NCBI GenBank assembly: GCA_002733605.1
Contig: NVWK01000006.1
Coordinates: 1 to 64,000, forward strand
Direction: 5' to 3'
Source: Robiginitomaculum sp.
GTDB lineage: Bacteria; Pseudomonadota; Alphaproteobacteria; Caulobacterales; Maricaulaceae
DNA length: 64,000 bases
Below are positions 1 to 64,000 of this stretch, one piece after another (the stretch's first letter is position 1; each line of letters starts with the position of its first letter). Made by a program: the position numbers and the translations under genes. The notes beneath the pieces are model-generated. The model saw nothing but the letters and a program-made list of their open reading frames with translations, was not told where the DNA came from and ran no database searches.

Positions 1-173
1 TAGGCGGCACTCCCGGTGCAGTCCGGCACAATTTGGGCGTTAGTCCAAATGCTCAACTGCAAACACCGTCTCCCCTCCAGCAAGCCAACGTGCACATGCC
101 TGTCCCGAAGAGGAGAACACTTTCAATATAAGGGCAGGGGAGAGGGCGTGGATAAAGTTATTTCACGTCCCGA

Positions 174-1121
174 TTATATGTCTCTATTATATGTTAGGGC
201 CATAAACACGTCTTCAAGGTCTGGCTCCTCGGTGCGCAAATCTGTGATGACCAACCCGCTGGCTTTAATCTGGTCCAGCAGATCAATGATAGACATGGAA
301 CCGGTGCGGTAGGCAATGGCCAGTGTGCCGTCGCGCCGTATCGTGCAATCAAGTGCGCTGAGCGCTTTCGGGATTTTTTTGATCGGCGTCTCCGGCGTGA
401 CGACCAGTGTTTTCTGGTCAAGACGCTTAAGCATGGTGTCCTTGTTCTCGTTCGCCGTGATCTCGCCATTATGGATAATCGCGATCTGGTCGCACAGGGA
501 TTCCGCCTCTTCCAAATAATGGGTCGTCAGGATAATGGTCGTCCCGCCCGCGTTTAATTCTTCCACATATTTCCAGAGCTGGCGACGAAGCTCGATATCC
601 ACACCGGCTGTCGGTTCGTCAAGGATCAGCACGGGCGGGGTATGGACAAGTGCTTTGGCAATCAAGAGCCGTCGTTTCATGCCGCCGGAAAGTTGCCTGA
701 CATAGGCATCGCGTTTATCGGCCAAGCCAAGGGCGGCGAGAATTTCATCACTACGGCGTTCCGACTTTGGCACCCCGTAATAACCCGCCTGATTTTCCAA
801 CGCTTGCCACGGGGTGAAATAAACATCCATGGAAATCTCTTGGGGCACCACCCCGATAGAGGCGCGGGCTTGTCGGGTCTGGGTGTCAATATCATAGCCG
901 CAAATCTTGGCCGTGCCGCCGGATTTGGTCACCAGTCCGGCCAATATATTGATCATAGTGGATTTGCCGGCCCCGTTCGGGCCAAGCAGTCCGAAAATAG
1001 ACCCGCGCGGCACAATCAGATCAATGCCTTTCAGGGCATTTTGGGCAGGTGATTTTTTGCTTTTCTTATAGGTCTTGGTCAGGCCTTTTAGCGTGATAGC
1101 AGGGGCAGTATCTTGATGCAT
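174..1121 (-). CDS. ABC transporter ATP-binding protein
   Basis: Walker A GPNGAGKST, signature LSGGMKRRL, Walker B LILDEPTAGVD in the 315 aa ORF. Confidence 0.95.
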   Translation of the reverse strand: MHQDTAPAITLKGLTKTYKKSKKSPAQNALKGIDLIVPRGSIFGLLGPNGAGKSTMINILAGLVTKSGGTAKICGYDIDTQTRQARASIGVVPQEISMDVYFTPWQALENQAGYYGVPKSERRSDEILAALGLADKRDAYVRQLSGGMKRRLLIAKALVHTPPVLILDEPTAGVDIELRRQLWKYVEELNAGGTTIILTTHYLEEAESLCDQIAIIHNGEITANENKDTMLKRLDQKTLVVTPETPIKKIPKALSALDCTIRRDGTLAIAYRTGSMSIIDLLDQIKASGLVITDLRTEEPDLEDVFMALTYNRDI

Positions 1122-1206
1122 TGTGTGTAGTTCCGATTGACCTAGGGGGTTGTGTGAAATAGATAGGGGTTCATGTGCTTCACATCAACCTAAAACGAGC
1201 CTGACC

Positions 1207-1371
1207 ATGCCTGAGACCAAACACTCCGAAATTATTGTCGTTACAGAACACCGCGTTTCGTGTGACGGCGGCGGCGGGAGCTTGGGCCATCCGAAAGTTT
1301 ATATGGATATGGGCCAGGGCGACAGCGTCCAGTGTAAATATTGCGACCTCAAATTCGTTCTCAAACACTAA
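1207..1371 (+). CDS. Small zinc-finger (zf-CHCC/NDUFS6-like) protein; start taken at the internal ATG
   Basis: CDGGGGSLGHPKVYMDMGQGDSVQCKYCDLKFVLK matches the zf-CHCC pattern. Confidence 0.85.
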   Translation: MPETKHSEIIVVTEHRVSCDGGGGSLGHPKVYMDMGQGDSVQCKYCDLKFVLKH

Positions 1372-1402
1372 ACCAAAACCCCTCTCTCTTCTCCCCCCAC
1401 AC

Positions 1403-1432
1403 CCGCTCATCCCCGAGACATCGGGGATCCAG
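1403..1432. repeat. Intergenic palindromic repeat, copy 1
   Basis: CCGCTCATCCCCGAGACATCGGGGATCCAG; stem ATCCCCGA/TCGGGGAT. Confidence 0.8.
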
Positions 1433-1545
1433 TTCTTTGGCTGACATAGTTGGTTGAGGAAATACAATACCTGTCCCCCTATATGCGAAAACCAAATCCC
1501 CTAGGCCCAATCCCCTAGGGAAGAAGGAACGAGCTGCCCGCGCAT

Positions 1546-2511
1546 TTAAGTGTCCGTCAAAAATCTATACGTCCGTTTAAAATTACGGGTCACCACCGGT
1601 TCGCCGTCTATGGTGCGGGGATGAAACCGCGTCCGTTCCGCCGCCCGTCGGGCCGCGCGGATAAAGTCGCTCCGATACCGGCGCGCCACCACTTTGCCGA
1701 CATGTGTGTCCGTGACATAACCGTTCTCGTCAATGTCGAGGTTTAACACGACAATGGCCTGAATGCCTCTACGCTTGGCTCGCCCCGGATAGATAGGTTT
1801 GCGCGCCCGCCTGATACGGGCCTCCCTCACGTCCTGCCCATAAACATCGCGGTACGTATCGCGGTTTTGCCGTCTATATCTGAGGCTTCGACTTTTCGGC
1901 CCGCCTGCCAGTTTACGCGAACTGACGCGCCCAGTGTATTTTGACAGGCTCGCTTGATAGGCCAATGCATCCGGCAACAGGGATGCGGGCGGCGGCGGAT
2001 CGCTTAACGGCAGAGATTTAAGCTGGTCCATACGCAACAACTGTCCCCAACTCTCAAGGTAGCGATCGCGCGCGCCGGTCTTGTCCTCGATGCTCACATC
2101 CAGTGTGTAGACGGTTTCGGACAAGCGCGCCCATGCTCTGGTCTCGTGCAATTGCAAGACGCCGTATTGTATGCGGGCTGCGGGCGCGACGGAGCTATCG
2201 GGATAATACACCAAAAAATCTTCAAACCGCGCCAGTCGCAATCCCGTATGCGTTTCGCCCAATATACGGCGGTAGGCTGTGCGCGCCTTTGTATCGTCAT
2301 CGGGAGCGGCCAGAGTTTGCAAGACAGGCACATGGCTCCGTGCGATCAGGAACAGGGTCAAAAGACAGACAAACACAAGCCCACACATCACCAGTGCTGC
2401 AAATTTTCGCTCCGAAATGCTGAGCGTGCCTGTATCTTGGTCGCTATCCTGATCTGTATCTTGGTCAATGCCCGTCATATATGTCCCCGCACTGTTTGTC
2501 TTTAGATACAC
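1546..2511 (-). CDS. TonB family energy-transducing protein
   Basis: N-terminal TM segment, C-terminal TonB-type domain (QAIVVLNLDIDENGYVTDTHV...FHPRTIDGEPVVTRNFKRTYRF). Confidence 0.75.
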   Translation of the reverse strand: MYLKTNSAGTYMTGIDQDTDQDSDQDTGTLSISERKFAALVMCGLVFVCLLTLFLIARSHVPVLQTLAAPDDDTKARTAYRRILGETHTGLRLARFEDFLVYYPDSSVAPAARIQYGVLQLHETRAWARLSETVYTLDVSIEDKTGARDRYLESWGQLLRMDQLKSLPLSDPPPPASLLPDALAYQASLSKYTGRVSSRKLAGGPKSRSLRYRRQNRDTYRDVYGQDVREARIRRARKPIYPGRAKRRGIQAIVVLNLDIDENGYVTDTHVGKVVARRYRSDFIRAARRAAERTRFHPRTIDGEPVVTRNFKRTYRFLTDT

Positions 2512-2584
2512 CTAATTTGGCGAAATTGAGGCAAATTTTATATCGGCTCTTGAAAAGGCGCTCGGCCCCGCGCACACTCATAGC

Positions 2585-5395
2585 ATGGATGTGAATCAGA
2601 TAAAAACAGTGCCTGTAGACGAAAATGCCCATGTGGTGTTGGTGGACGGGTCAGGCTATATTTTCCGGGCCTTTTATGCCCTGCCGCCCTTGACGCGCCG
2701 CTCTGACGGTTTGATAATCGGGGCCGTCGCCGGATTTTCCAACATGTTGTTCAAACTGTTGCGTGAACAGACCGGAGACGCACGTCCAACCCATTTCGCC
2801 GTTATTTTTGACGCCAAGGGCAAGACTTTCCGCAGTGAAATTTATGAGCAATACAAAGCCCATCGTCCGCCTGCGCCCGAAGATTTAGTGCCGCAATTCC
2901 CGCTGGTCCGCGAAGCCACCAAAGCGTTCGGCTCGCTCGCCATTGAAACACCGGGCTTCGAAGCCGATGATATTATTGCCAGCTATGCCCATATGGCCGA
3001 GCAAATGGGCGCACGGGTCACCATCATTTCCTCTGATAAGGATTTGATGCAATTGGTCAGCGACAAGGTCTGCATGGTCGATACTATGAAGAACAAAACC
3101 TTCTGGGCCGATCAGGTGGTCGAGAAATTTGGCGTGATGCCGAACCGCGTCATTGATGTGCAATCCTTGGCTGGAGACAGTGTGGACAATGTACCGGGCG
3201 TACCGGGCATCGGCATTAAAACCGCCGCCCTGCTGATCAATGAATATGGTGATCTGGACACATTGTTAGAACGCGCGGGCGAGATCAAGCAAAATGCCCG
3301 CCGCGAGAAACTGATCGAACACAAAGATTTGGCATTGGTCTCGCGTGAACTTGTCACCTTGAAACGCGACATGGATTTGGAAATCCCTATTGAAGCCTTG
3401 GCCGTGCAAGACCCTGACCGCGACACCTTGTTGGATTTCCTCAATGACATGAGCTTGCGCACATTGACCACACGGGTCATGGCCGCCATTGGCGAAGGCG
3501 ATACGGGGTCTTTGCGCAAAGACGACACCAAGTCTGAGAGCACCCCCAAAGCCCCGGTTTTTGACAAAAGCAAATACGAATGCGTGCAAAGCGAAGACCG
3601 CCTGCGCCATTGGGTCGACAGATGCACGGAAATGGGTGTCTGTGCCGTCGATCTGGAAACCGATAGCCTTGATAGTGCCGCCGCCAATTTGGTTGGCGTC
3701 TGTCTGGCGGTTGCGGATAACGAAGCCTGCTACATCCCGCTCGGCCATGTCGGCGGCGGAGATTTACTGGGCGAGGGCGCGCCAAAGCAAATCCCCATGC
3801 GCACCGCCCTCGATATTTTAGAACCCATGCTGCATGACCCGGCGGTTTTAAAAATCGGCCAAAATTTCAAATATGATCTGGGCGTGTTCCTGCGCCATGA
3901 TCTGTTCCCCGCGCCTTATGATGATACCATGTTGATCTCTTATGCCTTGGCCTGTGGGTTACACCGGCACGGCATGGACGATCTGTCCGAAATGCATCTC
4001 GGCCACCGCCCGATTTCGTTCAAAGAAGTCGCCGGCACCGGCAAAGCCCAAAAAACCTTCGACCAAATCACGCTCGACGTGGCCACCCCTTACGCCGCCG
4101 AGGACGCTGATGTCACTTTGCGCCTATGGAAACATCTAAAACCGCAATTGGTCACAGACCATGTGGCGACCGTTTACGAAACCCTTGAACGCGGCATGCC
4201 GAAAGTTCTGGCTAAGATGGAAAACGAGGGCATTAAGGTCGACAAAGCCGTTCTGGCCCGCCTGTCCGCAGATTTCGAGCAAAAGAAATGCGGTCTCGAA
4301 GCCGAAGCCCATGAACTATCTGGGCGCCCGTTCAATCTGGCCAGCCCGAAACAGCTCGGCGAAATCCTGTTTGACGATCTGGGCTTGCCCGGCGGCAAGA
4401 AAACTAAAACCGGCGCATGGCAGACCGGAGCAGGGGTGTTGGAAAAACTGGCCGATGCCCACGCCTTGCCGAAAATCGTGCTGGACTGGCGTCATTATGC
4501 CAAGCTGAAATCCACATATTCCGACACGCTCCCCAAAGAGATCAATGCCCGCACGGGCCGTGTCCACACCAGCTATTCTCTGGCCTCGACCACCACAGGA
4601 CGCTTGTCCTCGTCCGATCCCAATTTGCAAAACATCCCGATTCGCACCGAAGACGGCCGTAAAATCCGCAATGCCTTTATCGCAGAACCGGGGCAAATTC
4701 TGGTGGCCGCAGATTATTCACAGGTTGAGCTACGGGTCTTGGCCCACGCCGCAGATCTGCCCGCTATGAAACAGGCGTTCGCCGACGGGGTCGATATTCA
4801 CGCCCTGACCGCCAGTGAAATGTTCGGCGTGCCGATCGAAGGCATGGACAGTTCCGTCCGCCGTCGGGCCAAGGCGATCAATTTCGGGATTATCTACGGC
4901 ATTTCCGCCTTCGGTCTGGCCAACAATCTGGGCATTAGCCGCACAGAGGCCAAAGACTATATCGACAGCTATTTCCTCAAATTCCCCGGCATCAAAGACT
5001 ATATGGAAAACGCCAAGGACGAGGCGCGTGAACACGGCTATGTCAAAACCCTGTTTGGCCGTAAATGCTTTGTCAAAGGCATCAAAGACAGCAATCCGGC
5101 CATGCGCGGATTTGCCGAACGCCAAGCCATCAATGCCCCGATACAGGGCGCCGCTGCCGACATTATGCGCCGCGCCATGATCCGCATGCCCGACGCCATC
5201 AAGGCGGTTGAGGGTGCAAGAATGCTGTTACAGGTCCACGACGAATTGATCTTCGAAGTGCCACAAGACAGTGCTGAAACCCTAATCGGCGTGGTGCGGC
5301 CGGTCATGGAGAACGCCTGTGCCCCCGCCCTGAATTTAAGCGTGCCTTTGGTCGTCGATGCCAAGGCCGCGCTCAACTGGAATGACGCGCATTAG
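2585..5395 (+). CDS. polA: DNA polymerase I
   Basis: 936 aa; N-terminal 5'-3' exonuclease, 3'-5' exonuclease and polymerase motifs (DYSQVELRVLAH, RRRAKAINFGIIYG, LLQVHDELIFEV). Confidence 0.97.
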   Translation: MDVNQIKTVPVDENAHVVLVDGSGYIFRAFYALPPLTRRSDGLIIGAVAGFSNMLFKLLREQTGDARPTHFAVIFDAKGKTFRSEIYEQYKAHRPPAPEDLVPQFPLVREATKAFGSLAIETPGFEADDIIASYAHMAEQMGARVTIISSDKDLMQLVSDKVCMVDTMKNKTFWADQVVEKFGVMPNRVIDVQSLAGDSVDNVPGVPGIGIKTAALLINEYGDLDTLLERAGEIKQNARREKLIEHKDLALVSRELVTLKRDMDLEIPIEALAVQDPDRDTLLDFLNDMSLRTLTTRVMAAIGEGDTGSLRKDDTKSESTPKAPVFDKSKYECVQSEDRLRHWVDRCTEMGVCAVDLETDSLDSAAANLVGVCLAVADNEACYIPLGHVGGGDLLGEGAPKQIPMRTALDILEPMLHDPAVLKIGQNFKYDLGVFLRHDLFPAPYDDTMLISYALACGLHRHGMDDLSEMHLGHRPISFKEVAGTGKAQKTFDQITLDVATPYAAEDADVTLRLWKHLKPQLVTDHVATVYETLERGMPKVLAKMENEGIKVDKAVLARLSADFEQKKCGLEAEAHELSGRPFNLASPKQLGEILFDDLGLPGGKKTKTGAWQTGAGVLEKLADAHALPKIVLDWRHYAKLKSTYSDTLPKEINARTGRVHTSYSLASTTTGRLSSSDPNLQNIPIRTEDGRKIRNAFIAEPGQILVAADYSQVELRVLAHAADLPAMKQAFADGVDIHALTASEMFGVPIEGMDSSVRRRAKAINFGIIYGISAFGLANNLGISRTEAKDYIDSYFLKFPGIKDYMENAKDEAREHGYVKTLFGRKCFVKGIKDSNPAMRGFAERQAINAPIQGAAADIMRRAMIRMPDAIKAVEGARMLLQVHDELIFEVPQDSAETLIGVVRPVMENACAPALNLSVPLVVDAKAALNWNDAH

Positions 5396-5523
5396 AGCCG
5401 CACATGAGAGCCGAAAATTAGAGATGCGTGATATAAATAAAAATTTATGTCGAAAAACGGGTTGTTTTAAACTATAAGTTGGCCATCTAAAGAGGCAGGT
5501 ATTTAACGAAAACGGAGATCGAG

Positions 5524-6342
5524 ATGAAGAATATACTTATGGCGGCAGTGGCCGTTACCGCAATTATGGTCAGTGGCTGTCAAGGCACGGTTGCAACAGG
5601 CGATGACGCAGCAAAAACAGAGGCAAGTATGACAACAGATCAACGTGATATCGGCAATCGCGGCGCGGTGATGATGGCGATTCAGGGCCTGGATCGTACC
5701 GATAAAGACAAAGAAAATGACGAAATGCGCAAAGCCGCAGAGGTGTTGGAATTTGCGGGTATCTGGCCCGGCATGACCGTCGTCGAAATGGAAGCCGGCA
5801 GCGGATATTATACGGATTTAATGTCGCGTATCGTCGGTGAAAACGGCAAAATTATCATGCAAAACCCGACAGCATTTGATGTGTTCATCACAGCCGAAAC
5901 CATGGAAGCCAGACTGGCACCTCTCTCGAATGTCACATTGACCAAAACCAATTTTGATCATCTGGAGGCATCAAAAAACAGCGCCGATGTGGTCACATGG
6001 TTCCTTGGGCCGCACGAATTGTTTTATATTCCCGACAACGGAGTTGCACTCGGCGATGCCGAGAAAACCTATGCAGAGATTTTTCGGGTTCTGAAGCCGG
6101 GCGGCAATTTTATCGTGCTTGATCACGCGGCCGCAGAAGGTACACCGGAAACATCGGGCGGAGATACCCACCGCATTGATCCGGCGACCGTGCGCGCCCA
6201 CGCAGAAAAAGCCGGCCTTGTGTTTGTGTCGTCAAGCAAAGCGCTCGCCAATGCGGAAGATGATCACACACTGAACGTGTTCAACCCTGAAATACGGCGT
6301 AAAACCGATCGTTTTTTACATAAATATACCAAACCAAAATAG
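5524..6342 (+). CDS. Class I SAM-dependent methyltransferase-like lipoprotein
   Basis: Lipoprotein signal (MVSGCQG); VVEMEAGSGYYTDLMSRIVG; RVLKPGGNFIVLDH. Confidence 0.8.
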   Translation: MKNILMAAVAVTAIMVSGCQGTVATGDDAAKTEASMTTDQRDIGNRGAVMMAIQGLDRTDKDKENDEMRKAAEVLEFAGIWPGMTVVEMEAGSGYYTDLMSRIVGENGKIIMQNPTAFDVFITAETMEARLAPLSNVTLTKTNFDHLEASKNSADVVTWFLGPHELFYIPDNGVALGDAEKTYAEIFRVLKPGGNFIVLDHAAAEGTPETSGGDTHRIDPATVRAHAEKAGLVFVSSSKALANAEDDHTLNVFNPEIRRKTDRFLHKYTKPK

Positions 6343-6357
6343 CCACCGGATACAATT

Positions 6358-7080
6358 ATGACAAAACTAGCCCTGTGCCGTCATGGCCAAAGCGAATGGA
6401 ATTTACAAAACCGGTTTACCGGCTGGGTAGATGTAGATTTAACCGAAAAAGGCGTGGCGGAAGCCCGTCTTGGCGGCGAGCTTTTGGCGGCGCAAGGTAT
6501 CCGGTTTGACGCCGCTTTTACCTCGTTTCAAACCCGCGCCATCCGCACCCTTTGGCTCGGGCTGGAGGCCATGGACCAATGCTATATCCCTGTGACCAAG
6601 GACTGGCATTTAAACGAGCGTCATTACGGCGGTCTCAGCGGCCTGAACAAGCAAGAGACCCGCGACAAGCACGGCGACGAGCAAGTGCATATCTGGCGCA
6701 GAAGCTTTGATGTGCCCCCACCCATCGTTGGCCCCGAGCATAAATACCATCCTTCTAATGATCCGCGTTATGCCGGTATTGATCCGGCGAAATTACCGGG
6801 CGGGGAGAGCTTGCAAATGACTCTTGATCGGGTCATTCCGTATTTTGACATTATGATCTCGCCACAGATTATTGCGGGCAAAACCCTGCTGATCTCGGCC
6901 CACGGCAATTCCCTGCGCGCGCTGTTAAAGCATTTATTCCACGTCTCGGACGACGATATTCCGGGCTTTGAAGTGCCGACCGGCAACCCGCTTGTCATCG
7001 ATCTGGCCGACGGGACATTAAATGTCACCGCCGCCAAATACCTTGATGAAAGCCGGGCTAAGCCTTTGCCGCCGATTTAG
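6358..7080 (+). CDS. gpmA: 2,3-bisphosphoglycerate-dependent phosphoglycerate mutase
   Basis: LCRHGQSEWNLQNRFTGWVDVDLTEKG; LNERHYGGLSGLNK; AHGNSLRALLKHL. Confidence 0.96.
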   Translation: MTKLALCRHGQSEWNLQNRFTGWVDVDLTEKGVAEARLGGELLAAQGIRFDAAFTSFQTRAIRTLWLGLEAMDQCYIPVTKDWHLNERHYGGLSGLNKQETRDKHGDEQVHIWRRSFDVPPPIVGPEHKYHPSNDPRYAGIDPAKLPGGESLQMTLDRVIPYFDIMISPQIIAGKTLLISAHGNSLRALLKHLFHVSDDDIPGFEVPTGNPLVIDLADGTLNVTAAKYLDESRAKPLPPI

Positions 7081-8494
7081 GGCTTTCTTGCGCAGGGTTG
7101 GGTTGCCCCCACGCCAATCGCCAAAACCGGTAGCTTAAAAATACCGATGCACTGAGCAGGCCAAATAACAACCCGTACCAGATACCCTGTGCCCCAAGCG
7201 GGGTTTTAAACGCGAGATAGGCCGCGACCGGAAACCCGATCACCCAATAGCTAATGCCCGATGCCACCATCGGCCAGCGCACATCTTTCAATCCGCGCAG
7301 GATCTGGTTGGCGGACACTTGCACCGCGTCGAAAAACATGAAAGCGGCGGCCAGCGGCAGGAATGACGCCACCAATGCAATCACGATCTGGTTTTCGGGC
7401 TGGCTTGTGTCCAGATACAGGCTGGCCACCCCGTGCGGCCAAAGCGCTACCGGTATGGCAACGACCATAATACCGATGACCGAGGCCACCATGGTCACCA
7501 GACCCGCCCGCCTGACCGCGCCGTGATTTTCGGCACCGGTCGCCAATCCGACCCGGATTGCCCCCGCCATAGAGAACCCCCACGGGAACATGAACGCCAG
7601 TGTCGCCACATTTAGGGCAATCTGGTAAGCGGCCACTTCCATCACCCCGATCAGGCCTATCAACAACACGCAGGCATTAAACAACATGCCTTCGAACACG
7701 GTGGTAATACTGATAGGCCAGCCAAGCATGACCACGTCGCGAAACCGGTCCCAATGGGGCCGAAACAGGTGTTCGAAAACCCGAAACGGCGCAGATGTTT
7801 TGTCCTTGTTCACATAGATCACAAACATGAAAAACCCGACTGCATAGGACATTGAAGACGCAATACCGGCCCCGACCAGTCCGAGTTTTGGAAACCCGAA
7901 CAGCCCAAAAATCAGCAAGGCGTTCAACCCCGCATTTATCAAAGTGGTCAGAAGTGCCAAAACCAACGGTACGCGGATTTTCTCGATCACGGCCAGATAG
8001 TTTCGTAACACCATCGTGCCCAACGCAAACGGCCACCCTGCCGCCAACGCCAGCACATAGCCGCCGGCCTTGGCAGATTGGGCCGGGTCTTGCCCCGCCA
8101 GCAGGGACAAAGGCTCGGCCATCAAGACAAGCACCAGCATAAATGGACACATGATGACAATCGTCCACAGGGCCATGCGCACGGATACCCGCACACTATG
8201 CCTGTCGTTTTGGTCTGCGCCGAGGGCCTGCGAGATCAGAGGCGACACGGCCATAACCGGCCCAAAGCCCAACATCCAGAGCAGGAAGTAAATCACCGTG
8301 CCGAGCGAGGCGGCGGCCAAATCTTGCGGCCCCAATCGTCCGATCATTAAAATATCAATTGTAAAAATAGAAAACTGCGCCAATTGGGTTAGCGCCATAG
8401 GGATGCCAAGCCAAAGCAAAGCTTTCAGCTCTCCCGACCATGTGTCGGGCAGTTCAACCTTTTGCGGTTGCGGCGTTTGTGTAAGTTCAGTCAT
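7058..8494 (-). CDS. MATE family efflux transporter
   Basis: 12-TM protein with MATE features (PMALTQLAQFSIFTIDILMIGRLGPQDLAAASLG); start placed at ATGACTGAA rather than the upstream in-frame ATG. Confidence 0.92.
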   Translation of the reverse strand: MTELTQTPQPQKVELPDTWSGELKALLWLGIPMALTQLAQFSIFTIDILMIGRLGPQDLAAASLGTVIYFLLWMLGFGPVMAVSPLISQALGADQNDRHSVRVSVRMALWTIVIMCPFMLVLVLMAEPLSLLAGQDPAQSAKAGGYVLALAAGWPFALGTMVLRNYLAVIEKIRVPLVLALLTTLINAGLNALLIFGLFGFPKLGLVGAGIASSMSYAVGFFMFVIYVNKDKTSAPFRVFEHLFRPHWDRFRDVVMLGWPISITTVFEGMLFNACVLLIGLIGVMEVAAYQIALNVATLAFMFPWGFSMAGAIRVGLATGAENHGAVRRAGLVTMVASVIGIMVVAIPVALWPHGVASLYLDTSQPENQIVIALVASFLPLAAAFMFFDAVQVSANQILRGLKDVRWPMVASGISYWVIGFPVAAYLAFKTPLGAQGIWYGLLFGLLSASVFLSYRFWRLAWGQPNPAQESPKSAAKA

Positions 8495-8544
8495 TATGTA
8501 TCCGTAGGAAAAAAAGTGTAAATCTGCTGCGGACATAAAAAAAC

Positions 8545-8567
8545 TCCGAAGCGGGAAAGCTCGGAGG
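8545..8567 (-). terminator. Rho-independent terminator-like hairpin ahead of the MATE gene
   Basis: Minus strand CTCCGAGctttcccgcTTCGGAG followed by TTTTTTT. Confidence 0.7.
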
Positions 8568-8838
8568 GCGAAGGTCTAAAAGTGTTTTTTCAACTTAAGA
8601 CAATCGATCACGCGAGCCTACAAAGGCACATACCGAAAAAATTCGGCACCCATGTAATGTTGGCAAAATTTTCATTGGCTCTCTCGCGTTAAGTATCCGT
8701 CTCTAGGAGAAGGGAACAGGCCTGTCAACGGGAATAAAGTAAGTCCAGCCTGCGCAGGGTGAGCGGGAATGTAAAACAAGGCGGGCAATATAGGATTCAA
8801 GGCTTGGTGTCATCAGTGTTAGGTTGTAGTATGGCTGA

Positions 8839-9753
8839 GTGAATAAGGATTTTCTTGCATTATTAATAGTCATGGCGGGTACGTTTTGCCTTATTGCGGT
8901 GCTGTACTTTACATCATTTGAGAGACACCACACTCATGATCGGCCAAGCAATCAAGTGCAAGCTGAAGAAATAACTAACTATCAGGATAACGTACCGAAT
9001 AGCCCTCTTGTCACCAATGCTAATAGGAAAAACCTCCTTAGCACCAGAAAGTCACGCCAATCTACAGGTGTATATTACAGCGATAGCCGCCTGCAACATT
9101 ATGACCACAAATCCCAGATTATCATGGCTGGAGCCGCTGTTGTTGGGCTTCTTGTTGCTCTCACTGGTCTGTATTTGATTTGGAAAACCCTAAGGGCCAC
9201 TCGAAAAGGAACGGATGCGATGCGAGAAGCTCTTGAGGAAGCCAAGAGAGCTACGGAGGCGGCGTGGCAAGCAGTTAAGGTTTCTGAAACCACTGCCATA
9301 AATCAACTCAGGGCTTATGTTGGCCCTGTTGATTTCGAGATTATGTTCACAGAGTCTAATGAAATTTTGGTTGCGTTCAAAATCAAGAATACGGGGCAGA
9401 CACCCGCTATCAATGTTCAACTTGCTTATTGCATTACCTTTTTGGAATTGCCTATTGATGATAGTGATGTTGATATTGATGCACAAATTCTTGATGAGGA
9501 GCAGGCATCTGCTTTTTTACCAAAAGATGTGACATTCTCGGCTAAAACTGATGTGCTTAATGACTACGATACCACAAAGAAAATACTTTGCCTGCAAGGA
9601 ACCCATGCGGTTTTTGTGTATGGGAAAGTCGCTTATAAAGATATTTACGGGCAACCGCGTACTACAAAATTTCGTGTGGCATGGGGTAAATCTTTCAGAA
9701 ATACCCAATTGAAAAACATGGCCCTGTGTGATGATGGCAACGAAATGACTTAG
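8839..9753 (+). CDS. Hypothetical membrane protein, two TM segments, coiled coil and C-terminal beta-rich domain (GTG start)
   Basis: 304 aa ORF; TM segments, coiled coil, then INQLRAYVGPVDF...IKNTGQTPAINVQL. Confidence 0.65.
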   Translation: MNKDFLALLIVMAGTFCLIAVLYFTSFERHHTHDRPSNQVQAEEITNYQDNVPNSPLVTNANRKNLLSTRKSRQSTGVYYSDSRLQHYDHKSQIIMAGAAVVGLLVALTGLYLIWKTLRATRKGTDAMREALEEAKRATEAAWQAVKVSETTAINQLRAYVGPVDFEIMFTESNEILVAFKIKNTGQTPAINVQLAYCITFLELPIDDSDVDIDAQILDEEQASAFLPKDVTFSAKTDVLNDYDTTKKILCLQGTHAVFVYGKVAYKDIYGQPRTTKFRVAWGKSFRNTQLKNMALCDDGNEMT

Positions 9754-9894
9754 TATAAATTATTGTTTTAAATATCATCATTTTTACTCACCGTATGGCA
9801 CGTGCAATGTAAAATAAGATTTACGTCAAATATGTTTGACATTTGAATTTTCATCCCTACATGTAAAACAAGTTATACATAACAGGAGAAAACT

Positions 9895-10377
9895 ATGACT
9901 TCGATAGCAGATATGAGTGAACAGGAACGGCAGAGCTGGATGACCTTGCTGGCCGATATATGTGTGTTCTCTGTTTTCTGGAGCCAGATGGTGCGCGGCA
10001 AGAGCATTGAAAGCCTAAGCCCGGGCGATTTAATGGGCGTTTATATTGGCATTATTGTGATGACCATCATCCTCCATATCATCATTGCCAGCATATTTGC
10101 GCTCCGTTCCCCAAAGGATGACAATGCGAAAGATGAGCGCGACGTCGAGATTGAACGCAAGGGTGCGCGCAACGCGTTTTGGGTCGTCAGCATCCTGATC
10201 AATATTATTATTGCCGTACTTTTGGCCGAAAACAGTGTTGGCGAAGGCTATCTTGGGCCAAATATGGGCCTGTTGTCCGTCCTCAGTCCGAGCCACATGT
10301 TTTTCGCCCTGATGAGCACCGCCTTTATCGGTGACATTGTCTACCGCGCGACCATGGTCTGGGCGTATAGGGGGTAG
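9895..10377 (+). CDS. Small 4-TM membrane protein (DUF2178-like)
   Basis: 160 aa hydrophobic ORF with RBS (aggagaaaactATG), immediately followed by an XRE regulator. Confidence 0.7.
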   Translation: MTSIADMSEQERQSWMTLLADICVFSVFWSQMVRGKSIESLSPGDLMGVYIGIIVMTIILHIIIASIFALRSPKDDNAKDERDVEIERKGARNAFWVVSILINIIIAVLLAENSVGEGYLGPNMGLLSVLSPSHMFFALMSTAFIGDIVYRATMVWAYRG

Positions 10378-10381
10378 GGGC

Positions 10382-10606
10382 ATGGCCATTACAAAAGGCA
10401 AAGTCACCAACCATATCCGCCGTATTCGTCTTGCCCGCAGCGAACTGACCCAGGCCGAGCTGGCCAAGCGGGTCGGGGCCACGCGCCAGACGATCATCGC
10501 CATAGAGGCCGGAAAATACGCCCCCTCTATGGAGCTTGCCTTCCGCATCGTGCGTGAGTTCGGCGAGCCATTCGAAGATGTGTTCGAGTTTGATCCTAAA
10601 GGGTGA
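10382..10606 (+). CDS. XRE family HTH transcriptional regulator
   Basis: IRRIRLARSELTQAELAKRVGATRQTIIAIEAGKYAPSMELAFRIVREFGEPFEDVFEF; start at the internal ATG. Confidence 0.93.
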   Translation: MAITKGKVTNHIRRIRLARSELTQAELAKRVGATRQTIIAIEAGKYAPSMELAFRIVREFGEPFEDVFEFDPKG

Positions 10607-10683
10607 TCCGCAAAATTGACCCGAATACATAGCATACAAAATTGCGTGCAGACAAAACCGGGGTCGCCTGCTAACTAAAGGAC

Positions 10684-11835
10684 ATGTCTATAGAGCGGTG
10701 TTTTAATGTCAGGGATTTCAGGCGGATCGCCAAGCGCAAACTGCCTGCGCCGATCTTCCACTACATTGATGGTGGCTCGGATGATGAATGGTCATTGGCC
10801 AATAATAGCTCTGCGTTTCAGAAATACGAGCTACTGCCGCGCGCCCTTGTCGATATCTCCAATGTGGATTTGAAGACCAAACTTCTGGGCTGCGAAATGT
10901 CTTTGCCGATCTTCCTGTCCCCGACAGGCGGCACCCAGCTTTTCCATCCCGATAAGGAACTGGCCGTGGCCCGTGCGGCAGAGCGCGAAGGCTTGCTCTA
11001 CGGCCTGTCCACAGTGGGCACGACCAAACTGGAAGACTTGGCGGCCGAGACCCAAAGCCCGAAAATGTTTCAGCTCTATATCTTCAAAGACCGTGGCCTG
11101 ACCGAAGAACTCATCGAGCGCTGCAAAGCTGCCAAATACCAAGCCCTGTGCCTCACTGTGGATACGATTGTCGGTGGTAACCGCGAACGTGATTTGGTCA
11201 CAGGCATGTCGATCCCGCCCAAATTCACCCTCCAAAGCCTGATGTCGATTGCGGCCCGTCCGGGCTGGATATGGAAAACCGTGCGCGGCGGTAAAATCGA
11301 CACCGTCAATATCTCCCACCGCGTCGATGCGGTGAAGGGCAAAGACGCCAGCGTCGCCAAACATATCGACGAACAATTCGACCGTACCCTCACATGGGAA
11401 GACGCACGCTGGATGGCCAAAAAATGGGGCGGGCCGTTCGTCATCAAAGGTATTCTCACCCCCGAGGACGCCGTGCTTGCCCGCGATATTGGCGCGACCG
11501 CCGTGATGTTGTCAAACCATGGCGGACGCCAACTCGACAGCACACCGGCCCCCATCGACATGGTGGCCAAGGTGCGCGAAGCGGTCGGGGACAGTCTGGA
11601 AATTATCGTAGACGGCGGCATCCGGCGCGGCACGGATGTGCTGAAAGCCCTCGCCCTTGGCGCAGATGCTTGCTCGATTGGTCGGCCATATTTATATGGT
11701 CTGGCCGCAGGCGGCGAGGCCGGCGTGGCCCGCACCTTACACCTCCTGCGCGCAGAAATCGAACGCGGCGCGGCCATGATGGGCTGTCGCACTGTCGGCG
11801 AAATTACCTCTGATCACATCCAGAGAAAATTATAA
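10684..11835 (+). CDS. FMN-dependent alpha-hydroxy-acid oxidizing protein
   Basis: IDGGSDDEWSLANN, PIFLSPTGGTQLFHP, VMLSNHGGRQLDSTPAP, IIVDGGIRRGTDVLKALALGADACSIGRPYLYG. Confidence 0.93.
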   Translation: MSIERCFNVRDFRRIAKRKLPAPIFHYIDGGSDDEWSLANNSSAFQKYELLPRALVDISNVDLKTKLLGCEMSLPIFLSPTGGTQLFHPDKELAVARAAEREGLLYGLSTVGTTKLEDLAAETQSPKMFQLYIFKDRGLTEELIERCKAAKYQALCLTVDTIVGGNRERDLVTGMSIPPKFTLQSLMSIAARPGWIWKTVRGGKIDTVNISHRVDAVKGKDASVAKHIDEQFDRTLTWEDARWMAKKWGGPFVIKGILTPEDAVLARDIGATAVMLSNHGGRQLDSTPAPIDMVAKVREAVGDSLEIIVDGGIRRGTDVLKALALGADACSIGRPYLYGLAAGGEAGVARTLHLLRAEIERGAAMMGCRTVGEITSDHIQRKL

Positions 11836-11862
11836 AAACAAAAATATAAAAGGGAATATCAC

Positions 11863-13410
11863 ATGTTTGCAGCCGAAAGCCTTGTCCGAACGCTTGTCCA
11901 TCAAGGGGTAGAGCTTTGTTTCTCTAATCCCGGCACTTCCGAAATGCATATGGTCGCCGCCCTTGATCGCACCGAGGGCATGAAATCCGTATTGTGCCTG
12001 TTCGAAGGCGTGGCTACAGGGGCCGCCGATGGTTATGCCCGGATGAGCCGCAAACCTGCCTGCACCTTGCTGCATCTTGGGCCGGGGGTCGGTAATGGCT
12101 TGGCCAATCTGCACAATGCCAAACGGGCCTTCTCGCCTGTTCTCAATATTGTTGGCGACCATGCGGGCTATCACCTCCCGTTCGATGCCCCGCTGACCAG
12201 TGACGTGGAGGGCACATGCGCCCCCGTCTCGCGCTGGGTCGGCACAGTGCCGAGCGCGTCTGAGCTTTCCAACATGGCCGTGAAAGCCGTTCAGGAAAGC
12301 TTCGGCCCCGCGCCGGGCGTGGCCAGCCTGATCCTGCCTGCCGATTGCGCATGGTCGGATATAGAACCGGATGTGCTGGACACTGTCGAGATGCCGTCCC
12401 TCAACGCGGTTGCCACAAAACATATCCAAAAGGCCGCGAAGGCATTAAAGTCGGCGAAAAATCCGGTGCTATATATCGGCGGTACGGCCTGTCTTGAAGG
12501 CGGAATTCACGAGGCTGCCCGCATTGGCAAACATCTGGATTGCCGTGTGGTCATGGAAACATTTGCACCGCGCATTTCAAGAGGCGCAGGCCGTCCTGCC
12601 CCCACACGTCTGAATTATTTTGGCGCGCAAGCTCTGGAAGATTTGAAAGATTGCGATCTCTTGCTCGTCGCTGGATCAAAACCACCCGTCAGCTTTTTCG
12701 CCTATCCAAATTCACCAAGCGAACTGACCCCCGAAGGGGCCGCGGTCTTCACATTGGGTGGCCCAAGCGATGATATTGAGGGCGCATTGCTGTTGCTTGC
12801 CAATGCGCTAGACGCGGGAACACCCGACATAGTTTCCCAAACCTCCATGCCCCTAACCAACCCCGACGAAGCCCTGAACCCGGTCAGTATCGGCATGTCC
12901 CTATGCCGTCATATGCCGCAAAACTCTGTCGTTTGTGATGACAGCACAACGGCTGGACTGGCCCTGTTCCCGACCACCCAAACCGCCGCCGCCCATGAAT
13001 GGTTGTGCCTGACCGGTGGCGCCATCGGCATCGGCATGCCAATGGCTATAGGGGCCGCATTTGCAGCGCCAAGCTCGACCATTTTCGCCCTGTGCGGCGA
13101 TGGTGCGGCTGCCTACACTCTACAGGCCCTCTGGACCCAAGCGCGCGAGAAACAAAACATCATCAACATCGTCTTCGTCAATCATTCCTACCGCGTCTTG
13201 AACATCGAATTGTCGCGTGTCGGGGCCGGCGAACCGGGACCGGTTGCCCAAGCCATGCTGGATTTATCCAATCCAAAAATGGACTGGGTTAAACTCTCCG
13301 AAGGCTTTGGTGTGCCCGCTGTCCACGCAAACACGACAGGGGCGTTTGAGGAGGCATTGTTGCACGCACTCGCTACACCGGGCCCGCACCTGATCGCGGC
13401 CGAGGTTTAA
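11863..13410 (+). CDS. Thiamine pyrophosphate-dependent enzyme (acetolactate synthase / benzoylformate decarboxylase-like)
   Basis: ThDP enzyme N-domain (SNPGTSEMHMVAAL, LFEGVATGAADGYARM) and C-domain GDGAAAYTLQALWTQAREKQNIINIVFVN. Confidence 0.88.
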   Translation: MFAAESLVRTLVHQGVELCFSNPGTSEMHMVAALDRTEGMKSVLCLFEGVATGAADGYARMSRKPACTLLHLGPGVGNGLANLHNAKRAFSPVLNIVGDHAGYHLPFDAPLTSDVEGTCAPVSRWVGTVPSASELSNMAVKAVQESFGPAPGVASLILPADCAWSDIEPDVLDTVEMPSLNAVATKHIQKAAKALKSAKNPVLYIGGTACLEGGIHEAARIGKHLDCRVVMETFAPRISRGAGRPAPTRLNYFGAQALEDLKDCDLLLVAGSKPPVSFFAYPNSPSELTPEGAAVFTLGGPSDDIEGALLLLANALDAGTPDIVSQTSMPLTNPDEALNPVSIGMSLCRHMPQNSVVCDDSTTAGLALFPTTQTAAAHEWLCLTGGAIGIGMPMAIGAAFAAPSSTIFALCGDGAAAYTLQALWTQAREKQNIINIVFVNHSYRVLNIELSRVGAGEPGPVAQAMLDLSNPKMDWVKLSEGFGVPAVHANTTGAFEEALLHALATPGPHLIAAEV

Positions 13411-14801
13411 GGCGCAACAAGCTGGGCAATAAATCCGTCAATATCGGCTTTGCTCGTACGGCCATTGGTGAGGCAGGCGCGTAACACCGAGCGGCCTTCA
13501 TACTTGACCAGCGAAACCCAATGGGTGCCGCCGCTGACAATTTTCTCGGCCATGTCCTCAACACTGCCAAGATGGGCAGGCGGGATCAGACACGAAACCG
13601 CCATGCGCGAGGCATTGGCGATTTGCCAGCCATGTTTGACCATCTCGGTATTTAAATAATCGATCAGATCAATCCCGTGTTCAATGTGTTGCCCATAGCC
13701 TTGCCACCCCGCACTGGCGAGCGCCAGAAACAGGCGTAAGCCGACAAACCGCCGCGACCACTGCATTGTGTTCACATACAAATCAACATCCGCGTCATTT
13801 GACGGCATATAGCTGGTGCTGACCCGAAATGTCTCGGATAAGACCTTCGGATGGGCCGTGAAAAACATGCCCGCGCCCATGGTGGTGGCAAACCATTTAT
13901 GGGCGTCGATGGTCACGGAATCGGCCCGTTCAATTCCGTCCAGCACAGGGCGCTCCCGATCCGAGGCAATAATCGCCCCGCCCCACGCCGCGTCCACATG
14001 ATACCAAATCTGGTGGCTTTTGGCGATATCGGCGCAGGCATGCAAAGGGTCAACCATGCCAGCATTCGTCGTCCCCGCTGTGGCCGCGATCATGACGGGA
14101 ATATCGCCGCCTGCCTTGTCTTCTTCGATGTAGTCTGCAAGTGCACCCGCGTCCATACGGCCTTGCCCATCGGTCGGAACAAGCCGCACAGCCTGCCGCC
14201 CAACCCCGTTCTGGTGCGCGATTTTCAACCACGCCAGATGGCTTTCTTTCGAGACATAAATACGCGGTTGTCCCGTGAAGGCCCGCGCCCCTTGTTCCGC
14301 GTAGTCAGAATTCATACGGGTCAGGGCGCATAGAAATGCGGTCGCATTCGCCTCTGATCCCCCCGTAGTGAAATGCCCGCCCGCCCCGTCTGGCAAGCCG
14401 ATACGGTCTGCAATTTGGGTGATAACATGGGCCTCTATCTCGACCGCAATCGGGGCATGTGACCAGACACAAATCTGTGGATTGAGCGCCGCCGCAATCC
14501 GGTCTGCCGCCTCGGCAGGGAAACTCGGGGCAGGGTTGAACAGACCAAGATAGCCTGTGTGGGTCATTTGCACCGCGCCCGTTTCAAGATGGCCAATGGT
14601 CCACTGCAACAGGGTTTCCAAATCCATCGGGGTTTGAAATTGCATGTCCGCAAGCTCTGTCCTGAACCCCTCAAGATCATTTCGCGGGGTTACGGGCGCA
14701 TTGGAAATCCGCGCCAAACTCGCATCCAGATACGTATCGAGTTTGGCGTTTAGCTCTGCGCGCATGATTTGCGTTGGAAATAAAGTGCTGTTGGTTGTCA
14801 T
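13407..14801 (-). CDS. Pyridoxal-dependent (group II) decarboxylase
   Basis: GHFTTGGSEANATAFLCAL, YHVDAAWGGAIIASDRERP, DSVTIDAHKWFATTMGAGMFF. Confidence 0.9.
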   Translation of the reverse strand: MTTNSTLFPTQIMRAELNAKLDTYLDASLARISNAPVTPRNDLEGFRTELADMQFQTPMDLETLLQWTIGHLETGAVQMTHTGYLGLFNPAPSFPAEAADRIAAALNPQICVWSHAPIAVEIEAHVITQIADRIGLPDGAGGHFTTGGSEANATAFLCALTRMNSDYAEQGARAFTGQPRIYVSKESHLAWLKIAHQNGVGRQAVRLVPTDGQGRMDAGALADYIEEDKAGGDIPVMIAATAGTTNAGMVDPLHACADIAKSHQIWYHVDAAWGGAIIASDRERPVLDGIERADSVTIDAHKWFATTMGAGMFFTAHPKVLSETFRVSTSYMPSNDADVDLYVNTMQWSRRFVGLRLFLALASAGWQGYGQHIEHGIDLIDYLNTEMVKHGWQIANASRMAVSCLIPPAHLGSVEDMAEKIVSGGTHWVSLVKYEGRSVLRACLTNGRTSKADIDGFIAQLVAP

Positions 14802-14976
14802 ATGGCTCTCCATTGCCTGAAGGCTAATCGGAGACGCGTGCAGATACCACCCGTATATTGTCAATGTTGCGGAAAGTGTTTAGCTCAAGTCCACATTCGT
14901 AAACTCGCAGATAAACGTATCGAAAATCAGGTTACGCCCGTTACGAGCGACTGACCATGGTCGCGTTCGAGGATAT

Positions 14977-16047
14977 TTACGACGCCTGAGCTGGTTGAGC
15001 CGTCATTGCCTCTTTAAACGAAACCAGTTTGCGCTTCTGTTCGCACCAAAGCTGGAGCCTGACGCATTTGAAGCTTTGCCACAAGGTAATGCGTTTCATA
15101 TTGGCCAGAGCCGCATGATCGCGCAGAACATTCTTGAGACGGTAAAACGGAATACGCGAGTTCAAATGATGCACATGGTGAATGCCGATATATCCGGTCA
15201 GCCAAGGCAGGAAGCCCGGCAGATCATAATAGGAACTACCGTAGAGGGCCGCGTCTTGCATTTGCCAGTCTTCACTGGATTCCCAAACTGTGTCTTCGAA
15301 CTGGTGTTGAACATAAAACATCCACACGCCCATAGTGCCTGCGAAAATCGCGACCGGGAAATAGATCAGTAGAAACGGAACAAGTCCGATAAAGTGGATA
15401 AGAATGGCCGCCCCGATCAACATGCAAAGCGAGGTGCCGAGAGAACTGATCCAGTATTTCGCGCCCGATTTCATAAACCCGATAGGCAACCGGTAATGCA
15501 GCATGAATATAAAAATAGGGCCAATGCCGAACATCACAAGCGGATGCCGGTAGAGCCGGTATAGAAATTTACCGGTACGGCTACGGGCCTGATATTCTTT
15601 AACCGTCAGTGTATCGATGTCGCCAATGCCGCGCTTGTCCAGATTTCCCGACGAGGCATGATGGATCAAATGCGCTTGTCGCCATAAAGCATAGGGGGTC
15701 AGGGTGAACATACCCAGACAGCGCCCAAGCCAGTTGTTCAGGAATTTGCTCTTGAAAAAAGCCCCGTGCCCGCAATCATGTTGGATAATAAATAACCGCA
15801 CCAGAAAACACGCACTGGCAAGGCAAAATACTAAACTGAGAAGATAGCTAACCTTCAACGAATGATAGGCCGCGGTCCACAGAAGTACGAACGGAATAAA
15901 GGTTACACACACCTCGAACAGGCCCCGCATAAGATCGGGTTGACGGTAGGAAACCAGTATTTTCATCCAGTCTCTGGCACTACGCTTTGATGCGGGCTTT
16001 GACCCTAGCTCTGATCCGGATTTCGTACCGTTTTGTGTGTTACTCAT
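14977..16047 (-). CDS. Membrane fatty acid desaturase
   Basis: Histidine boxes HDCGHGAFF, HLIHHASSG, HHVHHLNSRIP. Confidence 0.92.
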   Translation of the reverse strand: MSNTQNGTKSGSELGSKPASKRSARDWMKILVSYRQPDLMRGLFEVCVTFIPFVLLWTAAYHSLKVSYLLSLVFCLASACFLVRLFIIQHDCGHGAFFKSKFLNNWLGRCLGMFTLTPYALWRQAHLIHHASSGNLDKRGIGDIDTLTVKEYQARSRTGKFLYRLYRHPLVMFGIGPIFIFMLHYRLPIGFMKSGAKYWISSLGTSLCMLIGAAILIHFIGLVPFLLIYFPVAIFAGTMGVWMFYVQHQFEDTVWESSEDWQMQDAALYGSSYYDLPGFLPWLTGYIGIHHVHHLNSRIPFYRLKNVLRDHAALANMKRITLWQSFKCVRLQLWCEQKRKLVSFKEAMTAQPAQAS

Positions 16048-16288
16048 AAAGGCGAACCTGTAGCTATATTATAGAATCAACGCATCCACGATAATGCAGA
16101 TATGATAATGAATCGCAAATATGAATATATCAAGAAAATGCTTGTGACAAATGATAAAACGACATCATTTTCGCGTGATATAGCATGTGATATCCGCCCC
16201 GTTGCAACGTTATCGGGAGGCCCGCGTTTATACGTCCAATAAAAATGGTCTTTGCGCTCAATAAAAAGTGTCTTTACGCCAAACAAAA

Positions 16289-16313
16289 ACGCCCCCGGCA
16301 AAACCGGGGGCGT
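16289..16313 (-). terminator. Strong terminator downstream of the TonB-dependent receptor gene
   Basis: 10-bp stem ACGCCCCCGG/CCGGGGGCGT with 5-nt loop, minus-strand TTTTTGTTT tail. Confidence 0.85.
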
Positions 16314-16342
16314 CAAAAAACAAGGTTTAAAAGACTAAACCT

Positions 16343-19045
16343 TTAGAATGTGTAGCGGGCTTTCACATACCACTGACCACCACTGAAACCTGTTGGAGAG
16401 GATTCAGGGTAAAGCTGACCTGAGCCAAGTTTGCCCGGATTTTCGTCAGGGAAGTTGTCGAAAATGTTCGCAGCGCCAACAATAAGCTCTACGCCTTCCA
16501 TAACTTCAGCCGCAATTTCAGCGTCGAATAAAAACTCGGAACCAACGTCAAAACCATTACCTGTATCGCGCCAAGGGCCATAATAGCTCGCCCGTACCAG
16601 ACCACGCCAGATACCTTGTTGATGGTTAAAGGTCAGGCTACCGCGTGCATGTGGAAGTGAATCCTCAAGCGCTTGGATACGCGTGGCACCAATGGCACCA
16701 ACAACACCAATGTCGGTAACTTTGGTCTTCGTAATATTGCCGGCAAATTGCAAGGACGAACTGCCGACGCCAAGATCAAGTGGCATGCGGGCCACAACGT
16801 CAACACCCTGGGTTCTGGTCGAGAAGCTATTGGTAAAGAACTTGAAGCTTGTGAGGTCTTCAAAGCCTGTGTAATCCGAGCGGGTCAATGCGCCCGCAGT
16901 TGCCAGCGTTGTAATCGCCGTGCTGACGGTCGAGTTATCATACCCTGCTGCACCCGTTTGGGCCGCCAGGAAGTCCAACGCATCAATAAAGGCAATATTG
17001 TCGGATGTCGCAATCCGGTCTTTCACCTTGATACGGAACAGATCAACAGTCCACGAAATTGGTCCGGTTTCAAACGCAACACCCATCGAGATGTTTTTGG
17101 CTGTTTCTGGACCAAATCCCGGACGAATACCAACAGTGGATTCGATGAAGTCAGCTGCCAGCTGACCCGGATTGGACGTCAAAGGAATGGTACCTTGGTC
17201 GATCAGTACGCCGTTCACATTCTGGGTGGTGACGTTTTTAACATTTGCCTGACCGGCTGTCGGTGTATGGAAACCTGTCGAGTAGGAGCCACGCAGACGG
17301 AATGTGTCTGTGAGTTTATACAAACCGGCAACTTTCCAGTTGGTTGAATCTCCAAATTTCTCGTTGTCTTCCCAGCGAATGGCCGTTTGTAACGTCAATT
17401 TCTCGGTCACATCGGCTTCAAGTTCGCCGTAAATACCAAAATTGCTTTGGGAATTTGAAGAGCTTTCAGAGAAGCCGCCAAAACCGTTTGAACTGGATGA
17501 GAAGCCTTGATCAGCGAGGGGGCCGAGCGCATAGGACGCAGGATCACCAGCCGTAATATCAAATGTCTCGTCGCGCCATTCAATACCGGCCGCAACGTTC
17601 AGATCAGAGGCCCAACCTGCAACAGGCACGCCGTAAACCAGATCAAGATTAACCGCAGTTTCCACCTGTTCATAAGATCCCGGAACAAAATTACGAGGTG
17701 TGTTTGGGCCGAGAGAGGCATTGATTGTATTGTTGATGAAGAAATCGGTCTTGTTCGTACCGTGTGATACGCTCAGATCATAGCCGAGACCTGTACCAAA
17801 TTCAAACTCGCCGCGGACACCGCCTGTGATCGCAAAATCACGATTGTCGCCACCAAAACGGGGCACAAACCCGCTTGGAATCAATTCTACAAACGAGAAG
17901 CAATTGGCATCAGCCGTAACAGCCGCCAAAATGGTTGGATTGGCAATAAGGCCATTTGTACCGGTAAGCGGAATACCAGCCGGGCAAGCCCCGCCGACAC
18001 CCAAACCGTCAAGATCGCCTACGCGAATAGAGGCCACACCATTTGGATCAAGGGCACCCGTAATCGGATCAACCAGATCACCATTATACACACCGCCGCG
18101 ATTTGTCGGGTTCCGGAAGAAGAAACCACCTTCAACAGAACGCTCGGCATAGTTACCGAAAGCATATATTTCCATATTCTCGGAAAGCTCGATACCTGCA
18201 TTGATGAAGAGTTTGATGTCATCGGTAATATCAGGCTGACCCCAATATTGAGGCACTTCATCTGTGTAGCTGTTAATGGTCAGAAAATCGGCAACATCCG
18301 TATTGCCAGCCGCGATTAGAGCCGCCACATCACCGCGAATGACAGAACGAACCGTGCCGTCCGTCTCGCCGTACTCGGCTGAGATGTTGATAAAGCCGTC
18401 CGGGCCAAGCGGCAGGCCGATATTGCCGGAAACCCGGTAATTATCGCCATCACCTGCGTAAGTAGATCCGTATTTAACTTCGAAAGACCCGCCTTCAGCA
18501 GAATCTTTAAGTTGGAAGTTCATCACACCGGCGATCGCATCGGAGCCGTATTGTGAAGACGCACCGTCGCGCAGAATTTCGATTTGTTTAAGACCAATGG
18601 CCGGGAACACGCTAATATCCACGCCTTGGGCACCATCAGAGATACCACCACCAAGGAAGGAAATAACCGAGCCACGATGACGGCGTTTGCCGTTCAGAAG
18701 CACCAGAGTGTTATCCGGGGACAGGCCGCGCAAATTGGCCGGGCGGATCACGGAGGCGGCATCGGAAATTGGCTGTGTGTTCACATTGAACGATGGTGCT
18801 ACCGTGCGCAGTAAATCGCTAATATCGGATGTGGCTTGATTGTTAAATTCTGCCGCAGAGATAACGTCAACAGGTGCCGGTGTGTCGGCAGCGGAACGGG
18901 CTTTACGGCGCGTACCGGTTGTGATGACTTCGTCAGAAAAAGAGGCGCCAGAGTTTTGGGCAAAGGCTGCGGAGCTGAAGCTGCCGGCAACCATAAGTGC
19001 CGAGACACCGAGTGCGAGTTGTGATTTTAGTGAAAATGGTTTCAT
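16343..19045 (-). CDS. TonB-dependent receptor
   Basis: Signal peptide, plug domain (TPAPVDVISAAEFNN...LRDGASSQYGSDAIAGVMNFQLKD), beta-barrel, C-terminal WYVKARYTF. Confidence 0.94.
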   Translation of the reverse strand: MKPFSLKSQLALGVSALMVAGSFSSAAFAQNSGASFSDEVITTGTRRKARSAADTPAPVDVISAAEFNNQATSDISDLLRTVAPSFNVNTQPISDAASVIRPANLRGLSPDNTLVLLNGKRRHRGSVISFLGGGISDGAQGVDISVFPAIGLKQIEILRDGASSQYGSDAIAGVMNFQLKDSAEGGSFEVKYGSTYAGDGDNYRVSGNIGLPLGPDGFINISAEYGETDGTVRSVIRGDVAALIAAGNTDVADFLTINSYTDEVPQYWGQPDITDDIKLFINAGIELSENMEIYAFGNYAERSVEGGFFFRNPTNRGGVYNGDLVDPITGALDPNGVASIRVGDLDGLGVGGACPAGIPLTGTNGLIANPTILAAVTADANCFSFVELIPSGFVPRFGGDNRDFAITGGVRGEFEFGTGLGYDLSVSHGTNKTDFFINNTINASLGPNTPRNFVPGSYEQVETAVNLDLVYGVPVAGWASDLNVAAGIEWRDETFDITAGDPASYALGPLADQGFSSSSNGFGGFSESSSNSQSNFGIYGELEADVTEKLTLQTAIRWEDNEKFGDSTNWKVAGLYKLTDTFRLRGSYSTGFHTPTAGQANVKNVTTQNVNGVLIDQGTIPLTSNPGQLAADFIESTVGIRPGFGPETAKNISMGVAFETGPISWTVDLFRIKVKDRIATSDNIAFIDALDFLAAQTGAAGYDNSTVSTAITTLATAGALTRSDYTGFEDLTSFKFFTNSFSTRTQGVDVVARMPLDLGVGSSSLQFAGNITKTKVTDIGVVGAIGATRIQALEDSLPHARGSLTFNHQQGIWRGLVRASYYGPWRDTGNGFDVGSEFLFDAEIAAEVMEGVELIVGAANIFDNFPDENPGKLGSGQLYPESSPTGFSGGQWYVKARYTF

Positions 19046-19227
19046 GGAATGGTCCCTTCTAGGAGTACGATTTTCGGCAGATCCCACATGATCCGCAACA
19101 CGACTCTGACTTAAATTAAGAACGGCAACAACTTAAAAGGCCCATAAGTCATAAATTCGTCATGAATCGTGACTTATATGACACAAATTGTATATGGTTT
19201 TTGTTCAACAGTACGCTAAACTGGGGA

Positions 19228-21504
19228 TTAATAGCTATATCGTACAGAAAATCCGTAAGTACGCGGTGCTCCGAGAAACCTGTTATAGCCAATAAAACCG
19301 AATCCGGCGACCGCATAGTCCGCATTTCCAAGGTTTTTGCCCCAAAATGCAACCTCCACGCCTTGTCGTTTAAACTGTAAAGCCAAGCGTCCGTCAACAA
19401 GGCCATACCCGTCTTGTTTGCGATCTTCCAGCCCTTCTGCGTCCAGATAAAAAGCGCTCTGGTATTTGCCAGCCACATCAAAAACAACATCGACATTGGC
19501 GCTGTGATGATGGGTGTAGCGCGCGCCGAGATTTGCAGAAAATCTGGATGCGAAGGGTAGGGGGTTGCCGTCAAAATCGGTAAAATTATCGGGGGTGTTC
19601 GGATCAAATACCTGCTTAATCTCGGTGTCCAGCAAGGTCAGGCCTGCGTTGAGTTTTAAGGCACTTATAGGCATCCACGCGGCCTGCATTTCAAGACCGT
19701 AAGAGCTTGCCTTGTCCAGATTGGCCAAAGAATTGCTTGTAAAAGACCCGCCATTGGCGGTGGAGAACGGCACAAAAATCCGGGCCTGTGGCTTTGCATA
19801 AAATTGGTAAAACACATCGGTCGAGAGCTGGAACGTGGCGCCAAGATCAAGCTTGATGCCGGTTTCCAATGCATTGACGGTTTCGGCTTCGAATAGACCC
19901 TCATCCTGAAAATGGGTGGCGTTGTTAATCACCTCGCCGTTAAATCCGCCGCTTTTATAGCCATTTGTATAGGCCAGATAGAGGAGTGTGCTGTCATTGG
20001 CTTTGAAATTCAGTCCAATATTGCCCGAGAACCGGTTTTCTGTCAGCGTATTGCTGCCAATCGCCGCCCCCAAATCATCGCGGTTATTCAGGGCCCGCAC
20101 ACCATCATCAAAGATATGGATACCTTGCCCGCTGCCTTTAATGGTCTCATGGGTGAACCGCGCGCCGACCACCAGATCCAGCCGGGGCGTCAGGGAAAAG
20201 TCATTATAGCTAAACAGGGCCGCCGTCTGCCGCGTTTGATTGATCGTGCTGAGCAAGCTGCTCGCAACGCCTAACGATGCCGGATTGGACCCCGTGCGCC
20301 CCGGCGCGCCGACATAGCGGCATGTGCCGAGCAGGGTTTGCCGGTTTAACTCTCCACACCAAATCAGATAGTCTTGGGAGAAATCATCATCAGACAGATA
20401 CACCCCGCCCATAAGGTTGAGACCATCGCCTCGATAGCTTAGGCGCACTTCTTCGCTCCATTGGCTGAAATCACGATCATAGGCGAGGTTGGCATTCAAA
20501 GACGCATCGCCGAACGGCGCTTGGGTGCCGTCAAAATCAAACCCGTATTGTTGGTTATAGCCTTCAAAAGCCGTTTGGGAGTACAGGCTGAACGCGCCCC
20601 ACTCATGGGTAATATCAATCGCAGCTCCGTAGAATTCATTGTCCGTATCCTGCACACCATCCGCCCCGATAGAAATCTGGTGTTTTTGCAGGCTGAGCGC
20701 ATCGTTGAGCGGGGCCGCATTGACCCCGTTATCTTCGCCGTAGTGTACGGACACGAGCACGGATGTGGCTTGCGAGACTGTCCATGCCCCCTGCACCCGC
20801 ACGCCGAACTCGTCGCGCCTGCCGCCTGCGTCCTCGGGAGCCGGGGCAGCAAGTGTCGCGACATTCTCAATCGTAGGCCCTTGCGAGAGATAACGTCCCG
20901 CCACCCGCAAGCTGAAATTGTCATCAAACGGGAGATTGACCGCGCCGAGCACATTAAACCGCTCCGCATTTCCTGCCTCGACATGCATATAACCGCCAAA
21001 ATTGTCTTCGGGCTTGGCGGAGACAAAATTGATCGCCCCCGCAGATGCATTGCGGCCATACAGAGAGCCTTGCGGCCCTTTGAGAACTTCGACCCGCTCC
21101 AGATCAAACAGCAAATGCCCCGTCTGGGCATTGGTGGCCAGATACACACCGTCCACATAGGCACTGGCCGCTGTCGGGGTCAGCGCCTGATGATCCACCG
21201 CGCCAATGCCGCGAATTTGAAACCCGACCCGCGAACCGCCGCCGATTACCGCCTGCACACCGGAAAGCCGCTGGGCAATATCTTCCGCCCCGTCAAAGCC
21301 TGCACTTCCGAGCGTGTCTTTTAGGAGAACCGAGAGGCTGGCACCAATATCTTGCGGGGATTGCGCGCGTTTTGTCGCCGTGACGATGATTTCGTCCAGC
21401 TCGGGTTCGCTTTGCGCAAATGCACTGACAGGAACGGCAAACAGCAAGGGGGTACACATAAGGTTTATGAGGGAAAAGTATTTTAACGTCACAGATGTAC
21501 TCAT
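19228..21504 (-). CDS. TonB-dependent receptor
   Basis: DEIIVTATKRAQSPQDIGASLSVL TonB box/plug; VEVLKGPQGSLYGRNASAGAINFVSAKP; C-terminal aromatic strand YGFSVRYSY. Confidence 0.94.
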   Translation of the reverse strand: MSTSVTLKYFSLINLMCTPLLFAVPVSAFAQSEPELDEIIVTATKRAQSPQDIGASLSVLLKDTLGSAGFDGAEDIAQRLSGVQAVIGGGSRVGFQIRGIGAVDHQALTPTAASAYVDGVYLATNAQTGHLLFDLERVEVLKGPQGSLYGRNASAGAINFVSAKPEDNFGGYMHVEAGNAERFNVLGAVNLPFDDNFSLRVAGRYLSQGPTIENVATLAAPAPEDAGGRRDEFGVRVQGAWTVSQATSVLVSVHYGEDNGVNAAPLNDALSLQKHQISIGADGVQDTDNEFYGAAIDITHEWGAFSLYSQTAFEGYNQQYGFDFDGTQAPFGDASLNANLAYDRDFSQWSEEVRLSYRGDGLNLMGGVYLSDDDFSQDYLIWCGELNRQTLLGTCRYVGAPGRTGSNPASLGVASSLLSTINQTRQTAALFSYNDFSLTPRLDLVVGARFTHETIKGSGQGIHIFDDGVRALNNRDDLGAAIGSNTLTENRFSGNIGLNFKANDSTLLYLAYTNGYKSGGFNGEVINNATHFQDEGLFEAETVNALETGIKLDLGATFQLSTDVFYQFYAKPQARIFVPFSTANGGSFTSNSLANLDKASSYGLEMQAAWMPISALKLNAGLTLLDTEIKQVFDPNTPDNFTDFDGNPLPFASRFSANLGARYTHHHSANVDVVFDVAGKYQSAFYLDAEGLEDRKQDGYGLVDGRLALQFKRQGVEVAFWGKNLGNADYAVAGFGFIGYNRFLGAPRTYGFSVRYSY

Positions 21505-21618
21505 CGGATTTGCTCCCAATACGGCGATAAAACAGCATCGGTATAGGCTAACCCCACAGCAATCCCACATACTACACCACACTCATATCCAAGCGGCACC
21601 AAGACAGCAATATCTAAA

Positions 21619-22575
21619 TTAGCTCTTGCAGGCGGAATGTGTAGACGATTTTTGAGTGTGCACTTCAACGGTCGCATGTTCGACACCAAATTCTTCAAGC
21701 AACCGGGCTTTAATGGCTTTGGTCATAGTTTCTATATCCGTACCCTTTGTGATCGAGGCTTCCAGAGTGATCATCGGTCTTTCTTGGGAAATCGACCAGG
21801 CGTGGATATGATCAATCTCGAGAATTTGCGGGAAATGGGCCTTCATATCGCGACCAATCAAACGCCGATCCAGATGCGCAGGCGCCCCTTCGAGCAAGAT
21901 ATGTGCGGAATGTTTAACCACATACCATGCGCTGCGCAGGATGATCACCGCGACAAGCACCGACATAATCAAATCGGCAGGCATCCATCCTGTCAACATA
22001 ATGACGATCGCCGCCCCAATCGCTGCCGCCGACCCCAGTAAATCCCCCAACACATGCAAAGCCGCCCCGCGTACATTCAGATTGTCCCTGTCCGCACTCA
22101 TAAGAATGGCGAAAACGGCCAAATTGACCACCATGCCAAGACTGGCCACGATCAACATCGGCAAGCCCATAACCTCGACAGGGTCGCCGAGGCGTTTGAT
22201 TGCCTCGAAAATAATCCACGCAGCAACCGCAAACAGACTAAGCCCATTTACAAAGGCCGCCAAGATTGCAAACCGGTCAAACCCGTACGTGCGTTTACTA
22301 TCTGCGGGACGCCTCGCCAGTTTGAACCCGAGCCATGCAAGGGTCAGCGCCGCACAATCCGTCATCATATGCCCGGCGTCGGCAATGAGCGCCAAAGACC
22401 CCGATAAAAATCCGCCAACCACTTCGACAATCATAAACAGGCCGGTCAGCGCCGCCGCTAGCGCCATCCGCTTTTCATTGCGTGGATCGGCACTATTACT
22501 GTGAAAGTGGTTATGGCCGTGCCCGTGAGCATGTCCCCCCTGTGCAGGATTGTGATGATTATGTTCGATTCCCAT
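21619..22575 (-). CDS. Cation diffusion facilitator family transporter
   Basis: His-rich N-terminus; SGSLALIADAGHMMTDCAALTLAWLGFKLA; C-terminal cytoplasmic domain. Confidence 0.95.
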   Translation of the reverse strand: MGIEHNHHNPAQGGHAHGHGHNHFHSNSADPRNEKRMALAAALTGLFMIVEVVGGFLSGSLALIADAGHMMTDCAALTLAWLGFKLARRPADSKRTYGFDRFAILAAFVNGLSLFAVAAWIIFEAIKRLGDPVEVMGLPMLIVASLGMVVNLAVFAILMSADRDNLNVRGAALHVLGDLLGSAAAIGAAIVIMLTGWMPADLIMSVLVAVIILRSAWYVVKHSAHILLEGAPAHLDRRLIGRDMKAHFPQILEIDHIHAWSISQERPMITLEASITKGTDIETMTKAIKARLLEEFGVEHATVEVHTQKSSTHSACKS

Positions 22576-22744
22576 GCGTATAAGTATGCATGGAATATTG
22601 AGCTTGTGCGTAAAATTTTTGAGAAAAACTCGATTAGGGCGCGGTTTCTAATTTTTATCGCTAAACCCTGATTATCGAATTTAAACAACGGAGCAGACGC
22701 TCCTCCCAAACTTAAAACAAGTACAACAGATTAGGATCAGGATC

Positions 22745-23224
22745 ATGGCTAAAACATCTACAAAAACAGTTGAAGCAAAAACATTCAAAACCGCAATTTC
22801 TCTTCGCAAAGGCCTGCGCGCTTATGTAGGTATGTACAGTGCAGCCTATGACCGTATCCAACCTGTATTGACAAAAGCCAGCCAAAACTACGATACATAT
22901 GCGTCTAAAGGCGAAGTTCTGGAATTGGCCGCACAATCCTACGCAAAAGATACACGGGTTCGTGCACTGAAATCATATGACGTTGTTGTCAGCAAAGTCC
23001 GCTCTGCATTGCCACGTTCTGCAAATGATCGGGTTGCCGAGTTGGAAGCTGAAGTTGCGACCTTGAACAAAAAATTGGTCAGCGCGACAAAAAAAGTCAC
23101 AAAGAAAACAGTGAAAACTGCCAAAAAAGCAGTTAGCAAAACAGTGGCGCCGACAGCAAAAGCAACCGTAGACGCGGTTACTGAAAAAGCTGAAAAAGTA
23201 GCACAAGCAATTAAAGCGGCTTAA
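22745..23224 (+). CDS. Phasin-like / PHA-associated protein with Lys-Ala-rich tail
   Basis: Helical N-terminal region and KK/AK repeat C-terminus; sits upstream of phaC. Confidence 0.5.
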   Translation: MAKTSTKTVEAKTFKTAISLRKGLRAYVGMYSAAYDRIQPVLTKASQNYDTYASKGEVLELAAQSYAKDTRVRALKSYDVVVSKVRSALPRSANDRVAELEAEVATLNKKLVSATKKVTKKTVKTAKKAVSKTVAPTAKATVDAVTEKAEKVAQAIKAA

Positions 23225-23289
23225 TTCAGCCGTCTTTATCAAAGGCCTGCCCGCACATCCCCCCCCCTCGCGCGGGCGGCCTGAATAGA

Positions 23290-23327
23290 AAACGGTGCCT
23301 CGATACATAATCGGGAGCACCGTTTTT
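23290..23327 (+). terminator. Rho-independent terminator after phasin-like gene
   Basis: AACGGTGC...GCACCGTTTTTT hairpin with U tract. Confidence 0.75.
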
Positions 23328-23431
23328 TATGCGCCAAATAAGGATACACCCTGAGGGTGAATTCCTTTTTGAGGATTCATTTGGCCAAGCACGCCAATTT
23401 AGGGCATAAGAAAGGAAAACGGGAGGACGAG

Positions 23432-25111
23432 ATGGCGAAACAAACGGAAAATTTGGGCAAAAAAGCGGCCGAAAGCACAACTGCGGTCAATGGTATGATC
23501 GGGATACAGCGTGGGGAATTGATAAAATCTCTTGGTATTCTTGTCGGGCACGCGATTAAACAACCTGCACCGCTTGCAAAAAACCTGGTCAATTACGGCA
23601 AAGAAATGGGCCAGATTGTACGCGGGAAATCCGAACTGGCACCGGATCGCCGTGATCGCCGTTTCCAGGATCCGACCTGGCATAAGAACAAAGCCTATAA
23701 ATACGGTCTACAATCCTGGCTCGCCATGCGTAACGGATTTGAAGGCTGGATCGAGGACAGCGGCATTTCGCGCGCCGATAAAGCCCGCGCCAATTTCGTC
23801 CTAGAAATTTTAGTGGACTCGTTTGCGCCGACCAATACTTTGTTGGGCAATCCGGCTGCCATGAAACGCATGTACGAAACCGGCGGCATGTCCGTGGTCA
23901 GGGGTATTCAAAACGCCTATGATGATTTGCGCAATAATGGCGGCATGCCGTCCATGGTCGATAACAGCAAGTTTGAGGTGGGCAAAAATCTGGCCACCAC
24001 ACCGGGCAGTGTCGTGTTTAAAAACGAGATGATCGAGATCATCCAGTACAAACCGACCACCGAAAAAGTGCACGAAATCCCGTTGGTGATTGTGCCGCCA
24101 CAAATCAATAAATTTTACGCCAATGATTTGTCACCGGGCAAAAGCATCGTCAAATATTTCACGGCGCAAGGCTACCAGATATTTGCGGTCAGTTGGCGCA
24201 ACCCGCAACGCCAGCACTCCCATTGGGGGCTTGAAAATTATGTGCAGTCCCTGATCGAAGCCACCGATGCGGTTATGAAAATTACCCGCTCCAAGAAAAT
24301 CAATATTTCCGGTGCCTGTTCCGGCGGCATGACCTTGGCCTCGTTCCTCAGCGAATTGGCTGCGCGCGGCGATGACCGCGTCAATTGTTTCACAACCATG
24401 GTGACCGTACTTGATCCCAAGAAAACCGACAGCGATGCCGGATTGTTCGCAAGTGACGCCGGCATCGAAGCTGCGCGTAAAATGTCACGTAAAAAAGGCG
24501 TCTTGGACGGGGCACAACTTGCGAAAGTCTTTGCATGGATGCGTCCCAACGATTTGATCTGGAACTATGTGGTCAATAATTATCTGTTGGGCGAAGATCC
24601 GCCCGCCTTTGATGTATTGTATTGGAATGGCGATACAACAAATCTACCCGCACAATTGCATTCCGATTATCTGGATATGTTCTCGGACGAACGCTTTGTC
24701 GAAGGTAGTAATTTCGAGTTCATGGGCAACACGATTGATTTGAAAAAAGTCAAACAGGATTGCTTTATGCTGGCGGCAGTCACCGACCATATTACCCCGT
24801 GGCGCGCCAATTACCGCAATATAGCTTTGTTTGGCGGCAAGGTTGACTTTGTCCTCTCCAATGCGGGCCATATTCAGGCCCTGCTCAACCCACCGGGAAA
24901 TCCGAAGTCCAAATTTTTCACCAATAAAAACATCCCCGAAACATCCGACGAATGGTTGGACGGCGCCGAAGAAAATGCAGGCTCATGGTGGCCCTATTGG
25001 GACAAATGGCTGCAAAAGCGCTCTGGCGGCTTTAAAAATGCTCCGAGAAAGCTTGGCAACAAAGCCTTTCCGCCTACGGTGCAAGCCCCCGGTGAATACG
25101 TATTTACTTAA
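23432..25111 (+). CDS. phaC: Poly(3-hydroxyalkanoate) synthase, class II-like
   Basis: Lipase-like box GACSGGMT; PPQINKFYANDLSPGKS, KVFAWMRPNDLIWNYVVNNYLLG, VTDHITPW, LSNAGHIQALLNPPGNPK. Confidence 0.95.
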   Translation: MAKQTENLGKKAAESTTAVNGMIGIQRGELIKSLGILVGHAIKQPAPLAKNLVNYGKEMGQIVRGKSELAPDRRDRRFQDPTWHKNKAYKYGLQSWLAMRNGFEGWIEDSGISRADKARANFVLEILVDSFAPTNTLLGNPAAMKRMYETGGMSVVRGIQNAYDDLRNNGGMPSMVDNSKFEVGKNLATTPGSVVFKNEMIEIIQYKPTTEKVHEIPLVIVPPQINKFYANDLSPGKSIVKYFTAQGYQIFAVSWRNPQRQHSHWGLENYVQSLIEATDAVMKITRSKKINISGACSGGMTLASFLSELAARGDDRVNCFTTMVTVLDPKKTDSDAGLFASDAGIEAARKMSRKKGVLDGAQLAKVFAWMRPNDLIWNYVVNNYLLGEDPPAFDVLYWNGDTTNLPAQLHSDYLDMFSDERFVEGSNFEFMGNTIDLKKVKQDCFMLAAVTDHITPWRANYRNIALFGGKVDFVLSNAGHIQALLNPPGNPKSKFFTNKNIPETSDEWLDGAEENAGSWWPYWDKWLQKRSGGFKNAPRKLGNKAFPPTVQAPGEYVFT

Positions 25112-25162
25112 AAAAACCAGATAAGCCCCAGATAAGCCCCAACGAAAAAAGGTCAAACCTCT

Positions 25163-26035
25163 ATGCCAAATCTACCCCACATCACCTACACAAAAGTAGG
25201 CAATCAGAAGCTTCGCACCGCTGTTTGGAAGGGCGTGGACAAGGGCGAAGGCAAGCGTACACCTTTATTATTTTTCAATGGCATCGGGGCTAATCTGGAA
25301 ATCGCACAGGCTTTTGCCGACCATTTCACCGGCCGCGATATTATCACCTTTGACATGCCCGGTATTGGCGGATCGCCTGATCCAAAAATTCCCTATCGTC
25401 CATGGTGGGCGGCCAATGCGGCCAAGCAGATTTTGCAAAAACACGGCTATGATAAAGTCGACGTGTTGGGCGTAAGCTGGGGCGGCGGCATGGCCCAGCA
25501 ATTTGCTTTCCAGTGCAAGAAAATGACCAACCGGCTGATCTTGTGCGCTACATCTCCGGGGACGATTATGGTGCCGGGCGATATCCGCGCCATTTCCAAA
25601 ATGGCGTCTCCGAAACGCTATATCAATAAAGACTATTTGGCCCAGCATTTCGAAACCCTGTACGGGGATAGCGAAGAAGGCTTTGGCATGTTTTCCGAGC
25701 ACATGGTGCCGCCAAGCCTGAAGGGCTATCTGTTCCAGCTTATGGCGATGGCTGGATGGTCAAGTCTGCCGTTTTTACGGTTTTTACGAGTGCCGACCCT
25801 GATCATCGCTGGCGACCGTGACCATATTGTGCCGCTGGCTAATGCCCATATTTTGAAATTTATGATCAAGGGCTCGCAAATGTATGAATTTGAAGATGCA
25901 GGGCATTTGTTCTTGCTGACCAAGCGCGATGAGAGCATCCAGATCATTCGGGATTTCTTCGGCGAACAAGAAGTTGATCTCCCCGAAAAAAAGCAGGCTG
26001 AGCTTGCGCCGCTCAAAAAAAGCGCAGCCGCTTAA
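25163..26035 (+). CDS. phaZ: Intracellular poly(3-hydroxyalkanoate) depolymerase (alpha/beta hydrolase)
   Basis: LLFFNGIGANLEIAQAFADHF, FDMPGIGGS, VLGVSWGGGMAQQFAF, ATSPGTIMVPG, AGDRDHIVPL; follows phaC. Confidence 0.9.
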   Translation: MPNLPHITYTKVGNQKLRTAVWKGVDKGEGKRTPLLFFNGIGANLEIAQAFADHFTGRDIITFDMPGIGGSPDPKIPYRPWWAANAAKQILQKHGYDKVDVLGVSWGGGMAQQFAFQCKKMTNRLILCATSPGTIMVPGDIRAISKMASPKRYINKDYLAQHFETLYGDSEEGFGMFSEHMVPPSLKGYLFQLMAMAGWSSLPFLRFLRVPTLIIAGDRDHIVPLANAHILKFMIKGSQMYEFEDAGHLFLLTKRDESIQIIRDFFGEQEVDLPEKKQAELAPLKKSAAA

Positions 26036-26069
26036 AACCTAGACGTCTCAACAAATACAGGAGAGCCTG

Positions 26070-26576
26070 ATGGCAAACCGTAAAGACAGAAAATCAAAGC
26101 CAGCCACTGGCGATACTGCCCGCAAAATCTGGCTTGCCGGTATTGGTGCCTATGGCCGTGCGTTCAGCGAAGCCCAAGGCTCGCTTGCCAAGGTCACCAA
26201 AGGCTCCGGTAAAATGTTTGACGATCTCGTCCAGAAGGGCGAAGTGATCGAAACCATGGTCACGGTCAAAAGCAAAGATGTAGCTGATGACGTGAAAGAC
26301 ATGGCCCATGACGTCATGGACAAAGTTGGCGGTGGCCTCGACATGGATGACCGCATTGCCAGAATGCGCTCCCGTTTACGCCGTTCTGATGGATCAGACA
26401 TGCACGATATGGAAACCCGTCTTGACGCAATGGAAGCGAAACTGGACGAAATTTTAAAGCTGTTAAAGCCTAAAAAACCGGTGGCCAAAAAGCCCACTCC
26501 CAAAAAACGAGCGCCTCGCAAGGCAGCAACGGCCAAAACGGCCAAGAAGAAACCCGCCTCCAAAGCGAAAAAATAG
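26070..26576 (+). CDS. Phasin family protein (PhaF/PhaI-like)
   Basis: ARKIWLAGIGAYGRAFSEAQG...FDDLVQKGEVIE motif and Lys/Ala/Pro-rich C-terminal tail. Confidence 0.88.
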   Translation: MANRKDRKSKPATGDTARKIWLAGIGAYGRAFSEAQGSLAKVTKGSGKMFDDLVQKGEVIETMVTVKSKDVADDVKDMAHDVMDKVGGGLDMDDRIARMRSRLRRSDGSDMHDMETRLDAMEAKLDEILKLLKPKKPVAKKPTPKKRAPRKAATAKTAKKKPASKAKK

Positions 26577-26582
26577 AGACCG

Positions 26583-27254
26583 ATGGTAGGGGGCCCGACA
26601 CAACGTTCAAAAACCAAGGAGAAAATCCTGAGCACCGCGCTTGCTTTGCTTAATAATGAGGGCGAGCCAAATATTTCCTCTGTCGATATTGCCGCTGTCA
26701 TGGAAATTTCCCCCGGCAATCTCTATTACCATTACAAGGGCAAAGACGTCATCATCGAAGAACTGTTCGCAGATTTCGAAGACGAGTTCCGCCAAGTCCT
26801 CGGCGCTCCGGTCAACAAAGCCCTCGCCATCGAAGACAACTGGATTTTCTTATATATCATTTTCGAAGAAATCTTTGATTTCCGGTTTTTCTATTTCAAC
26901 CTGACCGCATTACTGGAACGTATCCCGACCCTGCGCCCAAAATTTTCCCGACTTCTGGCCCTGATGCAACGCACCTTCGAAGGTCTGTTCACAAATCTGG
27001 AACAGGGGGGATATCTGGTATTCCGCCCTGACGAAAAACGCATATTGGCCGAGCGCTTAACCGCCCATTTTACCTATTGGCTGTCCTACACCCAATTGCG
27101 TGGCTATGAAGGGCAGGTACCGAACGCGACGCCCAAATCCCTGATCCACGAAGGCGTCTATGCGGCGCTCACGCAAATCATTCCCTATTGGGGTGAAAAC
27201 AGCGAGCCTTACGCCGAGCTTTTAAAAGAATTTAAAGACGAGCAGGCAGGGTAG
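26583..27254 (+). CDS. phaD: TetR family regulator, PhaD-like
   Basis: RSKTKEKILSTALALLNNEGEPNISSVDIAAVMEISPGNLYYHYKGKDVIIEELF; terminal gene of PHA cluster. Confidence 0.85.
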   Translation: MVGGPTQRSKTKEKILSTALALLNNEGEPNISSVDIAAVMEISPGNLYYHYKGKDVIIEELFADFEDEFRQVLGAPVNKALAIEDNWIFLYIIFEEIFDFRFFYFNLTALLERIPTLRPKFSRLLALMQRTFEGLFTNLEQGGYLVFRPDEKRILAERLTAHFTYWLSYTQLRGYEGQVPNATPKSLIHEGVYAALTQIIPYWGENSEPYAELLKEFKDEQAG

Positions 27255-27312
27255 ATCGCCCTTTTCAAAAAACATCTTGACGTTGCTCGTATTCCCCGCC
27301 ACAGTTGTTGCA

Positions 27313-27429
27313 CTCATTAAGACCAGTGGAGGGATAGGCCCTTTGATGCTGGAGCAACCCCGAAAACGCAGTGCGATTTCGGACAGGTGCTAAGTCCTAC
27401 GGCGGTTTTTTAAACCATCGATAAATGAG
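27313..27429 (+). ncRNA. SAM-I family (S-box) riboswitch aptamer
   Basis: AGTGGAGGGATAGGCCCTTTGATGCTGGAGCAACC ... AGGTGCTAAGTCC core; P1 CTCATT (27313-27318) / AATGAG (27424-27429); upstream of metX. Confidence 0.88.
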
Positions 27430-27501
27430 AGAGAAGGCAATCGCCTTGATCTTTTCATTTATCATACCCGAAGATTTAGCCCGCAAAGCAGGACTTGTGC
27501 G

Positions 27502-28476
27502 ATGGCGCGTGACGTTGAAGTGTTTTTAGGCGACCATGTTTTAGAACATGGCGATACGCTCGAAGCCGACCTTGTCTGCGGACGTCTATACGGCAAAGCT
27601 GGCGCACCTGTGATTGTGATCCCGGGCGGGATTTCCGCCTCGCGCTTTATTGCAGACGAACCGGAAACCGGGCCGCAAGTTGGCTCGAACTGGTGGCCGG
27701 AACTGGTCTATGAAGGCGGCCCGATCGATCTTGCACGGTTCCAGATTTTGGGCCTCGATCTGGCCCCGTGCGGCGTCAACGCACAAAAAACCCTGACGAT
27801 TACCACCAATGACCAAGCCAAACGGCTCGCCGCTCTTTTGGATCATTTAGAAATTGCCAGGGTCGAAGCCATGATCGGCACCAGCTATGGCGGCATGGTG
27901 TCTCTGGCATTCGCGCAAAATTATCCAGACCGCTTGGGACGTTTATGCCTGTTAGGTGCGACCCACAAACCCTTCCCGATGGGCGTTGGTTTACGCGGTA
28001 TTCAAAGACGGATCGTGAAATTCGCAACCGAGGTCGGACAGCCCGAAGAGGGGTTAAAACTGGCGCGGCAACTGGCCATGTCCACCTACCGTTCTGCGGC
28101 CGAGTTCACCACACGCTTTGACGGCAAGCCAACGCAAACGGGGCCTTTCAGCTTCGATGTCTGTGACTATCTCGTAGCTTGCGGTAGTCGTTACCCGGAG
28201 AGCATGCCCGTGCAACGGTTTATGGCGCTCTCGGAATCGATTGATCTACACCACGTCGATCCGGCCAAGATCACAACGCCGACACTTTTAATCGCGACCC
28301 GCTCCGACCAACTGGCACCGCCTTCGGAAATCCGAATTTTGTGTGATGCCCTCGCAGGGCCGGCAGATATGGTCACAATCGATTCTCTTTACGGGCACGA
28401 TTCCTTTTTAAAGGAGTCCGAAGTTTTAGGCCCGCTCCTGTCAGACTTTATTTCGGAGGCTCGCCATGCCGCGTAA
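27502..28476 (+). CDS. metX: Homoserine O-acyltransferase (MetX family)
   Basis: alpha/beta hydrolase fold with IGTSYGGMVSLAFAQNYPDR; YGHDSFLKE; first gene of met operon. Confidence 0.85.
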   Translation: MARDVEVFLGDHVLEHGDTLEADLVCGRLYGKAGAPVIVIPGGISASRFIADEPETGPQVGSNWWPELVYEGGPIDLARFQILGLDLAPCGVNAQKTLTITTNDQAKRLAALLDHLEIARVEAMIGTSYGGMVSLAFAQNYPDRLGRLCLLGATHKPFPMGVGLRGIQRRIVKFATEVGQPEEGLKLARQLAMSTYRSAAEFTTRFDGKPTQTGPFSFDVCDYLVACGSRYPESMPVQRFMALSESIDLHHVDPAKITTPTLLIATRSDQLAPPSEIRILCDALAGPADMVTIDSLYGHDSFLKESEVLGPLLSDFISEARHAA

Positions 28477-29632
28477 AACACCTGAAAGCGCAACAATCTG
28501 CGTCTCGTCGCAAATCGGAAATGATCCGGCCTTTGGCGCTGTCACCCCACCGCTGTATTTATCCAGCACCTATAAATTCGCAGGCCTCGACCAGATGGGC
28601 CAGTATGATTATGGCCGTAGCGGCAACCCCAACCGCGACGCCCTCGCCACAGTTGTGGCCCAGATGGAAGGCGGTGCAGGCGCCGCCGTCACCTCGTCCG
28701 GCATGGCGGCGATTGATTTGGCGCTCAATCTTGTGCCCCGTAACGGGCTGGTTGTCGCGCCCCATGATTGCTATGGTGGCACTTACCGCCTGCTCGAAGC
28801 CCGTCAGAAACAAGGCCGGTTTCAGGTTGAATTTATCAACCAAACCAGCGAACGCGCCGTTGAACGCGCTTTGGATGAAAAACCGGCTCTGGTACTGATC
28901 GAAACACCCAGCAATCCGCTGATGCGCGTTGTCGATGTGGCGGGCTTGTCCAAGGCGGCTCACCATGTGGGGGCCATTGTCGTCTGTGACAACACATTTT
29001 TATCACCGGCCCGACAATTACCATTGGCCCTCGGAGCTGATATTGTTGTCCATTCCTCGACGAAATACATTAATGGCCACAGTGATGTGGTCGGCGGCAT
29101 TGTTGTCGCCAAAGACGAGGCCGTACTTGAAACACTGACGTGGTGGGCCAATTGTACCGGCGTCACCGGTGCCCCGTTTGACAGTTTCCTGACCTTGCGC
29201 GGTCTTCGCACATTGCATGCGCGTATGGATGTCCAAGAAGCCAATGCGATTAAAATTGCTGAGTTCCTGCACGCCCATCCGCAAGTATCCAAAGTCTATT
29301 ATCCGGGCTTGGCTTCCGATCCGGGCTATGCTCTGGCCCAAAGACAACAAAGCGGGCCGGGCGCAATGCTCAGTTTCGAGCTGGCGGGAAGCCGCGAAGA
29401 TGTTGGAAAATTCCTGTCCGATACCCACGTATTCCAATTGGCAGAGAGCCTTGGCGGCACCGAAAGCCTGATCTGTCATCCGGCCTCCATGACCCATCGG
29501 GCCATGACGCCAGAGGCGCGCGCCACTGCCGGCATCGGCGAAACCCTGATTCGCCTGTCCGTAGGCCTTGAAAGTTCAAGCGATCAACTTGCTGAACTTA
29601 AGGTTTTATTTACACCTATCTCTAAGACTTGA
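28466..29632 (+). CDS. metZ: Cystathionine gamma-synthase / O-succinylhomoserine sulfhydrylase family PLP enzyme
   Basis: YDYGRSGNPNRDAL, SSGMAAIDLAL, HSSTKYINGHSDVVGG; RLSVGLE. MetB versus MetZ specificity not resolvable here. Confidence 0.88.
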   Translation: MPRKTPESATICVSSQIGNDPAFGAVTPPLYLSSTYKFAGLDQMGQYDYGRSGNPNRDALATVVAQMEGGAGAAVTSSGMAAIDLALNLVPRNGLVVAPHDCYGGTYRLLEARQKQGRFQVEFINQTSERAVERALDEKPALVLIETPSNPLMRVVDVAGLSKAAHHVGAIVVCDNTFLSPARQLPLALGADIVVHSSTKYINGHSDVVGGIVVAKDEAVLETLTWWANCTGVTGAPFDSFLTLRGLRTLHARMDVQEANAIKIAEFLHAHPQVSKVYYPGLASDPGYALAQRQQSGPGAMLSFELAGSREDVGKFLSDTHVFQLAESLGGTESLICHPASMTHRAMTPEARATAGIGETLIRLSVGLESSSDQLAELKVLFTPISKT

Positions 29633-29638
29633 TTTAGC

Positions 29639-30538
29639 ATGGCCAAACACTCAGATATATCCGACCCCACAGTAGCGACACCTGCAAATTTGCGGGTAAG
29701 CTTTGAATTTTTCCCGCCTAAAACCGAGAAGATGCAAATCAATCTATGGGAGAGCATCCAGAAACTGGAAACCCTCAATCCCGATTTTGTCTCGGTTACC
29801 TACGGGGCAGGCGGCTCGACCCGCGAACGCACCCACGAGACAGTGGCTAAAATCGCCAAGGAAACCGGCTTAAGCGCCGCCGCCCATCTCACCTGTGTGG
29901 GCTCTGAGCGCGGCGAAATCGACGAGATCGCCCAAGCCTATTGGGACGCGGGTGTGCGTCATATTGTTGCCCTGCGCGGTGACCCGGAAGGCGGCATTGG
30001 TACTGCGTATACCCCGACACAAAATGGTTATGGGTACAGCGATGATTTGGTCGCGGGTTTGCAAAAAATCGCCCCGTTCGATATTTCCGTCAGTGCTTAT
30101 CCTGAGCTACATCCCGAAAGCAAAAACTGGGATACGGAAATTGATAATTTAAAGCGTAAAGTCGACGCAGGTGCCAGCCGCGCCATCACCCAGTTTTTCT
30201 TCTCTGCCGATACATTTTTCCGCTTCCAAGACCGGGTGCTGGATGCAGGCATTACCATCCCGATCATTCCGGGCCTGATGTTACAGCCTAATTACAAGGG
30301 CTTGAAACGCATGTCGGACATGTGCAAGATTTCAATTCCGGATGCTTATCACGAGCTTTTTTCTGATCTTGATGATGATCCGAAAACCCGCCAACTTCTG
30401 ACCGCAAATGCGGCTTCGGAACTAGCCCGAAACTTACGCACAGGTGGTGTGCGTCATTTTCATTTTTACACTCTTAACAAAGCTGATTTAGCCTTTATGG
30501 TGTGCAAAATTCTTGGCCTCCAAGCCCAACAAAAATAG
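29639..30538 (+). CDS. metF: 5,10-methylenetetrahydrofolate reductase
   Basis: SFEFFPPKTEK, VSVTYGAGGSTRERT, AHLTCVG, ALRGDPEGG. Confidence 0.95.
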   Translation: MAKHSDISDPTVATPANLRVSFEFFPPKTEKMQINLWESIQKLETLNPDFVSVTYGAGGSTRERTHETVAKIAKETGLSAAAHLTCVGSERGEIDEIAQAYWDAGVRHIVALRGDPEGGIGTAYTPTQNGYGYSDDLVAGLQKIAPFDISVSAYPELHPESKNWDTEIDNLKRKVDAGASRAITQFFFSADTFFRFQDRVLDAGITIPIIPGLMLQPNYKGLKRMSDMCKISIPDAYHELFSDLDDDPKTRQLLTANAASELARNLRTGGVRHFHFYTLNKADLAFMVCKILGLQAQQK

Positions 30539-30568
30539 TAAAAAACAGTAAAATAAAATAGTAAAATC

Positions 30569-31645
30569 ATGCCCAAAAAAAATCTGAATGTATGGACACA
30601 TATCGAAGCTGCCATCAAAAACCGCGTATTGGTTTTGGACGGTGCCATGGGCACAATGTTGCAAGGTTACAAATTATCTGAGCAAGATTTCAGGGGCGAA
30701 CAGTTCGCCGATTGGCCAAGTCTGGTGCAGGGCAATAATGATCTGCTCAGCCTGACCAAGCCCGACATTGTCCGCGCCGTCCACGAGACGTTCTTAAGCG
30801 TCGGTGCGGATTTGATCGAAACCAACACATTTAACGCCAACCGGATTAATCAGGCTGAATACGGCATGCAGGATCATGCCGATGAAATGTCCAATGCGAG
30901 CGCCAAACTGGCCCGCGCGGTCGCTGACGAATGGAGCGAGAAAACGCCGGATAAACCCAGAGCTATTTTGGGTGCGCTCGGGCCGCTCAATAAAACATTG
31001 TCTCTCTCGCCCAAGGTTGAAGATGCGGGCTACCGCGCCGTCACCTTTGATGAAGTGGTAGGCGCCTATAAATCGCAAATTCTGGCCATGTTTGACGAGG
31101 TCGATGCATTTTTGGTGGAAACGGTTTTTGACACGCTCAATTGCAAAGCCGCCATTTTTGCCCTGAAAGACGTGTTTGCGGAGAAAGGGCAGGAGCTTCC
31201 TATTCTGATCTCCGGTACAATCACAGACAGATCGGGCCGTACATTATCAGGCCAGACAACGGAGGCCTTCTGGACATCCATTGCCCATGCCAAACCGTTT
31301 GCGGTGGGGCTAAACTGTGCTTTGGGCGCAGAAGAATTACGCCCCTATATACAAGTGTTGTCAAAAATTTCCGATACCTATGTCTTGGCCTATCCCAATG
31401 CAGGCTTGCCCAATGCGTTCGGGGAATATGATCAGACGCCTGAGGAAATGGCCGCGCTCGTTGCCTCATGGGCCGAGGAAAAAATGGTCAATATTCTGGG
31501 CGGATGTTGTGGCTCGACCCCTGAACATATTGGCGCGATTGCCAGAAATATCGAGGGCATAAATCCGCGCACACCGCCAAAAATTGCGCCTGCCTTACGC
31601 TTGTCTGGCCTAGAGCCATTTATGCTAGCCGGGTCGTTAACATGA
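30569..31645 (+). CDS. metH: Methionine synthase, homocysteine S-methyltransferase part (split MetH)
   Basis: [49 protein letters not shown]. Confidence 0.95.
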
Positions 31646-34272
31646 GCACGCAATCTGCAAACTTTATCAATATTGGTGAGCGCACCAATGTGGCCGGCTC
31701 CGCCAAGTTCAAACGCCTGATCGTTGAACGCGAGTTCGAGCAAGCCTTGGCCATTGCCCTGCAACAAGTCGAAAACGGTGCCCAGATCATCGACATCAAT
31801 ATGGATGATGGCCTGATTGACGGTGTCGAGGTGATGACCACTTATCTCAACCTGATCGCCAGCGAGCCGGATATTTCACGTGTGCCGATCATGATCGATA
31901 GCTCGAAATGGGAAGTGATCGAGGCGGGCTTGAAATGTGTACAGGGCAAGGCTGTCGTCAATTCTATTTCCATGAAAGAAGGCGAAGCCGAATTTTTGAA
32001 ACACGCTCGTAAAGTCCGTCAATACGGCGCTGCTGCTGTGATTATGGCGTTTGACGAACAGGGCCAAGCCGAAACCGCAGAGCATAAATTTGAAATCTGT
32101 AAACGGGCCTATGATCTCCTGACCCAAAAAATCGACTTCCCGCCCGAAGACATTATTTTCGATCCCAATATTTTCGCAGTCGCAACCGGGATTGAGGAAC
32201 ATAACAATTATGCGGTTGCGTTTTTCGATGCCTGTAAGCGCATTAAGGCCGAGCTTCCCCATGCACGAATTTCCGGCGGTCTGTCCAATGTCAGCTTTGC
32301 CTTTCGTGGCAATAATATGCTCCGCGAAGCCATGCATAGCGTGTTCCTCTATCACGCTATTCCGGCTGGCCTCGACATGGCCATCGTCAATGCGGGCCAG
32401 CTGGCCATATATGATGATATCCCCGATGATCTGCGCGAGCGGGTCGAGGACGTCATTTTAAACCGGCGCCCCGACGCAACCGACCGCTTGCTCGACATTG
32501 CCGATAACTACCGTGGCGGCAAAAGCAAAGCCAAGGTCGAGGATGAAAAATGGCGAGAAGGCACTGTCGGCGAGCGCTTGTCCCATGCGTTGGTGCGCGG
32601 CATTTCCAAATACATTGTCGAAGACACCGAAGAAGCCCGTCTTGAAGCCAAGCGGCCTCTACATGTGATCGAAGGCCCGTTAATGGACGGGATGGGCGTG
32701 GTGGGTGATCTGTTCGGGGCCGGTAAAATGTTCTTGCCACAAGTGGTGAAATCCGCGCGGGTGATGAAACAGGCGGTTGCCCATTTAATGCCGTATATGG
32801 ACGCAGAAAAAGAGGCCCTCGGATTGGTCGACCAGTCCAATGGCCGGATTGTCATGGCCACCGTCAAGGGCGACGTGCACGATATTGGCAAAAACATTGT
32901 CGGCGTCGTGTTGCAATGTAATGGCTATGAAGTGATTGATCTGGGCGTTTTGGTGCCGTGCGAGAAAATCCTCGAAGCCGCCCGTGAACACAAGGCGGAC
33001 ATGATCGGCCTGTCCGGCCTGATCACGCCTAGCCTTGACGAAATGGTCTATGTGGCGAGCGAGATGCAACGGTTGAAAATGGATATCCCTTTGCTGATTG
33101 GCGGAGCGACAACCAGTAAAATCCACACGGCGGTTAAAATCGAACCGGCCTATGACGCCGGCACGATTGTCTATGTGGCGGATGCTTCACGGGCTGTCGG
33201 GGTTGTCGGTACATTATTGGGCGATGGTGCAAAGACCTACGGACAGGATATCCGTGTTGAATATAAGAAGGCGCGCGAAACCCATTTACGCGGCCAAACC
33301 AAAAAGAAACGCGCCAACATCGCCAAAGCCCGTGCCAATAAATACCAATTAAAAGACACAAAATATGTGCCACCTACGCCTATATTCTTGGGCGTAAAGA
33401 CCTTTGTTGACTATGACCTTGCCAAAGTGCGCGATTACATCGACTGGACACCTTTCTTTGCTACATGGGAATTGAAAGGCCGCTATCCCGCCATTCTTGA
33501 GAACAATGTTTACGGAGAGGCCGCGCGCGATCTGTTCAAAGACGCACAAGCCATGTTGGATAAAATCATTGCCGGGAAATGGGTGACGGCCCAAGCCACT
33601 ATCGGCTTCTGGCCGGCCAGTCCCGACGGTGATGATATGAAGCTTTACACAGACGAGACCCGGCAAACCCCTCTGGCCACTTTCCATACCCTGCGCCAGC
33701 AAATTGAAAAGTCAGAGGGCAAACCAAATTACGCGCTTTCAGATTTCCTCAACCCCGAGGGCGATTATGTTGGCGGCTTCTGCGTCACCGCCGGTTTGGG
33801 AGAACAGGGCCGCATCGAAGCCTACAAACAGGACAAAGACGATTATAGTGCCATCTTGTTCCAGTCCCTAACCGACCGTCTGGCCGAAGCCATGGCCGAG
33901 CATATGCATGAGCGTGTCCGGCGCGAGTTCTGGGGCTATGAGAGCGGTGCACATACAAGCAGCGAAGATTTAATTGCCGAAAAATATGTCGGTATTCGTC
34001 CAGCCCCCGGCTATCCGGCCCAGCCCGACCATACGGAAAAAACCACATTGTTTGAACTGTTGGGCGGTGAAGACGCAACTGGGGTTCAATTGACCGAGAG
34101 CCTTGCCATGACACCGGCTTCCAGCGTATCCGGTCTCTATCTCTCCCATCCTGAAAGCCTGTATTTCGGTGTCGGGAAAATCGAGAAAGATCAGGTGGAA
34201 GACTACGCCAAACGCAAAGGCATGCCCATGCGCGAAGCTGAACGCTGGCTCGCTCCGATCTTGAATTATTAG
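31642..34272 (+). CDS. metH: Methionine synthase, pterin/cobalamin/AdoMet-activation part (split MetH)
   Basis: [46 protein letters not shown] (B12 DxHxxG), [15 protein letters not shown] activation domain. Confidence 0.97.
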
Positions 34273-34289
34273 GCCCTATCTCTCTCTTC

Positions 34290-34317
34290 CGCTCATCCCC
34301 ATGAAAATGGGGATCTA
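34290..34317. repeat. Intergenic palindromic repeat, copy 2
   Basis: CGCTCATCCCCATGAAAATGGGGATCTA; stem ATCCCCAT/ATGGGGAT. Confidence 0.8.
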
Positions 34318-34382
34318 GGGTTTTGGGAGAGGGATGGTCATAGCTACGCTCTGCCCTTTAACCAATATGGCCGATAAAGAGC

Positions 34383-34412
34383 TGGATACCCGCCTTCGCG
34401 GGTATGAGCGGG
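34383..34412. repeat. Intergenic palindromic repeat, copy 3 (inverted orientation)
   Basis: TGGATACCCGCCTTCGCGGGTATGAGCGGG; stem ATACCCGC/GCGGGTAT. Confidence 0.8.
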
Positions 34413-34461
34413 CAGGGGTGAGGACGCGCGAAGAAGAATGTGCGGCTAGGAGAAATGCTCC

Positions 34462-37400
34462 TTACGCCGCATCCTCCAAAGGTTGTTCCAATCGGCTCAG
34501 CATCTCCTTCGGCACCACTTGCCAGAATTTCCCGCGCTCATGTTCCCATTCTTTGAGGATGGTCTCGGAGAACCCTGATTTGGTATGTTCCGCATGCCGC
34601 GCGATCAAGTCTTTCAAATGCGTCTCCCAATAGGTGCTGGACAGACGCTGCCAGACGACACTGTCGGGGTTGACGGCTTTGTCAAACATATCGTCTTCGT
34701 CGTAAATAAAGGCCATGCCGCCGGTCATGCCGGCTGCAAAATTATCGCCGACACTGCCAAGGATCACCACGGTGCCGCCGGTCATATATTCACAGCCATT
34801 GCTGCCACAGCCTTCGACGACAGCCATAGCGCCAGAGTTGCGCACCGCAAACCGTTCCCCCGCACGCCCTGCCGCCAGCAGAGTGCCGGACGTCGCCCCG
34901 TATAAACAGGTATTGCCGATAATCGCGCTATTATGGGCATCGATTTTGCTTTGCCCTTGCGGAGCGAGGAAAATCTCGCCGCCAGACAGACCTTTGCCGA
35001 CATAATCATTAGAATCTCCGTCAACAATCAGACGCAAACCCTTCATGCCAAATGCCCCGAGGGACTGCCCGGCCGAGCCACGCAGGCGCACGGTTAACTG
35101 CCCGTCAGGCAGCCCGTCTACACCAAATTTTTGATACAATATGGACGAGGTTCGTGTACCAACCGCGCGTTGGGTATTATGAACGGAATAGGTCAATTCC
35201 GTCTTCTCGCCATGCTCGAACAATTGCCCGCCATCATTGATGATTTGCACATCAAGACTATCGGGAACTTCATTACGGGTATCACGGGTGTCTTTGACCG
35301 GACGGGTATCGACACGGGCTAAAACCGCATTTAAATCCAGATCATCCAGATGCTCTGCCCCTCGGCTCACCTGTGACAACATGTCCGAACGCCCGATAAT
35401 TTCGCCAAGCGAACGTGCGCCGAGGCTGGCCAGAATTTCACGCACGTCTTCGGCAATGAACGTCATCAGATTGATAATGTGCTCAGGTTTGCCAACGAAT
35501 TTTTTACGCAAGTCTTCCTTCTGGGTGCAAATGCCGACAGGGCATGTATTGCTGTGGCATTGGCGCACGATCAAACAGCCAAGCGCGACCAGCGCCAGCG
35601 TACCCACACCGTATTCTTCGGCTCCCAACATGGCGGCAATCACGATGTCGCGACCGGTTTTCAAGCCGCCGTCCGTGCGCAAAGTAATCTGGTCACGCAA
35701 ATTATTCAGGGTCAATATCTGCTGGACTTCGGACAGCCCAAGCTCCCACGGCGAACCTGCATATTTCAGGCTGGTATAAGGCGTGGCCCCCGTGCCGCCA
35801 TTATGTCCGGCGATTAAAATGATATCGGCTTTGGCTTTGGCAACGCCGGCGGCAATCGTACCGATCCCGGCACTGGCCACCAATTTCACGCACACGCGGG
35901 CTTTCGGATTGATCTGTTTCAGATCATAAATCAGCTGGGCCAAATCCTCGATGGAGTAAATATCATGATGCGGCGGTGGGCTGATCAGGGTCACACCCGG
36001 TGTGGCATGGCGCAGTTTGGCAATCATTTCTGTGACTTTAAAGCCTGGCAATTGCCCACCTTCACCCGGTTTAGCCCCTTGGGCCACCTTAATCTCGATC
36101 TCGCGGCACTGGTTCAGATATTCAGCCGTCACCCCGAAACGCCCCGACGCGACCTGTTTAACCGCAGAGTTCGGGTTGTCCCCATTGGGCAAGGTCACAT
36201 AGCGTGAACGGTCTTCACCACCTTCACCGGATACGGATTTGGCCCCGATCCGGTTCATGGCAATGTTCAACGTCCCGTGGGCTTCGGGCGAAAGCGCGCC
36301 CAAAGACATGCCCGGCGTACAAAACCGCTTGCGAATTTCATTGATGTTCTCGACCTGACGCAAAGGGATGGCTTTGGTGTTGGATTTGAAATCCAGCAAA
36401 TCCCTGATCTGGATCGGGTCTTTGGAGTGCATATAGTCTGAAAACTGTTTGTACAAACTGTAATCTCCCGAGCGCACAGCCGATTGCAACAGCTTCATCA
36501 TTTCCGCGTCATAGGCATGACGCTCGCTATTGGCCCGTACCCGATAGAACCCGCCAATAGGCAATGGCCCATGGGTTTCGCCAAAGGCTTTTACATGGTT
36601 TTCTAAGATTTTCTTTTCAAGACCCGCTAACCCGATTCCGGAAATCCGTGACGTCATACCGGGGAAATGCTCGTCCACAAGTGAACGGGACAGGCCGAGC
36701 GCTTCGAAATTATTCCCGCCTCTAAAGGAGGAAATCACCGAAATCCCCATTTTAGAAATAATCTTTAACAGCCCTTGGTCGATACCATTTTTGTAGTTAG
36801 CAATCGCGGTTTTTGCGTCCACATTCAGCAGCCCGCGATTGGCCCGATCCGTGATGGTGTCTTGGGTCAGATAGGCGTTCACGGCTGTCGCCCCTGCGCC
36901 GATCAGCACGGCAAAATAATGGGTGTCCAGACATTCGGCCGAGCGTACAATCAGGGAACAAGACGATCGTAGACCTTGGGAAACCAGATGGGTATGTACC
37001 CCGCCCAGACAAAGTATAATCGGCGCACCGACACGGTCCGGTCCCTGATTTTCATCAGAAAGCACAATTGTCTCTGCGCCGTTACGTACAGCCTGTTCGG
37101 CCTGTTTTTTAATTTTTCTAAGCAGGGCTTTCAATCCACTGCCGCGACGTGCGCCAGCCTTCGGCGTTTCAAATGTGCAGTCTATATGTTCACATTTTTC
37201 ATTAAACACATCCAGATAACGTGCATACATACCATTGGTCAGAACCGGACTGTCCAGTACATACATTTCGTCTGTTTGCTCCGCGCCGTCCGCCAGAATA
37301 TTACGCAAATTCCTGAACCGGGTTTTCAAGCCCATCACACGGGTTTCGCGTAATGGATCAATCGGGGGATTGGTCACCTGACTGAATTTTTGCCTAAAGA

Positions 37401-38973
37401 AATGTGACAAAGGACGATATACATCCGACAGAACCGCCAAGGGCGTATCATCCCCCATAGAGCCGATACCTTCTTTTCCGGTCTCGCTGAGCGAGGGTAA
37501 AATCAGGCGTAATTCTTCAAGCGTCTGCCCGACGGCAAGCTGGTGACGGACGAGATCATCTCCGCTCAAAACCGGTTCGGGTTCATCTCCGGCAAGTGTT
37601 TCGTCGAGATTTTTAGCATTCTCCAGCCATTCTTTATAAGGGTTGGCATCTGAAAGCCGGTTGAGGATTTCATCGGAATCGTAAAATTCACCCGCGTCAA
37701 GATCAATGGCGATCAAACGGCCCGGTTTAATCGCGCCTTTTTTAATAATGGTTTTTTCGTCCATCGGGCAGGTGCCGATTTCCGATCCGACCGCGAGAAT
37801 ACCACTATCGTTCAGGGCAAAGCGCAGAGGCCGTAATCCACTCCGGTCCAGACCCGCCATCACCCAGCGCCCGTCAAAAGCAACCAGAGCCGCAGGGCCA
37901 TCCCACGGTTCCATCACCGCGTTGCAATACTCATACATATGCCGCCATTTTTCCGGCATCAAATCACCGCGCTTGGAATAAGCTTCGGGGACAAGCAAGG
38001 TCTTGGCCAAAGGCGCAGAGCGTCCGGCCCGCACCAATAATTCAAACACGCTATCAAGGGCCGCACTGTCGGACGAGCCTTTCTGGATCACGGGTTTCAC
38101 ATCTTCTGCGCGGCGGCCAAACGCATTGGAGGCCATTTTAATTTCGTGGCTTTTCATGAAATTGGTGTTGGCTTTAACCGTGTTGATCTCGCCGTTATGG
38201 GCGATCATACGGAAAGGTTGCGCCAGCCACCATTGCGGGAATGTATTGGTTGAATAGCGCTGATGATAAAGAGCGGCGCGCGAGACAAAGAGTGGGCTGG
38301 TCAAATCAGGGAAAAACGCATCAATGTCTTCGGCCAGAAACATGCCTTTATACGAGATGGTTTGCCCTGACAGCGAGCAGACATAAAAACTGGGAATAGC
38401 CGCTTCGATGGCTCGTTTCTCGATCCGTCTACGTACGATATAAAGCTCGCGCTCTAGCTTGTCGGTGTCGAAAGATTTTGGCGCCCTGAACATCACTTGT
38501 TCAATCGCGGGGCGGGTATCAAGGGCTTTGCGGCCAATCACATCCAGATTGACAGGCACTTGCCGCCAGCCATAGAGATAAAATCCTGCGCGCAATAATT
38601 CCGACTCGACGATTGTACGCGATGCATCTTGCGCGGCATAATCGGTACGGGGCAGAAAAATCATCCCGATGGCAATTTTATGGCTTGAAGGTTTATGGCC
38701 GGTGCGTTCGATTTGCTGTTTGAAAAATTCACGTGGAACATCCAGCAGGATTCCGGCCCCGTCTCCGGTTTTCCCGTCTGCGTCAACCGCGCCCCGATGC
38801 CAGACATTTTTCAAAGCTTGCAGGGCCAACTCAACCACGTCACGGCGCGCCGTCCCGTCCGTGCTGGCGACAAGGCCAACCCCACAGGAATCATGCTCGT
38901 CTTCAGGATTATAAGCCCCCGCCTCGATCAGCGCGTCTCTTTGGGTTTCGTATTCGGTTTTCCAATTGGTCAT
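34462..38973 (-). CDS. gltB: Glutamate synthase (NADPH) large subunit
   Basis: Class II glutaminase CGVGLVAS; FMN/3Fe-4S region CLIVRQCHSNTCPVGICTQ; C-terminal GXGXG domain; start at MTNWKTEYE. Confidence 0.97.
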   Translation of the reverse strand: MTNWKTEYETQRDALIEAGAYNPEDEHDSCGVGLVASTDGTARRDVVELALQALKNVWHRGAVDADGKTGDGAGILLDVPREFFKQQIERTGHKPSSHKIAIGMIFLPRTDYAAQDASRTIVESELLRAGFYLYGWRQVPVNLDVIGRKALDTRPAIEQVMFRAPKSFDTDKLERELYIVRRRIEKRAIEAAIPSFYVCSLSGQTISYKGMFLAEDIDAFFPDLTSPLFVSRAALYHQRYSTNTFPQWWLAQPFRMIAHNGEINTVKANTNFMKSHEIKMASNAFGRRAEDVKPVIQKGSSDSAALDSVFELLVRAGRSAPLAKTLLVPEAYSKRGDLMPEKWRHMYEYCNAVMEPWDGPAALVAFDGRWVMAGLDRSGLRPLRFALNDSGILAVGSEIGTCPMDEKTIIKKGAIKPGRLIAIDLDAGEFYDSDEILNRLSDANPYKEWLENAKNLDETLAGDEPEPVLSGDDLVRHQLAVGQTLEELRLILPSLSETGKEGIGSMGDDTPLAVLSDVYRPLSHFFRQKFSQVTNPPIDPLRETRVMGLKTRFRNLRNILADGAEQTDEMYVLDSPVLTNGMYARYLDVFNEKCEHIDCTFETPKAGARRGSGLKALLRKIKKQAEQAVRNGAETIVLSDENQGPDRVGAPIILCLGGVHTHLVSQGLRSSCSLIVRSAECLDTHYFAVLIGAGATAVNAYLTQDTITDRANRGLLNVDAKTAIANYKNGIDQGLLKIISKMGISVISSFRGGNNFEALGLSRSLVDEHFPGMTSRISGIGLAGLEKKILENHVKAFGETHGPLPIGGFYRVRANSERHAYDAEMMKLLQSAVRSGDYSLYKQFSDYMHSKDPIQIRDLLDFKSNTKAIPLRQVENINEIRKRFCTPGMSLGALSPEAHGTLNIAMNRIGAKSVSGEGGEDRSRYVTLPNGDNPNSAVKQVASGRFGVTAEYLNQCREIEIKVAQGAKPGEGGQLPGFKVTEMIAKLRHATPGVTLISPPPHHDIYSIEDLAQLIYDLKQINPKARVCVKLVASAGIGTIAAGVAKAKADIILIAGHNGGTGATPYTSLKYAGSPWELGLSEVQQILTLNNLRDQITLRTDGGLKTGRDIVIAAMLGAEEYGVGTLALVALGCLIVRQCHSNTCPVGICTQKEDLRKKFVGKPEHIINLMTFIAEDVREILASLGARSLGEIIGRSDMLSQVSRGAEHLDDLDLNAVLARVDTRPVKDTRDTRNEVPDSLDVQIINDGGQLFEHGEKTELTYSVHNTQRAVGTRTSSILYQKFGVDGLPDGQLTVRLRGSAGQSLGAFGMKGLRLIVDGDSNDYVGKGLSGGEIFLAPQGQSKIDAHNSAIIGNTCLYGATSGTLLAAGRAGERFAVRNSGAMAVVEGCGSNGCEYMTGGTVVILGSVGDNFAAGMTGGMAFIYDEDDMFDKAVNPDSVVWQRLSSTYWETHLKDLIARHAEHTKSGFSETILKEWEHERGKFWQVVPKEMLSRLEQPLEDAA

Positions 38974-38995
38974 AATTTTACTCTTGTTTTTAGTC

Positions 38996-40417
38996 TTATT
39001 CAGCAGCGTCAGCGAGGAGAAGTTGGGCGGTAAGTTGCGCATGCATAGCGGCGGCCGCATCCCGACCTTCACGAATGGCCCAGACAACAAGGCTGGCCCC
39101 GCGCACAATATCACCGGCGGCGTAAACACCTTCCACACTGGTTTCAAATTTGGTCGGATGGGTCTTAATCGTGTTCCAACGGGTCAGTTTTAAATCCGGA
39201 CAAATGGCCTCCATATCTTCGGGCATAAAGCCAAGCGCCTGAATAACCATGTCGGCTTTCATATCAAAATCGGCCCCCTTAATCACGGAGAAGCTTTGCC
39301 GCCCGGACGCATCTTTCTGGCCAAGCCGCATCCGCGCCGTGCGTACGGAACTGGCTTTGCCGTCTGTATCATGAATGGCTTTCGGCGAGGCCAGCCATTC
39401 GAAATGCACGCCTTCTTCTTTGGCATTGTTGGTTTCGCGCGCACTGCCGGGCATGTTGATCTCGTCGCGGCGATACATGCACGATACGGATTTAGCGCCT
39501 TCACGCACAGCCGTCCGCACACAATCCATCGCCGTGTCTCCGCCGCCAATCACGACCACATGTTTGCCCTTCGCAGTCTCGGAAGCAACTTTGTCTCCAA
39601 GTCCGCGCCGGTTGGAATTAATCAGATAGGGCAGGGCTTCGATCACCCCGTCCGCACCACAGCCCGGCACGGAAAGCGCACGTGCATTATACACACCCAC
39701 CGCCATCAAAATGGCTTGGTGCTTGGCTTGCAACGTTTCGAAACTGATATCCTTGCCAATCTCCGTGTTGAGCACAAATTCAATGCCGCCGTCCGCCAAG
39801 CGTTTCACCCGCCGTTCGACAATGGATTTTTCCAGTTTGAAATTGGGAATACCGTAGATCAACAACCCACCTGCGCGGTCATGACGATCATATACGGTCA
39901 CTTGCCAACCTTGCATCCGCAACATCTCTGCCGCCGCCAATCCGGCCGGCCCGGCCCCGATAATCCCCACAGATAGAGGACGTTCCTGCACAGGCGCAAG
40001 GGGCTCAACCCAGCCCTCATCCCACGCCATATCGGTAAGATAGCGTTCAACCGCCCCGATGGTCACCGTGCCGTGCCCGGATGTCTCGATCACACAAGAG
40101 CCTTCGCACAACCGGTCTTGCGGACAAATCCGGCCACAAATCTCTGGCATATTATTGGTCAGCGCCGCCGTATTGTAGGCGTCCTGTAATTGGCCTTCCG
40201 CCGTCAGCATCAACCAGTCGGGAATGTTGTTATGCAGTGGACAGGCGTTTTGACAAAACGGCACCCCACACTGGGAACAGCGAGAGGCTTGCTCGTTGGC
40301 TTTGTCTTTCAGATAGTCGCCGTAGATTTCAGAGAAATCATCGCGTCGGTCTGTTGCGTCGCGTTTGCTCGGCATTTTACCGTCTATATCTATAAATTTC
40401 AGCATCTTGTTGGTCAT
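38996..40417 (-). CDS. gltD: Glutamate synthase (NADPH) small subunit
   Basis: CSQCGVPFCQNACPLHNNIPDWL, GIIGAGPAGLAAAEMLR, VIGGGDTAMDCVRTA, GDIVRGASLVVWAIREGRDAA. Confidence 0.97.
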   Translation of the reverse strand: MTNKMLKFIDIDGKMPSKRDATDRRDDFSEIYGDYLKDKANEQASRCSQCGVPFCQNACPLHNNIPDWLMLTAEGQLQDAYNTAALTNNMPEICGRICPQDRLCEGSCVIETSGHGTVTIGAVERYLTDMAWDEGWVEPLAPVQERPLSVGIIGAGPAGLAAAEMLRMQGWQVTVYDRHDRAGGLLIYGIPNFKLEKSIVERRVKRLADGGIEFVLNTEIGKDISFETLQAKHQAILMAVGVYNARALSVPGCGADGVIEALPYLINSNRRGLGDKVASETAKGKHVVVIGGGDTAMDCVRTAVREGAKSVSCMYRRDEINMPGSARETNNAKEEGVHFEWLASPKAIHDTDGKASSVRTARMRLGQKDASGRQSFSVIKGADFDMKADMVIQALGFMPEDMEAICPDLKLTRWNTIKTHPTKFETSVEGVYAAGDIVRGASLVVWAIREGRDAAAAMHAQLTAQLLLADAAE

Positions 40418-40422
40418 GGTGC

Positions 40423-41952
40423 TTATCCGTCGTTTTTCAAAAAATATTGGTAGGCCGGGTTATTGGTTTCGTCGCGCATGGAAAACCCGGTTTTTCGTAG
40501 GCTGGCTTCCAGGACGTCCCCGTCCGTATTGGGAATTTGGAACCCGCATAAAACCTGCCCTGTCGAGGCCCCGTGATTGCGGTAATGGAACAGGGAAATA
40601 TTCCACCGCCCATCCAATGTAATCAGAAAATCCCGCAAAGCGCCGGGGCGTTCGGGAAATTCAAAACTGTAAATACGTTCATCAACACTGGCCGAAGCCC
40701 GACCGCCAACCATGTGCCGCAAATGCTCTTTGGCCAGCGGGTTGTCGCTTAAATCGGTGACGCTCATATTTTGGGCGCGCAGCTTGCCGACAATATGTTC
40801 GGCTTCTGCGCCGCTTTTCACCTTCACACCCACAAGCACATGTGCTGTCTTGCTGTCGGCATAACGATAATTAAATTCGCTAACCGCATGGTCGCCCAAG
40901 GCTTGGCAGAAGTCAAGGAAGGCACCCGGACGTTCCGGCAAAGTCGCCGCCAGTAAAATCTCGCCGCCCGCACCAAGCTCTGCCCGCTCGACCATATAGC
41001 CAATCCGGTCAAAGTTCACATTGGCACCGGTCATAATCGCAATGCAAGGCCCATCAGGCGTTTTGCCCTCGCGGGCATGTTTCAAAAGCCCCGCCAAAGC
41101 GAGGGCCCCCGCCGGTTCAACCACTGTGCGGGTTTGTTCGAAAATATCGCGCGCACTCGCACAGATCTCGTCATTGCTGACCAAGATGACATCCGGGTTA
41201 ATGGCTTGTGCGATTTTAAGGGTGTTTTCGCCGATCAGCTTGACCGCAACTCCGTCGGCAAATCCGTCTATGGTCTTGAGCGGCGTTGGCAGACCAGCTT
41301 CCAAAGAGGTTTTCAGGGTCGCGGCTCCTTCTGGCTCGACGGCAATAATGCGGGTGTCGGGACTATGGGTTTTCAAATACGCGCCAATGCCAGAGATAAG
41401 TCCGCCGCCGCCAACACTGATATATACAGCCGCAGGGGCAGGGCACTGCTCCAGTATTTCTTTGCCAATCGTGCCTTGTCCGGCAATCACATCCAACTCG
41501 TCAAACGGGTGGATGAACACTGCGCCGGTTTCAGTTGCGAAGGTGAGGGCGGCTTCGCAGGCTGCGTCATAGCTGTCGCCCACCAGTTTAATTTGTGCGC
41601 CTTTGGCCATCACGGCTTTGGTCTTGATCTCAGGTGTGGTGATCGGCATGAAAATCACGGCTTGGGTGCCATAATGTTCGGCCGCCGCCGCAATGCCTTG
41701 TGCGTGATTTCCAGCGCTTGCCGCCACTACGCCGCGTGCACGCTCAGCCTCGCTTAGCTGGGAAATCCGGTTGGCGGCGCCGCGAATTTTAAAGGAAAAT
41801 ACCGATTGCAAATCTTCGCGTTTCAGCCACACGTCTTTGCCAAGCGCCTCGGAAAGCCCGTCCGCCCGTTCTAGCGGGGTGCGTTTTGCCAACTCATAGA
41901 CATCTGCTCTATCAATTCGCGCCGCTATATTTGCGAGCTTAACGTCCGGCAT
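40423..41952 (-). CDS. ilvA: Threonine ammonia-lyase, biosynthetic (two ACT-like domains)
   Basis: KREDLQSVFSFKIRGAANRI, AASAGNHAQGIA, SVGGGGLISGIGAYLK; long C-terminal regulatory region. Confidence 0.96.
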   Translation of the reverse strand: MPDVKLANIAARIDRADVYELAKRTPLERADGLSEALGKDVWLKREDLQSVFSFKIRGAANRISQLSEAERARGVVAASAGNHAQGIAAAAEHYGTQAVIFMPITTPEIKTKAVMAKGAQIKLVGDSYDAACEAALTFATETGAVFIHPFDELDVIAGQGTIGKEILEQCPAPAAVYISVGGGGLISGIGAYLKTHSPDTRIIAVEPEGAATLKTSLEAGLPTPLKTIDGFADGVAVKLIGENTLKIAQAINPDVILVSNDEICASARDIFEQTRTVVEPAGALALAGLLKHAREGKTPDGPCIAIMTGANVNFDRIGYMVERAELGAGGEILLAATLPERPGAFLDFCQALGDHAVSEFNYRYADSKTAHVLVGVKVKSGAEAEHIVGKLRAQNMSVTDLSDNPLAKEHLRHMVGGRASASVDERIYSFEFPERPGALRDFLITLDGRWNISLFHYRNHGASTGQVLCGFQIPNTDGDVLEASLRKTGFSMRDETNNPAYQYFLKNDG

Positions 41953-42991
41953 GATCTGCGATCCACTCTCCTACTTCCAGAGTTGAGAGCGTGCCGCCAA
42001 TATCGCCCGTGCATTGCCGTTCATCCAATGCAAGCGTGACGGCGGCTTCAATGGCTTCAGCTTCCGCAACAAGATCAAATGACGTGCGGAGCATCCAGGC
42101 TGCGGATAAAATCATCGCAATCGGATTGGCTTTGCCCTGACCGGCAATATCGGGCGCACTGCCGTGGATGGGTTCGTACAGACCAAGCTTGCCTTCGCCC
42201 AGACTGGCCGAAGGAATAACCCCCATAGAGCCGCACAACATCGCCGCCTCATCGGTCAGAATATCTCCAAACATGTTCTCGGTCAGGATCACGTCAAAGT
42301 CTTTGCCGCGCGACAGCATATGCATTGCCATTGCGTCGACAAGTGTATGCTCAAGCTCAACCTCCGGATAATCTTTCGCCACACGGATCACAACTTCACG
42401 CCACAGGCGCGAGGTTTCAAGCACGTTGGATTTATCAACACTGGTCACTTTGTGCCTGCGGGTTTTAGCCATTTCAAACGCACGAATAGCAATGCGTTCG
42501 ATCTCGGCCTCGCTGTAACGGCACTCGTCATACGCGCCCAGAGCATCACGGCCTTTATCGCCAAAATAAATCCCGCCGGTCAACTCGCGCATAATCACGA
42601 AATCGACGCCTTCAAGATATTCAGCCTTGATCGGAGATGCGTCCAAAAGCGCGCTCTGCGGTTTTGCCGGACGCACATTAGCATAGAGCTGCAATGTTTT
42701 ACGCAAAGGCAGAAGCCCGCCAAGTTCCGGCCTGTCCGCGCCTTTTAAATGATCCCATTTCGGGCCACCAACCGCGCCGAGCAAAATCGCCTGTGTTTTT
42801 TGTGCAGACGCCAGTGTCTCTGCGGGCATAGGTGTCCCGACCGTATCAATAGCGATCCCGCCCAGAAGATGTTCTTCAATCTCCAGCGTATGCCCAAAGG
42901 CGCTTGCGGTCGCGTTTAAGACCCGTAGGGCGGCGGCACCCACTTCAGGGCCGATTCCGTCACCGGGCAAATAGGTGAAATTGATATTCAT
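41939..42991 (-). CDS. leuB: 3-isopropylmalate dehydrogenase
   Basis: LPGDGIGPEV, LLGAVGGPKWD, RELTGGIYFG, LTENMFGDILTDEAAML. Confidence 0.97.
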   Translation of the reverse strand: MNINFTYLPGDGIGPEVGAAALRVLNATASAFGHTLEIEEHLLGGIAIDTVGTPMPAETLASAQKTQAILLGAVGGPKWDHLKGADRPELGGLLPLRKTLQLYANVRPAKPQSALLDASPIKAEYLEGVDFVIMRELTGGIYFGDKGRDALGAYDECRYSEAEIERIAIRAFEMAKTRRHKVTSVDKSNVLETSRLWREVVIRVAKDYPEVELEHTLVDAMAMHMLSRGKDFDVILTENMFGDILTDEAAMLCGSMGVIPSASLGEGKLGLYEPIHGSAPDIAGQGKANPIAMILSAAWMLRTSFDLVAEAEAIEAAVTLALDERQCTGDIGGTLSTLEVGEWIADHAGR

Positions 42992-43566
42992 AGGGCGGCC
43001 TCATAGGATGCAATCGCGTCTTGCTGATCGTCGAGATAATCCATTTCGTCTATGCCCTGCATCAGGCAGTGACGGGAAAACGGATCGATTTTAAAAGGGT
43101 AAGTGCCGCCATTTTTAGGCAAATGAACTTCGCAAGCGGCGAGATCAATGCTGATCTCTTCCCCCGGATGGTCGAGCAGCCATTGATGGGCGCTTTTCTC
43201 GATCACGATAGGCAGCAAGCCGTTTTTAAGTGCATTGCCATGGAAAATATCGGCGATTTCACTACTGATCACAGCCTTGAACCCATAATCGGTCAGCGCC
43301 CACGGTGCATGTTCACGCGAAGACCCACAACCGAAATTATGACCCGCCACCAAAATCTGGCAGGCTTTCGCCGCCTCCGTATTCAGGATATGGTCGGTAT
43401 CACTTCCGTCTTTATTATAGCGCCAGTCATTGAACGCCAGCTTGCCGAGACCGTCGCGGTCTGTAACCGTCAGGAAACGGGCCGGGATGATCTGGTCCGT
43501 ATCAATATTGGCCGCAGACAGCACAAGGGTTTTGGATTTTACGTGCGAGATAGGATCGAAACTCAT
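42988..43566 (-). CDS. leuD: 3-isopropylmalate dehydratase small subunit
   Basis: ANIDTDQIIPARFL, GHNFGCGSSREHAPWAL. Confidence 0.97.
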   Translation of the reverse strand: MSFDPISHVKSKTLVLSAANIDTDQIIPARFLTVTDRDGLGKLAFNDWRYNKDGSDTDHILNTEAAKACQILVAGHNFGCGSSREHAPWALTDYGFKAVISSEIADIFHGNALKNGLLPIVIEKSAHQWLLDHPGEEISIDLAACEVHLPKNGGTYPFKIDPFSRHCLMQGIDEMDYLDDQQDAIASYEAAL

Positions 43567-44972
43567 GCGGCGTCTCCCAAATCTATAGTGCGCGGATCGG
43601 TCACCACACCGGAGATGGCGCTGGCGGCTGCCGTCGCAGGAGATGCCAAGACAGTGCGAACCTGCGGCCCTTGCCGTCCGGCAAAATTACGGTTTGAGGT
43701 CGAGACAATTAATTGCCCCGGCGCGCCAATATCGCCGTTCATGCCAATGCACATCGAACAACCCGGTTCGCGCCATTCTGCGCCCGCCTGAATAAATACT
43801 TTGTCTAGACCCTCGGCCTCGGCTTGTTTCTTGATCACTTCTGAACCCGCGACGATAACGGCGCGTACGCTGGAGGCCACTTTTTGCCCCGCAAAATACT
43901 TGGCCGCGCTCCGTAAATCAATAAGTCGTGAATTTGTACAAGAGCCAATAAACACCATGTCGACTTTTTGACCTGTCATAGGGGTTCCGGCTTTCACGTC
44001 CATATAGGCGAGCGCATTTTCTTCAGCCTCATCACGGGGCGCAGGGATGAGCGCATCAATTGGCATGGCCATGCCCGGATGCGTGCCATATGTCACCATC
44101 GGGCGAATATCTTCGGCCTTCAATTCCACCTCGGCGTCGTAATGACACCCTGCGTCGGAACGTAAGGACAACCAGTCTGCACACGCGCTCTCGAACGCTT
44201 CACCCTTGGGTGTGTATTCGCGGCCCTCCAGATAATTACATGTGGTTTGATCCGGCGCGATTAATCCGGCGCGCGCACCTGCTTCTATGGACATGTTACA
44301 AACGGTCATGCGTTCGTCCATGCTCATCGCGTCAAAACATGCGCCCTTGTATTCCAAAACATAGCCTGTACCGCCGCCGACACCAATATCGGCAATGATC
44401 GCGAGGATGATATCTTTGGCGCACACATCAGGCGAAACGTCGCCTTTCACATGGATCAACATGCTTTTGGGTTTGCGCATAAGAATGCACTGAGTCGCCA
44501 ACACATGCCCGACTTGTGTCGTGCCAATCCCGAACGCCAAAGCGCCAAACGCACCGTGTGTAGAGGTATGGCTGTCGCCACAAACAATCGTCATGCCGGG
44601 ACGGGTGGCCCCCAATTCCGGCCCCATCACATGCACAATGCCCCGGTTTGGACTGTCCCAGCCATGAACCGTAATACCGTGAGCCTTGGTGTTGGCCAGA
44701 AGCGTATTGACCTGTTTCTCGGCTTGGGCGCTGACATAGAGCGGCTTGCCGTCATCGTCAAAAATTGTCGGGGTGGAGTGATCAATCGTGGCGAGGGTTT
44801 TTGCAGGATTTTTCACCGCAAGACCCCGATGCTCCAGTACAGAAAAAGCCTGCGGACTGGTCACCTCATGGATCAGATGCAGATCGATATAAAGAGTGGC
44901 TGGATTAATCTCCGTCTCTTTACTCACGACATGCCTGTCCCAGATTTTATCAAATAATGATATCGCCATCAA
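43563..44972 (-). CDS. leuC: 3-isopropylmalate dehydratase large subunit
   Basis: YIDLHLIHEVTSPQAF, VCGDSHTSTHGAFGALAFGIG, FIGSCTNSRLIDLR, EPGCSMCIGMNGD. Confidence 0.97.
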   Translation of the reverse strand: MMAISLFDKIWDRHVVSKETEINPATLYIDLHLIHEVTSPQAFSVLEHRGLAVKNPAKTLATIDHSTPTIFDDDGKPLYVSAQAEKQVNTLLANTKAHGITVHGWDSPNRGIVHVMGPELGATRPGMTIVCGDSHTSTHGAFGALAFGIGTTQVGHVLATQCILMRKPKSMLIHVKGDVSPDVCAKDIILAIIADIGVGGGTGYVLEYKGACFDAMSMDERMTVCNMSIEAGARAGLIAPDQTTCNYLEGREYTPKGEAFESACADWLSLRSDAGCHYDAEVELKAEDIRPMVTYGTHPGMAMPIDALIPAPRDEAEENALAYMDVKAGTPMTGQKVDMVFIGSCTNSRLIDLRSAAKYFAGQKVASSVRAVIVAGSEVIKKQAEAEGLDKVFIQAGAEWREPGCSMCIGMNGDIGAPGQLIVSTSNRNFAGRQGPQVRTVLASPATAAASAISGVVTDPRTIDLGDAA

Positions 44973-44981
44973 TTCATTTTC

Positions 44982-46559
44982 CTAGTGCTGGGACGCAATT
45001 TTGTGTTGCTCATCGCCGGCGCGTTTCTTCTGGCGCTCAATGCGGTTGATCACATCAAGATAGGCACGTGCCGTCGCAAGGATGGTATCGGTGGATGTAC
45101 CGCGCCCGTGATAGCTTTCAAATTTGGTGCTGACCCGGATATCGGCCTCGGCCATCGCGTCTTCGCCTTCACTAACACTACGGGCGTTAAACGAATCCAG
45201 TTTCAGATCGTGACCCGTCAAATTGTTCAAAACCAGAAGCACGGCATTCACCGGCCCGCTCGCACTTTGTACGCCAACCTTGATGCTTCCGTCTTCATGG
45301 GACAATTGGATGCTGGCTTCCGGAGATTTACTGTCGTCAGATCCGGCGGATACATACAGGCTGTCGATTTCCCATGGGCCGGAGCCGCCAATCGCTTCCC
45401 CTAAAATCAGGGCTTCAATATCGGCGTCAAACACTTCACGTTTTTCGTCTGCCAAGGTTTTGAAATCCACAAATACGGATTGTAACTGGTTGTCAGACAG
45501 GGTGAATCCCAACTTCTCGGCCCGGTGCCTTAACGCCGCTCTGCCGGAATGCTTGCCCAGAACCAGATTATCCGGTTCTAGACCAATGTCTTCGGGTTTC
45601 ATAATCTCGTAGGTTTCGCGGTTGGCCAACATGCCGTGTTGGTGAATGCCGCTCTCGTGGGCAAATGCATTTTGGCCTACAATCGCTTTGTTGCGTGCCA
45701 CAGCATTGCCGGTAATCGAGGCCAGCATTTTAGAGACCATATTGATCTTTTTGGAGTTGATACGGGTATCGTGATGGAAGAAATCAATACGCGTACGCAA
45801 GGCCATCGCCACTTCTTCAAGCGCGCAATTTCCGGCCCGCTCGCCAATCCCGTTGACGGCACATTCGATTTGCCGTGCCCCGCCGCGCACCGCCGCCAGA
45901 GAATTGGCAACTGCCAAACCCAAATCGTCATGGCAATGGGTCGAGAAGATCACCTTGTTCGCCCCTGCAATTTCGGTGGTGAGGAAGCGAAACAGATCGG
46001 TAATTTCTTCGGGCGTTGTATAGCCAACCGTATCGGGAATATTGATCGTACGTGCACCCGCAGCAATGGCCGCTTCGCAGATAATTTTCAAATAATCCCG
46101 TTCGGTACGGATCGCGTCTTCGGCAGAAAATTCCACATCATCTGTGTATTCCAACGCGTGACCAATGCTCTTGATCGCACGTTCGAGAACTTCGTCTTTG
46201 CTCATTTTTAACTTGTATTCCCGGTGCAAAGGGGAGGTGGCAATGAACACATGGATACGTGATTTCTTGGCAGGCGTAATCGCGTCTCCCGCCGCATGGA
46301 TGTCGGAAGAATTACAACGGGCCAAAGAACAAATGGTTGTATCGGTAATTTCGCGCGCAATGGTCTGCACCGCTTCGAAATCACCCGGAGAAGCAATGGC
46401 AAAACCGGCTTCGATAATATCAACGCCTAGATCGGACAAAGCCCTCGCCATGCGCAATTTTTGTCCGCCGTCCATAGAAAACCCGGGCGCCTGTTCGCCG
46501 TCGCGCAATGTGGTATCAAAGATTTTTACATGGGATATTTCGGTTTCTGTACTGGTCAT
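44982..46559 (-). CDS. leuA: 2-isopropylmalate synthase
   Basis: FDTTLRDGEQAPGFSM, STHCHDDLGLAVANSLAAV, HESGIHQHGML. Confidence 0.97.
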   Translation of the reverse strand: MTSTETEISHVKIFDTTLRDGEQAPGFSMDGGQKLRMARALSDLGVDIIEAGFAIASPGDFEAVQTIAREITDTTICSLARCNSSDIHAAGDAITPAKKSRIHVFIATSPLHREYKLKMSKDEVLERAIKSIGHALEYTDDVEFSAEDAIRTERDYLKIICEAAIAAGARTINIPDTVGYTTPEEITDLFRFLTTEIAGANKVIFSTHCHDDLGLAVANSLAAVRGGARQIECAVNGIGERAGNCALEEVAMALRTRIDFFHHDTRINSKKINMVSKMLASITGNAVARNKAIVGQNAFAHESGIHQHGMLANRETYEIMKPEDIGLEPDNLVLGKHSGRAALRHRAEKLGFTLSDNQLQSVFVDFKTLADEKREVFDADIEALILGEAIGGSGPWEIDSLYVSAGSDDSKSPEASIQLSHEDGSIKVGVQSASGPVNAVLLVLNNLTGHDLKLDSFNARSVSEGEDAMAEADIRVSTKFESYHGRGTSTDTILATARAYLDVINRIERQKKRAGDEQHKIASQH

Positions 46560-46861
46560 TGGGCCCACTCCGCATGTTTGCGGCGGCCGATTTTCTCGGC
46601 AGAAACCACATTATAAAGACGCTCTAACTGCTTGCACAGCGTGTCGAGATTGCGCGGCCCACCAATGTCTTCGATATGGACAAGTAAATCGAAATCACCG
46701 TCCACACGCTGGGTACAATGCACATCACGGTAGTCATACCCGCGCCGTTCAATCGTACCGAGCGTGCGCAGGAGTGTACCGGAAACATCATGGAGCACGA
46801 CTTTAAGCTTGCCGTTTACGCCGGAACGTTCGAATGTTTTATCAGCTTGTAATTCGCTCAT
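46556..46861 (-). CDS. Short ACT-domain protein, acetolactate synthase small subunit-like (IlvM/IlvN type)
   Basis: 101 aa with single ACT-like region (VVLHDVSGTLLRTLGTIERRGYDYRDVHC), between ilvB and leuA. Confidence 0.8.
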   Translation of the reverse strand: MSELQADKTFERSGVNGKLKVVLHDVSGTLLRTLGTIERRGYDYRDVHCTQRVDGDFDLLVHIEDIGGPRNLDTLCKQLERLYNVVSAEKIGRRKHAEWAQ

Positions 46862-46862
46862 C

Positions 46863-48557
46863 TTATCTCTCCATCATATCTGCGTTGGAACGGCCCGGCG
46901 GTACCAACGGCCAGACGTTTTCGGCTTGGTCGATCTTGACGTGCATCAGGATCGGGCCTTTCGCCGCCAAAAGTTTCTCGATGCCGGCATCGACCTCTGC
47001 GCGCTTGGTCACAGTGAAGGCGTCAATCTGGAATGCCCGTGCCACTTCGGCAAAATCGGGATTGTCATAGAGATGCACTTCGGAATAATTTTCTTCAAAG
47101 AACACTTCCTGCCATTGGCGCACCATACCGAGCGCCCCATTATCCAGCAGGACAATTTTTAGCGGAATTTTATAGCGGTTCAGTGTCGCCAATTCCTGAA
47201 TGTTCATCATGATCGATCCATCACCAGTGACCGTAATCACGGTACGTTCAGGACAGGCCAGTTGCGCCCCCAGACCGGCCGGAATACCAAAGCCCATAGT
47301 GCCGAGGCCACCGGAGGTAATGTGATCTTTTGGATCATCAAAATAACAATGCTGGGCTACCCACATCTGGTGCTGGCCTACATCACACGTGATGATGGCG
47401 TTCTCGGGCGCATGGCGGGAGAGATCGTGCAACAGCTTGGGCGCATAAACATTGTCGCCCGGCGCATCGTAATTAATGGCGTATTGTGTGCGGCGACCAT
47501 AACAAAGCTCTAGCCAGTCCGCGATGTCCAGCGTACCCGGATCCAGACTTGCAAGATTTTTCTTCAAACTGCCGTCAAGGCCAATATCGGCGCGGCGCAG
47601 CTTGTTGATCTCTGCCACATCAATATCCAGATGAATGATTTTGGCGTGGGGTGCAAATGTGTCGAGCTTGCCTGTCGCCCGGTCATCAAAACGCGCCCCG
47701 CACACGATCAACAGATCGGCTTCCTGTACCGCGTAATTGGCCGCCTTTAACCCGTGCATACCAAGCATGCCAAGGAAATTGGGATGATCGGACGGCATGG
47801 CGCCCAACCCTTTCAGGGTGGAGACCACCGGAATTTGTGTACGCTCGACCAAGGTGCGAAGTTCCTGAACCCCGTCCCCTTGGGCAATGCCGCCGCCAAT
47901 ATAAAACAACGGTTTTTTCGCCGTCTTGATCATGGCATTGGCCGCTGCAATGTTCTCGGCACTTCCCATTTCGGGTTTCACCTTCGGATAGGGACGCCAG
48001 CGATGACGCTCTGTCGTTATGGCATTGGCAACGTCTTTGGGAAGATCTATCAGGACAGGGCCGGGCCGTCCTTCCGAGGCTATATAATAGGCTTCTTCGA
48101 CCAATCCCGGAATGTCGGCAGGATCGCGGACAATATAGCTGTGTTTGACAATCGGCAGGGTGATCCCGAAAATATCAACTTCCTGAAACCCGTCCGTGCC
48201 CATGAGATCAGAGGCCACCTGACCCGTGATAAAGACGACGGGCACCGAATCCAGATAGGCATCTGCAATCCCGGTTACCAGATTGGTCGCGCCCGGGCCG
48301 GACGTGGCAAGGCAGGTGCCGACCCGACCGGTTGCGCGCGCATACCCGATCGCGGCGATGGCGGAACCCTGTTCATGCCGGCCCAAAATGTGCTTCAGGC
48401 TAGTGCCTGTCAGCGCGTCATAAACAGGCATAATTGCCCCACCCGGATAGCCGAATATCACCTCCACCCCTTGCGCTTCGAGCGCTTCGAGGAGGAGTTG
48501 CGCACCTGATTTTGGTTCGCGTTGTGATATGGCTGTTGGGGTGGGGTTGATAGACAT
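46863..48557 (-). CDS. ilvB: Acetolactate synthase large subunit
   Basis: GAQLLLEALEAQGVEVIFGYPGGAIMPVYDAL, RHEQGSAIAAIGYARATGRVG, VTGDGSIMMNIQELATLNRYKIPLKIVLLDN. Confidence 0.97.
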   Translation of the reverse strand: MSINPTPTAISQREPKSGAQLLLEALEAQGVEVIFGYPGGAIMPVYDALTGTSLKHILGRHEQGSAIAAIGYARATGRVGTCLATSGPGATNLVTGIADAYLDSVPVVFITGQVASDLMGTDGFQEVDIFGITLPIVKHSYIVRDPADIPGLVEEAYYIASEGRPGPVLIDLPKDVANAITTERHRWRPYPKVKPEMGSAENIAAANAMIKTAKKPLFYIGGGIAQGDGVQELRTLVERTQIPVVSTLKGLGAMPSDHPNFLGMLGMHGLKAANYAVQEADLLIVCGARFDDRATGKLDTFAPHAKIIHLDIDVAEINKLRRADIGLDGSLKKNLASLDPGTLDIADWLELCYGRRTQYAINYDAPGDNVYAPKLLHDLSRHAPENAIITCDVGQHQMWVAQHCYFDDPKDHITSGGLGTMGFGIPAGLGAQLACPERTVITVTGDGSIMMNIQELATLNRYKIPLKIVLLDNGALGMVRQWQEVFFEENYSEVHLYDNPDFAEVARAFQIDAFTVTKRAEVDAGIEKLLAAKGPILMHVKIDQAENVWPLVPPGRSNADMMER

Positions 48558-48559
48558 GA

Positions 48560-51261
<2,702 letters not shown>

Positions 51262-51319
51262 TATATATTCCCTGTCGTTCGCGGTGCTCACTCCCCGCCT
51301 CTTGTTTACATTCCTATTT

Positions 51320-51345
51320 CCGCTCACCCCCGAGAAGTTGGGGGC
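51320..51345. repeat. Intergenic palindromic repeat, copy 4 (degenerate)
   Basis: CCGCTCACCCCCGAGAAGTTGGGGGC. Confidence 0.65.
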
Positions 51346-51358
51346 TGTTATTTCCCAT

Positions 51359-51388
51359 AAAAAAACCCGCTCTTGTCAGGGAGCGGGT
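51359..51388 (-). terminator. Attenuator terminator upstream of ilvD
   Basis: Minus strand ACCCGCTC-CCTGACAA-GAGCGGGT-TTTTTT; 8-bp stem and U tract between leader peptide and ilvD. Confidence 0.85.
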
Positions 51389-51409
51389 GGTTTCATTCAT
51401 TTACTAAAT

Positions 51410-51556
51410 TTATGACCCGCTTGAATTCCTGACGTTAATGAGTTCCACACCCACCACGAGGCGTAAAATGCTCACAACTGTGACGTTCACTGAAAGCGCT
51501 CCAGTGTTCGCAAATGTCCCAGCTTGTGCGGCCAAATGTGTTGGTCTTGAGTTCAT
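51410..51556 (-). CDS. ilv operon leader peptide (MNSRPTHLAAQAGTFANTGALSVNVTVVSILRLVVGVELINVRNSSGS)
   Basis: Branched-chain residues concentrated in VTVVSILRLVVGVELINV; SD GGAG 10 nt upstream of ATG; stop is 21 nt upstream of the attenuator hairpin. Confidence 0.75.
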   Translation of the reverse strand: MNSRPTHLAAQAGTFANTGALSVNVTVVSILRLVVGVELINVRNSSGS

Positions 51557-51906
51557 CTTCATGAATCTCCGGTTAATATCTACAGAGTGTTTACGCAATC
51601 GAACGCATAAAAACAAGGCATATTGCGTTATAATTCTACATTTTCCTAAATTAAGAACAATTATGCCTCGGTATTTAAAAATATTGGCAAAATGAACCTT
51701 TGTTCTGCGCGTAACCGCGCTTCCCGCCTCGAAATTACCCGCATCGTCAAAGAGTTTCCCGCGTAAAACATCTCTATCTTGGTTATTATGACGTAATTCC
51801 CCGCAAATACCCAATCCTTTGACGTAAAGATAGCAATATGGGTCAGGAAAGTAACTGAAACCGTTTGTAGAGAAGGGTGTCTCAACCGAGGGAAGATAGG
51901 AAAATC

Positions 51907-52797
51907 ATGTCGAGCTTTATACCCGAACACATTCATATACGTTTTCAGCGCGTGTTCGCCTATATTGATGCGCACATGAATGACGAGTTGGATTTGGACA
52001 CCTTAAGCCGCGTTGCGGCCTATTCCAAATTTCACTTTCATCGTCAATTCGTAGCTTTATTCGGGATGAGTGTCTCCAGATATGTACTGTTAAAGCGGCT
52101 TAATCGCGCAGTGTATACACTAGCCTTTAGAGGCGAGGTGCCGATCACGACAATTGCTTATGATTGCGGGTATGAAAGCCCGGAAGCGTTTTCGAGAGCC
52201 TTCAAAACAAATGCCGGGCAAACCCCGTCAGACTTTCGAAAACATCCGCAGTGGCAGGCATGGACGGAAAAATATCAACCCGTTACCGAAATAAAGGCCA
52301 AAAAAATGCCAAATGTAGAAATGCCAAATGTAAAAGACGTAAAAATAGTAGATTTCCCCGAAACCCGCATCGCCGTTTTGAAACATCGCGGGGCGCCACA
52401 CCTTGTGATGAATTCTGTGCGGCAATTCATTGCGTGGCGCAAAGAGAATGCTCTGCCGCCTAAATCAAGTGCGACTTATAATATTTGCTATGACGATCCA
52501 AACCATACGGCGCCAGAGGCTTACCGTTTTGATATCTGCGCCGCCACCGGGAAAGATATTGCGCCAAACGAGTATGGTATTGAGGCAGGCCATATTCCTG
52601 CGGGCAAGTGCGCGGTTTTACGCCATATCGGGTCTGATGACGGGATAGAAGCGGCGGCCCGCATTTTGTACGAACATTGGCTACCGAACACCAAACATGA
52701 AGTCCGCGACTTCCCGCTGTTTTTACAAAGGGTCAGGGCCTTTCCCGATGTGCCGGAGCATCAAGCGGTTCTGGATATTTTTCTCCCTTTGAAATAA
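51907..52797 (+). CDS. AraC family regulator with GyrI-like effector-binding domain
   Basis: HTH FHRQFVALFGMSVSRYVLLKRLNRA...AYDCGYESPEAFSRAFK; C-terminal GyrI-like VKIVDFPETRIAVLKHRGAP. Confidence 0.9.
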   Translation: MSSFIPEHIHIRFQRVFAYIDAHMNDELDLDTLSRVAAYSKFHFHRQFVALFGMSVSRYVLLKRLNRAVYTLAFRGEVPITTIAYDCGYESPEAFSRAFKTNAGQTPSDFRKHPQWQAWTEKYQPVTEIKAKKMPNVEMPNVKDVKIVDFPETRIAVLKHRGAPHLVMNSVRQFIAWRKENALPPKSSATYNICYDDPNHTAPEAYRFDICAATGKDIAPNEYGIEAGHIPAGKCAVLRHIGSDDGIEAAARILYEHWLPNTKHEVRDFPLFLQRVRAFPDVPEHQAVLDIFLPLK

Positions 52798-52823
52798 ATG
52801 GATAAAGAGTCACAAACTTTTTA

Positions 52824-52865
52824 TTGACTACAGTCGTAGTCGATTCTATAACTACAAGTGTAATC
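52824..52865 (+). promoter_or_regulatory. Promoter with two BlaI-like operators before the blaI/blaR1-like pair
   Basis: TTGACT (52824-52829) -17 bp- TATAAC (52847-52852); GACTACAGTCGTAGTC (52826-52841) and AACTACAAGTGTAATC (52850-52865). Confidence 0.8.
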
Positions 52866-52882
52866 GATGAAAAGAGACTTGT

Positions 52883-53245
52883 ATGCATATCACCGAAGCC
52901 GAACTTGATGTCATGAATGTGGTCTGGGCCAACCCCGGTATGAACGCCGTGGATGTGTTTAAATCTCTTTCGGAGGCAAAGGGTTGGAGTGTGCATACGG
53001 TGAAATCTTTGTTGTCACGCCTTGTTGAAAAAGGGGCGTTGTCGACAGAACTTGAGGGGCGGCGCTATCTGTATTCTCCTGCAATCCGCGAGACGGCCTA
53101 CCGCCAACAGGCTGCGACACGTTTTGTCGAGAGAGTATTTGCCGGTCGCGCCGCTCCACTTGTTGCCCATTTTGCCAATGCAAAAGGCCTGAGTGACAAG
53201 GATATCGAAGAGCTTGAAGATTTATTGGAGCAGCTGAAGAAATGA
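52883..53245 (+). CDS. BlaI/MecI/CopY family transcriptional repressor
   Basis: ITEAELDVMNVVWANPGMNAVDVFKSLSEAKGWSVHTVKSLLSRLVEKGALSTELEGRRYLYSP. Confidence 0.94.
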   Translation: MHITEAELDVMNVVWANPGMNAVDVFKSLSEAKGWSVHTVKSLLSRLVEKGALSTELEGRRYLYSPAIRETAYRQQAATRFVERVFAGRAAPLVAHFANAKGLSDKDIEELEDLLEQLKK

Positions 53246-55020
53246 TACATGCGATCTTAAATGCTGACGTTTATGCGGTCTTCCAGACCTTGCTTGCAAC
53301 TGCCGTATTGCTAGGCATTGTTTTGTGCCTGAGATGGCCCGTTGCCAAGAAATTCGGGGCCAAAGCCAGTTATGCACTCTGGGCCATCCCGTTTGTCCGC
53401 TTTGTATTGCCGCCTTTGCCGCTCGGCTGGATGCCGTGGCGCGAGGGGCGACAGCTTCAACGCGTAGAAAATGTAACGGACGCTCCATTGGTGTCGGCCA
53501 CAACGCCTGTCATCCAGACAGCACCAGAAATACTGAGCGCAAAACTCCCTTCGTTCATGCCCGCGCAAGTTTCAGAACTTGAAAGCGTCAACGAGATTTT
53601 GGCGGCGCTCTCCGCAATAGGCTGGACAAATGGACTTATATTTGTCTGGATTTCTGGCACTGCCATAAGCTTGTCCATCTTAGCTTTCCGCCATCGCCAA
53701 TTTGCCAAAATCGTATCTGAAAATGCCGAGCCTGCCTCCAAAGCCCTGACACGCCGCTCACATAATGAAGCGCGCAGGGTCGGGGTCCGGCGTGCGCCCA
53801 TTGTGGAGATCAGCACACTGTTCTCCAGCCCGATGGTAACAGGACTATCACGGCCCATAGTGCTTCTGCCAAGCTGGTTTGAAGCGGATTATTCAACCAA
53901 AGAGCAACGCGCAATGCTTGCCCACGAGATCACCCATATCAAGCGGTTTGATCTATGGGCCTTGCATGTGGCGCAGGTTTTCGTAGCTCTACAATGGTTC
54001 AACCCAATTGCCCACTTTGCCTTTCGGGCATTTCGTTCAGATCAGGAGGCGGCCTGTGATGCGGATGTTCTACGCAGTGGTGCGATCAGCGCACATAGCT
54101 ACAGCTCAACATTGTTGAAGGTTGTGCGTAATTCCAGGCCGGTACGCCCGCAAATGTGTGTTGCAGGCTTGCCCCTTACCCATTCAATCAAGGAAAGATT
54201 TATTCTTATGCAAACCGCTACCCCCACGCTTAAAACCCGCCTGCTCGGCAGTGCCCTTATTTGTATTCTCGGCGTAACCGCCCTGTTCATATCCGCAGAC
54301 TCTGTCGCCCACCCCAAATCCGGCTCGAAGTTTCGGGTTTCCACTGACAGTGCGGAGTTGAGATATGGTAGCGATCAATTCTATATTGACGGCAAGGAAA
54401 TAAAAGACCGTAGATTTGTTGTGTTAAGTGACCCGATCGCCGATTTGGGCCTTGATGGTCTTGTGAACATGTTTTCGGATGAGGACGGCATTAAATTCAA
54501 CAAATTGGCAAACTGGGAAGGCCTGAAGGAATTCCCGGAAATGCAAAAAATAACTCAATGGGCAGATAGGCTGGCCAGCGATTTCAAGGTTGAGAAAAAA
54601 GACGGACGGATCATATTTTCAATACCCGATAATGGCCTGAATATGGATATAGATTTGTCCGATTTTAAAGGTTTCAAGGACTGGAGCAAAAGCATTGAAG
54701 CTTGGGCTGCAAAGATTGAAATCGAAAGCGAGTTATTCGGGCAACGCGTAGAAGCGCAGTTCGGCGATGCGTTCGAGCATGATGTTAAGTTGATGGTGGA
54801 CGATTATAAAAGCCTTGCGCGGAAATGCGCGAAACTGACCTTCCGCAAAAACGCAGACGCTGTCATCGTGAAACGCAAATTCAAAGGTAAAACCATGCGC
54901 GCCGTATGTGTCAAAGGCGATGCAAAGGTACTACATTCCGAGAAGACAGCCACATTTATCCGCGCGAACAAACGTTTAAGCGCTGCAGAAAAAGACTTGT
55001 TCTTTGACGGGATTGACTAA
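53242..55020 (+). CDS. BlaR1-like M56 family metallopeptidase, non-penicillin-binding C-terminus
   Basis: AMLAHEITHIKRFDLWALHVAQVFVALQWFNPIAHFAFRAFRSDQEAACDADVL; translationally overlaps blaI-like gene. Confidence 0.92.
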   Translation: MIHAILNADVYAVFQTLLATAVLLGIVLCLRWPVAKKFGAKASYALWAIPFVRFVLPPLPLGWMPWREGRQLQRVENVTDAPLVSATTPVIQTAPEILSAKLPSFMPAQVSELESVNEILAALSAIGWTNGLIFVWISGTAISLSILAFRHRQFAKIVSENAEPASKALTRRSHNEARRVGVRRAPIVEISTLFSSPMVTGLSRPIVLLPSWFEADYSTKEQRAMLAHEITHIKRFDLWALHVAQVFVALQWFNPIAHFAFRAFRSDQEAACDADVLRSGAISAHSYSSTLLKVVRNSRPVRPQMCVAGLPLTHSIKERFILMQTATPTLKTRLLGSALICILGVTALFISADSVAHPKSGSKFRVSTDSAELRYGSDQFYIDGKEIKDRRFVVLSDPIADLGLDGLVNMFSDEDGIKFNKLANWEGLKEFPEMQKITQWADRLASDFKVEKKDGRIIFSIPDNGLNMDIDLSDFKGFKDWSKSIEAWAAKIEIESELFGQRVEAQFGDAFEHDVKLMVDDYKSLARKCAKLTFRKNADAVIVKRKFKGKTMRAVCVKGDAKVLHSEKTATFIRANKRLSAAEKDLFFDGID

Positions 55021-55130
55021 AGATAAAGACTGGAATGTGAACTGGTCACACGACTAAAGCAGACGAATACATTAAAGCTTGCAATCTTCAACATATCGTT
55101 TATCAATAATAAAACGTATGGAGATTGCAC

Positions 55131-55493
55131 ATGGCCCCTCAACCCGGTGACGTATTAAGAGTAACAGTTTATGGAGCCGTGCTCCATGAAGGCATTCTCA
55201 CGGAAGAGGGCACGGTCATTTCCAACTCGCGGCGCAATGGACGTGTTGTTGAGGAAAGCGTGCGATCTTTCGCAAATGGCCGGAAAATCACCAATATAGG
55301 GCCGCTTTCCGATGTATCGCCCCATTTGGCAATTGCCCATGCCCGCACCCGCCTTGGCCGGGAATACAAGCTGTATTCCGACAATTGCCAACATTTTGTC
55401 CGCCGCGCCTACCGCCTTAAACCCAGTAGTCCCCAACGTGATGTTTTCGTGTATGGGTTGTTAGCTCTTGCGGCATTTGTATTTGTCTTTTAA
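55131..55493 (+). CDS. LRAT-like (NlpC/P60 superfamily) protein with C-terminal TM
   Basis: PGDVLRVTVYGAVLHEGIL...YKLYSDNCQHFVRRAY; hydrophobic C-terminus LLALAAFVFVF. Confidence 0.75.
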   Translation: MAPQPGDVLRVTVYGAVLHEGILTEEGTVISNSRRNGRVVEESVRSFANGRKITNIGPLSDVSPHLAIAHARTRLGREYKLYSDNCQHFVRRAYRLKPSSPQRDVFVYGLLALAAFVFVF

Positions 55494-55568
55494 AAATGCC
55501 TAGATAACGCGCTCGGCGGGGCTGGTCTTAGTCCTTGTTTAACGCCTGCGTGTTATGCAGGGCGCCTT

Positions 55569-56177
55569 ATGAGAATTATTGCTACATTATTGTTGTCTGC
55601 ATTGTGCCTGCCAGCGTTAGCTGTGCCGGCTTTTGCCAAATCATCGCCTGATGCAGTCGTGCAGGCGGCCCAGAGCCGTACCCTGTTATCTGTACGTTAT
55701 GATCCCAAATATGTGAGCCTAAGCTATCCGGGCGGAGATGTGCCTGCGGATACGGGCGTATGTACCGATGTTGTGATCCGCACATACCGCGCCGCCTTCG
55801 GGTTTGATTTCCAAAAAGCGGTCCACGAGGACATGAAAGCCAATTTCAGCGCCTATCCCAAGAGCTGGGGCCTCAAGCGTCCCGATAAAAATATCGATCA
55901 TCGCCGCGTACCAAATCTGGAACGTTTTTTGAAACGCCAAGGCGCGTCGCTTCCGATTACGAAAAACGCGGAAGATTATCACGCCGGAGACATTGTCAGC
56001 TGGCGTCTGGGCGGACGTTTGCCCCATATCGGCATTGTGTCCAATAAAAAATCCGAATGGGGAACACCTTTGATCATCCACAACATCGGGAGCGGTGTCG
56101 TCGAGGATGATCTGTTGTTTAACACGGACATAAACGGACATTTCCGCTTTCTGCCGTCAGAAACACTTTCCAACTAG
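55569..56177 (+). CDS. DUF1287 family secreted protein (NlpC/P60-like)
   Basis: Signal peptide; VRYDPKYVSLSYPGGDVPADTGVCTDVVIRTYRAAFGFDFQKAVHEDM; GDIVSWRLGGRLPHIGIVSNK. Confidence 0.88.
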   Translation: MRIIATLLLSALCLPALAVPAFAKSSPDAVVQAAQSRTLLSVRYDPKYVSLSYPGGDVPADTGVCTDVVIRTYRAAFGFDFQKAVHEDMKANFSAYPKSWGLKRPDKNIDHRRVPNLERFLKRQGASLPITKNAEDYHAGDIVSWRLGGRLPHIGIVSNKKSEWGTPLIIHNIGSGVVEDDLLFNTDINGHFRFLPSETLSN

Positions 56178-56209
56178 TTAGCCCGAATTAGGCCTGAATT
56201 AGGCCCAAA

Positions 56210-56941
56210 TCAAGGAAGCGCCGCCGCTGTTTTCGGGATCGGTGTATTGTCGGCCGCTGTCTGCACGCGGTCTGCGGGAATAAAGCAGGGCAGGTGCCAA
56301 AACAAAATCCGGTAGCCTCCGATATTGGCACCATCAACTGTGCCGGCGCCGTTCCAGATCGTGACATGGCCCGTATAGGACGCGTTCGGGAAATCCATCA
56401 AGACAAGACCCGGTGTATTTGGTAGATCAAAGCTATTGCCTGTGCCGTCGGTAATCGCAACATCGGGCTCGCCAAATGTTTCGACTATATAGGCTTCCAG
56501 ATCGGCAACCCGGTAATAATACTGATCCTTATTACCGCCACTGACGGTTTTGTTGCCTTGGCGCGGGATTTTGTGTCCGGCTTTGTTGAGCATGTGCGAT
56601 AAACGCACGGTGCAAGCATTTGTCCATTGACCCTGATCAAACGGCAGATTGCCATTGACCTCGACCAGTCCACCGATCTCGCCCCAAATACCGGCAGGTC
56701 TGTCATAGAGATAGTTCTCCCACATCACCTGCATGTTCGGACGATCTTTCAAATCGCCTTCCGCCGCAAAAGACGTCGTGCAGACCAGAGGCTTTTCTTC
56801 CCCGTAGACCAGTGTTTTATATTTTGGTTTTTCAACCTTTGGCTCTGTCGTTTCCACCACAGTCGCCGGTTTGACGGTTGTCGTTGCACACGCACCCAAA
56901 AGCAGTGCCGTGCCTGCTAAAAGCAATAAAGATGTTTTCAT
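56210..56941 (-). CDS. Tae4-like peptidoglycan amidase domain lipoprotein
   Basis: Lipobox LLLGAC; WTNACTVRLSHMLNKAGHKIP, YYYRVADLEAYIVETFGEPDV, GHVTIWNG match T6SS amidase effector 4 family motifs. Confidence 0.78.
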   Translation of the reverse strand: MKTSLLLLAGTALLLGACATTTVKPATVVETTEPKVEKPKYKTLVYGEEKPLVCTTSFAAEGDLKDRPNMQVMWENYLYDRPAGIWGEIGGLVEVNGNLPFDQGQWTNACTVRLSHMLNKAGHKIPRQGNKTVSGGNKDQYYYRVADLEAYIVETFGEPDVAITDGTGNSFDLPNTPGLVLMDFPNASYTGHVTIWNGAGTVDGANIGGYRILFWHLPCFIPADRVQTAADNTPIPKTAAALP

Positions 56942-57065
56942 ATCCGTCTCCCCAATGACCTAAGTTCTGCGCCCAGCCATAGGCGCATTGGATGTATTTG
57001 TCACCCCAAAACTACAGCCCTACAAGGCGTTCCCGCTTGCTATTTCCACCTGCTATTCCCACCTG

Positions 57066-58778
57066 CTATTCATGGGTGATTTTATACCCGGTTGGCACGC
57101 GGATGTCATCGATCATGTCCTGCACATGTTGTGGAGGTGGCGGGGTGAACCGCGAAACAGTAAGCGAGACGACAAAGTTAAGCATCATGCCGATGCCGCC
57201 AATGCCTTCCGGTGAAATCCCGAACAACCAATTTTGCGCACTGTTGGCCGATGGATTGATGAACTTGAAGTAGATGATATATCCGGCGGTAAACACAATG
57301 CCGGTGATCATGCCCGAAATCGCGCCCTCCTTGTTCATACGCTTGTCAAAAATACCCAGCAACAGGATCGGGAAGAAACTCGCCGCCGCCAGTCCGAAGG
57401 CAAAGGCAACCACTTGCGCCACAAAGCCGAGCGGATAGATGCCCAGCAATCCCGCCAAAATCACGGCGACCGCAGCCGCCCCCCGTGCCAGACGCAATTC
57501 CTGTTTGTCACTCATATTTTTAAACATCAGCTTTCGTCCCAGATCATGGCTTACCGAAGACGATATGACCAATAACAGCCCCGCCGCCGTCGACAGGGCG
57601 GCCGCAAGCCCGCCTGCCACCACAAGCCCGATCACCCAACCGGGTAAATTGGCGATTTGCGGAGTGGCCAGCACCATAATATCGCGGTTGACGGTCACTT
57701 CATTATCATCACCGCCGCGCCGTTGTAATTTGCCGTCGCCGTTTTTATCTTCCCAGCTCAACAGACCGGTCTTCTCCCAATCCTTGAACCAGTCCGGCGT
57801 GATTTTTTCGCCCGCACTGGCGTCTGTCATCTCATAGGTCGACTCGTTGACTGTATCGATGAAATTTATACGTGAGAACGCACCCAGCGCTGGTGCAGTT
57901 GTGTACAAAATCGCAATGAAAAACAAAGCCCAACCCGCTGATTTACGCGCACCCGCCGCAGACGGCACCGTAAAGAACCGGATGATCACATGCGGCAGAC
58001 CTGCAGTCCCGACCATCAGCGCCATCGTAATGAAAAACATATCAATCGTGCTTTTATCCGCGCTCGTATAGGCGGTGAAGCCCAGTTCGGTCACGGTCTG
58101 GTTCAGCTTGGCCAGCATGGAAATCTCTTCGCCTTTAATATTGCCGATGAACCCCAATTGCGGCACAGGATTGCCCGTAATCATCAAAGAGATAAAGATA
58201 GCAGGGACGAGGTAGGCAAAGATCAGAACACAATATTGGGCCACCTGCGTATAGGTAATGCCTTTCATGCCGCCGAGAACCGCATAGAAAAACACAATGC
58301 CCATGCCGATAATAACGCCCCACTCAAATGGCAGGCCAAGGAAGCGGGAAAACGCAACCCCCACACCTTTCATCTGGCCAGCAATATAGGTGAACGAGAT
58401 AAACAGAGCACAAACGGCCGCGACCGTGCGCGCCACATCGGAATAATACCGGTCGCCGACGAAATCGGGCACGGTAAATTTACCAAACTTACGAAGATAA
58501 GGCGCAAACAACAGGGCGAGGAGCACATAGCCGCCCGTCCAGCCCATCAAATACACAGATCCGCCATAGCCCATAAAGGCGATCAGTCCGGCCATGGAAA
58601 TAAAACTGGCTGCACTCATCCAGTCGGCGGCGGTCGCCATACCGTTGATTAGCGGCGGTACATCATGACCGGCCACATAAAAATCATCGGTGGATTTCGC
58701 CCGTGCGAAAATAGCGATCCCGATATACAGGCCAAATGTGGTGACAACGAAAAACCATGTCCAAAAATTTGCGTCCAT
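57066..58778 (-). CDS. Sodium:solute symporter, ActP / VC_2705-like large subunit
   Basis: DDFYVAGHDVPPLINGMATAADWMSAASFISMAG; GLPHVIIRFFTVPSAAGARKSAGWAL. Confidence 0.93.
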   Translation of the reverse strand: MDANFWTWFFVVTTFGLYIGIAIFARAKSTDDFYVAGHDVPPLINGMATAADWMSAASFISMAGLIAFMGYGGSVYLMGWTGGYVLLALLFAPYLRKFGKFTVPDFVGDRYYSDVARTVAAVCALFISFTYIAGQMKGVGVAFSRFLGLPFEWGVIIGMGIVFFYAVLGGMKGITYTQVAQYCVLIFAYLVPAIFISLMITGNPVPQLGFIGNIKGEEISMLAKLNQTVTELGFTAYTSADKSTIDMFFITMALMVGTAGLPHVIIRFFTVPSAAGARKSAGWALFFIAILYTTAPALGAFSRINFIDTVNESTYEMTDASAGEKITPDWFKDWEKTGLLSWEDKNGDGKLQRRGGDDNEVTVNRDIMVLATPQIANLPGWVIGLVVAGGLAAALSTAAGLLLVISSSVSHDLGRKLMFKNMSDKQELRLARGAAAVAVILAGLLGIYPLGFVAQVVAFAFGLAAASFFPILLLGIFDKRMNKEGAISGMITGIVFTAGYIIYFKFINPSANSAQNWLFGISPEGIGGIGMMLNFVVSLTVSRFTPPPPQHVQDMIDDIRVPTGYKITHE

Positions 58779-58788
58779 CTGAGCGCCC

Positions 58789-59082
58789 CTATTCGTCTTC
58801 GGACACGCCGTGGGCGCGTTCGATGGCGGACATGCGCCAGATATAGATAATCACAAGCACCAAAAATACATAAATGGCACCCTGTTGGGCAAACCAGAAA
58901 CCAAGCGGCGCCCCGCCGATGGAAAACTGGTCAAGAAATGGACGGAATAATATGCCACAGCCATAAGAAACAAATGCCCACACGGCCAGAAGCTTTAACA
59001 TCAGCGAAATATTCGCCTTCCAATAAGCCGCAACTGTCGCCTCACTTATTGATTTTATGGGTTTTTCCGTGTCCTGTGTCAT
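58789..59082 (-). CDS. DUF4212 sodium/solute symporter small subunit
   Basis: AYWKANISLMLKLLAVWAFVSYGCGILF...FWFAQQGAIYVFLVLVIIYIWRM; adjacent to large subunit. Confidence 0.92.
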   Translation of the reverse strand: MTQDTEKPIKSISEATVAAYWKANISLMLKLLAVWAFVSYGCGILFRPFLDQFSIGGAPLGFWFAQQGAIYVFLVLVIIYIWRMSAIERAHGVSEDE

Positions 59083-59659
59083 CTGTATTCCCCTTTTGTG
59101 ATCTCTTGTTCTGTGATCCTTTGCCCCGTGTATCCCGAGCCTTTTTATAGGCTTTGACCGCGAACATAAGAGCAAATGAGAGCGCTAACAACCCCATAAC
59201 GCCATAAATCCAGCTAATCGCACTTTTCAGCACAACTGTGAACACAATGGCAAAGAGAAGCACGGTTGCTACCTCGTTCCAGATGCGCAGTTTTGTCGCG
59301 CTGGTCTTCATGGCGTTGTTTTGAAGCTGGGCATAAATGGAATGGCATTTGAAATGATACAGATACAGCAGGGCCACAAACCCGAGTTTCACATGCATCC
59401 ACGGCATTTTTAGAAATTCCGGCGCCTGATACAACATATAAAGCGCAGACACACCGGTAATGATCGCCGAAGGCCAGCTGATAATATACCACAGGCGTTT
59501 AAGCATGAGCTTGTACTGGGTTTGTAGAATGTGCCGCTCAGCATCCGGCTTCTTCTCGGCCTCTGCAAAATAGATAAACAGACGCACCGTATAAAACAGT
59601 CCGGCAAACCAGCACACAACGAAAATAATATGGACGGATTTGGCGTAGAGAAAATGCAT
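59042..59659 (-). CDS. hemJ: HemJ-like (CopD family) membrane protein
   Basis: [73 protein letters not shown]; next to hemE. Confidence 0.85.
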
Positions 59660-59767
59660 AATATAAAAACTGTAAGACTTTTCACAAAGCAATGGAAGCG
59701 CTTTCAAAAACCGTATACAAACGCGGGTGATTCAACTTCAAGCATTTTTAAGCATCGTGCCATACCT

Positions 59768-60793
59768 ATGATAAAAAATACCCTGTTTTTACGTGCCCTC
59801 AAAGGCGAAACTGTAGACCGTCCCCCCGTCTGGATGATGCGCCAAGCCGGGCGCTATCTGCCCGAATTTATTGCCTTGCGTGAAAAATACGATTTCTTCA
59901 CCCGTTGCCAAACCCCTGAACTGGCCAGCGAGATTACGGTGCAACCCATTCGTCGCTACGGCATGGACGCCGCCATTTTATTCTCCGATATTCTCGTGAT
60001 CCCCCAAGCCATGAATATCGAGGTGGAAATGAAGCCGGACTTCGGCCCCTATCTGCCAAACCCTGTGCGTGATCAAAAGGGCGTTGATGCGGTCATTGTT
60101 CCCGATGTGGATGAGGCGTTGGGTTATGTTATGGACGCCATAAAAATGACCAAAGACAAGTTGGAAGATGAAGTGCCATTGATTGGGTTCGCCGGATCTC
60201 CGTGGACGATTTTATGTTATGTGGTGCAGGGTCAGGGCAGTAAAAACTTTGATCTGGTCAAGAAGTTCTGCTTCACCGAGCCGGCCGCCGCCCATCAGCT
60301 TTTGCAAAAGATCACAGACACGACCATTGCCTATTTAAAAGCCAAAGTCGCCGCCGGTGTCGATGCGCTACAAGTATTTGATAGTTGGGGCGGTATGTTA
60401 TCACCTGCGGATTATCAAGAGTTCTCGTGGACATATATCAACCAGATCATCGAAGCCCTCAAAGACGATGCCCCCGTAATCGTATTTGGCAAGGGCTGCT
60501 GGTTTGCGCTCGGCGATATGGCGAAAAGTAACGCTGCCGCTCTGGGGGTAGACTGGACATGTTCGCCCAAAACCGCGCGGGAATTGACCGGTGGACAAAT
60601 AACCCTGCAAGGGAATTTCGATCCTTCGCGCTTGCTGTCCCCACCGGCGGAGATCAAAAGACTGGTACACGAAATGATCCGTGAATTTGGCAAAGACCGC
60701 TATATTGTCAATTTAGGGCACGGGATTTTGCCCTATATCAATTTAGATCATGCAAAAGCCTTTATAGATGCTGTGAAAGAATATGAGAGCTAG
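59768..60793 (+). CDS. hemE: Uroporphyrinogen decarboxylase
   Basis: [61 protein letters not shown]; start at MIKNTLFL. Confidence 0.97.
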
Positions 60794-60802
60794 GCCAACA
60801 TC

Positions 60803-61705
60803 ATGAAAACCAAATTCAAAAACTATATTGATAATCTACAAGACACAATTTGTAGCGCACTGGAGCAAGTCGACGGTGTCGCGAAATTTGAAGAAGATGT
60901 GTGGACGCGCCCCGAAGGCGGTGGTGGGTGTACGCGGGTGATACAAGACGGGGCCGTATTTGAAAAAGGTGGCGTCAATGTCTCGGGCGTGTACGGCAAA
61001 TTACCCAAGTCCATGCAGGATTATTTTGGTGTTGATGAGGCGAACTTTTTTGCCTGTGGCCTCAGCATGGTCCTCCATCCCAAAAGTCCGATGGTGCCGA
61101 CAACTCATGCCAACTGGCGCTATTTCGAGATGTATGACGGGGCGGGCAAAGTCGTTGATCAATGGTTTGGTGGCGGGCAGGATTTAACGCCCTATTATTT
61201 AGTTGAAGACGATGCCAGACATTTCCATGCAATCTGCAAAAAGGCCTGTGATGCCCATGATCCGGCGTTTTACACTCAGTATAAGAACCGCTGTGACGAA
61301 TATTTCTACAACAGCCATCGGGGGGAAGGGCGCGGCATTGGCGGTTTGTTCTTTGACTATTGCAAACCTACCGAGAAAATATCTCTACAAGACTGGTATG
61401 ATTTCGTCACAGAGGTCGGGGACAGTTTCTGCGAAGCCTATGTGCCAATCGTCGAGAAACGTAAGAGCCTTCCCTACACAGATGCGCAAAAAACATGGCA
61501 AGAAATTCGCCGTGGCCGCTATGTGGAATTTAATTTGATCCACGACAAAGGCACACTTTTCGGCCTCAAAACCAATGGCCGTATCGAGAGCATATTGATG
61601 AGCCTGCCCAAACATGTGCAATGGCATTACAACCACACTCCCGAAGCCGGAAGCCCCGAGGCTATCTTGGTAGACGTTTTGGAAAACCCGAGAGAGTGGG
61701 TCTAG
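60803..61705 (+). CDS. hemF: Oxygen-dependent coproporphyrinogen III oxidase
   Basis: GGGCTRVIQDGAVFEKGGVNVS, PMVPTTHANWRYFE, GGGQDLTPYYL, RRGRYVEFNLIHDKGTLFGLKTNGRIESILMSLP. Confidence 0.97.
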   Translation: MKTKFKNYIDNLQDTICSALEQVDGVAKFEEDVWTRPEGGGGCTRVIQDGAVFEKGGVNVSGVYGKLPKSMQDYFGVDEANFFACGLSMVLHPKSPMVPTTHANWRYFEMYDGAGKVVDQWFGGGQDLTPYYLVEDDARHFHAICKKACDAHDPAFYTQYKNRCDEYFYNSHRGEGRGIGGLFFDYCKPTEKISLQDWYDFVTEVGDSFCEAYVPIVEKRKSLPYTDAQKTWQEIRRGRYVEFNLIHDKGTLFGLKTNGRIESILMSLPKHVQWHYNHTPEAGSPEAILVDVLENPREWV

Positions 61706-62520
61706 CCCACAAACGCCTTTTCGATCACGAAGTCGGCAGGGGCAGAGTTCGAACCTTCTTTAAGGCCAAAGCTTTCCACCATGGCTTTGGTGTCTTGGGT
61801 CATGTCCATAGAACCGCAAATCATCACCCGATCGGTTTCACGATTAAGCGGCCCGCCTTTAACATGCTTGAACAATTCACCGCTTTCTAGCAAAGTGGTG
61901 ATCCGGCCTTTCAGTGGATAGTCTTCGCGGGTCACACTGGTAATGTGCACGAGCTTATCCTCGACCAATTCCCCAAGAAATTCATGATCGCGTACGGATT
62001 GCACAAGCTTTTTACCGTACTCAAGTTCTGCAACATCGCGACAGGTTTGGGTCAGGATCACCTGATCAAAGTTCTCGTACACATCCGGGTCCTGGATCAG
62101 ACTGGCGAACGGCGCAATGCCGGTGCCGGTCGAAAACATAAACAGGCGTTTACCGGGCAACAACGCGTCCAGCACCAAAGTGCCAACCGGTTTTTTACCC
62201 AGAAGAACTTTATCCCCAACCTGAATATTTTGCAGGCGGGAGGTTAGCGGGCCATCCGGCACTTTGATCGAATAAAAATCGAGCTTGTCATCCCATGCAG
62301 GGCTGGCGATTGAATAGGCCCGCAACAGCGGCTTTTTCTCGCCCATCAGGCCGATCATAATAAACTCGCCAGAACGAAACCGGAAACCGGCAGGGCGGCT
62401 TAGGCTGAACGAGAACAGCTTGTCCGTATAATGCTTGGTGGCCAGAACGGTCTCGGAAGTTGGCGCGTTCGGGTTTATTTTTTTTGCAGGTTTTATCGGA
62501 GTAATTTCAGTCATAATCAT
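61702..62520 (-). CDS. fpr: Ferredoxin/flavodoxin-NADP reductase
   Basis: FRFRSGEFIMIGL, LLRAYSIASPAWDDKLDFYSIKVPDGPLTSRLQ, FSTGTGIAPFASLI, MICGSMDMTQDTK. Confidence 0.93.
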   Translation of the reverse strand: MIMTEITPIKPAKKINPNAPTSETVLATKHYTDKLFSFSLSRPAGFRFRSGEFIMIGLMGEKKPLLRAYSIASPAWDDKLDFYSIKVPDGPLTSRLQNIQVGDKVLLGKKPVGTLVLDALLPGKRLFMFSTGTGIAPFASLIQDPDVYENFDQVILTQTCRDVAELEYGKKLVQSVRDHEFLGELVEDKLVHITSVTREDYPLKGRITTLLESGELFKHVKGGPLNRETDRVMICGSMDMTQDTKAMVESFGLKEGSNSAPADFVIEKAFVG

Positions 62521-62534
62521 ATCTTTTTTTAGGT

Positions 62535-63143
62535 TTAGGAGGCAATATTCAAGGCAAGAATATTGACCATGGTCGCACGGGCTTTGGTCTGGCCGATATT
62601 GGTAATACTGTGGTCGCGATCTGCGTGGTAACGTAGGGTTTCTCCGGCTTTGGCTGTCCAGCTTTCATTGCCGATCGTAATTTGTAGCTCGCCTTCAAGA
62701 ACGCTGAGGTTTTCAATGGAGCCATCCGGATGGGCCGAGCTTTCAAGCTTGCCACCAATTTGCGCGGTAAAATCATACCATTGCACATATTCAACCGTTT
62801 CGATCCAGCCGATAATGCGAAGGGTACACAGCCCGTCTTCGCTTTCGATTAAGGGGATGTCTTGACGGGCAGATTTTTGCACCAGCGCCGACCCATTGGG
62901 ACGCCCCGCCAGAATGGCTTCCACGGAAGTGCCGAGTGCGCGGCTGAGCCGTGTGATCGTGGCCAGTGTCGGATTGCTTTCGTTCTTCTCGATCTGCGAG
63001 ATCATCGATTTGGCCACGCCCGATTGCTCGGACAAATCGCCAAGGGATAATTTCCCCGCATGGCGCAAACGCGAAATCGTATGCCCGAACTGGGCACCAA
63101 TTGCGTCGCATTGCGCGTCCTTTTTACGTTTTTGCCGTGACAT
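62535..63143 (-). CDS. XRE family regulator with C-terminal cupin domain
   Basis: HTH LSLGDLSEQSGVAKSMISQIEKNESNPTLATITRLSRALGTSVEAIL; cupin IENLSVLEGELQITIGNESWTAKAGETLRYHADRDHSI. Confidence 0.92.
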   Translation of the reverse strand: MSRQKRKKDAQCDAIGAQFGHTISRLRHAGKLSLGDLSEQSGVAKSMISQIEKNESNPTLATITRLSRALGTSVEAILAGRPNGSALVQKSARQDIPLIESEDGLCTLRIIGWIETVEYVQWYDFTAQIGGKLESSAHPDGSIENLSVLEGELQITIGNESWTAKAGETLRYHADRDHSITNIGQTKARATMVNILALNIAS

Positions 63144-63303
63144 AGGCCCTCGCTCAAAACTCACACTCTAAATAGGATGTGGAAAACAACTATCAAGACT
63201 GATATATCGAATAAATGTTCTATATATAGAACGATAGGGCTTGTAAACGGGGTATTCAGCCCTTAAATAGCTTTTACCGTACTGTTAAAGAAACGAGACC
63301 AAT

Positions 63304-64000
63304 ATGCGTTATCTGCCGATACATGTAGATTTACAAGGCGAAAATGTGCTGATTGCCGGTGGTGGCAAGGCGGCAGAAGCCAAATTGCGCACGCTTGTGG
63401 CAACGGACGCCAATCTGATTGTCATCGCCCCAGAAATCAGTGCCGAAATACGGCGCTGGGTCGAGACGGATAAATGTGTCTGGGAAGCCCGTGCTTTCAC
63501 AAATGCTGATCTGGACAACAAACGGCTTGTCTATGCGGCCACGGAAGATCAGGCTTTGGATACATGTATTGTAGAACAGGCGCGTGCACGCGGTGTTTTG
63601 GTCAATACGGCCGATAATAAACAGGCCTCTGATTTTTTCTCGCCTGCGATTATAGATCGTTCTCCCGTGACGATTTCCATCGGTACAGAGGGCACGTCTC
63701 CGGGTTTGGCCCGGGCGCTAAAGGCCGATATAGAGGCGCGTCTGCCCGAAAGCCTAGGCCGTCTCGCCTTATCTCTGGGCAATGTCCGTAAACACCTTAC
63801 CCATCTATTACCCGATTTCACCAAACGCCAGCAGTTTTGGGCCAAGCTGTTCAATGCCAAGGATGTCCTCAATTGGAATGAACGCGATTTACAGAGTAAA
63901 ATCGATGCCGCCTTGGCTGATAATGATGCAGGATTAGGCCATGTGGCGCTGGTCGGTGCCGGCCCGGGTGACCCCGATCTGTTGACCCATCAAGCTCGCC
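63304..64000 (+). CDS. cysG: Siroheme synthase (CysG), 5' part; runs off the window
   Basis: MRYLPIHVDLQGENVLIAGGGKAAEAKLRTL...; NTADNKQASDFFSPAIIDRSPVTISIGTEGTSPGLAR; start of methylase domain VALVGAGPGDPDLLTHQA at the window end. Confidence 0.93.
   Translation, partial: MRYLPIHVDLQGENVLIAGGGKAAEAKLRTLVATDANLIVIAPEISAEIRRWVETDKCVWEARAFTNADLDNKRLVYAATEDQALDTCIVEQARARGVLVNTADNKQASDFFSPAIIDRSPVTISIGTEGTSPGLARALKADIEARLPESLGRLALSLGNVRKHLTHLLPDFTKRQQFWAKLFNAKDVLNWNERDLQSKIDAALADNDAGLGHVALVGAGPGDPDLLTHQAR

Follow-up and report, generated by a model that had tools for sequence, protein, structure and literature searches.

The DNA analysed here (the window, 64,000 nucleotides) carries on its forward (+) strand a methionine operon of five genes preceded by a structured leader. 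The first gene, metX (27502 to 28476), encodes a homoserine O-acyltransferase, of the O-succinyl type by NCBIfam (NF006449, 301.6 bits, cut-off 296). It is followed by a metZ/metB-type Cys/Met PLP enzyme gene (28466 to 29632), for which TIGR02080 (cystathionine gamma-synthase) was the best match (560.6 bits, cut-off 504.6), by metF (29639 to 30538; TIGR00676, 321.9 bits, cut-off 293.7), and by metH in two parts, the first with the homocysteine S-methyltransferase domain (30569 to 31645; PF02574, aligning to MetH residues 7–354) and the second with the pterin, B12 and activation domains (31642 to 34272; PF00809, PF02607, PF02310 and PF02965). These matches bear out the order metX-metZ-metF-split metH given in the preliminary description. 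The order of all five genes is kept in five further members of the genus, the six other genomes that were checked keep metX-metZ, and metX is the first gene after the riboswitch in nearly all relatives. A polyhydroxyalkanoate cluster (PHA synthase, alpha/beta hydrolase, phasin and a TetR-type regulator) lies directly upstream, at 23357–27254; the alphaproteobacterial MAG containing locus L032 shares the same neighbourhood, these genes included.

Between this cluster and metX, a putative promoter at 27276–27305 (+), conserved in relatives, consists of a −35 element CTTGACG (27276–27282) and a −10-like element CACAGT (27300–27305), with a 17-nt spacer from TTGACG. CTTGAC stands at a near-constant distance from the riboswitch aptamer in all 11 leaders of genera g1 and g2 that were compared; a consensus scan did not call a promoter at 27276–27305. 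Since this conserved promoter lies just upstream of the aptamer, transcription of the met operon is expected to start at about 27312, in the first bases of stem P1, and the riboswitch would form the very beginning of the transcript. At the other end of the leader, the metX Shine-Dalgarno sequence GCAGGA (27488–27493, +) is located 8 nt upstream of the ATG at 27502.

The whole window was searched against Rfam with cmscan. The results showed a single family above its gathering score, RF00162 (SAM), at 27311–27431 (+), with 75.9 bits (gathering cut-off 44.4), an E-value of 5.1e-16 and all 108 model positions aligned. RF00162 was kept as the best family of its clan against SAM-IV and the SAM-I/IV variant, cmscan keeping one family per clan, and the match is the only one in the genome (3.07 Mb). 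The alignment contains the P1–P4 junction with the core GGUGCNAANUCC and the P2 motif GGAGGGA..GGCCC, and covariation in P1, P2 and P4 was seen, in an alignment of eight leaders, within the window's genus and its sister genus. SAM-II (SAM_alpha, RF00521) is absent from this genome: it was not matched in the window, and its best genomic score was 15.5 bits against a cut-off of 36. The S-box (SAM-I) class proposed earlier is thus upheld by a full-length covariance-model match, and the quoted core, the P1 strands CTCATT/AATGAG, the segment GATAAATGA (27420–27428), its partner at 27455–27463 and the hairpin AAGGC-AATC-GCCTT (27434–27447) all lie where they had been placed. Judged by its aptamer, the leader at 27311–27431 is a genuine SAM-I riboswitch, for which SAM binding is predicted. 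It has in common with RF00162 the whole aptamer, the conserved core, the place before a methionine operon and the P1 3′ strand as a switching strand (GATAAATGAG, 27420–27429, +); it differs in a second switching strand, directed against the SAM-binding core GGTGCTAAGTCC (27386–27397, +), which comprises the P3 3′ strand, J3/4 and the start of the P4 side.

Downstream of the aptamer, the anti-P1 strand TCATTTATC (27455–27463, +) is a perfect 9-bp complement of 27420–27428, a pairing that had been put forward as a mutually exclusive expression platform. The platforms of 32 leaders from the window's family were exchanged among their P1 strands, and the results showed that matched P1/platform pairs (−7.99 kcal/mol) were better than swapped ones (−6.22 kcal/mol; p<2e-4), an advantage that persisted when swaps were confined to genera (p<2e-4), kinship entering these permutation tests through the within-genus version alone. 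Anti-P1 also recurs in families f3, f5 and f188. The alternative pairing therefore covaries in relatives, in agreement with the proposal. In the absence of SAM, anti-P1 would pair with the P1 3′ strand to form one long hairpin around AAGGC-AATC-GCCTT.

This inner hairpin (27434–27447, +), kept in the eight-leader alignment, is followed by GATCTTTTCA and is weakly terminator-like. The earlier statement that no U tract follows the alternative helix holds for the outer helix but fails for the inner hairpin, which together with GATCTTTTCA meets a loose terminator pattern. That match, and its better-fitting counterpart at the corresponding position in genus g2 (GAAGGC-AAC-GCCTTC ACTTCTTTTT), would fit a SAM-I OFF switch working by premature termination, in which P1 would form with SAM and the inner hairpin with its U-rich stretch would terminate transcription, intrinsically or through Rho, and in which without SAM this stretch would fold into the long anti-P1 hairpin. 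We consider this rather unlikely, because the stem has five pairs and its U-run is interrupted, shuffled sequences yield 0.6 such matches per region, and leaders L051, L092 and L094 have no U-run there. Moreover, being located 3′ of the hairpin, the anti-P1 strand leaves it intact and would come too late to prevent intrinsic termination.

A second pairing first appeared in the unconstrained RNAfold prediction, which joined GCTAAGTC (27389–27396) of the core to GATTTAGC (27473–27480), located just 5′ of the Shine-Dalgarno sequence within the anti-core strand AGATTTAGCCCG (27472–27483, +). An unbiased scan was then made with 31 family leaders, in which 12-nt windows were slid along each aptamer and compared with its own platform and with shuffled platforms. 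Complementarity to the platform stood out at only two places in the aptamer. One was the P1 3′ end, with a mean z of −1.63 (t −7.2); the other was the core, with a mean z of −1.29 (t −6.0) overall and −1.95 in genera g1 and g2. Matched cores and platforms also beat swapped ones (p<2e-4; 0.0032 within genus). Among 21 distinct leaders, core position 9 is found as GC, GU, UA and AU pairs and position 6 as UA, CG and UG; changes on both sides occupy 13 cells, above all 500 shuffles and all slid versions, which makes the register unique, with the qualification that the 12-mers for this count were placed by hand and lean it towards structure, whereas the swap and scan tests carry no such bias. Of 22 leaders, 16 have an anti-core that ends 14–21 nt upstream of the start codon, start codons having been assigned by homology and by eye. 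The strand resembles the P3 5′ strand (GCAACC) but reaches further, into J3/4. At the level of sequence, these comparisons show that the platform of this family is built of two covarying alternative pairings, anti-P1 and anti-core.

The anti-core was seen in the window's family alone among the groups compared, and even there several members of genera g11 and g12 and of part of g4 lack a clear one. It was rejected as a general SAM-I feature, since f3, f5 and f188 gave no signal and neither did four SAM-I/metX leaders from a different class. It might be supposed that the P1/anti-P1 exchange alone matters and that the anti-core is kept for some other reason, such as a ribosome standby site or the binding of a protein or tRNA, its complementarity to the core being secondary. 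P1 switching is indeed the rule for SAM-I (PMC3656099, PMC2258182), and anti-P1 is the stronger signal, found also in other families, while some members of this one do without the anti-core. However, an idle pairing would not be expected to show compensation at core positions 6 and 9, nor a matched advantage within genera, and sister families with the same core and the same gene show no such complementarity, so we hold this explanation to be improbable. We lean, with slightly better than even confidence, towards a family-specific platform in which the strand adjoining the Shine-Dalgarno sequence mimics the P3 5′ strand and reaches into J3/4, with the core as its toehold; empty cores would be dismantled and SAM-filled ones protected, and the same strand would then close the ribosome site.

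Overall, the leader is probably a SAM-I OFF switch, acting presumably on translation, in which SAM binding would stop the leader from invading its own aptamer; we infer SAM binding, the level of control and the OFF logic, the last because of the gene set. Without SAM, the anti-core would pair with the core GGTGCTAAGTCC and displace P3 and J3/4, J3/4 being a possible landing place, and would thereby be held off the ribosome site, allowing metX to be translated. With SAM, the core and P1 would be locked and J3/4 occupied, and the released anti-core may pair through its 3′ half (GCCC) with the adjoining Shine-Dalgarno sequence, lowering translation of metX and the operon. Folding energies are consistent with the competition between the two states. 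Relative to the SAM-bound (P1-formed) fold, the alternative fold was 7.65 kcal/mol better than with shuffled platforms, the advantage being found in 27 of 31 leaders (p=7e-7), and the same comparison gave −11.9 versus +8.7 for the window. Because the model makes the alternative fold much the stabler one in the window, switching would have to be under kinetic control.

The step that blocks the Shine-Dalgarno sequence is a weak inference, suggested for some relatives and unsupported in the window. A blocking hairpin formed by the anti-core 3′ half gave p=0.05 in the swap test and 0.03 within genus; for the window the value was 0.48, and no convincing sequestration was predicted there. In several g4/g12 members (L058, L066, L069 and L024), the Shine-Dalgarno sequence is more sequestered in the P1-formed fold than with nearly all shuffles, and when Shine-Dalgarno access in P1-formed and P1-free folds was compared across 64 leaders, a clear OFF response was obtained for some f1 g4/g12 members only. 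Fold-back pairs between anti-core and Shine-Dalgarno sequence include CCCG/CGGG (L093), CCCTA/TAGGG (L052), GTCC/GGAC (L055), CTCC/GGAG (L103) and CCTAA/TTAGG (L062). In the folding model a competing pairing also occurs, as core AAGTCCT (27392–27398) is a perfect 7-nt complement of AGGACTT (27490–27496) at the metX Shine-Dalgarno sequence. A gain in access on forcing the anti-core helix, at first significant (p=2.5e-4), was lost against shuffled platforms (p=0.35) and was discarded.

Control of metX by a leader peptide starting at an ATG within P1 (27424), with the conserved nucleotides serving as codons, was also weighed. The window has a 34-codon frame that begins at this ATG and overlaps the metX start, but among 33 family leaders the frame is not conserved: its end point ranges between 98 nt short of the metX start and an in-frame run into metX, its length is between 2 and 43 codons, and no ribosome site precedes the ATG. 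We rejected this candidate and give it hardly any credence.

SAM-I switching is usually described as a contest over P1. In Bacillus SAM-I riboswitches the exchange concerns P1 only (PMC3656099), and the platform of the window differs by the added core pairing. If the mechanism proposed here is true, the core pairing would tie the ribosome site to ligand occupancy by a second route besides P1, one that can be read directly. No SAM-I platform strand pairing with the core was described in the literature searched, in which subscription journals were thinly covered, so that its novelty is provisional; it seems to be an undescribed way to build a SAM-I switch. Among the closest systems is the met SAM-I riboswitch of Xanthomonas campestris (PMC7270179). 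Translational control is likely in both, and in both the first genes encode a homoserine acyltransferase and a metB-type enzyme, while the third gene is hom in Xanthomonas and metF in the window. In the Xanthomonas platform a Shine-Dalgarno hairpin persists without SAM and is opened by initiator tRNA, whose recognition is not by simple base pairing (PMC7270179). There, the anti-SD/anti-AUG hairpin and the binding of uncharged initiator tRNA were measured, whereas the anti-core of the window is deduced from sequence comparison. By analogy, the window's leader could be a dual sensor of SAM and initiator tRNA, an idea to which the shared riboswitch class and the metX/metB-type first genes lend some plausibility. 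We judge it very unlikely: the sequence bears no sign of it, although the reported recognition does not work by simple complementarity, and no anti-core is present in the platforms taken from another class for comparison.

To place the element taxonomically, 299 genomes of the window's order were surveyed, as had been suggested, and SAM-I was found recurrently, RF00162 being present in 77 of them and in three of the five families. Among 387 genomes sampled evenly across the class it was present in eight. The view that an S-box is taxonomically unusual here therefore stands for Alphaproteobacteria at large but not for the order, where it is typical of the lineage. A survey in 2007 described Alphaproteobacteria as 'almost devoid' of SAM-I and encountered no species that carried the two classes together (PMC2258182); in about 200 proteobacterial genomes surveyed in 2014, SAM-I was not reported among the methionine riboswitches (PMC4239095). 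SAM-II, different in fold, does the same job before metX, metA or hom in related genera of the order and was detected in 94 of the same 299 genomes, exceeding the cut-off in 61. The two classes are nearly exclusive genome by genome, sharing one genome where about 24 were expected (Fisher p=6e-14 by genome and 0.02 by genus, the genus figure being the fairer since genomes are related). The genome with both, G258, is a MAG in fragments (completeness 76%). Its co-occurrence was discounted, as well-assembled genus-mates did not confirm it: of nine searched again, eight had no SAM-II above noise, and G214 had only a match below threshold.

In the MetX tree, the SAM-I-linked sequences of f1, f3 and f5 group together (97/90), with one unlinked sequence among them, and MetX proteins linked to SAM-II in the family of the window fall in another clade (100/100). 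Riboswitch class in the order tracks the lineage of metX and not that of the organism. Locus L007 (G004, f1 g2) combines SAM-I with an f5-type metX, the other members of that f1 genus having the f1 type, which suggests that the leader was transferred together with its metX. With SAM-I and SAM-II filling one role ahead of metX in adjacent genera and almost never occurring together in a genome, the order offers a natural experiment in riboswitch replacement.

Some SAM-I copies stand before other genes. In two f5 g32 genomes (G089 and G099; L081 and L083), a second SAM-I precedes a stand-alone metZ, besides the copy at metX. A second copy in G206 (f3 g18; L084, 397–508) is followed after about 270 nt by an 800-aa frame which by eye resembles a TonB-dependent receptor, possibly a SAM-controlled uptake gene; the first 80 residues of this frame gave no match in a Pfam scan. 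In family f188, from another group of the phylum, most sampled genomes carry SAM-I (L106–L131) upstream of a frame resembling, by eye, threonine synthase (MSESIVRALKCRECGQEY...), the aptamer being followed by GC-rich hairpins with T-runs; if the product is threonine synthase, SAM would control the branch competing for homoserine. Finally, very short SAM-I elements of 83 nt occur before unnamed genes in f79 and f85 of the same class (L144–L146).
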